From NCBI GenBank assembly GCA_903939735.1, contig CAJAIA010000035.1, positions 44,794 to 108,793 on the forward strand: DNA of 64,000 nucleotides, given 5' to 3'. Of the stretch, positions 1 through 64,000 are shown one piece after another. Source of the DNA: an uncultured Ignavibacteria bacterium (GTDB lineage: Bacteria > Bacteroidota > Ignavibacteria > Kapaibacteriales > Kapaibacteriaceae). A model generated the notes under the pieces. It searched no databases. It was not told the origin of the DNA and saw only the letters and a program-made list of their open reading frames with translations. Numbering within the stretch: the stretch's first letter is position 1; each line of letters begins with the position of its first letter. Made by a program: the position numbers and the translations under genes.

Positions 1-669
1 GAAGAGCTGTGTGCTCGTGCGCGCAAGGCAGGAATCATCTCCGTGATCGACGGTTCGCATTCACCCGGCCATATCCCACTTGATCTTGGAACCCTGCAGG
101 CTGACGTCTACACAGCGAATTGTCACAAGTGGATGTGTACGCCAAAGGGGAGTGCCTTCCTCTGGGTTGCTCCGCACCTGCAGGAGACGATCATCCCGCT
201 TGTTGTGAGTTGGGGTGCGCGAAATCCTGTGGCAGGAGACGGGCCACTCAATGTTGAGCATGAGTTCATTGGAACCCGTGATTACAGTCCGTTCCTCAGT
301 GTTCCATTTGCGCTCGACCTGATGGCTCAGCAACCGTGGGATCGGGCACAGGAACATGGTCGCGGCGTAACGCAGTATGCGCACGATGCACTTGTTGCTA
401 TTCCTGGCGTGCAGTCAATGCGTGTTACCGGACATGATCCGTTGCTGCAAATGGCGACGGTGATTCTTCCAGCAGATGTGAACACAGACCACATGAAGCA
501 GTGGTTGTATACAGAGCGAGCCATCGAGGTTGTTGTCCATCGATGGCTCAATGTTCCAATTCTTCGGTGCAGCGCGCATCTCCACACGCAGCGTCATGAT
601 ATCGACGCACTTGAGCGTGCTGTGCGTGAATACCTTACAGATTCTTCGTTTCGCGGATCTTCTTTGTGA
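1..669 (+). CDS. aminotransferase class V family protein (isopenicillin-N epimerase-like), 5' truncated by window edge
   Basis: Frame 1 is open from base 1 (EELCARARKAGIISVIDGSHSPGHIPLDL...); PLP-Lys context TANCHKWMCTPKGSAFLWV is typical of class V aminotransferases. Confidence 0.85.
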   Translation, partial: EELCARARKAGIISVIDGSHSPGHIPLDLGTLQADVYTANCHKWMCTPKGSAFLWVAPHLQETIIPLVVSWGARNPVAGDGPLNVEHEFIGTRDYSPFLSVPFALDLMAQQPWDRAQEHGRGVTQYAHDALVAIPGVQSMRVTGHDPLLQMATVILPADVNTDHMKQWLYTERAIEVVVHRWLNVPILRCSAHLHTQRHDIDALERAVREYLTDSSFRGSSL

Positions 670-835
670 ACTGCTCCATGAACATCACGGAGTCGGCAAG
701 GTTAAGGCTCAGCTGAGCTCCGCCTTTGATTTCTAGGTCAACATAGATCTCGCTGTCCGGGTACTTATACGTCATGCTAATGTTGAGAACATCAGCAAAT
801 GGAACAGCGTGCTTGCCAAAGTGAAAGATCGTCAT
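635..835 (-). CDS. small hypothetical protein (~66 aa, MTIFHFGKHAVPFADVLN...)
   Basis: ORF 635..868; likely start at internal ATG (MTIFHFG); 3' end overlaps the convergent aminotransferase by ~35 nt. Confidence 0.5.
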   Translation of the reverse strand: MTIFHFGKHAVPFADVLNISMTYKYPDSEIYVDLEIKGGAQLSLNLADSVMFMEQFTKKIRETKNL

Positions 836-904
836 GTCGGCCTCCGTATCAAGTGACAGGTGAAACAATGTACTGTATCAAACCTACAGTGCAGTCCACC
901 TGAT

Positions 905-926
905 AAAACCTGACATTTGTCAGGTT
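905..926 (-). terminator. intrinsic terminator after upp
   Basis: Minus strand AACCTGAC-AAAT-GTCAGGTT followed by TTATC, 6 nt after the upp stop. Confidence 0.7.
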
Positions 927-931
927 CTTGA

Positions 932-1552
932 TCAGATTGTGCCAAAGAGACGATCGCCTGCATCGCCCAACCCCGGCATAATGTAGCCTTGGTCGTTGAG
1001 CTGACGATCCAGTGCGCCACACACCAGCATAACATCGGGGTGATCTTCGGTGATCGTTGCAACACCCTCTGGCGACGCAATCAAGCAGGTCGCAATGATG
1101 CAGTGATGCGGAAGCTTCTTGAGCAGTGCAATCGTTGCCGTCATGCTTCCACCTGTTGCGAGCATCGGATCAATCACGATGAACGTCGTGTCTTCGTCGG
1201 ACGGTGGAAGATTGCGGTAATACTCATGGGGTGCCAGCGTTTCCTCATCGCGTTTGAGACCGATGAATCCAACCGAGGCCTCAGGGCAGATTGATAGGAA
1301 CGGATCAAGCAATCCTAATCCAGCGCGCAGAATCGGAACGATCACCACACCACCGCGAATCACCGAGCATGTCGTGGTCTCAAGCGGTGTCGTCACGTCG
1401 ATATCGCGCGAGGGAAGATGCTTTGATGTCTCGACGGCTAAATGCATGCCAATCCGATTGACAGCGGCACGAAACACATCGATCGGTGTCGATGTTGCAC
1501 GGATCGTTGCGAGATCTGTCGAAAGTGCTGTACCGGATAGGATGATAGCCAT
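932..1552 (-). CDS. upp: uracil phosphoribosyltransferase
   Basis: 206 aa; VIVPILRAGLGLLDPFL and FIVIDPMLATGGSMTATIALLK motifs, GLGDAGDRLFGT C-terminus. Confidence 0.95.
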   Translation of the reverse strand: MAIILSGTALSTDLATIRATSTPIDVFRAAVNRIGMHLAVETSKHLPSRDIDVTTPLETTTCSVIRGGVVIVPILRAGLGLLDPFLSICPEASVGFIGLKRDEETLAPHEYYRNLPPSDEDTTFIVIDPMLATGGSMTATIALLKKLPHHCIIATCLIASPEGVATITEDHPDVMLVCGALDRQLNDQGYIMPGLGDAGDRLFGTI

Positions 1553-1570
1553 GAGTGCGCCCAGAGAGTA

Positions 1571-3175
1571 TTAGAACTTCGGGAAGAACATAATCGACAA
1601 GCGTGGGATAGAATAGATCGTCGTTACATCGGCCTTATCGACAGAGACTTGCGATGGATTTGCTGGGTTGTAGTGAAGGAACACACCCGGACGATTTGGA
1701 TCCTCAGAGATGTACTGCTGATCCTCACCTGCAATCACAGGATAGCTGTTGATGATCGCGTCGCGCTGCGTTCCGAACATGAAGTTGAAGCGTACGTTCA
1801 CCATCGGATAGAACAAACCAATCGCTGTTGGAATGTTCACGCCGAGTCCCATACCAATGTTCATTCCTATTTGAGCATTCGACACCCGTCCATCTGACTG
1901 CGTCGCATAGGTTGCGCCGATTTGCGGGACGAAGTTGACCTTGTTGTAGGGATTCAGCGAGTAGAGCATTGTGCCTTCGATGATGCCCGTTTCGATCGGT
2001 GCCAGACCATACAGTTCGCGGTCGCCAACGTTCTTCGTGTAGATAAACGTACCCTCAAAGGCAATGCGCGTCGTAAGCTGATACATCAGTGTGCCACCAA
2101 AGCTGGCAAGTCCGTCGTAGGAGAACGAGCGTGACGGACCCTTCTCTTCCTCGAAGTTCTCCCAACGTTGCGGCGTGGTTGTACCCTGGATCGCACGGAA
2201 GTAGCGCTGACGATACGTCTGCTGCTCAACGACGGTGTTTGATCCTAACGTTACACCAATGCCCAACGTGCGGGGCTTCACATACTTTGCCCATCCAATC
2301 GAATCAAGCTCGTAGTTCTCGAGCGCAATCTCAAGGTCGATGTCATTCTCGTAGTCATCCTCGTTTGGACGTGTCGGTTGCGCAGTCGTTGCGAGCGTAC
2401 AGAGAACGACAGCTGTGAGGATTCCGAAGAAGCGACGAGCAGTAGCTGTTGTTGTGGTAATGATCTCTGACAGTGGCATACCTTTAATCTCCGCAAGTTT
2501 TTCCGCCACGAGGCGGACGTAAGATGGCTCGTTTCGTGTTCCGCGATGTGGAACGGGCGTCATGTATGGTGCATCCGTTTCGATCATAACACGGTCGAGC
2601 GGTACACGAAGCAGAACGTCGTTCAGTGTAGACTTCTTGAAGGTGATGTTGCCTGTAAACGACACATGAAGACCTAGGTCCATCGCTTGGTCGAGTACGG
2701 TAACGTCACCCGAGAAACAGTGGAGTACGCCACGAAGCGACCCGTCTTGTTCCTCGCGAAGAATCTCCATCACATCGCTATCCGATTCGCGATTGTGCAC
2801 GATAATGGGCAGGTTGTGCTGCTTCGCAATGCGGATTTGCTCACGAAAGTACAACTTCTGAACGTCGGGCGGACAGAAGTCGTAATAGTAGTCGAGACCT
2901 ATTTCACCGATAGCAACTACCTTCGGCTCTGTACACTGTGCGGCGATCTCCTCGAGATCCTGCTGCGTCATATCGCCTGCGTGATGCGGATGAATCCCAA
3001 CACCACGGTACAGATCTGGATGTGCATCAACGATTGCTTTGAGATGCGCACGACGAGAGCGCTCAATGTCTGGGACGATGATCGCCGTTACGCCCGCAGC
3101 GCGTGCGCGCTCGAGCATTGCGTCGCGATCCTCTTCGAAGTCCTTCACATCGATATGCGCATGCGTATCAATCAC
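1571..3175 (-). CDS. tatD: TatD family deoxyribonuclease fused in frame to an outer-membrane beta-barrel-like protein
   Basis: MIDTHAHIDVKDF...IGEIGLDYYYD...VHNRESDSDVMEIL...HCFSG...IETDAPYMTPVPHRG (TatD), then RRFFGILTAVVLCTLATTAQ (signal-like) and a barrel-like region ending FFPKF; GTG start. Confidence 0.85.
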   Translation of the reverse strand: MIDTHAHIDVKDFEEDRDAMLERARAAGVTAIIVPDIERSRRAHLKAIVDAHPDLYRGVGIHPHHAGDMTQQDLEEIAAQCTEPKVVAIGEIGLDYYYDFCPPDVQKLYFREQIRIAKQHNLPIIVHNRESDSDVMEILREEQDGSLRGVLHCFSGDVTVLDQAMDLGLHVSFTGNITFKKSTLNDVLLRVPLDRVMIETDAPYMTPVPHRGTRNEPSYVRLVAEKLAEIKGMPLSEIITTTTATARRFFGILTAVVLCTLATTAQPTRPNEDDYENDIDLEIALENYELDSIGWAKYVKPRTLGIGVTLGSNTVVEQQTYRQRYFRAIQGTTTPQRWENFEEEKGPSRSFSYDGLASFGGTLMYQLTTRIAFEGTFIYTKNVGDRELYGLAPIETGIIEGTMLYSLNPYNKVNFVPQIGATYATQSDGRVSNAQIGMNIGMGLGVNIPTAIGLFYPMVNVRFNFMFGTQRDAIINSYPVIAGEDQQYISEDPNRPGVFLHYNPANPSQVSVDKADVTTIYSIPRLSIMFFPKF

Positions 3176-3642
3176 GCGCCCAGCTCCGCGAGATCACTGA
3201 TGATTGCATCAACGTGTCCCGGAACCTTGACCTTCTCATACGTCTTCGCAATCACACCCTTTGGGTTGATGATGTACGTTGTGCGCTCTACACCCATGTA
3301 CTTGCGTCCGTACATCGACTTTTCTTTCCATGTATCGAACGCTTCGCAGATGGCGTGATCTTCATCCGACACGAGAGGAAAGTTGAGATCAAACTTCGTG
3401 ATGAACTTCTCGTGTGATGCAACACTGTCTGGGCTTACACCTACCACACGCACACCAAGCTTTGTGAGTCGCTTCATCGAGTCGCGGAAGTCACACGCCT
3501 CGGCGGTGCAGCCAGATGTTGCATCCTTCGGATAGAAGTACAGGACGGTCCATGCCCCCTTGCATTCCTTCGTTGAGAACGTACCGTTGCCATTAGTCGC
3601 CCCTGAAACCATGGGCGCCTTTGTTCCTTCTGCGAGTGCCAT
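3172..3642 (-). CDS. bcp: thioredoxin-dependent peroxiredoxin, BCP/PrxQ type
   Basis: YFYPKDATSGCTAEACDFRD active-site motif; GTGA overlap with downstream tatD. Confidence 0.93.
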   Translation of the reverse strand: MALAEGTKAPMVSGATNGNGTFSTKECKGAWTVLYFYPKDATSGCTAEACDFRDSMKRLTKLGVRVVGVSPDSVASHEKFITKFDLNFPLVSDEDHAICEAFDTWKEKSMYGRKYMGVERTTYIINPKGVIAKTYEKVKVPGHVDAIISDLAELGA

Positions 3643-3646
3643 ACGT

Positions 3647-5335
<1,689 letters not shown>

Positions 5336-5378
5336 AGTCTTGCGTTAACTGAACCCCAAACTGCGAAAACCCTCTGCC

Positions 5379-8258
5379 ATGGGCAAACCCAACACCCTTC
5401 GAATTGTCCACCTTCTATGCACGCTTGTCCTTCTTGCAGGGGGCTTACATGCATCCGATGATGTTGTTGCGGTGCAGATTGGACGATCGACGTTCGATGT
5501 ACGTGCGTCGCATATCTACGTGCGGATGCGCTCTGCGCGTACACGCGTCGAGGCACAGAAGCTCCTGCCAGCACGGTACACTGTTGCCGAACCTCTTCTC
5601 GATGCAGCACGATCGGTACACTTTTCTTCATCAGCACAGCCTCGCGCTCCGCAGCCAATGGATCCAGCGATGCAGCTGCTATGGTCGAGCGAGGAGCAAC
5701 TGACACGCACATTTGCCGTGGAGATCCGCGGTATTGCACCACTCGCTGCAGTTCGTGAGCTAGCAACCAAGGCGCGCGAGCACGTTGAACTCGCCGAGCC
5801 CTGGTATGTCATGGAGCCACATGCGCTGCAACGCGTTCAGCCAAATGATCCGATGCAGAATGAGCAGCAGTATCTCGCTACGATTTCAGCGCTTGCAGGG
5901 TGGGAGGCATATAGCGGAGATACGTCGGTGGTTATCGCTATCTCCGACAACGGTGTGAGCCAACTACACGAGGATCTGCGTGGCAACATCGCGCGCAACT
6001 GGAGCGAGATCCCTGGCAACGAGATCGACGATGATGGCAATGGGTATGTCGACGATGCACTTGGGTACAACTTCGCAAGTGCTGCCGACGGTACACTGCC
6101 CGGAGAGACGACGAACAATGCGGCTGACGGACACGGAACGAAGGTGTCTGGACTTGCTGCAGCTGCGGCGAATAACGGCGTGGGCATCACCGGTATTGGA
6201 AATCGCTCCCGCTTCTTCCCGATGAAGGTGTCGGCAAATGGGTCATCGTCGATCATCTTCGGATATCAATCGTTGATCTATGCTGCTCAGCGCAAGTTCA
6301 GTGTGGTGAACACCAGCTGGGGTAGGGTAAAGCCGTTTTCAGCAATCGATCAATCGGTGATTGACTACTGTCGCGCGAACAATGTGCTTGTTGTTGCCTC
6401 TGCTGGCAACTACGGCTCTGGAGCGAGTGGAGATGGGTGGCGCTACATCAACTATCCGTCTGGCTATCATGGCGTGTTAGGCGTTGGCGAGACTGATAAG
6501 GACGACTACGTGCAGTCGTCATCTGGACTTGGTGGCAACGCGCAGGTGATGGCGCCCGGCTCACAGGCTCTCACTACAGAAGCTGGTGGTGGCTACACAA
6601 ACTTCAACGTCGAAGGCACGTCCTTTGCGTCACCAATTGTCGCGGGTGTTGCAGCACTTGTTCGTGGCAAGTACCCATCACTCACAACGGATCAGGTGAT
6701 CGGCGTGCTTCGTCGCACAGCCGATGACATTTCGTCGAAGAACAGCAACGTTGCGTCGCACCTGCCGGGACGTGTCAACATGCAACGAGCACTCACAACA
6801 GATCCGATGAGCCTGATGTCGTGTCGGATTGCATCGACACGTATTGTTGATCCCCTCACATCACGGACGACAGCGCGATATCGCTCGGGCGATTCAGTGT
6901 ATGTGGTTCTGACGATTGCGAATGATCTTCGTGCGATTGCTGGCGGAACGGCTCGACTGCGTGTGAGCGATGCTCTTGGATGGAGCGTACGTGTCGCGCA
7001 GGAGAGCGTGCAAATTGGAGCGATCACTTCTGGTGGACAGCGTGAAGTGTCATTCACGGTGTATCTCGATCAACTCACGCTGGATCTACCATGCATTCTT
7101 GCACTCGAGATTGAAGCAGGTGGTGAGCAAGATCGTGCGTTTGTGTATCTCCAACCGCCATCATCGATGACGACGTTTACGAATGGCGTTGTTGCAGTAT
7201 CGATGGGCGACGATGGTGCTGTTGGATACAACTCGGTGCTTGATGCCAAGCAGGGTGACGGATTTGGCTGGTTGACGCGCGGATATCAGCTGATGTCACC
7301 GAGTGGATTCTTCCTGACAGAGAACAATGCACGCTCGAGCACGGGATATGCAGATATGCCGCCGTATCGTTCGGACTTCGCTCCATCGAAGGTGTTTGTC
7401 GATCCACGCGCAAACGAAGGCGTAATGAATGATCCGGGTGCGTTATCACCAATTGGCATTGACATTCAGCAGACGGTGCGATTCCCTGATCTCCAGCAAC
7501 CAATTGTTGTGCTGAAGGTCAAGCTCACAAACACATCCGGACAAGAGCGGAGCAATGTTGGGTCGGGGTATTTCCTTGACTGGGATATCGGAAGCGATGC
7601 AGTGAACAACCGCGCACGCCTAGCGCCGGAAGCAATTCCGCAATCACTTACTGGACCAGGCAGTGCAGCCGAAGTATTCACCCGTGAAGGCTTTGATGTT
7701 ACCATCTGCCATGCCGTTGTGTCACAGTCGCCATCAGGCGTAGCTCAATCGGCGACCTTCCCGTACGCAGCATTCGTCAATGATCAGGATGGATTCTCCG
7801 TGACTGATCGTATTAGTATGCTCTCAAGCGGCACCACGATGCAGGCTGTAAACGCTGGTGATCTCTGCAGTGTGATCGGTATGAACTACCCTGGTACGCT
7901 GGCTAATGGTGCGTCCTACGAGTACACCGTGGTCATCACGCTCGGTGCTACTGCCAACGAGGCAACATCGCGCATGCGAGATGTGTTGCCAACTGCCGTT
8001 TCGGTGCAGGAGGATCTGGAAACCACAGGTGTGCGGGTGTATCCGAACCCGGCGCGCGACGTGGTCACCGTAGCATCGGAAGAACCGTTGACATCAATCA
8101 CGATCTTCGATGCAACAGGACGTGCGGTGTCGTATCATCGTGGTGATGGTCAACCATCGTATGTGCTATCGACAGCAAACCTTCCCACGGGTGTGTATGT
8201 ACTCTCGCTCCGCACGACTTCTTCGACAACGACATCGATGCTCAACATCGCACGTTGA
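5379..8258 (+). CDS. secreted S8 subtilisin-like serine peptidase with T9SS type A C-terminal sorting domain
   Basis: Signal peptide; catalytic motifs VVIAISDNGV, DGHGTKVSGLAA, GTSFASPIVAGVAAL; C-term VRVYPNPARDVVTV...LPTGVYVLSLRT. Confidence 0.9.
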   Translation: MGKPNTLRIVHLLCTLVLLAGGLHASDDVVAVQIGRSTFDVRASHIYVRMRSARTRVEAQKLLPARYTVAEPLLDAARSVHFSSSAQPRAPQPMDPAMQLLWSSEEQLTRTFAVEIRGIAPLAAVRELATKAREHVELAEPWYVMEPHALQRVQPNDPMQNEQQYLATISALAGWEAYSGDTSVVIAISDNGVSQLHEDLRGNIARNWSEIPGNEIDDDGNGYVDDALGYNFASAADGTLPGETTNNAADGHGTKVSGLAAAAANNGVGITGIGNRSRFFPMKVSANGSSSIIFGYQSLIYAAQRKFSVVNTSWGRVKPFSAIDQSVIDYCRANNVLVVASAGNYGSGASGDGWRYINYPSGYHGVLGVGETDKDDYVQSSSGLGGNAQVMAPGSQALTTEAGGGYTNFNVEGTSFASPIVAGVAALVRGKYPSLTTDQVIGVLRRTADDISSKNSNVASHLPGRVNMQRALTTDPMSLMSCRIASTRIVDPLTSRTTARYRSGDSVYVVLTIANDLRAIAGGTARLRVSDALGWSVRVAQESVQIGAITSGGQREVSFTVYLDQLTLDLPCILALEIEAGGEQDRAFVYLQPPSSMTTFTNGVVAVSMGDDGAVGYNSVLDAKQGDGFGWLTRGYQLMSPSGFFLTENNARSSTGYADMPPYRSDFAPSKVFVDPRANEGVMNDPGALSPIGIDIQQTVRFPDLQQPIVVLKVKLTNTSGQERSNVGSGYFLDWDIGSDAVNNRARLAPEAIPQSLTGPGSAAEVFTREGFDVTICHAVVSQSPSGVAQSATFPYAAFVNDQDGFSVTDRISMLSSGTTMQAVNAGDLCSVIGMNYPGTLANGASYEYTVVITLGATANEATSRMRDVLPTAVSVQEDLETTGVRVYPNPARDVVTVASEEPLTSITIFDATGRAVSYHRGDGQPSYVLSTANLPTGVYVLSLRTTSSTTTSMLNIAR

Positions 8259-8283
8259 TTCTTGTCGGTATGCGCTCACGCTC

Positions 8284-11094
8284 ATGATCGGATGTATTCT
8301 GATCATGTGCGGCACGCCGTTGCACGCACAACTCACCGTCCTGCCAGCCGAGCTCCCACATCGTCCCGATCCCGTGATTGCTGGACGTGCCAAGGTGCGT
8401 CTGACGCCAGATGCAGCGATGAATGCCGATGCAGTTCTCAATGCACTTGGACTGCGCATTGAGCGCGTGGTGCTTCCGCGCGAGCAGTCGCTGCGGTGGA
8501 GCATATCACAACAACGTCAGCCCCGCCCTTCGTCCGTGAACGAAGCACTCGAAGTCGAGGAACGTCTCCTGCGCTCCTACGTTGTTGCGTGGGACGACCT
8601 GCGTGTTACTCCCGAACGCATGGTACAGCTATTGGAAACAGGGTGCGGTCCGATCGAGTGCGCAGCACCATGGTGTGTTGCACAGCTAATGGGCGAACCC
8701 AACGATCCCCAGCGCGACAGACAAGCAATGCTTGCTGTGATCAAGGTCTACGAAGCGTGGGATGTCGAAGATGGTTCCGACACGGTAGTGATTGGCATCA
8801 GCGACAGTGGGTTGATGCAGCCGCATGAGGATCTTACAGATGCGATTGCAGCGCGACGCGGCGAGATTCCCGACAATGGTATTGATGATGACAACAACGG
8901 CTACGTCGATGACTACCGCGGATTCAACTTCTGCGCCGAACTTGGCATGGGAACGCCTGGCAACACGTGGCACCCGAGTGACAGTCACGGCAGTGGTGTT
9001 GGCGGAATCGTCGGGGCAACGGTCAATAACTCCCTCGGCATAGCAGGCGTAGCCAATCAGTGCAAGATCTTCCCACTGCGCACGATGCCCGATAACGTGC
9101 GTGGCATTGTGTACGGATACGAATCGCTACTCTACTGCGCAGTGAACAACATCGACGTGGTGAACTGCTCATGGGGAAGTCAGTCGCGTTCGTGCATCGA
9201 TGCTGATGTGATCGCCTACACGATCGCTCGCGGAACAGCTATTGTTGCAGCAGCTGGTAATCATGGATTGCCGACGCCGTTCTTCCCGGCGAGTTATCGC
9301 GGCGTGCTCGGCGTGGGCGTTGTGAACTCGCGCGATGACGTCATCGCGATGTCAGGACACGGTCCGACGGTTGATGTGATGGCGCCTGGCCATGACACAT
9401 GGACAACCGGTAACGACGGCGGGTATATGGGCTTCTGCTGCACAAGCGGCTCGTCGCCCATCGCAGCTGCAATCGTTGGCCTTGTGCGATCAAAGCATCC
9501 TGAACTGTCGCCACTCGAAGCGTGTGCAGTTGTGCGTGAATCGGTTGATCCTGCGCCATGGACCTACGTGCCATCGACGATCGACACGATGCTCCTGCCG
9601 CGCGGACGTGTCAATGCGCTGCGCGCCGTAACGGCCGAACCATCGTCAATCGTGTCGATCGTGTACGACACCGTGCATCTCGCTGCAGCCAGCGGCGCAC
9701 AGCGATGGGGTGTTGGTGACACGCTGAACGTGACGCCGTGGGTGATCAATGTGATGGGACAGTGGCAGCTCAATCGCATGCGTATCCACGCCGTGGTTGG
9801 TGCATCTGCTGATGCTGTGCAGCTCCTCGAAGACGATGTTCCTGCAGCGCTCCAACTCATTCCAACGCAGCGCACAGCGCTGCCGACGTTCCGCATGCGT
9901 ATCACGCGTGCAACAGATGACATTGCTTATGCCATCGTTGATCTGTTTGGACAGCGTGCTGCGGGCGAATCGGTGGTGCGTCGCATCATCGTTCCTGTTA
10001 CGCCTGCTCCTGCATTTGTAACGCTGTCAAATGATGACATGCGCGTGAGCATCGGTGATCATGGACGAATTGGAAACACGGATCTCGAGCGCGGCCAAGG
10101 CGAAGGCTTCACCTTCCGTCAGTGGTGCGGTCAGCTCTACGAAGGTGCACTCATGGTGACCGCTAACGGACGTGTTGTTGATGGTGCCCGTGCTCTGCGC
10201 GGACATAACGATCACTTCCGTCCATCAAAGGCATTTCTCGCCCCATTCCCTCATCGCGCCCTGCTCACCGATGCTGATGCTCCAGATAGTCTGCGGATCG
10301 GCGTCGAGGTAGAGCTCAACGTAACGCTCGACCCTGACGCGGCAGTGGTCGTTATCGATGCAACGCTTACCAACCGCAGTGACACAGCCTTGCACAATTG
10401 TGGCATTGGGTGGTTTTACGATTGGGATCTCGGTTCGCAGCCGGCAAAGAACACCACATGGACTGATGCACAGAACTGTTGGGTAGCGAGCGTTGATCCT
10501 CTCAGCCCCGTCGTTGCCCTTTCGGTGTATTCAGCTGTCTCCGATGGAGTGCCGGTGTTGAACAGTATCGACAACACGACTACGTACAACGGGTTTTCGC
10601 AGGCACGTAAGCAGTGGCTGCTCACGAGTCCTGTGCCCGTGACATACGACAGCGTGAACGATGTGGCGGCTGTGGTAGGAATGCGCTTTACGAATCCCAT
10701 CCCGCCGGGCCATCGACGTATGTTCCGTCATGTGATCGCCATGGATACATCCACACAGGGTGTGACGGCACTGAAGAATCGAGGCTACATTCCTGACCCT
10801 GCTGATAGTGTCTTTGCGGGCGATCCGGGAAGGCCGTTTCCGGTGCCAGCGACTGACTACGTGTACATTCCATCGGGATCTATCACAGTATCACCAGCAA
10901 CGTTTGCCGTGTACGACGCGCAGGGACGTCGCGTAGACGATGTGACATTTGAGACCGTTACGGGCGGACAGATCCTCGTCGTCCTCAACGTCACTCGACT
11001 GCCAGCTGGTGTCTATTACGTGTATTCCGTCAGCAACCTGATACTGCGTGACGGAATCACCAGTCGAGCATGGCCCCTCGTGATTACACGCTGA
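8284..11094 (+). CDS. secreted S8 subtilisin-like peptidase paralog
   Basis: MIGCILIMCGTPLHAQ signal; VVIGISDSGLMQPHEDL, DSHGSGVGGIVGA, SGSSPIAAAIVGLV; divergent T9SS-like tail LPAGVYYVYSV. Confidence 0.87.
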   Translation: MIGCILIMCGTPLHAQLTVLPAELPHRPDPVIAGRAKVRLTPDAAMNADAVLNALGLRIERVVLPREQSLRWSISQQRQPRPSSVNEALEVEERLLRSYVVAWDDLRVTPERMVQLLETGCGPIECAAPWCVAQLMGEPNDPQRDRQAMLAVIKVYEAWDVEDGSDTVVIGISDSGLMQPHEDLTDAIAARRGEIPDNGIDDDNNGYVDDYRGFNFCAELGMGTPGNTWHPSDSHGSGVGGIVGATVNNSLGIAGVANQCKIFPLRTMPDNVRGIVYGYESLLYCAVNNIDVVNCSWGSQSRSCIDADVIAYTIARGTAIVAAAGNHGLPTPFFPASYRGVLGVGVVNSRDDVIAMSGHGPTVDVMAPGHDTWTTGNDGGYMGFCCTSGSSPIAAAIVGLVRSKHPELSPLEACAVVRESVDPAPWTYVPSTIDTMLLPRGRVNALRAVTAEPSSIVSIVYDTVHLAAASGAQRWGVGDTLNVTPWVINVMGQWQLNRMRIHAVVGASADAVQLLEDDVPAALQLIPTQRTALPTFRMRITRATDDIAYAIVDLFGQRAAGESVVRRIIVPVTPAPAFVTLSNDDMRVSIGDHGRIGNTDLERGQGEGFTFRQWCGQLYEGALMVTANGRVVDGARALRGHNDHFRPSKAFLAPFPHRALLTDADAPDSLRIGVEVELNVTLDPDAAVVVIDATLTNRSDTALHNCGIGWFYDWDLGSQPAKNTTWTDAQNCWVASVDPLSPVVALSVYSAVSDGVPVLNSIDNTTTYNGFSQARKQWLLTSPVPVTYDSVNDVAAVVGMRFTNPIPPGHRRMFRHVIAMDTSTQGVTALKNRGYIPDPADSVFAGDPGRPFPVPATDYVYIPSGSITVSPATFAVYDAQGRRVDDVTFETVTGGQILVVLNVTRLPAGVYYVYSVSNLILRDGITSRAWPLVITR

Positions 11095-11121
11095 TCCATC
11101 GCGTGCCGTATCTTGTCGGTC

Positions 11122-11889
11122 ATGGATCTCGTACTCACATCAATCGCTGATGGTATTGGCACGATCGTCATGAATCGTGCTGAAAAGCGCAATGCGCTCA
11201 GCTCCGAGCTTGTTTCGGAACTGCATCAGGCCTTCACCTCCTTCGGAGCTGATCCCGACGTCCGCGTTATCGTATTGCGTGGCGACGGACCGGCGTTTTG
11301 TGCTGGTGCCGATCTGGCGTATTTGCAGCAGATCAGTGAGAACTCGCCACTCGAAAACCTTGCAGACTCCACCGACCTCAAGGACATGTTCCAATCGATC
11401 GTCGGGTGCTCCAAGCCCGTCATCGCAATGGTTCATGGTGCGGCAATTGCCGGTGGATGCGGGCTTGCAACCGTGTGCGACATCGTCGTGGCTGGACGCG
11501 AACGAGCGCTCTTCGGCTATTCGGAAGTGCGCATTGGATTCATCCCAGCCATCGTCATGGTGTACCTCGTGCGCAAGATCGGCGACACACAGGCGCGGCG
11601 ATTGGTATTGACAGCAGAGAACATTGGTGCCGAAGAGGCGCAGCGCCTAGGACTCATAACACACGTTGTGGATGATGCCGAGCTCGAGGCAACGACCATG
11701 TCGATCGCCCGAAGCATCGCTGCGAATAGTCCGTCGGCTATGGCCATGAGTAAAATGATGCTCGAGTCGGTTCACAGTATGTCGCTCGAAGCAGGGTTGC
11801 ACTATGCAACCGTCATGAATGCCCTTGCGCGTCAGACTGACGACTGCAAGGCAGGTATCGCGAAGTTTCTCAATTCAGCGAAGGGATGA
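11122..11889 (+). CDS. enoyl-CoA hydratase/isomerase family protein
   Basis: NRAEKRNALSSELV, GDGPAFCAGADLAYL, HGAAIAGGCGLATVCDIVVAG crotonase motifs. Confidence 0.92.
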   Translation: MDLVLTSIADGIGTIVMNRAEKRNALSSELVSELHQAFTSFGADPDVRVIVLRGDGPAFCAGADLAYLQQISENSPLENLADSTDLKDMFQSIVGCSKPVIAMVHGAAIAGGCGLATVCDIVVAGRERALFGYSEVRIGFIPAIVMVYLVRKIGDTQARRLVLTAENIGAEEAQRLGLITHVVDDAELEATTMSIARSIAANSPSAMAMSKMMLESVHSMSLEAGLHYATVMNALARQTDDCKAGIAKFLNSAKG

Positions 11890-11899
11890 TCACGTGGGA

Positions 11900-12787
11900 A
11901 TGATTGCAAGTGTTCGTGCAATGGTGCTCGTTGGAGCATTCGGATTGGTTGTTTCTGGGGCAATGGCTCAACAAGCTAATCTCAACCTCGAAGGCACCAT
12001 CCGGGACTCCGTCACCGGCAAGCCAGTAGGGTGTAAGATCTTCATCTACACACCGTCTGGCAAGCGTATCTCCATCTCCTCGAACAGCAAGGATGGATCG
12101 TACCTTCAAACGCTCTCCGAGGCCGGTCCGCACAAGGTTGCCTGCACAGGCTACAACGTCTATCGTAAAGAAGTGGTCGTCGAGATTCCTAAGGCTGAGA
12201 AGTTCAAGATCATCAAGCACGATATTTCAGTTCGCGAGGTTGTCGAGGGCTCGCAGTTAGCGTCCGTGATGAACGCGTTCGACCGCAATGCAGCAACGCT
12301 GACACCTGCCGGAAAGGCTGCCGTTGATCAGTTCAGCGAGATTCTGCGTGTCAACCAAGAAATGAACCTTGTTGTGACTGTTGCGCCCGATGAAGACCAG
12401 CTCACAATGGTCAAGGCACAGGCAGATGCTGCGTATGCAAAGGAACTTGATGCGTGGAAGAAAGCAACAAAGAAGCTCAAGAAGGGGCAGACAGCGCCCC
12501 CTGAACCAGTAAAGGCTGCCGACCCAGCAGATCCCAACACCGATCTGATTGCACGGCGCATCGCCACGATCAAGGAACTCACCAAGGCCGTGAAGATGGG
12601 CGACGTGCGTGTTTCCTACGTTGCTAAGCCACTCGCAGCACCAGTTGCACCAGCGCCAGTTACTCCGGCTGCCGTTGACCCGAAGAAAAAAGGCAAGGCA
12701 CCGGCGGCAAAAGCCGTAGCTCCTGTCGCACCAGCACAACCGACAATCGTTGTGACCATCGGCAAGGTGAAGAAGCTGTACGAATAA
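11900..12787 (+). CDS. secreted protein with carboxypeptidase-regulatory-like N-terminal domain and possible degenerate OmpA-like C-terminal region
   Basis: Signal MIASVRAMVLVGAFGLVVSGAMAQ; LEGTIRDSVTGKPVGCKIFIYTPSGKRISISSNSKDGSYLQTL; NAATLTPAGKAAVDQFSEILRVN resembles OmpA-family start; Ala/Pro/Lys-rich tail. Confidence 0.6.
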   Translation: MIASVRAMVLVGAFGLVVSGAMAQQANLNLEGTIRDSVTGKPVGCKIFIYTPSGKRISISSNSKDGSYLQTLSEAGPHKVACTGYNVYRKEVVVEIPKAEKFKIIKHDISVREVVEGSQLASVMNAFDRNAATLTPAGKAAVDQFSEILRVNQEMNLVVTVAPDEDQLTMVKAQADAAYAKELDAWKKATKKLKKGQTAPPEPVKAADPADPNTDLIARRIATIKELTKAVKMGDVRVSYVAKPLAAPVAPAPVTPAAVDPKKKGKAPAAKAVAPVAPAQPTIVVTIGKVKKLYE

Positions 12788-12934
12788 GCAGCGCTGGATT
12801 CCAGGTATTCATGTGCATAATCTCCGACCCCTTGGGCGCGGAGCGGGAGGTATATTTCGGACCGAAAACGTAACAGAACTGCGCGCTGTACGTCGTAGGA
12901 AGGAATGTTCACCGTTCCCTAAGGAATACCTGCC

Positions 12935-15454
12935 ATGGAAGGCAACTTTTCCAACCGAGTACAAGATGTGATCCGCCTTAGTCGGGAGGAAGCATTGCGT
13001 CTCGGACACGATTACATTGGCACCGAGCACCTGCTCCTCGGGATTATCCGCGAGGGCGAGGGTATCGGTGTTAAGATTTTGCGCAATCTCGGCGTTGAGC
13101 TCGGGAAGCTCAAGCGCGCGGTCGAGGATACGGTGCGTTCGATGAGCGGACCGTTGACGATCGGAAACATCCCATTGACGAAGCAGGCAGAGAAGGTGCT
13201 CAAAATCACCTATCTCGAGGCCAAGCTGTACAAGTCTGACGTCATCGGCACTGAGCACCTGTTGCTGTCATTGCTGCGCGACGAAGACAACATTGCTGCG
13301 CAGATTCTCGGTCAGTTCTCGGTGAACTACGATGCGGTGCGCAAGGAGCTCGACGCATACCTCAGCGGACGCCCAACGACGGGTCCGACCAGACCTGAAA
13401 AGGGGCCAAACGGAGGTCGTACGAAGGCCGCTCCGGAGCGTGCGAAGACGCCTGTGTTGGACAATTTCGGTCGTGACCTCACGAAGCTTGCGGTCGAAGG
13501 TAAGCTCGACCCCGTGATCGGACGCGACAAGGAAATCCAGCGCGTGGCGCAAGTTCTCTCGCGTCGCAAGAAGAACAACCCAGTCCTGATTGGTGAGCCC
13601 GGCGTCGGCAAAACTGCCATCGTCGAAGGTCTTGCGCTCCGGATCATTGATCGAAAAGTATCGCGTGTGCTCTTCGACAAGCGCATCGTGACGCTCGACC
13701 TTGCAGCACTTGTTGCTGGCACGAAGTATCGTGGTCAGTTCGAAGAGCGCATGAAGGCCGTGATGAACGAGCTTGAAAAGGCGAAGGACGTGATCCTCTT
13801 CATCGACGAGCTGCACACGATCGTCGGAGCAGGTGGTGCATCAGGCTCGCTTGACGCATCGAACATGTTCAAGCCAGCGTTGGCGCGGGGCGACATCCAA
13901 TGTATTGGTGCCACGACGCTCGACGAATACCGTCAATTCATTGAGAAGGACGGAGCACTCGACCGCCGCTTCCAGAAGATTGTTGTCGATCCGCCAACAG
14001 CCGATGAGGCCATGCAGATCCTGACGAACGTCAAGGAGCGCTACGAACAGCATCACGGTGTACGCTACACAGATGAAGCAGTACGTGCGTGTGTGCTTAT
14101 GGCAGACCGGTACATCACCGATCGATTCCTTCCAGACAAAGCGCTCGATGTGATGGATGAAGCTGGTGCACGAGTGCATCTCGGCAACATCAAGGTTCCG
14201 AAGGAAGTGCTTGAACTCGAAGAGAAGATCGAGGAAGTTCGTGTTCTAAAGAACTCAGTGGTCAAGTCCCAGAACTTCGAAGAAGCAGCGCGTTTGCGTG
14301 ATCTCGAGAAGAAGCATCAGGCTGACCTTGAAACGGCGAAAGAAGAATGGGAAAGCAAGTCGGGTGAGGTCGTCTTTGACGTAACTGAAGAAGACGTTGC
14401 TGATGTGATTGCGATGATGACCGGTATTCCGGTCAACCGCATTGCAGAGGGCGAGACAGCCAAGTTGCTCAAGATGGGTGAAGAGCTTCGTGCGCAGGTC
14501 ATCGGTCAAGACGAAGCCGTTGAGCATCTGGCTAAGGCTATTCGTCGTGCCCGTGCTGGACTGAAGGATCCGAACCGTCCAATCGGTTCATTCATGTTCT
14601 TGGGTCCGACCGGCGTCGGCAAAACCGAGCTTGCCAAAGCGCTCGCACGCTACATGTTCGACAGTGAAGACGCGCTCATCCGCATCGACATGTCGGAGTA
14701 CATGGAGAAGTTCACCGTATCGCGACTTGTAGGCGCACCTCCCGGGTATGTCGGGTACGAAGAGGGCGGACAGCTCACGGAGAAGGTTCGTCGCAAACCG
14801 TACTCGATTGTGTTGCTTGATGAAATCGAGAAAGCGCACCCGGATGTGTTCAACATCCTGTTGCAAGTGTTTGATGATGGTCAGCTCACGGACGGACTCG
14901 GACGTCGCGTTGACTTCAAGAACACGATTATCATCATGACATCCAACGTTGGCATGCGGGATGTAAAGGCCGGTGGTCGCATTGGCTTTACGACCGATGC
15001 TGCCACGGACGACTACGACAACATGAAGAGCACCGTGGAAGAGACCATGAAGCGGTTGTTCAATCCTGAATTCTTGAATCGTATCGACGAGTACGTGATC
15101 TTCCGTTCGCTCAAGAAGGAAGACATGTACAAGATCATCGATCTCCAGCTCAAGCGCGTGCTCAAGCGTCTTGCCGCGAAGAGCATTACGCTCGACTTGG
15201 CAAAGTCTGCGAAAGAGTTTCTTGCCGAGAAGGGCTTTGACGAAAAGTATGGTGCGCGTCCACTTCGCCGCACAATTCAGCGCTTCGTTGAAGATCCAAT
15301 CTCAGAGGAACTTCTCAAGGGCATGTTTACCGAGGGCTCTACGATTAAGGGCAAACTCGACAAGAAGACAAGCACCGTGGTGTTCTCGCTAGCCAAGCCA
15401 AAGGGCGGCGATGCACTCGAAGAACATGAAGAGGCCGAAGCGCACGAAGACTAA
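12935..15454 (+). CDS. clpC: ATP-dependent Clp protease ATP-binding subunit ClpC
   Basis: Clp N-domain repeats ([18 protein letters not shown]), Walker [16 protein letters not shown] and [18 protein letters not shown]-like [23 protein letters not shown]. Confidence 0.96.
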
Positions 15455-15467
15455 TCGTGCGCTTCGG
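15435..15467 (+). terminator. 13-bp perfect hairpin spanning the clpC stop codon
   Basis: CCGAAGCGCACGA-AGACTAA-TCGTGCGCTTCGG; TAA stop lies in the loop; no strong U tract follows. Confidence 0.6.
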
Positions 15468-15496
15468 TGCTTTGCACCGAACAATACAATTGCACT

Positions 15497-16243
15497 GTGG
15501 CATTCGATCAAACTCTCCTCACCGCATATCTACGACAGCAGATACAGATGTACGGCCAGCACCAGTACGTTGTGCATGCCGATCCTGCTTCAGTTGTAGC
15601 TGATCTGAACACAGAGCCAGTACGCGACCACGAACCGGAAGTCACGGAGATTATCGAGATGCCTGCTTCATCGACAGAGAGCTGGGCGGTTGCGTCCACG
15701 CTCGGAGACTTGCACGACCAAATCTGTACCTGCATGCAGTGTCCACTTGGGCACACACGCACCAACTTCGTTTTTGGAAGTGGAAATCCGAACGCCGACA
15801 TCATGGTGATTGGCGAAGCTCCCGGTGCAGATGAAGATGAGCAGGGTTTGCCATTTGTTGGACGTGCCGGACAGTTGCTGACGAAGATCCTTGAAGCGGT
15901 GTCGCTCTCACGTGATGAAGTCTACATCTGCAACATCCTCAAGTGCCGTCCGCCGAATAACCGCAAGCCCCTTGCCGGCGAGACTGATCAGTGTGAGCCC
16001 TATTTGTGGAAGCAGATTGAACTCGTGCAGCCGAAGCTGATCCTTGCATTAGGATTGACTGCTGCCAACACGTTGCTCAAGAACAAAGAATCCATGACGA
16101 ATCTTCGCGGGAAGATTCACGACTATCATGGAATTCGTACGCTTGTTACCTACCATCCCGCAGCGCTGCTGCGCAATCCCGAATGGAAGAAGTTTACGTG
16201 GGACGACGTCAAACATCTTCGCAATCTCTATGATGCCTCATGA
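15497..16243 (+). CDS. uracil-DNA glycosylase, family 4-like (Fe-S)
   Basis: CTCMQCPLGHTRTNFVFGSGNPNADIMVIGEAPGADEDEQGLPFVGRAGQLL, ICNILKCRPPNNRKP, TYHPAALLRNP; GTG start proposed. Confidence 0.9.
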   Translation: MAFDQTLLTAYLRQQIQMYGQHQYVVHADPASVVADLNTEPVRDHEPEVTEIIEMPASSTESWAVASTLGDLHDQICTCMQCPLGHTRTNFVFGSGNPNADIMVIGEAPGADEDEQGLPFVGRAGQLLTKILEAVSLSRDEVYICNILKCRPPNNRKPLAGETDQCEPYLWKQIELVQPKLILALGLTAANTLLKNKESMTNLRGKIHDYHGIRTLVTYHPAALLRNPEWKKFTWDDVKHLRNLYDAS

Positions 16244-17265
16244 ACATTGCCGTACTCCTTGGCGGGATTAGTCCCGAACGCAACATCTCAATGGTCAGCG
16301 GTCGAGCCGCAGTGAATGCCTTGCGTTCGCTGGGCCACAATGTCCGTCCGATCGATCCATCGCTTGGTGCAACCTGCATCTTGAGCGACAGTGATCTTGC
16401 TGCGGCAACGCCACGCGCAGTAACCGATGAAGAGCTCGCTGCGTTTCGTCCATCAGCGCTGATGGAGTGCGTAACATCATCAGCCTTCGACGGTATCGAC
16501 TGCGCGTTCATTCTCCTGCACGGACGTTACGGTGAGGACGGGTACATTCAATCGCTCCTCGATCTACGCGGCATCCCATACACAGGCAGCACGATGCTCG
16601 CCAGTGCAGCTGCGATGGATAAGGGGCTTTCGAAGATGCTGTTTCAGGTTGCCGGAATTCCAACTGCGCCATGGGTGACAGTGACGCCTGATCAAGCCGG
16701 TGATCATGCGGTGATCGAGCAAGTTCTTGCAGAGATCGAGGGAGGCTTGGTTGTCAAGCCGAATGATCAGGGATCAACCGTTGGTATGACGATTCTTGAA
16801 TCACCGACTCTCGACACATTGAGCGAAGCAGTTCGTATTGCAGGACAGTTCTCATCGACAATCCTGATTGAGCGCTACATCTCTGGTCGTGAACTTACCG
16901 TTGCCGTGCTCGGCAACGACGCGCTTCCGATCATCGAGATCGCTCCGAAGGCAGGCTACTACGACTACACCAACAAGTACACCAAGGGAAACACCGAGTA
17001 CCACTGTCCGGCCGACCTGACGCCGGAAGTTGAGGATCATGTGCGCAACCTCGCCGTTGCTGCACATCATGTACTTGGGTGCCGAGCATACAGCCGCGTT
17101 GATTTCCGACTGCGTGAGGACAACATCCCGTTCTGCTTGGAAGTCAATACGATTCCTGGATTCACCGAAACAAGTCTGGTGCCGATGGCGGCACGCGCGG
17201 CCGACATGGAGTTTCCTGCGCTGTGTGAGGAGATCATGCGCTTGTCGGGTATCTTCGCAGCGTGA
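16240..17265 (+). CDS. ddl: D-alanine--D-alanine ligase
   Basis: LLGGISPERNISMVSG, LHGRYGEDGYIQSLLDLRGIPYTGS, FCLEVNTIPGFTETSLVPMAA; ATGA overlap with upstream gene. Confidence 0.95.
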   Translation: MNIAVLLGGISPERNISMVSGRAAVNALRSLGHNVRPIDPSLGATCILSDSDLAAATPRAVTDEELAAFRPSALMECVTSSAFDGIDCAFILLHGRYGEDGYIQSLLDLRGIPYTGSTMLASAAAMDKGLSKMLFQVAGIPTAPWVTVTPDQAGDHAVIEQVLAEIEGGLVVKPNDQGSTVGMTILESPTLDTLSEAVRIAGQFSSTILIERYISGRELTVAVLGNDALPIIEIAPKAGYYDYTNKYTKGNTEYHCPADLTPEVEDHVRNLAVAAHHVLGCRAYSRVDFRLREDNIPFCLEVNTIPGFTETSLVPMAARAADMEFPALCEEIMRLSGIFAA

Positions 17266-18263
17266 AAAACATACTCCTTACGGGCATCGGCAATGCCCTC
17301 GTCGATCTCGAATATCGCGTCACCGACGCCGAGCTTGCCAGCTTCGGCGTGAACAAGGGTGCGATGACGCTCACCGAACCGTCACGTCAGCACGACATGA
17401 TACAAGCGCTCGGCGAGCGCGACGTGCATCGCTGCAGTGGCGGATCTGCTGCAAACACCATCATCGCATTTGCACAGTTTGGTGGAAGCGCAGCATACGC
17501 ATCGCTCTTGGGTGCTGATCACTTCGGCAACTTCTACGCATCAGAGTTCAAGGATCTAGGAATCGTGCTGAACGCCGAACAGGTGAGTGGTGCGACAACC
17601 GGATCGTGTCTGGTGCTGATTACACCGGACAGTGAGCGAACACTCAACACCACGCTCGCGATCAACACAGATTTCTCGCCGCGTCACGTGGACGAGAACC
17701 TGATCAAGGCCAGCGAGTGGGTATACATCGAAGGCTACAAGCTGACAGATGATAACGGCGCTGAAGCTGTGGACCATGCGCTCTTCTACGCCAAGAAGCA
17801 CAACACACGCGTTGCGATCAGCTGTTCTGATGGGTTCATCATCGATGTCTTCGGCGATCGACTCCGCTCGGTGCTGCAGCGTGCAGACCTCGTGTTCTGT
17901 AACGAACGCGAGGGAACAGGTCTAGCGCAAACCGATTCGGTACACGATGCATACAACTACCTCGTAGCGACGTATCCCAACGCCGTGCTTACAGCCGGAG
18001 CCGAGGGTTCGCGTGTGCGCTGGAACGGACTCGATGCGCAGATCCCTGCGTACAAGGTTCAGCCGGTGGATACCACCGGTGCAGGCGACATGTATGCTGG
18101 AGCCTTCCTGTATGGCGTGCTCCATCGTCATCATCCAGAGCATGCTGGTCGATTGGCATCCTATGCTTCAGCGCAAGTTGTTGCGCAGTATGGTGCCCGA
18201 CTCCGCGCGAGCCACATCGACGTACGTGATACGGTACTTGCTAACGCCACAACCATTGCATAG
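17262..18263 (+). CDS. PfkB-family carbohydrate kinase (adenosine kinase-like)
   Basis: GIGNALVDLEYRV, HRCSGGSAANTIIAFAQFGG, PVDTTGAGDMYAGAFLYG; GTG start overlapping ddl stop. Confidence 0.9.
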   Translation: MKNILLTGIGNALVDLEYRVTDAELASFGVNKGAMTLTEPSRQHDMIQALGERDVHRCSGGSAANTIIAFAQFGGSAAYASLLGADHFGNFYASEFKDLGIVLNAEQVSGATTGSCLVLITPDSERTLNTTLAINTDFSPRHVDENLIKASEWVYIEGYKLTDDNGAEAVDHALFYAKKHNTRVAISCSDGFIIDVFGDRLRSVLQRADLVFCNEREGTGLAQTDSVHDAYNYLVATYPNAVLTAGAEGSRVRWNGLDAQIPAYKVQPVDTTGAGDMYAGAFLYGVLHRHHPEHAGRLASYASAQVVAQYGARLRASHIDVRDTVLANATTIA

Positions 18264-18272
18264 GTAACCCCC

Positions 18273-19619
18273 GTGGTCCGCTGTCGACATGCGCTTCTCA
18301 GTGTTGTGCTCTTCGTCCTGATAGCACCTGTGCTTTCAGCGCAGAGTGGTATGACGTACGATGAATTTGCGCGGCGCCTTACGCCTTACTTTGCGGAAGA
18401 GCTCATTCAAGACATACGTCCAGCACTTCCACAGGGCTCGGCGTATCGCATCTGGGGATGGGACGTCGGTGATTTCAGCGGCGACGGTAATTACGACCTC
18501 GCCATTTCGGTGAACGTCCTCGGCACGCGCAAGCGCGAAAACTTCGTCTACCTCTTCGTCGACACAGAGGGGTTCCTCGTGAACATCGGGAAGCTTCCGT
18601 TCGCCTACATCGATCTTCCCCTTGAGGTTGGTGTTGTTGTTAAGGAGCAGACCTGCTACATCACACAGAAACGACGAAGCGACGATTGGATGATTCGCGG
18701 ATATCGCTTTGGCGAAGGAAGCATCGTGCTCGTTGATGAGTTCGTGAGTGATCGTGTTGAGTCGTTCGGACATGAGACGTTTCGGTCGTACCAGACCCTT
18801 GAGACGCAGGAACGGTTTATCACCAACGATGGCGATCTGGCCTTTGCCACCGACTATGGTGTGATTCCGGCATACAGTCGCGGACGTCAGGTGTACGCCG
18901 GATATGTCCCTGAAATTGCTGCTTCGCGCATCAAGCATGTGGTCAATGGAGCGTTCTGGTGGACTGATGAGCGGGACGCGTCACTCCGAGCACGGGTGGT
19001 CTACGACAACGATTACCTGTATTTCCGGGTAACAGTCCAGGATTCGACCATTATTACCGGTTGGTGCGACACCTGTGCGGCCGACCGACTCGATATTTGG
19101 TTTGACGTGACGCCGGCCGACGAACTCGGTGGATCGAGGTATATCCAGAACATCAAACGGTCGACCATCACCCCACGGTCTAGCACCGATAGTGGGTTGT
19201 TCGCCTTCTCAATTCAGATTGGTGACTTTGGAGACCGACGGCCCACGATCAAGGTCAAAACAACCGATGATCTCGACCCGGCGCAGGACTCCGCCGTGCA
19301 GCGTGTTCGCGTTGTAACTGCTCCACGCACAGGGGGTTACGTCGTTAAGGTCCGCATCCCATTTGTCCTGCTCGGCTATGAACGCGCACCCGTCGAGGAC
19401 CAATCGATCACCGAGTTTGGGTGCACAATTGCCCTCTACGACGTCGACAATGAATTCCGACCAGACGAGACAAGTGTGGTCGCTACCAGCCCCATTCAAC
19501 CACTCAATCCGGCGACCTACGGAGCTATCCAATTCATCCCCGACGGGGGCTGGTATGGAGAAACCGTGAACATCTACACGGAATCTGTGCTCGGATCACT
19601 CCGAGAATTGGGTTTTTAG
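18273..19619 (+). CDS. secreted protein with CBM9-like/DOMON-type sugar-binding-like domain
   Basis: Signal HALLSVVLFVLIAPVLSAQ; GAFWWTDERDASLRARVVYDNDYLYFRVTVQDS...RLDIWFDVTPADE resembles CBM9-like region. Confidence 0.55.
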   Translation: MVRCRHALLSVVLFVLIAPVLSAQSGMTYDEFARRLTPYFAEELIQDIRPALPQGSAYRIWGWDVGDFSGDGNYDLAISVNVLGTRKRENFVYLFVDTEGFLVNIGKLPFAYIDLPLEVGVVVKEQTCYITQKRRSDDWMIRGYRFGEGSIVLVDEFVSDRVESFGHETFRSYQTLETQERFITNDGDLAFATDYGVIPAYSRGRQVYAGYVPEIAASRIKHVVNGAFWWTDERDASLRARVVYDNDYLYFRVTVQDSTIITGWCDTCAADRLDIWFDVTPADELGGSRYIQNIKRSTITPRSSTDSGLFAFSIQIGDFGDRRPTIKVKTTDDLDPAQDSAVQRVRVVTAPRTGGYVVKVRIPFVLLGYERAPVEDQSITEFGCTIALYDVDNEFRPDETSVVATSPIQPLNPATYGAIQFIPDGGWYGETVNIYTESVLGSLRELGF

Positions 19620-19685
19620 CCCATATACGAGCTATTTTTGCGCGCCATCAACGTTGGCTCTACCATGCATCAACGCGAGTCGGTA

Positions 19686-19904
19686 ATGCAACAACTCGCA
19701 CCCTATCTCACACTTGGGGTGCAGCTTGCCGCGGCGGTGTGTGTGAGTGCTGGAGTTGGATGGTGGATTGATGAAACATTTAGCACACAACCATGGGTGC
19801 TCCTTGGTGGTGTGGTGGTGGGATCAATTGTTGGACTGGTGCAGTTTTTTCGAGTTGTCGCACAACTCGGCAAGCGTGCACAGCGAGACGATCAAGCAAC
19901 CTGA
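19686..19904 (+). CDS. AtpZ/AtpI-family small membrane protein
   Basis: MQQLAPYLTLGVQLAAAVCVSAGVGWWIDETFSTQPWVLLGGVVVGSIVGL; adjacent to atp genes. Confidence 0.75.
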   Translation: MQQLAPYLTLGVQLAAAVCVSAGVGWWIDETFSTQPWVLLGGVVVGSIVGLVQFFRVVAQLGKRAQRDDQAT

Positions 19905-19925
19905 TGATTGGGAGAATGTAACGGC

Positions 19926-20300
19926 GTGGAAACAGCTGGGCCCTTGGTGGCAGTCCTAACAGCGTTGGGGATCTGTGTGATCAACACAGCGCTCGGATGG
20001 ATTGTATCACGTTTGGCGTTCGGCAAGGACCTCAACGCTTTTCTCGCAATGATCTTCGGTAGTCTTGGTGTTCGCTCGATCATCGTGATGGTGAGCGCAT
20101 GGTTCTGTCTGAGCGTTGTCAACATGCATCAAGTTGCATTCTCGTTAACGTTCGCGATTTCGTGCTTTGTGTTTCTCCTCGCGGAGATCTTTTTTTTTCA
20201 TCGGTCGTACGAGAACGCCAAGCGGCAATCACGCAGACCGGTGACGGATCTCTTGAAAAAAAAAACCTCTGACCTGATGTTGGTACCCGTATACCCATGA
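19926..20300 (+). CDS. ATP synthase subunit I-like membrane protein
   Basis: Four hydrophobic segments, position directly upstream of atpB with ATGA overlap; GTG start proposed. Confidence 0.6.
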   Translation: METAGPLVAVLTALGICVINTALGWIVSRLAFGKDLNAFLAMIFGSLGVRSIIVMVSAWFCLSVVNMHQVAFSLTFAISCFVFLLAEIFFFHRSYENAKRQSRRPVTDLLKKKTSDLMLVPVYP

Positions 20301-21328
20301 GCAATTCCGCGACCGCACAATCCGACTCTCTTCAGCATGCCCAACAAGGGCATGGCGCTGATGCCCATGCTAATCCAGAAGGAAGTGAGGTCTTTACCAC
20401 GCTTCTCAACTCGCTTGGTGACCACCACGAGTTGAACATCTTCTTCGGACACTACAAGATCCTCCCTGTGATGCTTGTAGACGACAACGGATTCCATGTG
20501 TATCCGAACGTTGATGCCATGGAGCAGGCTGGCGTGTACACGATGCACCACCCGGAGCATGCTCATCACATAGTAACAACGGCAACAGGAGCCAGCCCAA
20601 AGCTTGATCTGTCGATCACAAACTTCGTTGCCTATGAGTTCATCGCAATTCTGATTGCGACGATTGTCTTTGGTATCGCACGTGGTCGCTACATCAAGAA
20701 CGCACTCCAGGCACCGAAGGGTCTCCAGAACGTTGTTGAGTCACTCGTACTCTACGTCCGCGACGAAATCGTACGTCCAAACGTGGGCACTGATAAGCGT
20801 GCGCATCGTTTGATGCCGTACATCTTGGGCATCTTCTTCTTTGTTCTGACGCTCAATCTTGTTGGACTTATGCCGGGTTGCCACGCGGCTACCGGTGCAT
20901 TGGGCGTAACGGCTGCACTCGCACTCACAACGTTCATCGTGGTGAACTTTGTGGCCATCAAGGATGCTGGTATCAAGTCGTGGCTGCACCACTTGTTGGG
21001 TGGCGCGCCGTGGTACATGTTCCCAATCATGGTTCCGATCGAACTCATCTCGCTCTTCACAAAGCCGTTCGCGTTGATGATTCGTTTGTTCGCCAACATG
21101 ACGGCTGGTCACATCGTATTGATGTCGCTGGTGGGTCTGATCTTCTTCTTCAAGAGCTGGATGGTTACGCCGGTGAGCGTTGCGTTCTCCGTATTCATCT
21201 ACCTGCTTGAACTTCTAGTGGCCTTCCTTCAGGCCTACATCTTCGCAATGCTCGCATCAGTGTTCGTTGGACTCGCGCTTGGTGATCATGCAAAGGACGA
21301 TCATCACGGCGATGCACACGCGCACTAA
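20297..21328 (+). CDS. atpB: F0F1 ATP synthase subunit a
   Basis: PFALMIRLFANMTAGHIVL, LLELLVAFLQAYIFAMLASVFVGLA. Confidence 0.95.
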   Translation: MSNSATAQSDSLQHAQQGHGADAHANPEGSEVFTTLLNSLGDHHELNIFFGHYKILPVMLVDDNGFHVYPNVDAMEQAGVYTMHHPEHAHHIVTTATGASPKLDLSITNFVAYEFIAILIATIVFGIARGRYIKNALQAPKGLQNVVESLVLYVRDEIVRPNVGTDKRAHRLMPYILGIFFFVLTLNLVGLMPGCHAATGALGVTAALALTTFIVVNFVAIKDAGIKSWLHHLLGGAPWYMFPIMVPIELISLFTKPFALMIRLFANMTAGHIVLMSLVGLIFFFKSWMVTPVSVAFSVFIYLLELLVAFLQAYIFAMLASVFVGLALGDHAKDDHHGDAHAH

Positions 21329-21385
21329 CGTGTTCACAGATTTTCGAAACCAATTCACATTCACATCATCTCGGAGGTTTACACA

Positions 21386-21616
21386 ATGGAAGCAGTCGCA
21401 TTTGCATGGCTTTCTGCAGGTCTTGGTGTTGGCGTAACAGTATTCGGCGTAGGTACAGGTATCGGTCGTCTTGCGGCCGCTGCTCTTGAAGCCTCAAGCC
21501 GTCAGCCAGAAAACGCTGGTGACATCCGTACAACGATGATCATCGGTGCAGCTCTTATCGAAGGTGTTGCACTTCTCGCAGGCGTTATCTGTATTCTTCT
21601 CGCTGTGAAGAGCTAA
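21386..21616 (+). CDS. atpE: F0F1 ATP synthase subunit c
   Basis: 76 aa, two TM helices, EASSRQPENAGDIRTTMIIGAALIEGVALLAGVI. Confidence 0.95.
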   Translation: MEAVAFAWLSAGLGVGVTVFGVGTGIGRLAAAALEASSRQPENAGDIRTTMIIGAALIEGVALLAGVICILLAVKS

Positions 21617-21631
21617 CACAACGACGATTAT

Positions 21632-21706
21632 CGACCCCGCATGTCGGGGTCGGTCGTAGGGTTCTCACACGCTGAAGCTCTACGACCGATGTGTGGTCTC
21701 CACACG
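21632..21706 (+). promoter_or_regulatory. structured atpE-atpF intercistronic region (three inverted repeats)
   Basis: CGACCCCG-CATGT-CGGGGTCG; CGGTCGTAG...CTACGACCG; GTGTGG-TCT-CCACAC. Confidence 0.6.
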
Positions 21707-21755
21707 TCGAATGATTCACGACGTCCTTCCTTCACTCTGTAATTCTCGTCCTGCC

Positions 21756-22250
21756 ATGCCTTCATTTCTTGAGATGAGCCCGGGTCTGATCATTTGGACC
21801 CTTGTCAACTTCTCCATCTTCGTGTTCATCATCGCGAAGTTCTTCTACAAGCCAATGCGCGCTGGTCTTGAAGCACGCGAACAAACGATTGCCAACGCAA
21901 TCGCGAATGCTGAGAAGGCTAATGCTGAAGCAGTGAAGATCCTTGCCGAAAGCAAGGAGCGTATCGCTGGTGCGCAGCAGGAGATGATGGCAATCGTACG
22001 TGAAGGCAAGGCACAAGCAGAGGCAATGGTGCGCAAGGCTGGGGACGATGCCGAAGCAGTGAAGCAGCAGAAGCTTGTTGAGTCGCAGCGCGAGATCGAG
22101 CGCCAGAAGGACGAGGCTATCAAGCAACTCCGCGCTGAAGTAGCAACACTCGTTGTGGATGCAACAGAGAAGCTTCTCGGCCGCAATCTCCAGGGCGACG
22201 ATCACAAGCGCATCGTCGAAGGTTACGTCAACGAACTCTCGAAGAACTAA
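21756..22250 (+). CDS. atpF: F0F1 ATP synthase subunit b
   Basis: MPSFLEMSPGLIIWTLVNFSIFVFIIAKFFYKPM then long charged helix. Confidence 0.93.
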   Translation: MPSFLEMSPGLIIWTLVNFSIFVFIIAKFFYKPMRAGLEAREQTIANAIANAEKANAEAVKILAESKERIAGAQQEMMAIVREGKAQAEAMVRKAGDDAEAVKQQKLVESQREIERQKDEAIKQLRAEVATLVVDATEKLLGRNLQGDDHKRIVEGYVNELSKN

Positions 22251-22790
22251 ATGTCAACTCTGAAGATTGCACGCCGTTACGCGAAGTCAGTACTCGAAAC
22301 GGCGATCGAACATAAGATCGAGGATGTTGTTGCGCAGGATCTCGCATCGATCGACGCGTTGGGCGCATCGTCGGCAGACTTCCGCGCAATGATGCGGAGT
22401 CCGATCATTGACGCTGATGTGAAGATCTCCGTGCTGAAGGAAGCGCTGAGTTCATCTGTCCATACGTTGACGATGGAATTCCTGAAGCTGATCATCACCA
22501 AGGGTCGTGGCGATCTCTGGCGCGAAATCGCGATGGAGTACCGCGCATTGTTGGACAATCGCAAGAACATCGAACGTGTTCGCATTACATCGGCCGTTGA
22601 GATGGGCGCCCCAGAGCGCTCGCAACTCGAGTCGGCGTTGAGCGCACGACTAAAGAAAACTATCCTGGCAACGTACGACACTGATCCAACCATCCTTGGT
22701 GGTGCGGTGGTCCGTGTTGGTGATCAGGTGCTTGATGGATCGATTCGCCATCAGCTGCATGTCCTCAAGGACAAGCTGGCTGTAGCGTAA
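22251..22790 (+). CDS. atpH: F0F1 ATP synthase subunit delta
   Basis: ARRYAKSVLETAIEH...TILGGAVVRVGDQVLDGSIRHQL. Confidence 0.94.
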   Translation: MSTLKIARRYAKSVLETAIEHKIEDVVAQDLASIDALGASSADFRAMMRSPIIDADVKISVLKEALSSSVHTLTMEFLKLIITKGRGDLWREIAMEYRALLDNRKNIERVRITSAVEMGAPERSQLESALSARLKKTILATYDTDPTILGGAVVRVGDQVLDGSIRHQLHVLKDKLAVA

Positions 22791-22833
22791 TCACACACTT
22801 ACGACGTGAACAAACTCTAAAGGATTCAATCGC

Positions 22834-24384
22834 ATGTCTGAAGTTCGTCCAGATGAAATCTCCGCGATTCTTCGTCGCCAGTTGACGGGATTCGAAAAGG
22901 AGACGGATGTATATGAAGTGGGTACCGTCCTCCAAATCGGTGACGGTGTAGCGCGTGTGTATGGTCTCACAAACGTGATGGCCTCTGAGCTCGTGGAGTT
23001 CCCGAATGGCGTCGTTGGCATGGTTCTCAACCTTGAAGAGGACAATGTTGGTTGCGTGTTGTTCGGTGATGACTCACTTGTGAAGGAAGGCGATCAAGCA
23101 CGCCGCACGGGCCGCATTGCGTCGGTACCGGTTGGTGAAGGCCTGATCGGTCGCGTTGTTGATCCGCTCGGTCGTCCGATCGACGGCAAGGGTCCGATCA
23201 AGGAGTCGAAGTTCTATCCGATTGAGCGCAAGGCTCTCGGTGTGATCGATCGCCAGCCAGTTACGCAGCCGCTGCAAACGGGTATCAAGGCGATTGACTC
23301 GCTCATTCCAATCGGTCGCGGTCAGCGTGAGTTGATCATTGGTGACCGTCAGACAGGTAAGACGGTTGTTGCACTTGATGCAATCATCAACCAAAAGTAC
23401 ACGCACACACCAGAGGCAGCAGCGCAGGGTATCGAACCTGTGTACTGTATCTACGTTGCGATCGGACAAAAGGGCTCGACTGTCGCTAACGTGGTATCGA
23501 CGCTCGAGAAGTACGGTGCTATGGCGTACACAACAGTTGTGAGCGCTTCTGCATCCGACCCAGCACCACTCCAGTTCATCGCGCCATATTCTGGCTGCTC
23601 GATGGGCGAGTACTTCCGTGATTCAGGTCGTCACGCACTCGTGGTGTATGATGATCTTTCCAAGCAAGCTGCGTCGTACCGTCAGGTGTCGCTCCTTCTG
23701 CGCCGTCCGCCAGGACGTGAAGCGTATCCGGGCGACGTGTTCTATCTCCACTCACGTCTGCTGGAACGCGCTGCAAAGCTCAGCGATGCGCTCGGCGGCG
23801 GGTCGCTCACAGCACTTCCTGTGATTGAAACGCAAGCTGGTGACGTATCTGCATACATCCCGACGAACGTGATCTCTATCACCGACGGTCAGATCTACCT
23901 CGAGCCAAGCTTGTTCAACGCTGGTGTTCGTCCAGCTCTGAACGTTGGTATCTCGGTGTCACGTGTGGGTGGTAACGCTCAGATCAAGGCGATGAAGAAG
24001 GTGTCTGGTCCACTCAAGCTCGACCTTGCGCAATACCGTGCGCTTGAGGCATTTGCTCGTTTCGGATCTGACCTCGATAAGACAACACTTCAGCAGCTCC
24101 GCCGCGGCGCACGTCTGCTGGAAGTGATGAAGCAGCCACAGTACTCACCAGTTCCGGTCGAAGATCAGATCGTTGTGATCTATGCAGCTTCAACTGGTTT
24201 CATGGATGAGTTGCCAGTGGAAAGCATCAAGAAGTACGAAACAGAGTTGCTTGAGTTCGTGCACGCTGGCCATGCGAACATCATCGAAGGCTTGCGCACA
24301 CAGAAGGCACTCACAGACGACATCGTTGCAAATCTCAACGCTGCATTGAAGAGCTTTACTGAGCGCTTCGCTGCTGCACTCTAA
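22834..24384 (+). CDS. atpA: F0F1 ATP synthase subunit alpha
   Basis: [66 protein letters not shown]. Confidence 0.98.
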
Positions 24385-24398
24385 ATCCAGGAAACGCA

Positions 24399-25361
24399 AT
24401 GATCATCCTTACTGGCGGGGCAGGCTTCATCGGAAGCTGCATGTTGGCATCGCTCAATGCCGCCGGACGCGAGGATGTACTTGTTGTGGATTCGCTTGGA
24501 ACGGGAAGCAAGTGGAAGAATCTTGTGGACCGATCGTTCATTGGCATTGTTAGCAAGCAGGAATTCAGGGATATGATGGCCGTTGGCGACGTCGATGACG
24601 ACGTCGAGGCCATCATCCACTTGGGCGCATGTTCGTCGACAACGGAAACGGATGCCGACTATCTGTACGATAACAACTACCGCTACAGCGTTGATGTAGC
24701 GGAGTTCGCAGCAGAAGTCGGTGCACGATTCATCTACGCGAGCAGCGCTGCTACCTACGGTGATGGATTGCGTGGGTACGCCGACACATCAACAGATCTA
24801 CGTCCGTTGAACATGTATGGCTACTCGAAGCATCTGTTTGATCAGTGGGTGCGGAATCATGGATACGATGCGTCATGCGTCGGACTCAAGTTCTTCAACG
24901 TGTTTGGTCCGAACGAGTACCACAAGGGTGCAATGGCCAGCATGGTATCGAAGGCCGTTACGCAGATCGCCGAAACAGGATCTGTAACGCTGTTTTCGAG
25001 CACTGATCAACGGTTCGGTGATGGCGGACAGATGCGCGACTTCATTTACGTGAAGGACGTGTGCGATGTGATGATGAAGCTCCTTGATCGGCACGACGTC
25101 AATGGTGTTCTCAATCTGGGAACCGGCGTTGCGCGATCATGGAACGACTTGATGCTGGCTGTGTTTGCAGCCATGGATCGCACACCGCAGATCTCATACA
25201 TCGATATGCCGGACGGTCTCGCCAAGCAGTATCAGAACTACACCCAAGCAGATATGTCAACGCTGCAGGCAGCAATGCCCGACGTTGCCTTTGGATCCCT
25301 CGAAGAAACTGTTGCTGACTATGTCCGAGGATACCTCCTCAAGGACTGGCCGTATTTGTGA
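24399..25361 (+). CDS. hldD: ADP-glyceromanno-heptose 6-epimerase
   Basis: MIILTGGAGFIGSCMLASLNAAGREDVLVVDSLGTGSKWKNL; YGYSKHLFDQWV; FNVFGPNEYHKGAMASMV; GDGGQMRDFIYVKDV. Confidence 0.92.
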   Translation: MIILTGGAGFIGSCMLASLNAAGREDVLVVDSLGTGSKWKNLVDRSFIGIVSKQEFRDMMAVGDVDDDVEAIIHLGACSSTTETDADYLYDNNYRYSVDVAEFAAEVGARFIYASSAATYGDGLRGYADTSTDLRPLNMYGYSKHLFDQWVRNHGYDASCVGLKFFNVFGPNEYHKGAMASMVSKAVTQIAETGSVTLFSSTDQRFGDGGQMRDFIYVKDVCDVMMKLLDRHDVNGVLNLGTGVARSWNDLMLAVFAAMDRTPQISYIDMPDGLAKQYQNYTQADMSTLQAAMPDVAFGSLEETVADYVRGYLLKDWPYL

Positions 25362-25390
25362 ACCTCAATTGACGAGAACGGAAGATTTGG

Positions 25391-26272
25391 ATGGCAACAC
25401 TACGCGAAACACGGGACCGCATTACGTCGGTTAAGAACACGTCGAAGATCACCCAAGCGATGAGCATGGTGGCAACGGCAAAGCTGCGTCGTGCGCAGGA
25501 TGCGATCACGGCTGCACGCCCGTTCGCGCAACAAGTCCAGAAGATTCTGGGCAACCTTGCCATGGCCGACAGTGAGTTCGTGCATCCGTTCTTCGAAACA
25601 CGCAAGACCGTGAGCTCGATTGCCATCGTCGCGGTTTCGTCTGATCGTGGTTTGTGCGGTGCGTTCAACACGAACATGTTGCGCGTTCTTTCGGCTCGTA
25701 TTGCTTCGCTTCAGGAAGAGTATCCTGGTGTCACGATCAACGTTATCCCTGTTGGAAAGCGCTCGGTCAATGCAGCAAAGAAAGCGCCGCAACCGGTCGT
25801 GCAGGAATTCAACGATGTGTTCGGAAAGCTCAGCTACGATACGGCCGTCGATATTGCCGATCTCGTTTCGAACGGCTTCCTGATGCAGAACTTCGACCGT
25901 GTCGAGATCGTCTACAACGAGTTCGTTACGGTGATGCGCCAGGAAGTGCGCACGATGCAACTCCTGCCAATCGTTCCCGATGCATCTGCGCAATCGACGA
26001 AGCAGTCGGTTGACTACATCTTCGAACCATCACGCGCCGACATTCTCGATACGCTGCTTCCGATGTATATCAAGCTGCAAGTATGGCGCACATTGCTCGA
26101 CTCAAATGCTGCGGAACATGCGGCACGTCGTATGGCAATGGAGAACGCTACAACCAACGCTCGCGATCTTATCAAGTCGCTCCAGCTGATCTATAACCGT
26201 GAACGCCAAGCAGCGATCACAAAGGAGATGTTGGAAATCGTTGGTGGTGCAGAGGCACTCTCGAGTAACTAA
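25391..26272 (+). CDS. atpG: F0F1 ATP synthase subunit gamma
   Basis: MATLRETRDRITSVKNTSKITQAMSMVATAKLRRAQ; SSDRGLCGAFNTN; RRMAMENATTNARDLIKSLQLIYNRERQAAITKEMLEIVGGAEAL. Confidence 0.97.
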   Translation: MATLRETRDRITSVKNTSKITQAMSMVATAKLRRAQDAITAARPFAQQVQKILGNLAMADSEFVHPFFETRKTVSSIAIVAVSSDRGLCGAFNTNMLRVLSARIASLQEEYPGVTINVIPVGKRSVNAAKKAPQPVVQEFNDVFGKLSYDTAVDIADLVSNGFLMQNFDRVEIVYNEFVTVMRQEVRTMQLLPIVPDASAQSTKQSVDYIFEPSRADILDTLLPMYIKLQVWRTLLDSNAAEHAARRMAMENATTNARDLIKSLQLIYNRERQAAITKEMLEIVGGAEALSSN

Positions 26273-26285
26273 CACGAGTACTGGG

Positions 26286-26795
26286 ATGACTGATCGTCTG
26301 CCATTGATGTCACGGCAAGGGGCTATCCTGGCCATCATCATGGTGGGCGTGATCTATGCGCTGATCAGTATTGGTGCTGATAGCGAGGTTAATCCGTATG
26401 CTGCTTCGTATCAGTCACGGATTGGGCTGTACGCAGAGAAACGTGACTCACTCAATAAGCGTCGTCAGATGAGCGAGCGTATGTTCGCGCGTCACGTCGC
26501 AAACTTTGAGATCCCACAGTACATCGCACCACGGTTGCGATCAACCGATACGTTGCTCCTGCCCCCTATGTCGTATGGCAATCGGTACATGCGCGATAAC
26601 GCATACTGGACCGATCCGCGATTCTTCACGTGGATGGTCGGATTCCATAACGTGATCCCATGGAACGATGCTGCACGCCGTTCCCAAGCGAATGCGTACA
26701 TCGTGCTCGAGCCAAACATGATTTGGATCGCACGGCGGGGTAGTCGCAACATCAACATCGATTCGTTGCTCACAGAGTATGGGCGTGCGCAATGA
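26286..26795 (+). CDS. hypothetical membrane-anchored protein
   Basis: N-terminal TM (GAILAIIMVGVIYALISIG); ATGA overlap with next gene. Confidence 0.6.
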   Translation: MTDRLPLMSRQGAILAIIMVGVIYALISIGADSEVNPYAASYQSRIGLYAEKRDSLNKRRQMSERMFARHVANFEIPQYIAPRLRSTDTLLLPPMSYGNRYMRDNAYWTDPRFFTWMVGFHNVIPWNDAARRSQANAYIVLEPNMIWIARRGSRNINIDSLLTEYGRAQ

Positions 26796-28165
26796 CGACA
26801 ACACTCTCACTCGTGCTTACGCTGGTGCTCCAGCTCGCGTCCGGACTCGGCGTTATCGCGTTGTTGCGTCCACGTGTTACGCGTAGCGCTGCGATTCCAA
26901 CTGCCGTTCTTGTGGGCATGTTCATGCACACAGTAGTGCTCTTCCTGTTCGCACTTGCGTCGGTGGAGATTACACGGAGTGTGGGTATGATCACTGCCGT
27001 GATTGCTGGTGCACTGCCGAACCTCTTCTGGCCACGCGTTGTGCAATCGTACAAGCAATGGCTACGCACACCAACGTGGTCGCTTTCACTTGCAGACATC
27101 GTCACGCTTGGCTTCGCAGCATATCTGGCGTACGCAGCATTCTGGGCTGCGTGGTACTGGCCAGTGACGCCGTTTGATGCTGTTGTTGGTATTGATCTTG
27201 TTGCGAAGACAGCGGTTGAGGATCATACGCTCGTCAATCGTGTCTTCACAGATCCGTTCCTTTCGCAGCATTTGTCGAACCAACCATTCTATGCTCCGTT
27301 CGCAATGCTGCTGCAGGTGATCTATCGTCTGATGGGCTATGCGCACGGACAACTCTGGGTTCCCATTGTTGCTGTGTGCTTCATGTGGATCACGTGGGTT
27401 GAACTGCGGCGAATGCTTCATCACGTTCTTGCCAACGTGCTGTGGCTCCTTTTGCTACTAACTCCGGAGATGCTTGGTTACACATATCTCGTGCAGACCG
27501 ACTATCTGAACGCTGCGATGTTTGTTCCAGGTGTGTTGTTGCTCTGGCGTGCATTGCGTGACGATGATCGAGGATCACTCTGGTTGTCGACGGTGTTCTT
27601 CGCTGCCGTGTGTTGGTCGCGTACCGACGGTATCATTCTTGTTGGGCTCGGATTGTGTGCGTCACTTCCGCTCATTGCACGCGCCACGTCCTGGAAACGC
27701 GCACTTACAACAGTCGGCATTCAGTCTGCCGTGATGGTTGGCGTCTTCGCGCTCTGGCATGTGCTCTTCTTCAACGCATATCTTCCGGTGCGTCCGTCAA
27801 CGTCCGACCAGTTGTTGGGCTTCGACATCGCTCGTGCAGGCACTGTTGCTGCGTCGCTCTTCACAAACGTCATTGCCGATGTCGACTATTGGGGTTGGAT
27901 CTTCATCATCTTTGCGGTGGTGATGGTTGCAAATCTTCTACGTGCACGTAAGCTCGAGCCCGTCCTTCCACTCGTGTGGATCGGTGCGTTACTTGTTGGG
28001 TTTATTCTCATCGGCACGATCTTCAGCGCAGCAATCGTTGAGCAAACGCTCCGTCGTGGTATCTTCAAGCTGGTGCCGCTGATCGTTGTAGCGGTAGCAG
28101 GAACGCAGCTGTTGCAAACAGCGTCTCGATATCTGACGAACTGGGAGGCTGGACGTACGTCCTGA
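26792..28165 (+). CDS. multi-pass membrane protein, possible GT39/ArnT-like glycosyltransferase
   Basis: About 10 hydrophobic segments; no diagnostic motif firmly recognised. Confidence 0.6.
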   Translation: MTTTLSLVLTLVLQLASGLGVIALLRPRVTRSAAIPTAVLVGMFMHTVVLFLFALASVEITRSVGMITAVIAGALPNLFWPRVVQSYKQWLRTPTWSLSLADIVTLGFAAYLAYAAFWAAWYWPVTPFDAVVGIDLVAKTAVEDHTLVNRVFTDPFLSQHLSNQPFYAPFAMLLQVIYRLMGYAHGQLWVPIVAVCFMWITWVELRRMLHHVLANVLWLLLLLTPEMLGYTYLVQTDYLNAAMFVPGVLLLWRALRDDDRGSLWLSTVFFAAVCWSRTDGIILVGLGLCASLPLIARATSWKRALTTVGIQSAVMVGVFALWHVLFFNAYLPVRPSTSDQLLGFDIARAGTVAASLFTNVIADVDYWGWIFIIFAVVMVANLLRARKLEPVLPLVWIGALLVGFILIGTIFSAAIVEQTLRRGIFKLVPLIVVAVAGTQLLQTASRYLTNWEAGRTS

Positions 28166-28169
28166 TGCG

Positions 28170-29015
28170 GTGATGCCAAAACTGCTCTACATCCTCGTTG
28201 CTTCGCTGGGAACATTTGTTGTTCTCATGACGGCGAGTGCTCTTCTCTCGCGCTTGTTCGCAGCACGATCCATCAAGCGCTTGATTCGCACCATCGGTAA
28301 GGACACACTTCCGAATGTATCGGCGGAACGACTGCGTGGATTGCCGGAGCCGATTCAGCGGTATCTGCGCTACGCGCTCAAGGATGAACATCCGAACATT
28401 CGATACGCTGTGTTGTCGCAACGTGCACGATTTCGGCACGGACCCAATCGTCCATGGTTTACGGTAACGGCAACTGAAGTGCTCTCTGGTATGGAGCCGG
28501 GATTCGTCTGGGAAGCACGTCTGCGTCACAACGCGTTTTGGTGGCGTACAGCAACCTTGAGCTATGTCAATGGTGTCGGACACGGTCACGTAAAACTCTA
28601 TGGTGCGCTTACGCTCTCGGAATACGAGGGCAAGGAAACTGACGCATCTATGTTGTTCCGAGTGCTCAGCGAATTGGTCTGGCTACCAACCGGATTACTT
28701 CCGACCAAGACGCTTCGCTGGGATGCGATTGATGCAACCTCGGCGCGCGCAACAATCGTCGATGGTGCAACGCGTGTGTCGGCAACCGTGCATGTGAACG
28801 AGCACGGACAGATTGATCGCATTGTTACGAATGACAAGTATCGTGATCACAAGAGTGGCTTTGAGCAAGCAACGTTTACACTCGTGTGCAAAGCATACGA
28901 GAATGTTGAAGGTGTGATGATCCCGACAGAGGTTGACTTTGTGTGGAACCTCGACAGTGGCGACTTTGAGTACGGACAGTTCCGTATTACGCGCGTGCGC
29001 TACGTGTACGCCTAA
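28170..29015 (+). CDS. DUF6544-like protein
   Basis: LPEPIQRYLRYAL...ARFRHGPNRPWFTVTATEVLSGMEPGFVWEARL...EGVMIPTEVDFVWNLDSGDFEYGQFRI. Confidence 0.6.
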   Translation: MMPKLLYILVASLGTFVVLMTASALLSRLFAARSIKRLIRTIGKDTLPNVSAERLRGLPEPIQRYLRYALKDEHPNIRYAVLSQRARFRHGPNRPWFTVTATEVLSGMEPGFVWEARLRHNAFWWRTATLSYVNGVGHGHVKLYGALTLSEYEGKETDASMLFRVLSELVWLPTGLLPTKTLRWDAIDATSARATIVDGATRVSATVHVNEHGQIDRIVTNDKYRDHKSGFEQATFTLVCKAYENVEGVMIPTEVDFVWNLDSGDFEYGQFRITRVRYVYA

Positions 29016-29021
29016 CGTGCA

Positions 29022-29948
29022 CTATGCTCCGCGCTGTGCGCGAAACCATGCGCGAGGAATCGACAAAACCTTTTGAAGCGTTGTCGTGCGTGCGCGACGC
29101 AGAAACACATTGTAGTCCATCGATTCGATGACACGCAGAATCTTGCGGTAGTTGATGCTCATCAAGTACACCGTTGTGCGGCTGTCGCGCTCGAGCATCG
29201 GCACGCCTACGTCTGATGATGTGTAGTAGGCTTCAGCGCGATTGGTATAGTCGCGCATCAGTGCGTGCAGCTGTGGAGTCCAACGACGTGTCATGATATC
29301 ATCTTCCGTCACACCATATGCACGGAGATCTTCGAGCGGAAGATAGATGCGTCCGCGGTCTGCATCTTCAGCGACATCGCGGAGAATGTTTGTGAGTTGC
29401 ATCGCGATGCCAAGTTCGATCGCATGTGCGAGAGCATCCTTCGACGTATAGCCAAAGATCTCCGACGTCATCAGTCCCACAACGGAGGCAACCTTATAGC
29501 AATACACATACAACTCATCAAACGTCTCGAAGCGTGTCACGATCGTATCCATCAACACACCTTCAATCAACTCATCAGGAAGGTTGCGTGGAATATGATA
29601 CGTCGAAAGCGTGTCTTCCCACGCTGTCAGAATTGCAGTCTTCGTTGGATCGTCGGCGCCTGATGACGGGAGCTGTTCGCCAGCGTACAATGCGTCGAGA
29701 TCGCTTCGCCATTGTGCGACCAGTGTTACTGCATGATCGCGTGTCACGTCTCCTTGCTCCATTGCTACATCGATAAGATCATCGACGTACCGACAGAATG
29801 CATACACAGCATAGCACGCATTGCGTTTGTGTGGAGCAATGAAGTGCGAGGCGAAGTAGAACGTCTTGGCGTGTGTGTACGTTACACGACGGCATACCTC
29901 GTATGCGTCGGCGATGGTAGGACGTTGAACTGATGAAGCAACACGCAC
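29022..29948 (-). CDS. squalene/phytoene synthase family protein
   Basis: RVTYTHAKTFYFASHFI, YAVYAFCRYVDDLID, IAMQLTNILRDVAEDADRGRIYLP; longer start at 30008 would overlap radA. Confidence 0.9.
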   Translation of the reverse strand: MRVASSVQRPTIADAYEVCRRVTYTHAKTFYFASHFIAPHKRNACYAVYAFCRYVDDLIDVAMEQGDVTRDHAVTLVAQWRSDLDALYAGEQLPSSGADDPTKTAILTAWEDTLSTYHIPRNLPDELIEGVLMDTIVTRFETFDELYVYCYKVASVVGLMTSEIFGYTSKDALAHAIELGIAMQLTNILRDVAEDADRGRIYLPLEDLRAYGVTEDDIMTRRWTPQLHALMRDYTNRAEAYYTSSDVGVPMLERDSRTTVYLMSINYRKILRVIESMDYNVFLRRARTTTLQKVLSIPRAWFRAQRGA

Positions 29949-29963
29949 GCAGGAAACATTCCC

Positions 29964-29971
29964 TAGCTTTG
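29964..29971 (+). promoter_or_regulatory. TAnnTTTG-type -7 box upstream of radA
   Basis: TAGCTTTG 23 nt upstream of radA ATG. Confidence 0.4.
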
Positions 29972-29994
29972 GATGAATCGAGGAATCACGACCA

Positions 29995-31359
29995 ATGAAG
30001 ATACGCACCGTCTATCGCTGTTCAAGCTGCGGCCACTCCGCTCCCAAATGGATGGGGCGATGTCCCGGCTGTGGCACATGGGAATCAATGATCGAAGAAG
30101 TTGATGCCACGTCAACGGCAAAAGGTACAGCCGCTAAACGTCGAGCGCAGGCGGTTGGCTCCGTGTTGTCGACACCGTTGTCGGACGTGCAGGCAGATCA
30201 AGCGCAACGCATACCGACAGGAATGGTTGAGTTAGATCGTGTGCTCGGTGGCGGACTCATGCCGGGAAGTATCGTGTTGGTTGGTGGTGATCCTGGCATG
30301 GGCAAGAGTACGCTCATGCTGCAACTCGCAGCGTATGCAGGATCGCTTGCAGCAGAACGACCATGCTTGTATGTGACCGGTGAGGAAAGTCTCCATCAGA
30401 TCAAGCAGCGTGCAGAACGTCTTGGAATTTCTGCCAACGGCATCGTCGCTGCATCGGAGACAAGCGTTGAACGTATTGCAGCATTGATTGAGCATACGTC
30501 GCCATCGCTCGTCGTTGTTGATTCTGTGCAGACCATCACAACAGATCTTCTCGAGTCGTCGGCAGGAAGTGTTGCGCAGGTGCGAGAGTGTACCTCAGTG
30601 CTCACACGCATTGCAAAGCGCAGTGGCATTCCGATCATCATCATCGGTCATGTCACGAAGGACGGCATGATTGCCGGACCCAAGGTGCTCGAGCACATGG
30701 TTGATGCAGTGTTGCAATTCGAAGGTGAAGGCACGTATTCATATCGCGTATTGCGTGCACTCAAGAATCGCTACGGATCGACCAACGAACTTGGTGTGTT
30801 CGACATGACGTCTACCGGACTCCGTGAAGTACACAATCCGAGTGAAGTGCTCCTTAGCAATCGAAATGCAAACGAACCCGGCACAGCAGTCGTTGCCGTC
30901 ATCGAAGGTACACGTCCATTGCTCATCGAAGTGCAGGCACTCGTATCACCCACGGGCTTTAGCATGCCGCAGCGTGTGAGCACCGGTTACGATGCAAAGC
31001 GCTTGCAGATGATTCTTGCCGTTCTTGAGAAACGCGGTGGCGTACAGGTTCGGCAGAGCGACGTGTTCGTCAACGTTGCCGGAGGTATTGCCGTGCAGGA
31101 TCCCGCGATCGACCTCGGTGTGGCGGTTGCCATCACGAGTTCGATCATGGACAAACCCATTCCCAACGGCGTGGCCTTTGTCGGAGAGCTTGGACTTACC
31201 GGCGAGGTGCGCCGGGTAGCGTACCTGGAGCAACGCGTATCGGAGGCGGTACGTCTCGGACTCGACCAGATTTACGCGCCAAAGTCGGGTGATGCCAAGC
31301 TCTCAAACGTCGTCCCCGTTGAACGTCTTTCGCCAGTACTCGCAGCATTGTTTGGGTAG
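29995..31359 (+). CDS. radA: DNA repair protein RadA
   Basis: YRCSSCGHSAPKWMGRCPGCGTWESM zinc finger, GGDPGMGKSTLMLQLA, LKNRYGSTNELGVFDM, C-terminal Lon-like domain. Confidence 0.97.
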   Translation: MKIRTVYRCSSCGHSAPKWMGRCPGCGTWESMIEEVDATSTAKGTAAKRRAQAVGSVLSTPLSDVQADQAQRIPTGMVELDRVLGGGLMPGSIVLVGGDPGMGKSTLMLQLAAYAGSLAAERPCLYVTGEESLHQIKQRAERLGISANGIVAASETSVERIAALIEHTSPSLVVVDSVQTITTDLLESSAGSVAQVRECTSVLTRIAKRSGIPIIIIGHVTKDGMIAGPKVLEHMVDAVLQFEGEGTYSYRVLRALKNRYGSTNELGVFDMTSTGLREVHNPSEVLLSNRNANEPGTAVVAVIEGTRPLLIEVQALVSPTGFSMPQRVSTGYDAKRLQMILAVLEKRGGVQVRQSDVFVNVAGGIAVQDPAIDLGVAVAITSSIMDKPIPNGVAFVGELGLTGEVRRVAYLEQRVSEAVRLGLDQIYAPKSGDAKLSNVVPVERLSPVLAALFG

Positions 31360-31376
31360 GTTCGTAACTTGCCCCC

Positions 31377-32501
31377 ATGTTCGAGAAAGAGATTGACCGT
31401 GTTCGCAAGCAACTGAAGCAGCGACTCGACACGCGTCAACCAAGCATACCTCTCGCTGCCATCCTGGCAAACGCGAATATTCATCCTTCGTATCGCGCCT
31501 TCTTCAAGGCCGAAGCGGAGTGGTGGCTCTATGAAGAGCGGGCTCTCCGTGCGTCGAATCCACGGTTCGACACCAGCGCTCCTGAGCTGCAGAGTGTGCT
31601 TCCGAAGCTCGACGAGCTGTATCTCGCAACGGCCCGGTTTGATCACGAGGAATTGGCTGCGACCATTGATGCAGCGGTCAAGACGCGTTTGAACTTCCTG
31701 TGCCGTCCGCGTACCACCCTCAAGTGGTTTGTGTACCGTGGGGAGCCTACCAAGCCCCTTCACGAAGTCCTGATGCGGCTCAATTACCTTACAGACAACG
31801 CATATCTACTCGACGGCATCCGTCAGTGGGCCTCGACACGCCCTGCCGAGGCCTCGTCGTATGAGATTCTCAGCGTGATCGAGTTTGAGCGTATCGTCGA
31901 GAAAATCGACAATGACGCCATTCTGGACCTGTCGCAGGATGAATTCGTGCGCCTGTTGGATGGGTTGTACGGGTTTTTCTACGAGGCCGACCCAAATCTG
32001 CCGTCAGAGGCTGTGCCCACCGAGGCGGTCATCATCTTCCTGGATGACAAGGGGGCTATCCCGATTTCCCAGGCTCTCGAACGTCTGCTCTACCGCGAGG
32101 AACTCCGCACGCTCACACGCAGCAAGCTCATCGACGTGATCGATGACGTGATTGCGACCATCCCGAACGCGGAAGAACAACAACAGCGTCATCCCGAGCG
32201 AAGCGAGGGACCCCCCGAGCAAGCAACCACGCGTCATCCCGAGGAGCATAGCGACGAGGGACCCTCTCGTGTAGTCAAACTCACCGCGCAGCTTGATGCC
32301 TCTACCAAGGAGCGCATCGTAAAGAAGATATTTTCACGGGATTACACCCAATTTGACCACATCGTGCAGGAAATCCTCCAGCAGCCAACCTGGCGCGACG
32401 CCGCTGGTGCGTTGGATCGTTGGTTTGCCCGGCAGGGTGTGGCGCCCGACAGTGCGGCCGCGATGGAATTTGCGCAGGCATTGCACAGGAGTTATGTATG
32501 A
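31377..32501 (+). CDS. hypothetical protein (374 aa) containing two in-frame palindromic-repeat-derived peptides
   Basis: Continuous ORF between radA and obgE; contains RHPERSEGPPE and RHPEEHSDEGPSR. Confidence 0.7.
   Translation: MFEKEIDRVRKQLKQRLDTRQPSIPLAAILANANIHPSYRAFFKAEAEWWLYEERALRASNPRFDTSAPELQSVLPKLDELYLATARFDHEELAATIDAAVKTRLNFLCRPRTTLKWFVYRGEPTKPLHEVLMRLNYLTDNAYLLDGIRQWASTRPAEASSYEILSVIEFERIVEKIDNDAILDLSQDEFVRLLDGLYGFFYEADPNLPSEAVPTEAVIIFLDDKGAIPISQALERLLYREELRTLTRSKLIDVIDDVIATIPNAEEQQQRHPERSEGPPEQATTRHPEEHSDEGPSRVVKLTAQLDASTKERIVKKIFSRDYTQFDHIVQEILQQPTWRDAAGALDRWFARQGVAPDSAAAMEFAQALHRSYV
32187..32264 (+). repeat. two copies of a GTCATCCCGAG...CGAGGGACCC palindromic repeat inside a CDS
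   Basis: CGTCATCCCGAGCGAAGCGAGGGACCC (32187-32213) and CGTCATCCCGAGGAGCATAGCGACGAGGGACCC (32232-32264). Confidence 0.85.
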
Positions 32502-33508
32502 ATTTCATCGATACGGCCTGGATTGAAGTCAAGGCCGGAGATGGCGGAGCGGGGCACATCTCCTTCCGTCGCGAAAAGTATGTGCCTAAGGGCGGACCCG
32601 ACGGTGGCAATGGTGGCAATGGCGGATCGGTGTATGTCGAAGCAGATCAACAACTTGGCACGCTTCTCGACTTCCGCTACACGCGCAACTACAAGGCCAA
32701 GGCCGGCGCACGGGGCGGTCAGAGTAACTGCACAGGCAAGAGTGGCGACGATGTCGTGATCCGCGTACCGGCTGGTACCGTTGTGCGCGACCGCGAAACA
32801 GGCGAGCAGATTGCCGACCTTTCACTCCACGGACAGCGCGTTCTGGTAGCCCAGGGCGGGCGTGGCGGGCGTGGCAACTCGGAGTTTGTGACATCGATCA
32901 ACCAAGCGCCACGCATGGCCGACCCCGGAACACCCGGAGACGAGTGCACGCTGGAATTCGAGCTTAAGTTGTTGGCAGATGTAGGGTTAGTAGGCTACCC
33001 GAACGCTGGGAAGAGCACCCTTATCTCCGTGATCAGTGCTGCAAAGCCCAAGATTGCCGACTATCCCTTTACCACCCTCATACCGAACCTCGGAATCGTT
33101 CGTGCGGGCGTTGGTAGGTCCTTCTCGGTCGCCGACATCCCGGGTCTGATTGAAGGGGCACATGAAGGTAAAGGCTTGGGGCATCAGTTCTTACGTCACG
33201 TTGAGCGCACTGCCGTACTGGTCTTCCTGCTTGATTGCACCAGTGAGGACCTCGGTGCTGATCTGGCTGTGCTGAAGCGCGAACTCAAGCAATACAACCC
33301 CGCAATGTCGAAAAAGCAGTCGATTGTGGTTCTCAGCAAGCTTGATCTCCTGGATGACGACGGACGAAAGGCCCTCAAGGCCAATTCCTGGGTCAAACGA
33401 CACAAGCCAATGATGATTTCGGCCGTTGCACATGAAGGTCTCGACCCCCTTGTTGAAGCGCTCTGGGGTTACGTAACCGCGTATCGTGCTGAAAACTCAA
33501 CCACTTAA
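32498..33508 (+). CDS. obgE: GTPase Obg/CgtA
   Basis: VKAGDGGAGHISFRREKYVPKGGPDGGNGGNGGSVYVEAD, GYPNAGKSTLISVISAAKPKIADYPFTTLIPNLG; start overlaps upstream stop. Confidence 0.97.
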   Translation: MNFIDTAWIEVKAGDGGAGHISFRREKYVPKGGPDGGNGGNGGSVYVEADQQLGTLLDFRYTRNYKAKAGARGGQSNCTGKSGDDVVIRVPAGTVVRDRETGEQIADLSLHGQRVLVAQGGRGGRGNSEFVTSINQAPRMADPGTPGDECTLEFELKLLADVGLVGYPNAGKSTLISVISAAKPKIADYPFTTLIPNLGIVRAGVGRSFSVADIPGLIEGAHEGKGLGHQFLRHVERTAVLVFLLDCTSEDLGADLAVLKRELKQYNPAMSKKQSIVVLSKLDLLDDDGRKALKANSWVKRHKPMMISAVAHEGLDPLVEALWGYVTAYRAENSTT

Positions 33509-33615
33509 CACATGGGCGAATTTTTGGCACGGACATTGTTGATTGTTCTTTGCCATGAAGGTGGGTTGGAATTTGGGGACTCTTTTGCCTCCAGAGCGTC
33601 AACCACACGTTCATG

Positions 33616-33637
33616 GTGTGAAATCTATTTCACACCT
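33616..33637. promoter_or_regulatory. palindromic operator-like site
   Basis: GGTGTGAAA-TCTA-TTTCACACC perfect 9-bp arms; TGTGA-N8-TCACA resembles Crp/Fnr-type half sites. Confidence 0.5.
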
Positions 33638-33732
33638 CTACCACTGATTTGCATTTGATGACGATGGAAGCACGTTTATACAGCCCTCAGACGCATCAGG
33701 TACTGCCTTCGGCATCTACCCTGAATTTACCG

Positions 33733-33764
33733 TTTGGTGGAACCAACGTTGCCTCCTATTTTTG
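33733..33764 (+). promoter_or_regulatory. Bacteroidota-type promoter TTTG-N20-TATTTTTG
   Basis: TTTG 33733-33736, TATTTTTG 33757-33764. Confidence 0.55.
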
Positions 33765-34019
33765 CGACGATGCGCGTCCCTCCCAGGTCGGGGGAGGCGT
33801 GTCCCGCGCCGTTACTAATCCACGGTTCGGAATCACTGTATGAATCACTTGTACGAAGGGGCCGGCTGTCGCATGACCCGACCGACTGTACATTCCGAAA
33901 CAACGAGGCGCCACGGGCGCCTATCGGTGTTTGTGGAAGGGGCTACCTCTATCACACCTACCTCAACGCAGAAGATTAAATCGAATAACAGTATTTCAAA
34001 GTTTCATTTGGAGGATCGT

Positions 34020-37000
34020 ATGAATCGATTCGATTCCACGTACTCATCAGGACAACGGAAGGTGGGGCTATGGCTCCGCGCACTGTTGCTTGTGATGATC
34101 ACGACGGCCGGTCTGCTCAGTAGCAGTTCGGTTAAGGCTCAGGGGACGTTGACAACAACGTTTGGACCAAATCCGGTTTGTGCTGGATCAACCTCGACGG
34201 TGACAGCTACGCTGGCACCGACCGCGGGCGTAAACATTGGGTATGTTGCTCCTGCAGCACCGGCGCTTAACGTTGCCAACCAGTTTGCCAACGTTGTGGC
34301 TCTGGACGACGACCAAGTCTCGGGACAGCAGCTTACGGCAGCGGGTGTAATTTTCCCGTTCCACGGTGAGAACATTGACCTCGGCGTCAATGGCTTCTAC
34401 ATCGGATCGAACGGCTTTGTGACGTTCCGCAACGCTCCTCTTGAAACACAGATTGCTCCACGCAATCTCGGCGGCGCGCCTGGTAATGGCCAGACATACA
34501 ATGCCATCTATCTCTGCAACACGGACTTGTCCCCGCAACTTGGTGGTGGCGTAGTGTCGTGGCAATATGTTGCTGGTGTTGGCGGGGTGGATAATATCCT
34601 CTATGTGACGTTTGATAACGTGCCATTTTTCCTGCCTGGAGGAGCTCCAGGCGCAGCGAATGCTGCGCGTGTTCGTGTTCAGGCAAAGCTCTTCTGCGCC
34701 GGTTCTACAGGAAACCCTGCTGGACGCGTTGAAATTCATGTTGATTACATCAACAACAACGCGGCCGCTATCAATGCGGCTCAAAATCAAGTTTCGATTG
34801 GTCTCCTGAACAACTGTCAGCCTCCTGTAGCGAGCGCCAATCTCAACCAGGGAGCCACAGGCCTGGCAGGGGTTACCTACGCTTGGAACCCAGCAGCTCC
34901 TGCACTTGCAGGTACGCAGGTTCAGTTCTTCCAGTGCCCAACTCCGGGTGTCAACTGTAATGGTGTAGGCGGAACAAATGTATCGACAGTTGCTGGTGCT
35001 GGACCGTACACGTATTCGTACGCACCTCCAGCAACAACGACGAACCAGTCGTACTTCTTCTACACTCGCGCTACGATGAACAACTGTCAAACAGTGACAT
35101 CGCCAACTGCGCAGTTGAGTGCTACGGCAACTCCGACGAATCCATCAAGCATCTCTGGCAACCAAAATGTCTGCCAAGGTGGTTCGGTGACATATACAGC
35201 CACACGTACGGTAACTGGCTCGACGTTCACATGGGGCACAAGCCTTGGTGGTGCAACGATCGTCACAGGCGGTACGGGCAACGATCAAGCAACTATCACG
35301 TACCCAAGTGGTGGTTCACAGGGTGGCACGTCGTACAACGTCACGCTTCAGGAGACAAATCCTGCAGCTCCAACGTGTGCATCTGCTACAACAACCTTCG
35401 CAAACCGCGTAACGATTTACACGACGCCTTCTGGCTCGATCACAGTTGGTACGCCGACACAGTGTGCAAACGTCACGACAACGGTTTCGTCGTCGCTTAC
35501 GGCACCAGTTGGTAACACATATAACTGGTCGATCTCAACGAACCCAACGGGTGCGACGCTGTCATCGACAACGATTCAAAACCCAACGATCACATTCCCA
35601 ATCGCTGCAGTCGTACAGCCAACAGGTGCTCAGACAACAACGGTACAGGTAATCGTAGCGAACGGCCCAAGCAACCTTTGCTCGGCAACGTTCACAGCGA
35701 ACCTTGTGATCAACCCAGTTCCGCCAGCTAACACAGTTGTTGGTTCGGTTGCTTCAGTATGTCCGAACACAAACATGACATACTCGATCAATGGAACAAC
35801 AGGTCTGGGTAACACATACACGTACTCAGCCTCAGGTATTGCCTACACATGGCAAGGTGGCTACCTCAACGGTTCGTCAACAGCTGCGACATCACAGACC
35901 CTGCAGTGGACTGCAGCTGCTGGTGGCACAGGTACGGTGACGGTTGTTGAGTCGACAGCATCTAGCTGCACACGCACATACAGCACAACAACAACAGTGC
36001 ATGCGCTTCCAGCGCCTTCGATCGTTGGTGCTAACACACCATGTCAGTTCCTTGCATCGGCTACTGGTAACCCATCGTTCCAGACAGGTCCAACGCCTCT
36101 GAACTACACATACGGTCTTGCAACTAGTAACGTAGCCAACGGTTACCGTTGGTTGGTCACTGGTGGATCTATCGTTGCTGCTAACAATACAACGTCTATT
36201 GCATTGCCTAGCACACAGACTGCAGCCGGTACTACGGCAGTTGGCGGCAGCTTCAACCCAGGCGTTACACAGGTCACTGTTCAATGGACAGCGACAGGTG
36301 CACAGACAATCTCATGTGTTGAGAACACAGTAAATGGCTGTCAGGCTACAACATCGATGGCTGTAACTGTTACAGCATCACCAGTAGCTGGTGACTTCAG
36401 CATCACAGGTGCAGGTATTGGTGCAGCTGCGCCATGCGCAGGCACAACAGCGACATACACTGTCGCAGGTGCTGGCTCACACACGATCAGCGTATCTGGA
36501 AACTCAGGTCTTTCAGCTGCGACAGCCCCACTCTCAATTGTCGGAAGCCAAGTAACTGGTACAGGTACCGGCGGTACATTCGACATCACATGGGGTTCAG
36601 GCTCTACTGGTAGCATCACACACGAATACACAGTTGGTGGTTGCGCATCTGTCGAAACATATACTGTCTCGATCCAGCCGCTTCCATCATTCACGATCAC
36701 ACCTCCATCTGGCACACTTTGCGGTGGTGGCAGCTTCACGTTCACGGTGAGCGGTCTCGTAAATGGTGGAACGCCATCGTACGCATGGACGTTCTCTGGA
36801 GGCGCACTTGTCGTATCTACGACAGGTGGCGGTGTGGGGGATAACTTCATCACCCTGAACACGGCGAATGCTGCAGGCCCTCTCAGCGCAACATGTGTGG
36901 TTACAAATACAACAACAGGCTGCGTGAGCACATCAGTGACTTCAGCAACTGTAAACGTTGTTGTCACGCCAGCTGCTCCAACACCTCCGGGTGCTGGTAA

Positions 37001-40000
37001 CTCATGCGCTTCGGATGCAAATGGTAATCGCACTCAGAACTACACATTCAACGGAACAGTCGGTGCAACACTGAACTGGTCGGTTTCAGGTGCTCCTGCT
37101 GGTACTACGACATCGGGTACGGGCACACCGGGCTCGCCGTTCACAGTTACATGGGGTCAAATCGCACGTAACGCTGCTGCAGCTCCGACATCACAAGTTG
37201 TTACTGTCTCTACGACACAGACACTTGCTGGTTGTACGAGCCCAAGCGCGTCAACGACAACAACGCTCTATGCAACGCCTGCTGATGCACCGGTTGTGAC
37301 AACAAGCGGTCCAGCAATCTCTTCATTGTGCGTTGGAACAACGACACCTGTTGGTCTCACTGTCACCACAAACGGTAACAACGGCCAGCCGAACGTTAAC
37401 CACACTTGGAATTCATCAGCAGGCATCACACTTGGAGGTGCTACTGGTGCACTCGGCGACAATAACTCAATTTCAGGCTTTCTTGCTTCCGGTCCGCAGT
37501 GGATCGACGTAACAGCAACGGACATTACTTCAGGTTGTGCAACAACAACTCGTACGAGCTTCACAGTTGCTCCAGTTCCAACACCAGCTATCAGTGGAAA
37601 CACAAGTGTCTGCCAAGAGATCAACGATCCCGTTGGCCAGTCACACGGTGCTGCTTGGACGCACACGTACAACTATCAGACAACACTTGTACCTGGCAAC
37701 AGCTACGGCTGGCAGATCACAGAAGGCTACATCGTTGCGTATTCAACAAACAACGGTGGTAGCTGGATCACACCAGCAGGTAGCGTGGCAGCAGTTGGTA
37801 GCCAGACTCTGGCAGCTACTGTTAATGCTAGCCGTGTTCGCGTGGTATTCTATGGCACAACACCTGGTAAGGTGAAGGTCACAGAAACATTCCCAGGTGG
37901 TGCAGGTTGTGGTACAACAACACTTGACTACAACGTCAACTTCAACCCACGTCCGAATGCACAAACGATCGCGACAACAACAGCGAACGTATGTAGCGGT
38001 TCGAACGGTACAGTAACGCTTGCGTCTTCGCAAACAAACTGGACGTATCGTCTCCAAGTTTCGACAGACGGTGTAACATGGGTGAACTCATCAGCTGCTG
38101 CGCAAGCAGGTACTGGTGCAGGTCTCACATACACAGTAGCTGCTGCTGAACTTGCATTCACAGCTACAGCACCAACAGCAACGACATACACATATCGTGC
38201 AGTTGCGACATCGAGCGGTGCAAGCCTTGTGACAGGTTGCGGTCCTTACCTGATTTCAGGTACAACAGCAATCAACGTCCATGGCATTCCTCCAACACCA
38301 ACACTTGCAGTAGTTGCTGGCAGCGAGCAAACATGCTTTGGTACAGCTATCAACTTCTCTGCGACTGGCACAGTAACATGGGCGAACTACCAACTTGAGC
38401 GTAGCCCAGCTGGTGCAGGTACATGGGCAGCAGTCGGTGCTCCTGTAGCTGGTGGTGCGGGCACAACATCAATCAGCGACGCAACAAGCCCAGCTGGTGG
38501 TATTCCTACGCTTGCTTCACCGAACTACGACTTCCGTGTTCGTGCAGTATCAACAGCAACTCCTCCTAATTGCGAAAGCGCTAACTCGGCACTTGTAGCA
38601 ACTACAGTGTTCGCGCTTCCAACAAACCCAGGCGTAACAATTTCTCCAAACCCAGTCTGCTTCGAAGAAAACTTCACAGTCACACTTGCTACAACGCAAG
38701 CTGGCGTGATCTACGAAGTACGCAAGGGTGGTGTATCGCTCTCGCCAGCTGTCACAGTTCTTGGTGATGGTTCAGGCAAGACGCTGACAATCAATTCTGC
38801 ATACCTGATGCCGACAATCACATCAAACCCATCGACGTCGTCAAACGTCACGGTTGATGTAGCGGCAACACTCGTACAGAACGGTACACACGTACGTCCA
38901 ATCCCAGCTGGTGGCTGCTTGCAGTCATTCGGTTCAACAGCAGTTACGGTATACGAGAAGCCAGTCGCTTCGATCTCATCAAATGCTACAGCATGTGGTG
39001 GTTCAAGCACAGTCTTCACACCGGGCAACGTAACTCCAGCTCCGAACCAGTTCTTCGATTGGGTTCTTACAACAACTCCTCCTGCTGGAACAACACCAAC
39101 ATTTGCTAACCGCACGGTTAACAACACGGTGAATCCGTTCACAGTGACATGGGGTGACTACGCAGTATCATGCAACCCAGTTGCTGGTTCGCCAGAAACT
39201 CAGACACAGACAGTACGTCTGATCGCTGAGAACGCAAACGGTTGCTTGGACACAACAACACGTACAATCACACTCTACCCAACACCATTTGATGCATTCG
39301 TTCAAGGTGATGCAACAGCATGTGTGTACGGTGGCTACGAAGAACACATCAAGACATACTCGCTCAAGCGTACGGCCGGTGCAACATGTACGTTCCCAAC
39401 AGGAACGACATATGCATGGTCGATGTCAACAGGTACAGTGTCTGGTACGATCCGCTCGGGTCAAGGCACAACTGACATCATTGGTGAGTGGAACACAACA
39501 GGCGGTTCAGGAACAGGTACAGTAACATGCGTTGTCACACTCCCAGCATCATGGGGTGGATGTGCATCGACAAAGTCGACAAACGTTACAGTCTACCCAC
39601 TCCCAACACCAGCTATCGTTGGTCCAACAGATGTGTGCCAGAACGGTACAGGTTCACCAACATCTACATCGAACTACTCGTCAACACTCTACACGGGTGA
39701 CACATACAAGTGGGACGTTGTTGGTGGTACAATCACAACACCAGGTGGTGCAACGGGTGCAGGTACAGTCGCTAGCCCTTCAACGGTAACAGCTCTGAAC
39801 CAAAACACGATCACAGTTACTTGGGGTTCAGCTCCTTCGAACTCTGCAACAGTGACACTCACGGAGACAACTCCTGCTGGCTGTGTCGCACGCAACACAA
39901 TCACTGTTAACATCCGCGCAACACCAACACCGGTGATCAGCGGTCCAACAACGATGTGTGACAATGCTGTTGCAACATTCTCGACAGCTAACAACGCTCC

Positions 40001-43000
40001 GAACAACACGTACAACTGGACAATCGCAGGTAACGGTACGATCACTGCAGGTGCAAACACAGCATCGGCAACAGTTCTCGCTGGCGCTCTTGCTGGTGGC
40101 AACTTCACGATCACGGTTACTGAGACAGTTTCAGCGACAACATGCTCGAAGACAGTTAGCCAAGTTGTTTCGCTTGCTGCTACACCAGTTCCGACAATCA
40201 CACGCGTAACAGCAGGTGGTACAGTTGGTGGTGCATGCGTCAATCAGACAATCACTTACGGTAACTCGGATGCAACAACAGGCACGTTTGGCTACCTCTG
40301 GACAGTATCGGGTAACGGTGCTATCTCGGGTGCTAACAACGGCGCAACAGTTGCAATCAACTGGACAACTACTGGCACAGGCACAGTGACACTTTCAAAG
40401 TGGCACGCTGCAACACAGTGCACAACAACAGTTGCTCAGAACGTAACAGTGGTTAACCCACCAGCTCCAGCAATCACGGGTGCAACGAATGTTTGTGGTA
40501 ACTCAACACAGACATACAGCACAACAAACAATGTTGGCAATACATATTCATGGTCGCTTGGTAATGCAACGATCTTGAGTGGTTCGGGTACAAGTGCACT
40601 CACGGTGAAGTGGAACAATCCAGCACCAGGCGCAACGAACTCGACGACAATGACAGTTGTAGAAACGAACACAGCTTCAGGTTGCTCAAACAGCGCTTCG
40701 GTTGTTGTTACAACGCGTTACCAGCCAATCGCACAAACGATTGCTGGTGCAACACAAGCATGTACGTATGACGCAGTAAACAATCCTGCGAACTACACAT
40801 ATTCTATTGCAAACAACGCTGGTTCGGTATACAACTGGACAATCGCTGGTGGTACTCTCCAAAGCGGTCAAGCCACAAACAGCGTAGCAGTTCGCTGGAC
40901 AAATGTTGGAACGCAGTCGATCTCGGTAACGGAATCGGATGCAACAGCACTTTGCTCAGTAACATCGACACTCAATGTTGCAGTAACGGCTCAGCCAGTT
41001 CCTGTAATCAGTGGTGATCTTACAGTATGTGCGACTGACACTGAAGTGTATTCAACGCCAGTGGCAACAGGCAGCACATATAGCTGGGCAGTTTCGGGTA
41101 CAGCAGCAGATCGCACGATCGTCTCTGGCTCGAATGCAAATGCAGTAACAGTTCAGTGGCTCACAGCCGGCACGCGTACGCTCACGGTGACAGAGACAGC
41201 AGGTCTCTGCACAGCAACAGCTAACGCAACGGTCACAGTCAACGCTACTCCAACGCAGACAGCAATCAATGGTCTTGCAACGGTATGTAACGGCTCGACA
41301 CAGAACTACAACGTCACAAACGTTGGTGGTCAGAACTACACATGGACGGTAACAGGTGGCACGATTGTCAGCGGTGCTGGCACAAGCGCTATCAACGTTC
41401 AGTGGACAACAGTTGGTACACAAACAGTTGCGGTAACAATCACAACTGCAGGTACAAGCTGCTCGACATCACTCACACGTAACGTTGCAGTTGAAGATCA
41501 GCCAGCTCCAGCAATCACAGGCACGTCGCCAGTATGTACGGGTACAACAACGTCATACAGCACACCAGCGGTTGCAGGACACACATATCAGTGGACTCTC
41601 TCAGGTGGCGGTACAGCAGTATCTGGCTCGACAAGCAACTCGTTCGACGTTGCATGGTCAACAGCAGGTACACACACAGTAACAGTCACGCAGCGCAACG
41701 CTTCGGCTAACTGCCAAGCAACAGCTACGATGAATGTTGTTGTGAACCAAACACCAACACAAACAGCGATCAACGGTCCAGCTGTTGTATGTAACGGTTC
41801 AACGCAGAACTACAATGTCACAAGCATTGCAGGTCAGACATACAACTGGACAGTAACTGGCGGTTCGATCACAACAGGTGCTGGCACGAATGCAATCAGC
41901 GTTCAGTGGACAACACTTGGCAACCAAACTGTCAACGTGACGGTCGGTACAGCAGGCACAAGCTGCGCAGTATCGCTCACACGCAACGTGACGGTTGAAG
42001 AGCAGCCAAATCCATACGTTGCTGGTCCAACAGTTGTTTGCACAGGCGAAACAGCTGAGTACAGCACAGACGATAACTTCCAGCATTCATATGTGTGGAC
42101 GCTGAACGGTGGCGGAACAATCGTTTCGAACCCAGCAAGCAGCACAATCAATGTCGCATGGGCAACAGCAGGTACATGGACGCTGTCTGTAACACAGACA
42201 AACGCTTCAGGCAACTGCTCACGTACTCAATCGGCAACGGTTACGGTGCGTCAGACACCAACTGCAACAGCAATCACACGTGTAACGCCTGGTGGCAATC
42301 TGAACCAAGCTTGCCAAGGTCAGCAAATCACATACTCGACACCAGCAAATGCAGCAAGCACGTTCCTCTGGACGGTTGCCGGTGGTACAGTTGTTGGTTC
42401 AGCTACAAGCAACCAAGTTGTTGTAAACTGGCAGACACAAGGCAACGGTACGATCTCGGTAACAGAGACAACAACAGGCACAACATGTGCAACTACTGTT
42501 GCTGCTAACGTTGCTGTAGGTTACCAGCCAACTCCAGCTATCGACGGTGCTCGCGTAGTATGTATCGACAAGACACACACATACGCAACACTGACGGTTC
42601 CAGGTAGCACATACAACTGGTCGATCACTCCAACGAACGTGTTCCAGACAGTTGCTGGTTATCCAGCAGCTAGCGAAATCACAGTTCGCTGGATCCAGCC
42701 AGGTCTTCACACAATGACAGTAACAGAAACAGCTCTCGGCGGCTTCTGTGTCGGTGTTCAGACAATCAACGTTCGTGTTAACCCAATCCCAACACCGGCA
42801 ATCACGTCGGCAACAGGCTACGGTTCGCCAAACACACGTCGCCCAGGCGTCGTATGTAACGGCAGCACGCACAACTACTCGGTCACAGCAACTCCAGACA
42901 ACGTGTTCCAGTGGGCAGTAACTGGTGGTACGATCCTCTCGGGTCAGAACACCAACGCTATCACTGTTCAGTGGGGTACAACTGGTACAGGCACGATCGC

Positions 43001-45275
43001 ATGCACAGAGACAGTTCCTGGCTCTGACTGCATCACGACAGATCTCGATCAAATCGACATCCGTCGTACGCCAACTCCAGCAATCACAGGCGAAGTCAAC
43101 CCATGCGGTAACGCAACGTTTGACTACACAACACCGCTCGTGACAGGTAACACGTACACATGGTCTTCTATCGGTGGCACAGGTGTACAGACGGCTCCAA
43201 ACACATTCCGCGTAACATGGACAGCGCCAGTATGGCCAAACACAACAGCAGCATCGGTCACAGTACGTGAAGATGTAGCTGACGTGCTCCCAGCTGGTTC
43301 ATGCTTTGCCACAACAACGCTGAACGTCACAATCCGTCCGATCCCACCAGTACCAACAATCACTGGTTCAACAGTTGTGTGTGCAACGAACTTGAACACA
43401 ACACCTGCTACAGTGAATACGGCTTCGTACACATCGAGCATCCCAACAATCACAGGCGCATCTGGCTCGCTCACACCGACATGGTCGGTAACAGGCGGTA
43501 CAATCGTCTCTGGTCAAGGCACGCTCACAGCAAACGTTCAGTGGACAAACACTGGCTCGACACCTGTGACAGGTACAGTTTCTGTCCTCCACACATCGAG
43601 CTTCGGTTGCGTGGCAACTGGTACGCTTAGCGTCACAGTCAACCCGCTTCCAACTCCATCGATCGTTGGTGCTTCAAGCGCATGTCAAAACACAGTCGAG
43701 AACTACAGCACAGTAGGTGTTCCTGGTAACGCATACGTATGGTCGCTCACAGGCGGTAACATCATCCGCTCTGGTCAAGGCACACCAAACGTTGCTGTTG
43801 AATGGACACTTCCAGGTGTTGCTACGATCACGGTTTCGGAAACAAACGGCTTCGGCTGCACAGTCCTGAACCAGCGTCAAGTAACAGTCAACGCACTTCC
43901 ACAAGCAGCTCTTACGGTCTCTGGACCAACAACGTTCTGCCAAGGCGGTGATGTGACAATCAGTGCTCCTCTCGGCTTCTCGAACTACGTCTGGAACACA
44001 GGTGAGACAGCACGCAGCATCGTTGTCCGCACAACAGGTAACTACTGGTGTGTTGTCACAGATGCAAATGGTTGCTCGAACCGTTCAGACACAGTACGCG
44101 TAAACGTCTTCCCAAGCGCACTCCCAATCGTTACAATCAGCGGTCCACTCACATTCTGTGAAGGCGGCAGCGTTACACTTACGGCACCAGCTGGCTTTAG
44201 CGGCTACCTGTGGTCGAACGGTGCAACAACGCAGACAATCACAGTTACAGAGTCTGGTTCGTACACAGTATCGGTTGCAGACGGCAACGGCTGCACTGGC
44301 ACATCGACAGAAGTTGACGTGACAGTCTATGCTACGCCAACACCAAAGCTCACAGTAGTAGGTGGTCCATTCTGCGCAGGCGACTCGGCTCTGGTCAGCG
44401 CCCCAGCAGGATACGTCAGCTACTCATGGGTTTCTCAGAATGGTCTGTCGTATGGCACAGGTCGCAACATCGTAGCTAAGGCAAGCGATGTGATCTACTG
44501 CCAAGTTGTTGATGTCAATGGTTGCTCAGGTGTCTCAGACACAGTGAACCTTGTCTTCACACGCGTACAGACACCAGTTGTTACGCTTAACGGCCCAGCA
44601 ACATTCTGCGAAGGTGGTGCAGTAACTCTTACAGCTCCAGAAGGCTATTCAAGCTATGTCTGGTCGAACGGCACAGTTGGTCGCACGATCACTGTTGACC
44701 GCGCAGGTGAGTACTATGTCACGGTAGCAACCCAGACATGCCCAGCTGTATCGGCTAAGACATCAATCACAGTCAACAACCTCCCAGCGGTTCCATCAAT
44801 CCAGCGTATGGGTGATGTGCTCACAGCAAACTCAACAGTTGCTACAGCATATCAGTGGATTCGCAACGGTGCTGACATGCCAGGCGCATCGAACAAGGCT
44901 CTCACGGTTAACCTCCCAGGTTCATACCGCGTGCGCATCACAGATGCAAATGGTTGTGAGAACACATCTGAAGCATTCGACGTGATCCTCACGGACGTAA
45001 ACGACGACGTAGTTGCTGGCCATCAGGCTGCCCTCCGCGTGTCGCCAAATCCAACGAACGGTCGCTTCACCATCGAGACAACAGTCAACGAAGCAGGCCC
45101 AGTCCGCATCGAACTCGTCAACGCTCTTGGCGAACTCGTGATGACTCTCAACGAGGCATCAGTTGCCGGTAACTTCCGCGCAGCAGTAGACATGGGTACA
45201 CTCTCAGCTGGTGCATACAACGTAGTTGTCACTGCAGGTAACCAGCGCTGGGTAGCTCGCATGGTCCGTCAGTAA
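34020..45275 (+). CDS. giant secreted PKD-like/Ig-like repeat protein (~3751 aa) with T9SS type A sorting domain
   Basis: GGAGG ribosome site then ATG at 34020; signal LRALLLVMITTAGLLSSSSVKAQ; many ~80-90 aa repeats (PxPxIxGxxxVCxGxxxxYSTxxxxGxTYxWxVxGGTI...); C-term LRVSPNPTNGRFTIETT...LSAGAYNVVVTAGNQRWVARMVRQ. Confidence 0.9.
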   Translation: MNRFDSTYSSGQRKVGLWLRALLLVMITTAGLLSSSSVKAQGTLTTTFGPNPVCAGSTSTVTATLAPTAGVNIGYVAPAAPALNVANQFANVVALDDDQVSGQQLTAAGVIFPFHGENIDLGVNGFYIGSNGFVTFRNAPLETQIAPRNLGGAPGNGQTYNAIYLCNTDLSPQLGGGVVSWQYVAGVGGVDNILYVTFDNVPFFLPGGAPGAANAARVRVQAKLFCAGSTGNPAGRVEIHVDYINNNAAAINAAQNQVSIGLLNNCQPPVASANLNQGATGLAGVTYAWNPAAPALAGTQVQFFQCPTPGVNCNGVGGTNVSTVAGAGPYTYSYAPPATTTNQSYFFYTRATMNNCQTVTSPTAQLSATATPTNPSSISGNQNVCQGGSVTYTATRTVTGSTFTWGTSLGGATIVTGGTGNDQATITYPSGGSQGGTSYNVTLQETNPAAPTCASATTTFANRVTIYTTPSGSITVGTPTQCANVTTTVSSSLTAPVGNTYNWSISTNPTGATLSSTTIQNPTITFPIAAVVQPTGAQTTTVQVIVANGPSNLCSATFTANLVINPVPPANTVVGSVASVCPNTNMTYSINGTTGLGNTYTYSASGIAYTWQGGYLNGSSTAATSQTLQWTAAAGGTGTVTVVESTASSCTRTYSTTTTVHALPAPSIVGANTPCQFLASATGNPSFQTGPTPLNYTYGLATSNVANGYRWLVTGGSIVAANNTTSIALPSTQTAAGTTAVGGSFNPGVTQVTVQWTATGAQTISCVENTVNGCQATTSMAVTVTASPVAGDFSITGAGIGAAAPCAGTTATYTVAGAGSHTISVSGNSGLSAATAPLSIVGSQVTGTGTGGTFDITWGSGSTGSITHEYTVGGCASVETYTVSIQPLPSFTITPPSGTLCGGGSFTFTVSGLVNGGTPSYAWTFSGGALVVSTTGGGVGDNFITLNTANAAGPLSATCVVTNTTTGCVSTSVTSATVNVVVTPAAPTPPGAGNSCASDANGNRTQNYTFNGTVGATLNWSVSGAPAGTTTSGTGTPGSPFTVTWGQIARNAAAAPTSQVVTVSTTQTLAGCTSPSASTTTTLYATPADAPVVTTSGPAISSLCVGTTTPVGLTVTTNGNNGQPNVNHTWNSSAGITLGGATGALGDNNSISGFLASGPQWIDVTATDITSGCATTTRTSFTVAPVPTPAISGNTSVCQEINDPVGQSHGAAWTHTYNYQTTLVPGNSYGWQITEGYIVAYSTNNGGSWITPAGSVAAVGSQTLAATVNASRVRVVFYGTTPGKVKVTETFPGGAGCGTTTLDYNVNFNPRPNAQTIATTTANVCSGSNGTVTLASSQTNWTYRLQVSTDGVTWVNSSAAAQAGTGAGLTYTVAAAELAFTATAPTATTYTYRAVATSSGASLVTGCGPYLISGTTAINVHGIPPTPTLAVVAGSEQTCFGTAINFSATGTVTWANYQLERSPAGAGTWAAVGAPVAGGAGTTSISDATSPAGGIPTLASPNYDFRVRAVSTATPPNCESANSALVATTVFALPTNPGVTISPNPVCFEENFTVTLATTQAGVIYEVRKGGVSLSPAVTVLGDGSGKTLTINSAYLMPTITSNPSTSSNVTVDVAATLVQNGTHVRPIPAGGCLQSFGSTAVTVYEKPVASISSNATACGGSSTVFTPGNVTPAPNQFFDWVLTTTPPAGTTPTFANRTVNNTVNPFTVTWGDYAVSCNPVAGSPETQTQTVRLIAENANGCLDTTTRTITLYPTPFDAFVQGDATACVYGGYEEHIKTYSLKRTAGATCTFPTGTTYAWSMSTGTVSGTIRSGQGTTDIIGEWNTTGGSGTGTVTCVVTLPASWGGCASTKSTNVTVYPLPTPAIVGPTDVCQNGTGSPTSTSNYSSTLYTGDTYKWDVVGGTITTPGGATGAGTVASPSTVTALNQNTITVTWGSAPSNSATVTLTETTPAGCVARNTITVNIRATPTPVISGPTTMCDNAVATFSTANNAPNNTYNWTIAGNGTITAGANTASATVLAGALAGGNFTITVTETVSATTCSKTVSQVVSLAATPVPTITRVTAGGTVGGACVNQTITYGNSDATTGTFGYLWTVSGNGAISGANNGATVAINWTTTGTGTVTLSKWHAATQCTTTVAQNVTVVNPPAPAITGATNVCGNSTQTYSTTNNVGNTYSWSLGNATILSGSGTSALTVKWNNPAPGATNSTTMTVVETNTASGCSNSASVVVTTRYQPIAQTIAGATQACTYDAVNNPANYTYSIANNAGSVYNWTIAGGTLQSGQATNSVAVRWTNVGTQSISVTESDATALCSVTSTLNVAVTAQPVPVISGDLTVCATDTEVYSTPVATGSTYSWAVSGTAADRTIVSGSNANAVTVQWLTAGTRTLTVTETAGLCTATANATVTVNATPTQTAINGLATVCNGSTQNYNVTNVGGQNYTWTVTGGTIVSGAGTSAINVQWTTVGTQTVAVTITTAGTSCSTSLTRNVAVEDQPAPAITGTSPVCTGTTTSYSTPAVAGHTYQWTLSGGGTAVSGSTSNSFDVAWSTAGTHTVTVTQRNASANCQATATMNVVVNQTPTQTAINGPAVVCNGSTQNYNVTSIAGQTYNWTVTGGSITTGAGTNAISVQWTTLGNQTVNVTVGTAGTSCAVSLTRNVTVEEQPNPYVAGPTVVCTGETAEYSTDDNFQHSYVWTLNGGGTIVSNPASSTINVAWATAGTWTLSVTQTNASGNCSRTQSATVTVRQTPTATAITRVTPGGNLNQACQGQQITYSTPANAASTFLWTVAGGTVVGSATSNQVVVNWQTQGNGTISVTETTTGTTCATTVAANVAVGYQPTPAIDGARVVCIDKTHTYATLTVPGSTYNWSITPTNVFQTVAGYPAASEITVRWIQPGLHTMTVTETALGGFCVGVQTINVRVNPIPTPAITSATGYGSPNTRRPGVVCNGSTHNYSVTATPDNVFQWAVTGGTILSGQNTNAITVQWGTTGTGTIACTETVPGSDCITTDLDQIDIRRTPTPAITGEVNPCGNATFDYTTPLVTGNTYTWSSIGGTGVQTAPNTFRVTWTAPVWPNTTAASVTVREDVADVLPAGSCFATTTLNVTIRPIPPVPTITGSTVVCATNLNTTPATVNTASYTSSIPTITGASGSLTPTWSVTGGTIVSGQGTLTANVQWTNTGSTPVTGTVSVLHTSSFGCVATGTLSVTVNPLPTPSIVGASSACQNTVENYSTVGVPGNAYVWSLTGGNIIRSGQGTPNVAVEWTLPGVATITVSETNGFGCTVLNQRQVTVNALPQAALTVSGPTTFCQGGDVTISAPLGFSNYVWNTGETARSIVVRTTGNYWCVVTDANGCSNRSDTVRVNVFPSALPIVTISGPLTFCEGGSVTLTAPAGFSGYLWSNGATTQTITVTESGSYTVSVADGNGCTGTSTEVDVTVYATPTPKLTVVGGPFCAGDSALVSAPAGYVSYSWVSQNGLSYGTGRNIVAKASDVIYCQVVDVNGCSGVSDTVNLVFTRVQTPVVTLNGPATFCEGGAVTLTAPEGYSSYVWSNGTVGRTITVDRAGEYYVTVATQTCPAVSAKTSITVNNLPAVPSIQRMGDVLTANSTVATAYQWIRNGADMPGASNKALTVNLPGSYRVRITDANGCENTSEAFDVILTDVNDDVVAGHQAALRVSPNPTNGRFTIETTVNEAGPVRIELVNALGELVMTLNEASVAGNFRAAVDMGTLSAGAYNVVVTAGNQRWVARMVRQ
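41241..42248 (+). repeat. tandem super-repeat of two 504-nt (168-aa) units
   Basis: Unit 1 NATPTQTAINGLATVCNGSTQNYN... at 41241 and unit 2 NQTPTQTAINGPAVVCNGSTQNYN... at 41745; next register VRQTPTATAI at 42249. Confidence 0.8.
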
Positions 45276-45303
45276 TCTGACATTCAGACCAGAATTGGTC
45301 AAG

Positions 45304-45337
45304 CGGGGACGCACTTCGGTGCGTCCCCGTTTTTATT
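45304..45337 (+). terminator. intrinsic terminator after the giant gene
   Basis: CGGGGACGCAC-TTCG-GTGCGTCCCCG followed by TTTTTATTT. Confidence 0.92.
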
Positions 45338-45370
45338 TTAGTGCTGGGGCTATCACCATATCATCACGCC

Positions 45371-47674
45371 ATGCATTCACGTCTCCGGCATATCATCCTG
45401 ACGGTAGTCATCCTGATCACAGGATGGGTATCCGTATCCGCGCAGTGGGAAGAGGTGCCAATACCAGCCCCTTACAGCCGAGGCTACTATCTCGATGTGT
45501 TCTTCTTACCATCGAATCCTCAGTATGGATGGGCGTGCAGCATCGAGGGCTACATCATTCGTACCACCAACGGTGGTACAACGTGGCAGGGCTCGGAGAT
45601 TACTGGTGCGTTTCTGGAGTATGTGCAGTTTCTGACACCACTCGTTGGCTATGCTTCGGGTGAAGCTGGCGTGTTTCGCAGTACTGATGGTGGACGAACA
45701 TGGCAGGACATCTCGCCGTTTGATCCCAATCGTGAAAAGGGATGGGGCTCCTTCTGGCTGAGCCAACGGGAAGGTTTGTACTTCGTAGGTGGTTGTGCCA
45801 CCGGACTCCAAGGATTCTTCCGAACAACGGATGCGGGACAAACGTGGTCGGTGTTCTATACCAGTGAGCCACTTTCGGGTCTAAGCGATGGTCTGATTTA
45901 TCGCGATGGATCCGGCTTCGCTGTTAGTAGCGGCGTCCTGTGGCGTACAGAGGATTTCGGAAGAACCTGGCGGTACTATTCAAGCACAGGCGCAAAGATT
46001 TGGACCGAAGAGCTTTCGATTTCGGGAAACTCGATTCTCCTGCCAACGTCAGGCACAAACTGTGACGGCAATACTCGTGGTGTCGGAAGTCTGCGATTCA
46101 GTCGCGATGCTGGCCGAACGTGGCGCGAGACGCCTACAGGTAGCAATATGTTCGGCACCTTCCTTGTCGATGAACAACGAGGCTGGGGCGTTGGTGACGA
46201 CCGAACAGTTCTCTACACCGACGACTTTGGTCAAAACTGGACGCGTCGTAATTGCGGTATTCGCGGCAACATCGATGATGTCTGGTTCATCAACGACACA
46301 CTCGGTTGGTGTGTTGGCAATGGCGTGTACAAAACGAATTTCTCGGCACCGAAACCTGACGCTCGCATTGAACCCGATGCTCCACTCGTCGAGCTCTGCG
46401 AGGGCGAAGTACTCGACGTTCGTGTGATCACCTCGCAGTCCGCAATTCGATGGAACGATGGTGTTACAACCCCAACGCGGACGCTTACAACGGCAGGTGT
46501 GTACGTTGTGTCGGTATACGATCCAGCGACATGCCAGAGCGCGACCGATACCATCGAGCTTCGTTTCCGTCCATCCGTCGAGCCAACGATCACGCTCTCC
46601 AAACCCGCCGCGTGTGAAGGCGATAGCATTGTGCTAACGCTTGAAGGCGCGTTTGTGCAGTATCTCTGGAGCACTGGCGAGACCACCAAGAGCATCACCG
46701 TAACAACACCTGGTGTCTACACCTGCGCCGTTGTCGATACAAGTGGTTGTACGCGAACAGCAAATGCAGAGGCGATCATTCGTCCCAATCCCACGCCGAC
46801 GATTCAAGCAAATCGCGCGCTACGTATTTGTCTCGACGAAACAGTCATCCTTAGCGCGCCTAGTGGCTTCGATACATATCAATGGAGTAGCGGTGAATCA
46901 TCACAGAGCATCACCGTTGGTGAAGGGGGCTCGTGGTTCGTCACAGTGGTTGATTCCTTTGGATGCGTTGGTGTGTCGGATACAGTTACGGTCATCAAGC
47001 TAGAAACGCGCAACAAGGCAGAGATTCAGTTCGCATCGGCATCCGATTCGAGTATCGTGATACCGGATCATCCGATCGGTACGTTGCAGTGCGGTGAGGT
47101 AGTGATCCGTAATCGCTCCACGACAGAGCCGTTGGTGATTGCGCGACCGTATCTGCTTGGTAATGTGTTTATCTCGATTCCGCAATCGCAACTCCCGGTC
47201 GTTATCGCACCTCTCGAGTTTGGCCGCTTCACGATCTGTGCCGCCGCAATCGATACGGGCAGCGTGCGCGACACGCTTGCGATTCCCGATACATGTTCGA
47301 CGTGGTTCATCCCCGTGCGTAGCAACGGTACACCATTGCAGTTCCAAGGAACCTCGCGGTGTGATGTCGACGTTATGACGCTTGTGTACTCCGCAGGTGA
47401 TGCGTGGCGCTTGTCAGACCCGTTTCCGATGCCGATCACAACCGAAGCTCATATCGGCGCACTTCTGGTCCGCGGAGCTCTCCAGCGCGATGTACAGGCC
47501 CTTCTCAGCGATGTTACGGGACGTGTGCTACGTCAGTGGAGTTTTTCCGTGATGCAGGGGGCTGCAGCTGATCTCGCGATCGACGTGGCAGACCTTTCAC
47601 CAGGATCGTACACGTTGCATCTGTCGTCTGCGGGTGTGCATCTGCGTTCATCGACGATCCTCGTGCATCGTTGA
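45371..47674 (+). CDS. secreted Asp-box/YCF48-like repeat protein with PKD/Ig-like domains and C-terminal T9SS-like domain
   Basis: Signal HIILTVVILITGWVSVSAQ; RTTNGGTTW, RSTDGGRTW, RTTDAGQTW, RTEDFGRTW, FSRDAGRTW; CEGDSIVLTLEGAFVQYLWSTGETTKSITV. Confidence 0.83.
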   Translation: MHSRLRHIILTVVILITGWVSVSAQWEEVPIPAPYSRGYYLDVFFLPSNPQYGWACSIEGYIIRTTNGGTTWQGSEITGAFLEYVQFLTPLVGYASGEAGVFRSTDGGRTWQDISPFDPNREKGWGSFWLSQREGLYFVGGCATGLQGFFRTTDAGQTWSVFYTSEPLSGLSDGLIYRDGSGFAVSSGVLWRTEDFGRTWRYYSSTGAKIWTEELSISGNSILLPTSGTNCDGNTRGVGSLRFSRDAGRTWRETPTGSNMFGTFLVDEQRGWGVGDDRTVLYTDDFGQNWTRRNCGIRGNIDDVWFINDTLGWCVGNGVYKTNFSAPKPDARIEPDAPLVELCEGEVLDVRVITSQSAIRWNDGVTTPTRTLTTAGVYVVSVYDPATCQSATDTIELRFRPSVEPTITLSKPAACEGDSIVLTLEGAFVQYLWSTGETTKSITVTTPGVYTCAVVDTSGCTRTANAEAIIRPNPTPTIQANRALRICLDETVILSAPSGFDTYQWSSGESSQSITVGEGGSWFVTVVDSFGCVGVSDTVTVIKLETRNKAEIQFASASDSSIVIPDHPIGTLQCGEVVIRNRSTTEPLVIARPYLLGNVFISIPQSQLPVVIAPLEFGRFTICAAAIDTGSVRDTLAIPDTCSTWFIPVRSNGTPLQFQGTSRCDVDVMTLVYSAGDAWRLSDPFPMPITTEAHIGALLVRGALQRDVQALLSDVTGRVLRQWSFSVMQGAAADLAIDVADLSPGSYTLHLSSAGVHLRSSTILVHR

Positions 47675-47707
47675 TAAGAGGTCTTCGATAATCAGACATC
47701 GCAGTCC

Positions 47708-47715
47708 TATTTTTG
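47708..47715 (+). promoter_or_regulatory. TATTTTTG box 4 nt before paaB ATG
   Basis: TATTTTTG-TGGC-ATG. Confidence 0.5.
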
Positions 47716-47719
47716 TGGC

Positions 47720-48115
47720 ATGGCTACGATCCTCTCTCTCGATCCGCGCGTCACGCGGATGAATCTCGACGCGGAGCAATCAGCTCCTGCGGAACCAAAA
47801 CCTGCACTCGATCAGTTTCAGACCTTCGAGGTGTTTCATCAGGTGAAAACTGGTGCGCATCACACGCATGTTGGATGTGTGCACGCCCCGAGTCCTGAGC
47901 TAGCTCTGCTGCTGGCGAAGGAGCAGTACGGTCGTCGCGGACAAACGACGAACCTCTGGGTAGTGAACACGCGTGATGTCGTTACGATGGCGGCCGAAGA
48001 TGCCGATGTGTTCGCAACTACGCCGGAGAAGAAGTATCGTGACGTTGGTGCGTACATGGTGCGCGACAAGGTGGATGCCTTTAAGAAGCAAATGAATGAA
48101 GGAACAACTGAATGA
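47720..48115 (+). CDS. paaB: 1,2-phenylacetyl-CoA epoxidase subunit PaaB-like
   Basis: FEVFHQVKTGAHHTHVGCVHAPSPELALLLAKEQYGRRGQTTNLWVV. Confidence 0.88.
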   Translation: MATILSLDPRVTRMNLDAEQSAPAEPKPALDQFQTFEVFHQVKTGAHHTHVGCVHAPSPELALLLAKEQYGRRGQTTNLWVVNTRDVVTMAAEDADVFATTPEKKYRDVGAYMVRDKVDAFKKQMNEGTTE

Positions 48116-48867
48116 ACACTGCTGCTCTTGCTGATCTCTGCTATCGCATGGCAGACGACGAGCTTATCCTTGCGCACCGCCACTCGGAGTGGACGGGGCT
48201 GGGTCCGATCTTGGAAGAAGACATTGCCTTCTCATCGATCGCGCAGGACAAGCTTGGTCATGCACAAGCGCTCTATGCCATCATGCATGCGCATTGCGGA
48301 GAGCCGGAGCCCGACGTTGCTGCTTTTATGCGCAACGCAGAGCAAATGCGGTGTTCGCACTTCGTTGAGTTACCGATCGGCGAGTATGACTTCTCGCTCG
48401 TACGTCACTTCTTGTTCGATGCCGCTGAATACGTTCGGTGGACGGCACTCGTAGAAAGCAGTGTAGAACCACTCGCGAAGCTTGCACGCAAGATTCATGG
48501 TGAACTCAAGTACCATCTCTACCATGCACAAACATGGATGGTGCAGTTGGGTGCAAAAGGCAACGAAGAATCGCACGCACGTATGCAGTCGGCCCTGCGC
48601 GAAGCTTGGCCATATGCGCTCGGCATGTTCGAGCCAGGCAACCACGAACAGGCATTGATTGACGAAGGTATCTCGATCGGTGAAGTAGCAACGCAGGAGC
48701 GTTGGATTGCGACCGTTACTGAGCTACTTGCGTCGTCAACACTCGAGGTCCCATCGTCAACAGAGGCGCACCTCGGCGGACGGAAGGGATATCATACAGA
48801 TCATCTGCAACCACTCCTCGATGAGATGACCGAGGTGTACCGCATTGATCCATCGGCAGAGTGGTAA
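48112..48867 (+). CDS. paaC: 1,2-phenylacetyl-CoA epoxidase subunit PaaC-like
   Basis: YRMADDELILAHRHSEWTGLGPILEEDIAFSSIAQDKLGHAQALY; ATGA overlap with paaB. Confidence 0.9.
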   Translation: MNTAALADLCYRMADDELILAHRHSEWTGLGPILEEDIAFSSIAQDKLGHAQALYAIMHAHCGEPEPDVAAFMRNAEQMRCSHFVELPIGEYDFSLVRHFLFDAAEYVRWTALVESSVEPLAKLARKIHGELKYHLYHAQTWMVQLGAKGNEESHARMQSALREAWPYALGMFEPGNHEQALIDEGISIGEVATQERWIATVTELLASSTLEVPSSTEAHLGGRKGYHTDHLQPLLDEMTEVYRIDPSAEW

Positions 48868-48868
48868 T

Positions 48869-49351
48869 ATGACCACGCACGATGTCTATGCTGCGCTGCT
48901 CGCAGTTCGCGATCCCGAGATTCCAACTATCTCCGTTGTCGACATGGGAATTGTTACCAATGTCGAAGTGCGTAGTGATGACGATGTGCATGTGACGATG
49001 ACGCCAACGTTCGTTGGTTGTCCAGCAATCGATGTGATGCGCAGCGATGTTGAAGCTGCCGTGCGCGGACTCGGTGTTGCACACGTAACGGTTGATGTGA
49101 ACTTCGACGAGCCATGGACAACGAACAGACTCACCGAAGCAGGGCGCGCGGCATTGCTCAAGCATGGTCTTGCACCACCCGAGCAGTTTGAAACGCTGAC
49201 GCTCAAACTCGACGTGCTGAACAATGTGGCGTGTCCGTATTGCGGTTCACGCGATACCGATCTGAAGAGTCCGTTCGGACCAACCTTATGTCGATCGCTG
49301 CATTACTGCAATGCGTGCCTTCAAGCGTTCGAAGGTTTCAAGCCGGTGTAA
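48869..49351 (+). CDS. paaD: 1,2-phenylacetyl-CoA epoxidase maturation protein PaaD-like
   Basis: DUF59-type AVRDPEIPTISVVDMGIV...TPTFVGCPAIDVM; C-terminal CPYCGSRDTDLKSPFGPTLCRSLHYCNACLQAFEGFKPV. Confidence 0.92.
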   Translation: MTTHDVYAALLAVRDPEIPTISVVDMGIVTNVEVRSDDDVHVTMTPTFVGCPAIDVMRSDVEAAVRGLGVAHVTVDVNFDEPWTTNRLTEAGRAALLKHGLAPPEQFETLTLKLDVLNNVACPYCGSRDTDLKSPFGPTLCRSLHYCNACLQAFEGFKPV

Positions 49352-49362
49352 CACTCCGTCGA

Positions 49363-51489
49363 CTACAGTTGCACTGTCAACTGGAAATACCCCTGACGTC
49401 CGACGAGGCTTGGGATAAGCGTTGGGTGGAAGCGATCAAGGATGTTGTTGATTCCTGCACCAACTACAACCCGCCGTTCGGCGATATCGAGTGTGTAGGT
49501 TCCACCGACGTTGAGGACGACGTAGCCCGCTACGAACTCATCCTCACGGTCTAGTACCTTCCGAGGCGGATCGGATATGACAGGCCCGTTCTTGTCAAGT
49601 GACTCATCACCATACCGTCCGACAAACTGCGCACGCACGTTTGCGCTCCAGAGACGATCTGGTGCATCGTATTGCACGCGAACCGTTCCACTGTGGCGCG
49701 ACCGACCCCAGAGTCCGTGATAGTCTTCTCTTCGGAGTGGACCAGCGATTGTGCCTGCCTGCCCCTTGTCTATGGCCTCGAGAATCTGAACATCATTTGC
49801 ATCGAGATACTGGTAGCCACCCATGATAGTATACATGGCTCCATTCTCCTTTGCCAACGCAAGGCGTAGGTTCGCCTCAACACCTTGCGTGAATGCACGC
49901 GAAATGTTGCGATACGAGTACACGTCGCGATTGTTGATCGTCTGCACGTAGTAGAACTCAATCAGATTGTTGAGATCGTTCCGGAACGCTCGTAGCTCCG
50001 CACTATACAGCAGCGACACGCGCGAAGAGAGTTCACGTTGTCCGTCCTCATAGCGCAACGCAAGATCGTACGACACGCTACGCTCCGGCTGCAATGAATT
50101 GCCGAGACGCTCAGCACCGATAAGATCATACCCAGCACCTGCCAACCGGTTTGAAAACGTCACATACAACTGACGGAAGTCAGGCGCTTTGAAACCCGTG
50201 CCGATTGAACCAGACATGCGGATGTGTTCGCCTGGTTTCCATAGCAACGAAAAGCGCGGACTAATCGCGTCGCCGAAGACGTTGTTCCCATCGTATCGTG
50301 CACTTACGACGTAGGAGATCCACTCGAGTGGCATGCCTTCCCACTGCGCAAACGCAACGCCCGTGCGATAGAAGGGGTGTGTGCCGGTTGAGTCGCGATA
50401 TCGTGATCCATCGATGTCGTCGTAGAGCACCTCGCCACCAACGGTGAGTCGGTTCGCTACGCCAAGCTGCACATCGTACTGCGAATAGAGTCTGGCGATA
50501 CGACGCTGAAGATCATCCGTCGAGCCTGCTGCGCCTTGTGCAACATCGAAGTTGTATCGTTCATTGAATGTGGAGCCATAAGCGTTTACCGTGAGGCGTG
50601 CACGACCCGACTGATACTCAACACCAAGCGTGCTTGATGCATCCCATTGTGTTACGGAACCAGAGTTCTGTGCGATCTGTCCAGCGACACTCTCGATGAA
50701 GGAGCCCTGCGTTTCACTTCCAAACAGCCGCAGCCATCCACGAGCAGTCCACCCCTTTGCAAACTTCCACTGTGCCTTGAGATGTGTTGTTCCATCCGTA
50801 AACGCAGCATAGGGGATTGATAGACTGTCAAGGGGCAATGAGAATGCCGGTGATGACTTGAGGTTGATGAAGCCTGAGATCTCGACGTCGTTAGAACCCC
50901 AGCCGCCTTCAACACGAGCTTCGAGCGGACCCCGTGTGACGCCTTGAAGCATAACCGATCCATTGATTCCGTCGGTTGGCCGCTTCGTGATAATGTTGAT
51001 GACGCCGGCGAGTGCTTCGCTGCCGAACATGCTGCTCATCGGACCCTTCACGATCTCGACGCGTTCGATGTTCCCCACAGAGATGCGCGAAAGGTCCAAC
51101 ACGCCGGCAACCCGACCAATGATCGGTTGTCCATCAATGAGGATGAGCGTGTAGTCGGGACCAAGGCCGTTCATCTGGATGCCGCTGCGCACAGAGCCGG
51201 AGATGAGCATGCCAGGCTGTTCTTTCAAGAGGTCGCCGAGATCGGTCATGCCTGTTGTGCTAATTCGCTCCTTGCCGATCACTTCAACGCGCACGGGAGA
51301 ATCCTTCAAGCGAATCTCGTTGCGCGTGCCAGTAACAACCACCTGCGACTTCAGATACGACCGCAAACTGTCGGTAAGTTTCTTCGCACGAACAGAGTCA
51401 GCTTCGCGGGCAAACGATGGGATGTGTGCAGTACAGCACAACAGCGCGAGAGCTATCACCCACAGTATGTGGGTCGGTCGACATTTCAT
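49363..51489 (-). CDS. TonB-dependent outer membrane receptor
   Basis: Signal peptide; plug VVVTGTRNEIRLKDSPVRVEVIGKERI...IERVEIVKGPMSSMFGSEALAGVINIITKRP; barrel ending GYFQLTVQL. Confidence 0.93.
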   Translation of the reverse strand: MKCRPTHILWVIALALLCCTAHIPSFAREADSVRAKKLTDSLRSYLKSQVVVTGTRNEIRLKDSPVRVEVIGKERISTTGMTDLGDLLKEQPGMLISGSVRSGIQMNGLGPDYTLILIDGQPIIGRVAGVLDLSRISVGNIERVEIVKGPMSSMFGSEALAGVINIITKRPTDGINGSVMLQGVTRGPLEARVEGGWGSNDVEISGFINLKSSPAFSLPLDSLSIPYAAFTDGTTHLKAQWKFAKGWTARGWLRLFGSETQGSFIESVAGQIAQNSGSVTQWDASSTLGVEYQSGRARLTVNAYGSTFNERYNFDVAQGAAGSTDDLQRRIARLYSQYDVQLGVANRLTVGGEVLYDDIDGSRYRDSTGTHPFYRTGVAFAQWEGMPLEWISYVVSARYDGNNVFGDAISPRFSLLWKPGEHIRMSGSIGTGFKAPDFRQLYVTFSNRLAGAGYDLIGAERLGNSLQPERSVSYDLALRYEDGQRELSSRVSLLYSAELRAFRNDLNNLIEFYYVQTINNRDVYSYRNISRAFTQGVEANLRLALAKENGAMYTIMGGYQYLDANDVQILEAIDKGQAGTIAGPLRREDYHGLWGRSRHSGTVRVQYDAPDRLWSANVRAQFVGRYGDESLDKNGPVISDPPRKVLDREDEFVAGYVVLNVGGTYTLDIAERRVVVGAGINNILDRFHPTLIPSLVGRQGYFQLTVQL

Positions 51490-51493
51490 CCTA

Positions 51494-51501
51494 CAAAACT
51501 A
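51494..51501 (-). promoter_or_regulatory. TAGTTTTG box 4 nt before the TonB receptor ATG
   Basis: Minus strand TAGTTTTG-TAGG-ATG. Confidence 0.5.
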
Positions 51502-51516
51502 CCGTACCGGCGGCAA

Positions 51517-54500
51517 TTACTTGATCCACATCACTGGGATTGATGTCACGGATGTTGGCATGGTGACGTGGAGGATGTACGATCCGCTATGATACGTCGA
51601 CATGTCGAGGTTGTAGGTTGCTGGCTGCGTGTGCGTCCCGTAGACGCTCTGATGCGTCGTCGACCACACGACACGTCCATCTGATTGAACGAGACGAAGC
51701 ACGTACGTTCCTGGCATCGAACTCTTGAGATCAATCGTCAATGCATCGGACGCTTCATGTTGATGAACTCGAACACTTGGCGTAGAGAAGTTTCGCAACA
51801 TGCGATTGACGATGTTGCAGCCAGTGACATAGAGTAAGCCTTGAGTAGTGCGCACAGTTGGACACGACTCGCCCGACCACGTAACGTCTTCCCAGGTGAT
51901 TGGGACGGTTTCAACGCTACTTGCCAGAACAAGGCCGCGCACCTCGGTGATCTTCTGCCGTGGGGCAATGATGAGTTGATCACGTACAACGAGATACGAC
52001 AAGCGTTGTGCTCCTCGAACGCTCGTTCGCACTGCTCCCCGATCCGTTGAGTCAGGAATGAAGATCGATGCATCATGAACCATCGTTGCCCGCAGCTCGC
52101 TGATACGTAGCGGCAAACGCCATGATGGCACATCGACGTAGATCGGAATACCGAGATCTTCCGTTCCTGCCTGTGCTGTGACACTTCCTGCAGAGAGAAC
52201 GATTGGCGTTGTATCACGAACGGTGACGGTCACGCTGGCACGTTGATCACAATTGCGTGCATCGTAACCAGTAACGGTGTAGGTAGTCGTCACGGTAGGT
52301 TGCGCGACTGGACGTGCGCTCTGCGGATCACTCAGACCCGTCGTTGGTGTCCATTGATACCGTCCGGCACCACCAGCAGTGAGTTGCACACTCTCACCGA
52401 CACACAACGCGGTGTCTGATGACACACTTACGTCAAACGTTGAGACAACAACCGTCATCGTGTCGAGTGTCTCACATGAACCTGACAACCCACGTAGGAT
52501 GTAGGTTGTTGTTACCGAGGGCGATGCGCGAGGAGCAATCACACGTGGATTACTCAGTCCATCCGATGGTGTCCATTCGACGCGCTCAGCGCTTCCCGTT
52601 GCCTGCAATATGGTTGCTTGACCACTGCACACGAAGAGGTCCGGGCCGGCCTCAAGCGATGGAGGATCCACCACCACGACGCGTACCGTATCCTCGGAAT
52701 GACATCCTCCTGGAGTGGATGCACGAACGATGTACGTCCGCGTTTCTGTCGGCGATACCGTTACCACGGATCCTGTGTCGCGATCCAACTCAATCGCCGG
52801 CGTCCATTGAAGTATGCCTGATGTTGCCTGTGCAGTAATCACGGCCGACTCACCACGACAGATAGAGATTGATGAGGGCGCAACGACACTAGGCACGGGC
52901 AGAGGTGTGAGAAGCACAGAGTCGACATCTTCGCAATCGCCGCTTATGGCAGTAACGTAGATGCGCTGTTGTGATGTTCCAAGAACAACACGTGCCGAAT
53001 TCCCATCGACAGCGACGATTCCATTACCACGCCATTGATGTGTAACACCGACTGATGCGACGAGCGTGATTGTATCGAGTGGGCATGCGGTGGTCGGACC
53101 CGAGATGGCAACATCGAAGTCATCGACAACGGTAACCACAACAGTATCGCGTACTTGGCAGTCCCCTGTGGTCATCGTTGCGATATAACGCGTTGTGCTT
53201 GATGGGCGAGCGGTCGGGTTGAGAGATGTTGGATCCGACAATCCCGTCGTTGGTGTCCATGATACGCGCTCAGCTCCGCGAGTACGCAGCGGAACGGATG
53301 TTCCGCGGCAGATCGTCGTCTCGCCTTCGGCAACCATATCGGTAATGCGTACGAGCACCGTTGCCGTGTCCTTGCATCCTTCTGCTGTTGTGCCGACAAC
53401 GACAAAACGGGTGTTGCTGCTTACACGCGCAATCGGGTCGGGACGCGTATGGTCGTCGAGGGCAGATACCGGTGACCATTCATACGATGCTGCACCAGCT
53501 ACACGTAGGCGCACAGCTTCAAAGGCGCATTGCTCACCAACAGAATCCACAACAAGCTTCGGCTTCGGCAACACGGTGATCGAGTTGTATGCTGTGTCTG
53601 CGCCATATCCATTTGCAACGATCAATCGGATCGCATACATGCCAGGATTAGCGAAGCACACCACAGGATTCTGCGTTGTGCTGCTTGATGGCGCACCATT
53701 TATGATGCCCCACTGCCACGATGCAATTCTTCCCGTGCTTTGATCGCGCAACGCAATGCATGAACCAGCACAGATGCTGTCGGTAAGTGTGAACGCAGCG
53801 CGCGGCAGACTGCATGCAGTTTGACGTGTTGCTTGATCAATGAGGAGTGTTCCTGGAACATTAGGGAGTCCGAACTGACATGTCCCAGTGAGTCGAACGA
53901 CTGAATCCCTGAACATCGCTCGAGCACCATCCTCGTTTGGCCGTTCAATCGCAGCCAGCCATGACTGTCCCGGACGTCCGATGTAGATGACTCCGTTTGG
54001 ACCAAGTTGCATCGGCACATGCGTATAGACATCCGGAAGATCGGCGATCTTGAATGCCGATCGAATCACAAGCTCAGGGTCGCGCGGTGTAATATCGAAC
54101 TGGATAACCTGTGTTCGTGCAAGCTCTGAAATGTTGGCTACACTCACATATACACGTTCACTGTTCGGTGAGAACGCAGCCCCATAGTGCATCCCATAGG
54201 TGTCGGTTGGGAACAACAACGTTCGATAGGTGATCTTCCCTGTTTCTCCATCGACGTCGTACAGCAGTGATCGACCCGTGAGCGACGTGTACACCAAGTG
54301 CTGTCCGTTCGGGGAAACATGCATCTGACCTTCACCGCGAATCGACGTTGATGGATATCCCGCGTCCGAAATCACAGGAGCCGCCGACAAACCGAGACGC
54401 GTCAGGTGGAGACTAAAGAAGTGTCGTGTGCCGCGGCTCCGAGTGATGATCCACCAACCATCACCTTGGCAGTCTGCTGTTGCCGTGATGTGTTCAGTGA

Positions 54501-55032
54501 TATCGTTGAGGAGGAGTTCGTTCTTCTTGATAACATCACCGAATCCGGCGTCGCTACGCATGTCAAGGATGCTGTAGTACAAGCACAGACACCGATCACC
54601 AAGATTCGTCGAAGAGATAGCTGCCGGATTGAACACGTAGTAGAGTGATGGACGCCCGGGAGCAGGAATGATGATGGCGCTTTGCGCTGTTGTTCGATCG
54701 CCGAACAACCCTGTGCCGTTTGGCATTACTTCGTGCAGGCGATTCCAGACCGTTACGCCGTCGGTATAGAAGAGTAACTCGCCCGTCGTTGGATCCGACA
54801 TCGTTGCACATCCCTCAGACGTCGACATCTGTCCGTCGGCAAGTACATCGACTCGTCCATCGCGAAACGCAATTCCTGCACGCTGTCCGAAGTACCAGTT
54901 CGTAGAGCCGAGTGTCTGTGCGAAACCGTCTATTGTTGCGAATGTGCAAAGGATCAGGAGCGCTGCACGTACCCATTGCGGCCAAGTGTTTGGTCGCCTC
55001 ACAATGGGGCGGTCTGGTTGCTGGTGAAGCAT
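51517..55032 (-). CDS. secreted PKD-like repeat protein, gliding/T9SS-cargo type (1171 aa)
   Basis: Signal ALLILCTFATIDGFAQ; NWYFGQRAGIAF N-terminus; repeated WTPTTGLSDPxSxxPxAxPxxTTxYxxT modules. Confidence 0.85.
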   Translation of the reverse strand: MLHQQPDRPIVRRPNTWPQWVRAALLILCTFATIDGFAQTLGSTNWYFGQRAGIAFRDGRVDVLADGQMSTSEGCATMSDPTTGELLFYTDGVTVWNRLHEVMPNGTGLFGDRTTAQSAIIIPAPGRPSLYYVFNPAAISSTNLGDRCLCLYYSILDMRSDAGFGDVIKKNELLLNDITEHITATADCQGDGWWIITRSRGTRHFFSLHLTRLGLSAAPVISDAGYPSTSIRGEGQMHVSPNGQHLVYTSLTGRSLLYDVDGETGKITYRTLLFPTDTYGMHYGAAFSPNSERVYVSVANISELARTQVIQFDITPRDPELVIRSAFKIADLPDVYTHVPMQLGPNGVIYIGRPGQSWLAAIERPNEDGARAMFRDSVVRLTGTCQFGLPNVPGTLLIDQATRQTACSLPRAAFTLTDSICAGSCIALRDQSTGRIASWQWGIINGAPSSSTTQNPVVCFANPGMYAIRLIVANGYGADTAYNSITVLPKPKLVVDSVGEQCAFEAVRLRVAGAASYEWSPVSALDDHTRPDPIARVSSNTRFVVVGTTAEGCKDTATVLVRITDMVAEGETTICRGTSVPLRTRGAERVSWTPTTGLSDPTSLNPTARPSSTTRYIATMTTGDCQVRDTVVVTVVDDFDVAISGPTTACPLDTITLVASVGVTHQWRGNGIVAVDGNSARVVLGTSQQRIYVTAISGDCEDVDSVLLTPLPVPSVVAPSSISICRGESAVITAQATSGILQWTPAIELDRDTGSVVTVSPTETRTYIVRASTPGGCHSEDTVRVVVVDPPSLEAGPDLFVCSGQATILQATGSAERVEWTPSDGLSNPRVIAPRASPSVTTTYILRGLSGSCETLDTMTVVVSTFDVSVSSDTALCVGESVQLTAGGAGRYQWTPTTGLSDPQSARPVAQPTVTTTYTVTGYDARNCDQRASVTVTVRDTTPIVLSAGSVTAQAGTEDLGIPIYVDVPSWRLPLRISELRATMVHDASIFIPDSTDRGAVRTSVRGAQRLSYLVVRDQLIIAPRQKITEVRGLVLASSVETVPITWEDVTWSGESCPTVRTTQGLLYVTGCNIVNRMLRNFSTPSVRVHQHEASDALTIDLKSSMPGTYVLRLVQSDGRVVWSTTHQSVYGTHTQPATYNLDMSTYHSGSYILHVTMPTSVTSIPVMWIK

Positions 55033-55122
55033 GGAAGGATCGCCCTCAATTTAGTCACAGATCGGCCCCGTTGTGCCCCTCGTGTTATCAGATTTTAACC
55101 CCTTTGCGGCACTGGGGAGTGG

Positions 55123-55130
55123 TAGCTTTG
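55123..55130 (+). promoter_or_regulatory. TAGCTTTG box 4 nt before response regulator ATG
   Basis: TTTG-N16-TAGCTTTG-TCCC-ATG. Confidence 0.5.
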
Positions 55131-55134
55131 TCCC

Positions 55135-55836
55135 ATGCAAAAGACCATTCTCGTGGTTGACGACGAGCAGGATATTGTCGATCTCATTTCGTACAACCTC
55201 AGCAAGGAGGGGTATGAGGTTGCGACGGCAAGCAATGGTACCGATGCCGTCATGCTGGCACAGCGCCTTCGCCCTGATCTCGTGATTCTCGACATCATGA
55301 TGCCGGGTCTCGACGGATTCGAAGTGTGTCGCACCTTGCGACAGGATCCATCGCTTCAGACTACGGCAATCGTCTTCTTGACGGCTAAGGCTGGTGAGAT
55401 CGATCAGATCCTTGGTCTTGAGCTTGGAGCAGACGATTACATCCAGAAGCCAATCTCGCCACGTGTGCTCCTGGCACGCGTCAAGACGATCTTCCGCCGC
55501 GGCTCCGATCGCGTCAGGACGGAAACGGTCGCAGCGCCCGAAGTTCTCCGAATCGGCTCGATTGAAGTAAACCGTCAGAACTATACCGTGAAGATCGATG
55601 GCAAAGAGACGTTCTTCCCAAAGAAGGAGTTTGAACTCTTAGCCTTCCTTGCATCGAACCGCGGAAAAGTGTTCTCGCGCGAGGCTCTCCTGCGCCGCAT
55701 CTGGGGCGAGAGTGTCTACGTGATCGACCGCACAGTTGACGTGCATGTAAGCAAGGTTCGCGAGAAGCTCGGTAAGCACGGCGCCCGCATCGAAACCGTA
55801 AAGGGTGTCGGATACCGCTTCTCGGAGAACGGCTAG
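55135..55836 (+). CDS. OmpR/PhoB-family response regulator
   Basis: ILVVDDEQDIVDLISYNLSKEGYEV, DLVILDIMMPGLDGFEVCR, winged-helix GESVYVIDRTVDVHVSKVREKLG. Confidence 0.95.
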   Translation: MQKTILVVDDEQDIVDLISYNLSKEGYEVATASNGTDAVMLAQRLRPDLVILDIMMPGLDGFEVCRTLRQDPSLQTTAIVFLTAKAGEIDQILGLELGADDYIQKPISPRVLLARVKTIFRRGSDRVRTETVAAPEVLRIGSIEVNRQNYTVKIDGKETFFPKKEFELLAFLASNRGKVFSREALLRRIWGESVYVIDRTVDVHVSKVREKLGKHGARIETVKGVGYRFSENG

Positions 55837-55848
55837 GTATCTTGCGCC

Positions 55849-56892
55849 ATGGCGCTCCCATTCCATCGGTCGCTGGCTCGCGACATGATCACACGACATA
55901 CAGCACTTGTTGCTGGTTCGTGCGGCGGTGTTGTTGCTGTCGGTGCACTAACTGATACGCTCGGACTTGCGCTTGTCGCAGCAGTTATCGTGTCGATCGT
56001 TGGTTTGATTGTTCTTCGTCACCGCGTCACACGTGCGTTGAGCGAGCCCCTTGCCCACACCACATCGGTAACTCAAGCAATCGCCGACGGTGCAGTCTCT
56101 GGTCGGATTGAACTATCACGTGATGCATCCTTGGATGCGGTAGCGGTTGCCGATGCAATCAACAAGCTTGCGTCCCGCGCAGCGCACGATATCGAAGACC
56201 TTCGCAGACTCGAGCGCGTTCGCTCGGAGTTTATCGCAAACGTATCGCACGAACTCCGCACACCGATTTTCAGCGTACAGGGTTACCTCGAAACATTACT
56301 TGACGGTGCAGCTGACGATCCGGCTGTATCACAGCAGTTTCTCGAGAAGGCCTATAACAATGCTCTGCGACTGAATGTGTTGCTCAATGACTTGATCGAC
56401 ATCTCTCGCATCGAGAGCGGTGAGCTGAAGTTCTCGTTCCGGTCATTTGACATCACAGACCTCATTCGCGATCTCATTCACGAGATGCACATCCGCGCCG
56501 AGCAGCAGCAGGTAGAGCTGCACACCAGTATGCCAGACGAAGCCTATGTGTACGGCGATCGCGAGCGTATCTCGCAAGTGCTTGTGAACCTTGTTGAGAA
56601 TGCAATCAAGTACAACGTTGCACAGGGTCGCGTGGACATCGCACTGACGCATCAGGGTGACCGCTGGAATGTTACGGTGCGTGATAGCGGCATCGGCATT
56701 CCTGAGGAACATCTCCCGCGTATCTTCGAGCGCTTCTACCGCGTCGACAAGGATCGCTCTCGCGCCGTCGGCGGCACGGGCCTTGGCCTGGCAATCGTGA
56801 AGCACATCCTCGAAGCGCACCGATCACCGGTGAACGTCACAAGCACCCCGAACGTCGGAACGGCAATCTCGTTCACTCTCGCCGAGGGTTAA
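55849..56892 (+). CDS. PhoR-like sensor histidine kinase
   Basis: EFIANVSHELRTPIFSVQGYLETLLDGA, NLVENAIKYN, DSGIGIPEEHLPRIFERFYRVDKDRSRAVGGTGLGLAIVKHI. Confidence 0.95.
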   Translation: MALPFHRSLARDMITRHTALVAGSCGGVVAVGALTDTLGLALVAAVIVSIVGLIVLRHRVTRALSEPLAHTTSVTQAIADGAVSGRIELSRDASLDAVAVADAINKLASRAAHDIEDLRRLERVRSEFIANVSHELRTPIFSVQGYLETLLDGAADDPAVSQQFLEKAYNNALRLNVLLNDLIDISRIESGELKFSFRSFDITDLIRDLIHEMHIRAEQQQVELHTSMPDEAYVYGDRERISQVLVNLVENAIKYNVAQGRVDIALTHQGDRWNVTVRDSGIGIPEEHLPRIFERFYRVDKDRSRAVGGTGLGLAIVKHILEAHRSPVNVTSTPNVGTAISFTLAEG

Positions 56893-59744
56893 CGTACAAC
56901 GCTGATCGTGGACCGCATTTGCGTTGATCCGGATTGCACGACCACGGTGTACATGCCTGCAGCTACGTCACGTAGATCGAGGCGCAGTGTCCGCCCAGCC
57001 TGTGTCCAGCTCAGTGGCATGCGTTCGCCATTCGCGCTTACACAAACAACATCGGCAACTCTGTCGTCGGTGTGCATTGTAATGGTTGCCTGACTTCCTG
57101 CAGGATTTGGCCAGACATTAACGATGCGTGTGTGTTCGTCCTCAACGCTCGATACCAGATCGAATCGCACATCGTCGATATAGAAACCATCTGACTGGCG
57201 TGATGCATTGCTACGGAAGCGCAGACGCAAATGAATGGTGTCGGTTGCAATGTCGGCTGGGATGCGAACACTCCATGCACGCCAAATATCGTCCCCCTTG
57301 GTTGTGTCGTTCCAACGCGCATCGCGCGACGCATTCCACCAATCGAGCACTGTGTACTGTCCGCCTAAGCCTGTTGCTGACGCCTCAAGAAACATGGTGT
57401 CGGTTGCATCAATGAATGCAGCAACGTACATATTCATCGTGAGTGCGGTCTCGGTAGGAAGCTCCCCGATGTAGGCAGGATACAGATTGCAGGTATCGCG
57501 ACGGCTACCAGCATATGGTCCGGCTGGTGCATACGCAAACGATGCAGGCGCGCTGCGCGCTACGTTTGTTGTGCGACCCCACGGACCCGACGCAACAAGG
57601 TAGCGTGGATCACGAGCATAGGTTTCGACGTAGCTCTGATTCCACAACGCACCCGTGTATGTCCACAGCGTATCACTCGTTGGGCTCACATTATCTGCTG
57701 CATCAACAACAGAACACCACACCGGGTACCAACCACGTTCGTTCATTGAAATGCGTGGCTCAACACTACGTCCGGTGTCGGCTGGTACTACGGTAAGGGG
57801 CTCGCGCGTCCCCGCAGCAAAGAGATTCAGTGATCGCAGATTCACCAGCGCAGTCACGCTATCGAGTCGGCGTGTCGGAAGCGTCACGCGCGCAGAGATT
57901 GACGTATCACCACTGCCAAGCACCGAGCGAAGTATTGGTGCGGCAGGCTGGCGTGAGCCTCCAGCAAATGCAGCTGCCTCGCGTTGTGCGGCGGCACGAC
58001 CGTTGGCAATCACGTCGAGGGTGTAGGTGTAGCGACGGTATTCGACGAGGCCTGTATCGGTGAGCGCAGTATCGGCTGGTGTAAGTAGCGCAATCTGCTT
58101 GCCATCACGCGCAAGCTTGATCTGCGTGCCCTCCGGCAAGGGCTGTCCAAAGCTCAGCTGTGTAACGCGATCCCATGAAAGGTCAATCGTTGTCGGACGC
58201 TGCGGTACCGTCCGCGCAGCAAAGCGCTGTGGCGCTGCCGGAGCACGTGTGTCAACACGCGCCGTGTACACGTCGTTGTCTGCGGAATTTGCAAACGTGT
58301 TACGCATATCAACCCACGATGGAAAGATGATGCCATCGCGCATGTCGCAGCCTGAGTAATCGCCTGCGAACGTGTTGCCATCGAATGGGTTGCGACGCAG
58401 ATCGTTGATGCCATCGCCGACGCGACGATCGATCCATGTAGTGCCGCCGTCGGTTGACCAGCTAACGTACGTGTGGACGAGGATGTTGTTTGGATCCTCG
58501 CGGCTGTCGCTGTACATGATGGCCACATCACCGTTCGTTGGGTCGAGCGTGATCCACGACCAGAACTGGTCGTTGGTGGTGTCGCTGTGTGCGATCACAG
58601 GAGTCGACCACGTGGTGCCGTTATCAGTTGATCGAGAGAAGTAGACGTTTGGATACGGATTGTCGGCAGCCCACGTGAGATACATCCATCCATTGCGCTG
58701 ACCGCCGGTGTTATCGATTGCAAGTGTTGGATAGCACTCAGCACGCACGACACCCTTTACGCGTGAATTGGACTGTCCGCTGACAATACTCTTCACACCG
58801 AATGGGTTGTAGGTATGGATGATTCGTGGCGCAGTCCATGTTGCACCACCGTCAGTAGAGCGCGCATATCGCAGCGAGCTCTCCGTGCCGCTGTTCCATA
58901 CCACATGTACGGAACCGTCGGGTCCGGTGCGTGCGAGCGGAAAGCTCTGTCCGAACGTTGTTGCTTCCGAGGTGCCCGGGAAGCGATCGCTCACCGCAAC
59001 GGGTGTCGACCACGTTGCACCTTCATCGGTACTCTTTGAAATCACAATAGTCGTTGATGAGTCACGATTGACGACGCGCTTCCACGGGATATAGAGATGT
59101 CCGCGGTTCGGACTCGATGCAGCGGTGTCTGCATGGACGTAATACTTGTCTTCAAACGCCGAGTCGGCAGTCTGCTGTCCGGTGTGAATGATCACAGCCG
59201 TGTGACGCATCGACCACGTAGCGCCACCATCTGTAGTAGAGCTCACAAACACACCGTTCTCGCCGAACTGTGCATTGCCCTGACGGTTGAATCCGCCGTA
59301 GCAGAGGAATCCCTTTCCACGATGGTCATAGCACACCGATGGGTCATTGCTTGATCGCCATCCCGGACGCGCCGTACCGAGCGTGATGTTCTTCCACGTG
59401 CGACCAGAGTCGTTCGAGAAGTATGCCCACGTCGACGAGTTGCCACGATAGTCTACTGCACTGCCGATCATGTTGGCAGGATTCAATGGATTGATCGCGA
59501 TCGAAGATTCATTCTGCGCCGGAAGCTGATCTGCTTCCTGTGCAATCATGTTCACGTTGAGGAAGCTCGACGGAAGCACTGACTCCTGTACGACAGGTAC
59601 CATGAGCGTCGGCTCGCCATACTTCTTCATCATGCGCGGCGTCGGGTGGGCGCGCTCCATGTGGCGTTCGTGCGGGTTGGTAGACTGTGCCGATGCGCAG
59701 TGCATACCAACGCAAAGGGCGATGATGCTGAGAAGTGTCTTCAT
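56889..59744 (-). CDS. secreted Asp-box (sialidase-like) protein with T9SS type A sorting domain
   Basis: Signal MKTLLSIIALCVGMHCASAQ; SNDSGRTW, TTDGGATW, STDEGATW, STDGGATW, STDNGTTW, STDGGTTW; C-term VNVWPNPAGSQATITM...VAAGMYTVVVQSGS. Confidence 0.87.
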   Translation of the reverse strand: MKTLLSIIALCVGMHCASAQSTNPHERHMERAHPTPRMMKKYGEPTLMVPVVQESVLPSSFLNVNMIAQEADQLPAQNESSIAINPLNPANMIGSAVDYRGNSSTWAYFSNDSGRTWKNITLGTARPGWRSSNDPSVCYDHRGKGFLCYGGFNRQGNAQFGENGVFVSSTTDGGATWSMRHTAVIIHTGQQTADSAFEDKYYVHADTAASSPNRGHLYIPWKRVVNRDSSTTIVISKSTDEGATWSTPVAVSDRFPGTSEATTFGQSFPLARTGPDGSVHVVWNSGTESSLRYARSTDGGATWTAPRIIHTYNPFGVKSIVSGQSNSRVKGVVRAECYPTLAIDNTGGQRNGWMYLTWAADNPYPNVYFSRSTDNGTTWSTPVIAHSDTTNDQFWSWITLDPTNGDVAIMYSDSREDPNNILVHTYVSWSTDGGTTWIDRRVGDGINDLRRNPFDGNTFAGDYSGCDMRDGIIFPSWVDMRNTFANSADNDVYTARVDTRAPAAPQRFAARTVPQRPTTIDLSWDRVTQLSFGQPLPEGTQIKLARDGKQIALLTPADTALTDTGLVEYRRYTYTLDVIANGRAAAQREAAAFAGGSRQPAAPILRSVLGSGDTSISARVTLPTRRLDSVTALVNLRSLNLFAAGTREPLTVVPADTGRSVEPRISMNERGWYPVWCSVVDAADNVSPTSDTLWTYTGALWNQSYVETYARDPRYLVASGPWGRTTNVARSAPASFAYAPAGPYAGSRRDTCNLYPAYIGELPTETALTMNMYVAAFIDATDTMFLEASATGLGGQYTVLDWWNASRDARWNDTTKGDDIWRAWSVRIPADIATDTIHLRLRFRSNASRQSDGFYIDDVRFDLVSSVEDEHTRIVNVWPNPAGSQATITMHTDDRVADVVCVSANGERMPLSWTQAGRTLRLDLRDVAAGMYTVVVQSGSTQMRSTISVVR

Positions 59745-59763
59745 ACGATGCGTGGTTGTCGAG

Positions 59764-61743
59764 TTAGAGGTCGAGGTCGGCACGTAAGCCCGGCAGACCA
59801 TGTGCTGTGATGAGATTGCGAAGAAGCGTTTCGTAGCGTCCAACGCTTGGATCGTTCTGCGAACGCATGTGAAGCACGATATTGCCAAGCGTCATAATAC
59901 GCGATTGAGCTGGGAGGTTCTCGGCAAGTCGCGCTGCATCACGAAGTTGCTGGAGCGCGGTTCCATGATCGCCACGCGCGTGCGAGAGGATGCCTTCAAC
60001 ATTGCGAATCAGGCACACATCCACAAGCTGGACGTCGGGAAGCGATGATACCGTGTTGAGCGCTGCTTGCGCATCATCGAGTCGGCCCATGTCAATATCT
60101 GCCCGTGCAATCAGACACGAGAGTACAATGCGTTCGTGACGCGACATTCCAATCATCGACTCCAGCGCTTCGACAGCCGTAGAGCGTGCTTGCGCGCTGC
60201 GTCCTTGGACCAACGCATTCGTGCATGTACGGACAACATGATCAAACGTCTGCGCTGTGCCTTCGCCAACGGCTGTGCCTGCAGAACTCTCGCTCGTCGC
60301 TGATGCGCCATCATCATCGACATCAACAGCACCACGCAACGTTGGCAGCATCGTGGTGTTGATATACGATGCAAGCTCGGGAGCACCAGAACTTCCTGCA
60401 TGTTCAGCAACAACGCCAAGCATGCGTTCGACCATCTGTGTATCTTCAGCTTCGACACTGTGTGCTGCGATGTCGACTGCGAGCTGCGCACGAAGTTCTT
60501 CGTGTGGTGTGGCGGCGTACTCGCGTTGGAGAATCTGTGCGATGCGCTGATGGATGTCCTTCCGTTCTTCGTACTCCGGACGGTGCACGAAAAACGTGTA
60601 CGGAAACGCATCGGTAAACTCATACGTTGTGGTCTTCACGCCAAATCGCGTGCGCATGCCAACACTTCGAATCACACCGGTCGTGCGTTCAATACGGCGC
60701 AGCGTGCGGATCATGGAGAGCACATCTGTGTTGTTAAGTGCTGCCTGCAGGAAGGCTGTAAACTCACGTCCCTCAGCTGCGCACAGTGAAAGAACGATTG
60801 CATCATCCTCGCTGATATCACTCACCAGCATATCTGTCGTTGGATGGTCGCTTGCACGAAGCTTGATGCTATCAAAGACCGATGCGTCAATCGTCCCATC
60901 GCTTGCAACATGTCCTGCTGCTTCGAGGAAGCGCGCGTACTCGACAACGATACCTGGGTTGCCCCCTGACCGTTGGACGACTGCGTCGATGATTGCTTCG
61001 GGGATGGATGCAGTTGGCAATGCATCGTGCATGATGGATGCAACGGCATCACGAGAAACTGCCGGGAGATCCTGCATCCCGCCACGCACCACATCGTTGC
61101 GCATCAGTGTTTCGAGCGGAAGGTTCGACTGCTGCGAGATCTCGCGCTCGACGGTCCAGACAATCAACAGGGGAATCTGGTCGAGTTCCTGAACCAGCGT
61201 CGACAGGACCTCGACGCTTTGGGGATCCGACCAATGTCCATCATCGACCAACAAGATGAACGGTGTTTTCTCTGCGATTGTACGAAGTGTGGATGCACAC
61301 TCTTGTACGGCGTTGGCCTTCTTCTCTTGCAGTACTGCCGTCTCGCGCTTGTATTCGCGTACATCTTGCGAGATCGCTTTTGCGGCGTAGAACAAATCGC
61401 CGGCAATTGGCAGTGACGAGAGCAAGCTCATACCGACGTTGAGTGCGAGTCGCTTTCGAGCCTGCTGGCTTGACTGCACAAACAATCTGTCGATTGCGAG
61501 ACCGAATGGCTGAAGGGGGCGAATCGCAGTTGTGTTGAGTGTGCCGATAGGCGGGTGACAGTCGACGCGGATAACGGTTGCCGAATCGCGGTAGGTTTCT
61601 TCGAGCCATGTCAGCGTCGCAGACTTACCCCGTCCGGGCTCGGCCGCAACGATTACAAGTCCGCCCTTGCCACCGCGCCATGCATCAACATGTCGTGAAA
61701 GTGCTTGGCAAACTTGCTCGCGTCCATAGAGTGGAGTACTCAC
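59764..61743 (-). CDS. STAND/AAA_16-type ATPase with C-terminal helical (TPR-like) region
   Basis: YGREQVCQALSRHV, Walker A VAAEPGRGKSATL, Walker B FILLVDDGHWSD. Confidence 0.75.
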   Translation of the reverse strand: MSTPLYGREQVCQALSRHVDAWRGGKGGLVIVAAEPGRGKSATLTWLEETYRDSATVIRVDCHPPIGTLNTTAIRPLQPFGLAIDRLFVQSSQQARKRLALNVGMSLLSSLPIAGDLFYAAKAISQDVREYKRETAVLQEKKANAVQECASTLRTIAEKTPFILLVDDGHWSDPQSVEVLSTLVQELDQIPLLIVWTVEREISQQSNLPLETLMRNDVVRGGMQDLPAVSRDAVASIMHDALPTASIPEAIIDAVVQRSGGNPGIVVEYARFLEAAGHVASDGTIDASVFDSIKLRASDHPTTDMLVSDISEDDAIVLSLCAAEGREFTAFLQAALNNTDVLSMIRTLRRIERTTGVIRSVGMRTRFGVKTTTYEFTDAFPYTFFVHRPEYEERKDIHQRIAQILQREYAATPHEELRAQLAVDIAAHSVEAEDTQMVERMLGVVAEHAGSSGAPELASYINTTMLPTLRGAVDVDDDGASATSESSAGTAVGEGTAQTFDHVVRTCTNALVQGRSAQARSTAVEALESMIGMSRHERIVLSCLIARADIDMGRLDDAQAALNTVSSLPDVQLVDVCLIRNVEGILSHARGDHGTALQQLRDAARLAENLPAQSRIMTLGNIVLHMRSQNDPSVGRYETLLRNLITAHGLPGLRADLDL

Positions 61744-62765
61744 GAGCGATCTCCATCAGCTGTCGAGGATCGCTGCACGCCAAGGAAGGCACGAAGCAGA
61801 TGCTCGGTGTCGGAGTCAAGTTGCGCTGTATGCGCTGCGGTATCGCGACCATGTTCGGGCAGCTCTTCATCTGTTCGACCATACATCAGCACCACCGCGT
61901 ACGTTACGAGCAGCATGAACTCCAGTCCGAGTGCGCCAAGCACCACAGACGGATCGGTTGCGGGTAGAAATTTGAGTCCGCGAATACCGATCACGATGAT
62001 CAGCACAGCAGCACCCATGTACACCAGACCCAGGATGGCGTTGCTGTAGCGATTCGTGAAGTACTCGCGCATGTAGAATTTCACAGCGTCATGCGTACGC
62101 CACACACGGAGGAATCCGGATGAATCGCGCCACCGAATTGCATTGCGGAGCAGCACGAGTTGCGAAAAGGGCAGGGCAAAGCGATCGGCAAGGTCATGGA
62201 GAGTACGCAGGTTTGCGCTGACAATCTCGCGCGCGAGCGCAGCGATTTCCTGCTGCGTGTGTTCTCCGAACTGCACCATAGCTAGACGATCAAGAGCCGT
62301 GAGAATCTCCCGCTCAAGCTTTTGCTTGACCAGTCCTGCAGCGCCCCCTAACAGCGTCGTCAGCAGTGCAGCCAGCACAAATCCGCCAACGATCACCAAC
62401 GGTGCAAAGGCAATCACGGGCGAGAAGACGTACTCGGCATGTCGCAGCTTTGGTACGCCCTGCGCATCGAGTTGCACGGATGCTCCCGGACGCTCACGAT
62501 CGCCTGGATCGACCAGTGCCCATCGTGTAAATGGACTTGTGGTCACAACCTCATCTTCGCGGTTTTCGGAAATGCGGTAGTGCACCGCAGAGCCGTCGCG
62601 AAGTACTTCGCTGCGAAGAAATGTCGTGAAGAAGGACTCAACGGTGGGCACTGCCACCATCGTGAACAGTCCGATTGCACACACCACGGAGAGCAGGCCG
62701 AACACGATCATCTGCGCAGGTGTGTGTTCGGAGAGCTCGACAACTTTTGAACGAGTAGTAGCCAT
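61740..62765 (-). CDS. membrane protein of unknown function, translationally coupled to STAND-like ATPase
   Basis: Several TM segments (MIVFGLLSVVCAIGLFTMVAV; VIAFAPLVIVGGFVLAALLTTLLGG; AILGLVYMGAAVLIIVIGI); 4-nt overlap with downstream gene. Confidence 0.65.
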   Translation of the reverse strand: MATTRSKVVELSEHTPAQMIVFGLLSVVCAIGLFTMVAVPTVESFFTTFLRSEVLRDGSAVHYRISENREDEVVTTSPFTRWALVDPGDRERPGASVQLDAQGVPKLRHAEYVFSPVIAFAPLVIVGGFVLAALLTTLLGGAAGLVKQKLEREILTALDRLAMVQFGEHTQQEIAALAREIVSANLRTLHDLADRFALPFSQLVLLRNAIRWRDSSGFLRVWRTHDAVKFYMREYFTNRYSNAILGLVYMGAAVLIIVIGIRGLKFLPATDPSVVLGALGLEFMLLVTYAVVLMYGRTDEELPEHGRDTAAHTAQLDSDTEHLLRAFLGVQRSSTADGDRS

Positions 62766-62769
62766 GGGG

Positions 62770-62814
62770 GAAAATACAGAAAGCCCCGCACCAACGAGAC
62801 GTTGATGCGGGGCT
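62770..62814 (-). terminator. intrinsic terminator downstream of dnaK
   Basis: Minus strand AGCCCCGCA-T-CAACG-TCT-CGTTG-G-TGCGGGGCT then TTCTGTATTTT. Confidence 0.8.
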
Positions 62815-62836
62815 ATGAAGGAGCTATCTGTGTGTC

Positions 62837-64000
62837 TTACTTGTCGTCGACGATCGTATAGTCGGCGTCTTCGACATTCTTGCCGTCGCCGTTGGCTTCT
62901 GCACCACCTGGGGCACTGCCTGCTTCAGGCTGTGCCTGCGATGCCTGCTCGTACATCTTTGTCGATGCTTCGCTCCAGAGTTGGTTCAGGGCATCCATCG
63001 CCGGACGGATGTCGGCTGCGTTGTTCTTTGCAGCATCGGCCAGACGATCCTTTGCCTTCGAGATGCGGTCCTTTGTGTCGGCATCAAGCTTCTCGCCGTA
63101 TTCGGTGAGCTGCTTATCGGTGCTGTACACAAGTTGATCTGCCTGGTTGCGCAATTCGATTTCCTCCTTGCGCTTCTTGTCTTCGGCAGCGTGATCTTGT
63201 GCATCGCGCTTCATCTTCTCAACTTCATTCTTGTCCAGACCGCTCGAGCCCGTGATGCGAATGTTCTGTTCCTTGTTCGTTGCCTTGTCCTTCGCTGTGA
63301 CGCTCAGGATACCGTTGGCATCGATGTCGAACGTTACTTCTACCTGTGGCACGCCGCGAGGTGCTGGTGGAATACCATCGAGGTGGAACTTACCGAGCGT
63401 CTTGTTGTCGGCTGCCATCGAGCGCTCACCCTGAAGGATGTGAATTTCTACCGATGGCTGACTGTCGGACGCTGTTGAAAAGGTCTCAGTCTTGCGGTGC
63501 GGAATAGTTGTGTTCGACGAGATCATCGGTGTCATCACACCACCCATCGTCTCGATACCGAGCGACAGAGGAGTAACATCGAGCAGAAGCACATCCTTCA
63601 CGTCACCCGAAAGGACGCCCCCTTGAATTGCAGCGCCAACCGCTACAACCTCATCAGGGTTTACACCCTTTGATGGCTCCTTGCCGAAGAAGTTCTTCAC
63701 GATCTCTTGGATCTTCGGGATGCGAGTTGAGCCCCCTACGAGGATCACTTCATCGATTTGTGATGGCGACATCTTGGCATCGCGCAGTGCGCCTTCGCAT
63801 GGCTTGAGCGAGCGATCAAACAGGTCTGTGCAGAGCTGCTCGAACTTCGCACGCGTAATGTTCACGTTAAGGTGCTTTGGTCCGTCGGCTGTTGCCGTGA
63901 TGAACGGAAGATTCACATCTGTCTGCAGCATCTGCGAGAGTTCGATCTTCGCCTTCTCAGCGGCTTCGCGCAAGCGTTGGAGTGCCATCGGATCCTTGCG
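62837..64000 (-). CDS. dnaK: chaperone DnaK (C-terminal part; 5' portion beyond window)
   Basis: [79 protein letters not shown]; frame remains open to base 64000. Confidence 0.97.

What the first reader, a model, noticed from the sequence alone, without database searches (positions are those of the whole stretch)
1571..3175. TatD nuclease ORF runs in frame into a signal peptide and outer-membrane-barrel-like protein
The ORF is a complete-looking TatD up to ...ATARRFFGI, where TatD proteins normally end, but continues directly into LTAVVLCTLATTAQPT (hydrophobic, signal-peptide-like) and ~280 aa of barrel-like sequence ending in Phe. There is no stop or separate start at the junction. The only in-frame internal ATG nearby (2477-2479, MPLSEIITTTTATARRFFGILTAVVLCTLATTAQ) is inside the last TatD helix and is preceded by GGAG-N9. 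If used, the TatD C-terminal helix doubles as the N-region of a signal peptide, giving nested products: full-length fusion and a ~302-aa secreted protein. Options are a genuine fusion, a nested gene, or an indel that removed the tatD stop.
Basis: partly seen in the sequence, partly recalled or inferred. Interest (0 to 1): 0.66.

Follow-up and report, generated by a model that had tools for sequence, protein, structure and literature searches.

The report
Secreted-protein start hidden inside nuclease gene
Across a whole order of bacteria, the gene for a cytoplasmic nuclease (TatD) runs without a stop into an outer-membrane barrel protein, and the nuclease's last helix carries a concealed ribosome-binding site and start codon that would let the cell also make the barrel alone with its own export signal.

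Summary
On the minus strand (3175→1571) one 534-codon ORF encodes a complete TatD nuclease with all metal ligands (residues 2-251), a signal-peptide-like stretch with an A|Q cleavage site at 265/266, and an outer-membrane β-barrel (AlphaFold2 pLDDT 93). An indel is excluded: the fusion is in nearly every genome of the order that could be read (115 distinct fused proteins), forms one TatD clade (SH-aLRT 99), and both halves are under purifying selection. One genome (G102) is split; there the barrel has its own signal peptide. The internal start is strongly supported by sequence. An in-frame ATG lies in TatD's last helix in 107/115 fused genes, against 18/123 controls. A Shine-Dalgarno motif precedes it in 81%, against 18% of other in-frame ATGs in the same genes. 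The motif sits in one anti-SD register in 74/87 genes, even where the start moved by eight codons. Synonymous codons there favour the motif (z 12), and local mRNA structure is reduced. My reading: an ancient same-frame nested gene; TatD-barrel precursor and a separately initiated secreted barrel are both made, and signal peptidase probably cuts both. No protein-level evidence was available.

The parts
1571..3175 (-). Single ORF, 534 aa: TatD nuclease + signal-like segment + outer-membrane barrel
   Evidence: architecture recurs in 115 distinct fused proteins
2423..3172 (-). TatD nuclease domain, residues 2-251, all metal ligands present
   Evidence: PF01026 E 5e-81, profile 1-253/253; TIGR00010 above cut-off; ligands; AF2 pLDDT 94-98
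2489..2492 (-). Internal Shine-Dalgarno GGAG, 9 nt before the internal ATG (register: T8 of AAGGAGGT would be 7 nt from ATG)
   Evidence: sequence; register shared by 74/87 relatives
2477..2479 (-). Internal start codon ATG (M233), at the start of TatD's last helix
   Evidence: start plus SD in 21/21 members of the window's family
2381..2479 (-). Signal peptide of the nested product, M233-A265: n-region = TatD last helix (235-250), h-region from 251, A265|Q266 site
   Evidence: (A/S/G)|Q site in 105/115 fused proteins; Q266 at least 90% conserved
1574..2380 (-). Mature outer-membrane beta-barrel, Q266-F534, with N-terminal helix 278-298
   Evidence: AF2 pLDDT 93, pTM 0.83; PDB hits OmpA/OmpW/OprG/Ail/NspA class; PF13505 in 31/95 members
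3172..3690 (-). Upstream peroxiredoxin (bcp-like) gene; its stop overlaps the tatD GTG start by 4 nt
   Evidence: same neighbour in the split genome G102; name assigned from sequence by eye
932..1552 (-). Downstream uracil phosphoribosyltransferase-like (upp) gene, same strand
   Evidence: same neighbour in L003 and G102; name assigned from sequence by eye

Best explanation
This is an ancient same-frame gene within a gene. Ribosomes starting at GTG 3175 make a TatD-barrel precursor (534 aa). Other ribosomes start at an embedded Shine-Dalgarno and ATG in the last TatD helix (2479) and make a 302-aa pre-protein whose signal peptide is read from the same codons as that helix. Sec and signal peptidase I export the nested product, cutting at A265|Q266, and the barrel is inserted in the outer membrane. 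Shown here: the fusion's conservation, an intact TatD, a barrel fold, a signal and cleavage site, and selection on the internal start and SD. Inferred: that both products are made; that the nested start lets barrel output be set apart from TatD output; and that the full-length form is cut by the same peptidase, leaving TatD with a short hydrophobic tail.
For: Fusion in nearly every readable genome of the order (120/123 genomes with a TatD match; 115 distinct fused proteins after de-duplication) and a single TatD clade, SH-aLRT 99. In-frame ATG in the last helix in 107/115 fused, against 11/66, 4/17 and 3/40 in three control sets; at position -10, 62/115 against 2/123. Codon -14 ends in G in 55/62 (expected 14.8, z 12.3); in genes with ATG at -18 the shifted codons show it instead (GCG z 5.3, GAG z 4.0). 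SD at 87/107 candidate ATGs against 152/842 other in-frame ATGs of the same genes. One anti-SD register in 74/87, identical for starts at -10 (50/57) and -18 (23/23), controls 5/100. Less local mRNA structure than synonymous shuffles: z +0.78+-0.09 against -0.15+-0.07. Anti-SD CACCTCC present in 16S tails of relatives. Barrel stands alone with its own signal peptide in G102. dN/dS 0.03-0.08 in both halves. Cleavage site (A/S/G)|Q in 105/115.
Against: No expression or proteomic evidence. Some lineages keep the fusion without an SD-preceded ATG: f2 0/6, f3 0/1, f10 0/3, and 8/9 of f7 and 5/8 of f4 lack it, so the internal start is not indispensable. The sequences are related, so the z-scores are not independent samples, although the start position changed at least twice by well-supported branches and more often by parsimony. 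The window genome's own 16S tail is masked.
Confidence: 0.8

Rival explanations
1. Processed polyprotein only: the full-length protein is the sole primary product. The internal hydrophobic segment acts as a cleavable signal anchor with TatD staying in the cytoplasm, and signal peptidase I frees the barrel.
For: The signal and A|Q-type site are conserved even where no SD-preceded ATG exists (f2, f7, f10); two f2 members (L139, L215) have no ATG/GTG/TTG at all in -20..-2.
Against: It does not explain a conserved ATG, an SD in fixed register, and reduced mRNA structure in most families.
Confidence: 0.12
2. Recent frameshift or assembly error that removed the tatD stop in this genome.
For: None found; it was raised from a single genome.
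Against: Same frame in 115 distinct proteins over 10 families; relatives 96% and 91% identical have the same ORF.
Confidence: 0.005
3. Programmed frameshift near the end of TatD lets some ribosomes end TatD in another frame, giving free TatD.
For: Early +1-frame stops follow the junction in half of the genes.
Against: Frequency of early +1/-1 stops equals that of synonymous shuffles (0.50 against 0.45; 0.01 against 0.02), and most of the window's family has none for about 48 codons.
Confidence: 0.02
4. The internal SD-like motif is an elongation pause that helps membrane targeting, not a start site.
For: SD-like sequences have been proposed to pause ribosomes ahead of targeting signals (own knowledge, not tested).
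Against: A pause needs no Met, no fixed distance to an ATG, and would not move with the ATG.
Confidence: 0.04

Closest known systems
TatD nucleases (PF01026, TIGR00010)
   Same: Full profile match and all metal ligands
   Different: Ordinary TatD ends at the LFxL motif (about 252-287 aa in controls); here the frame continues into a barrel
TatD-linked radical SAM fusion (TIGR04038)
   Same: C-terminal fusion to the same TatD family, in sister orders of the same class
   Different: Soluble CxxxCxxC enzyme domain, no signal peptide, internal ATG rare (3/40), outside the barrel-fusion TatD clade
Bacterial genes with in-frame internal starts, e.g. hbp35 of Porphyromonas gingivalis and pilB of Neisseria (PMC2907840)
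   Same: Two products from one frame through an internal AUG, with different destinations
   Different: There the short form loses the signal peptide and stays inside; here the internal start creates the signal peptide
Signal-peptidase-cleaved polyprotein, fbcH cytochrome b/c1 of Bradyrhizobium (own knowledge, no paper read)
   Same: Two proteins in one frame, separated at an internal signal sequence
   Different: The first half here is a soluble enzyme, and most members also carry an embedded ribosome-binding site
Small outer-membrane barrels (PF13505 OMP_b-brl; OmpA/OmpW/OprG class)
   Same: Barrel fold, C-terminal aromatic residue
   Different: No PDB sequence relative; PDB fold matches have modest TM-scores (0.3-0.4 by query length); own acidic linker and N-terminal helix

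Membership tests
TatD nuclease | Full-length profile match | tested here: met
   PF01026 positions 1-253/253
TatD nuclease | Metal-binding HxH, E, H, H, D | tested here: met
TatD nuclease | Nuclease activity | not testable with these tools
   needs assay
In-frame nested gene (internal initiation) | In-frame start with ribosome-binding site, conserved beyond chance | tested here: met
   in the window family 21/21
In-frame nested gene (internal initiation) | Nested product makes sense alone | tested here: met
   Signal-like segment plus confident barrel; stand-alone copy in G102
In-frame nested gene (internal initiation) | Second product observed | not testable with these tools
   no proteomics or Ribo-seq
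Signal-peptidase-processed polyprotein | Internal hydrophobic segment followed by a type I cleavage site | tested here: met
   105/115 with (A/S/G)|Q
Signal-peptidase-processed polyprotein | Processing of the full-length form shown | not testable with these tools
   needs experiment
Small outer-membrane beta-barrel (PF13505) | beta-barrel fold | tested here: met
   AF2 pLDDT 93, Foldseek probability 1.00 to OmpA/OmpW/OprG
Small outer-membrane beta-barrel (PF13505) | Sequence match to the family model | tested here: inconclusive
   31/95 members at E up to 0.05, not the window's own
TatD-radical SAM fusion (TIGR04038) | Radical SAM domain with CxxxCxxC | tested here: not met
   No such match in the window protein

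The most novel reading that the evidence does not exclude
An enzyme's last helix has for the whole history of a bacterial order served three ends at once: part of the enzyme fold, a hidden ribosome-binding site and start codon, and the N-region of another protein's export signal. The full-length form is also cut as a polyprotein, so one frame gives a cytoplasmic nuclease and an outer-membrane barrel at separately set levels, and the arrangement is hard to undo because any stop codon for TatD would also end the barrel.
Probability: 0.55. Interest if true: 0.85.

Novelty: new variant of a known kind. Interest (0 to 1): 0.72.

Why it matters
Internal starts and fused precursors are known singly. 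I found no report of a conserved same-frame nested gene in which a cytoplasmic enzyme's coding sequence doubles as the export signal of an unrelated membrane protein. If true, proteins of this order that look like long TatD hydrolases hide an outer-membrane protein. It is also a case of strong Shine-Dalgarno use in a phylum where most genes lack it (PMC9976891), and it makes a clear, cheap test of internal initiation and of signal-peptidase cutting behind a long cytoplasmic domain.

Tried and rejected
Indel or assembly error: rejected by order-wide conservation. Programmed frameshift: stops no more frequent than in synonymous shuffles. A wider origin in the sister orders: their long TatDs are mostly radical SAM fusions, not barrels. 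Plasmid origin: the plasmid search gave only ordinary TatD matches. The literature search found no description of a TatD-barrel fusion nor of this kind of nested start. The 16S tail of the window genome could not be read: pattern absent because the stretch is masked. One family scan failed on coordinates. A sequence search of the barrel profile against the PDB gave nothing.

Full report
WHAT IS THERE. The ORF runs on the minus strand, GTG at 3175 to the stop at 1571, 534 aa, uninterrupted. Residues 2-251 match the whole TatD profile (PF01026 E 5e-81; TIGR00010 above its cut-off). The metal ligands H5, H7, E91, H127, H152 and D201 are conserved in 113-116 of 116 relatives. The sequence then passes without a stop through a hydrophobic stretch to A265|Q266 and a barrel ending in F534. 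AlphaFold2 with 95 relatives gives the barrel pLDDT 93 and pTM 0.83, with an N-terminal helix and long antiparallel strands. Foldseek against the PDB finds OmpA, OmpW, OprG, Ail and NspA type barrels with probability 1.00 but modest TM-scores. Pfam OMP_b-brl is hit weakly by 31 of 95 members. The full-length model shows two confident, mutually unplaced domains (pTM 0.53), with helix 235-250 followed by helix 252-262, and its only segment below pLDDT 50 at 261-266, around the predicted cleavage site.

IT IS NOT AN ARTEFACT. In 123 genomes of the order, 120 have a TatD match, and nearly all run into the barrel in one frame (open frames mostly about 450-590 aa). After removal of duplicates, 115 distinct fused proteins were aligned: 114 from the order and one (L013) that groups with family f16 outside it. 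Public titles of the nearest records are Candidatus Kapaibacterium and Ignavibacteria MAGs. Families f16 and f18 of the class carry the same kind of fusion, with homologous barrels (HMM 71 bits for f16, 16-22 bits for f18). TatDs of all barrel fusions form one clade with SH-aLRT 99, also when the trait's own columns are left out, which points to one origin of the fusion. Both halves evolve under purifying selection: dN/dS 0.03-0.08 against the two nearest relatives. One genome, G102, is split: TatD ends ...HFFDVK-stop between the same neighbours (peroxiredoxin and uracil phosphoribosyltransferase), and the barrel stands alone on another contig with its own signal peptide (HMM 179 bits). Whether G102 is a secondary split or an old state is not resolved by the tree, and the genome is only 70% complete. 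Other missing cases (G018, G025, G044, G050, G058, G073, G113) have no match, only a short piece, or only a weak match to a second TatD-like gene in draft genomes, and were not followed.

THE HIDDEN START. Positions are counted from the second residue of the (L/F)F motif that ends TatD (that Phe = -1). An in-frame ATG lies in -20..-2 in 107 of 115 fused genes. In controls the figure is 11 of 66 unfused TatDs from distant phyla, 4 of 17 unfused from the same phylum, and 3 of 40 TatD-radical SAM fusions; at -10 alone it is 62/115 against 2/123. In genes with ATG at -10, the codon four before it (E, K, Q or R) ends in G in 55 of 62, against 14.8 expected from the same genes' synonymous usage (z 12.3). 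With the following GTN codon this makes nAGGTn; no other codon in the stretch exceeds expectation by z 2. In the 31 genes with ATG at -18, among them the window, the bias moves to codons -23 and -22 (GCG z 5.3, GAG z 4.0).

Of 107 candidate ATGs, 87 have at least four bases of the SD consensus upstream, against 152 of 842 other in-frame ATGs in the same genes. Aligned to AAGGAGGT, 74 of 87 lie in one register (T8 seven nt before the start): 50 of 57 for -10 and 23 of 23 for -18, against 5 of 100 controls. The -18 class includes the window's family and two f6 lineages that do not group with it, so the motif was probably re-made in the same register more than once. The mRNA around the candidate start is less structured than its synonymous shuffles (z +0.78+-0.09, n 87; other ATGs -0.15+-0.07). 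In the window's own family all 21 members have an SD-preceded start (20 ATG, 1 GTG), although the three members with the start at -16 (L095, L096, L100) do not share the common register. The anti-SD is present in 16S tails of relatives; in the window genome that stretch is masked. SD use by ordinary genes is modest: 43% against an 18% baseline in G074, 34-38% against about 29-30% in the window. In the 400 kb sampled from G074, none of 1407 other in-frame ATGs has AGGT at this spacing. General scarcity of SD in the phylum is reported in PMC9976891.

HOW IT LIKELY WORKS. Shown by sequence: one open frame, intact nuclease, barrel, export signal, and selection on an embedded start. Inferred: ribosomes starting at 3175 make the precursor; others start at 2479 and make a 302-aa pre-barrel. 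Sec and signal peptidase I act at A265|Q266; 105 of 115 fused proteins have (A/S/G)|Q there. That fits the Q-rule of Bacteroidetes signal peptides (PMC5837995, which gives 77% for Ignavibacterium album). Some lineages lack an SD-preceded ATG yet keep the fusion (f2 0/6, f10 0/3, f3 0/1, and 8/9 of f7 and 5/8 of f4 lack it), and two f2 genes have no usual start codon in the stretch. So cutting of the full-length form probably also occurs, and the nested start would be a second, separately tuned source of barrel. The role of the barrel itself is unknown beyond its being a small outer-membrane barrel.

LIMITS. All evidence is from sequence and predicted structure. Related genomes are not independent samples, so z-scores overstate certainty; the re-creation of the motif in a fixed register after moves of the start is the best guard against this. 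Start positions in control genes are the first ATG, not verified starts. Signal peptides were judged by hydrophobicity and site, not by SignalP. Family labels (f1 to f18) are those of the anonymous genome set.

COMPARISON. Internal in-frame starts that give a second product with a different destination are known (hbp35 and, as cited there, pilB; PMC2907840), but there the short form loses the signal peptide, the reverse of this case. Cutting of a fused precursor at an internal signal sequence is known for cytochrome b/c1 of Bradyrhizobium (own knowledge). I found no report of this combination.

Noticed in passing
L229-L273 (sister orders f12, f13, f17, f21), e.g. L233; also L066, L067 Thermodesulfovibrio: TatD is fused in frame to a TatD-linked radical SAM domain (TIGR04038, 214 bits in L233) in most sampled members of the sister orders: a second, different C-terminal partner for the same nuclease.
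   Followed up: partly
L235, L260 (family f18): The fused barrel is preceded by a long charged Q/R/E/K-rich, coiled-coil-like linker not seen in the other families.
   Followed up: no
L139, L198, L207, L215, L218, L219 (family f2): Barrel fusions that lack the embedded ATG but keep a signal-like segment; a natural test case for cutting of the full-length precursor.
   Followed up: partly
L208 and L209 (G102): The only split arrangement: normal-length TatD between the usual neighbours and a stand-alone barrel gene with its own signal peptide on another contig.
   Followed up: partly
fused proteins of the whole order: Predicted signal peptidase I sites expose glutamine in 105/115, so the Q-rule reported for Bacteroidetes appears to hold in this lineage for this protein.
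   Followed up: no
window 5379-8258 (+): Subtilisin-like protease ORF with a C-terminal stretch resembling a type IX secretion sorting domain, divergent from the dnaX-bcp-tatD-upp-like run.
   Followed up: no
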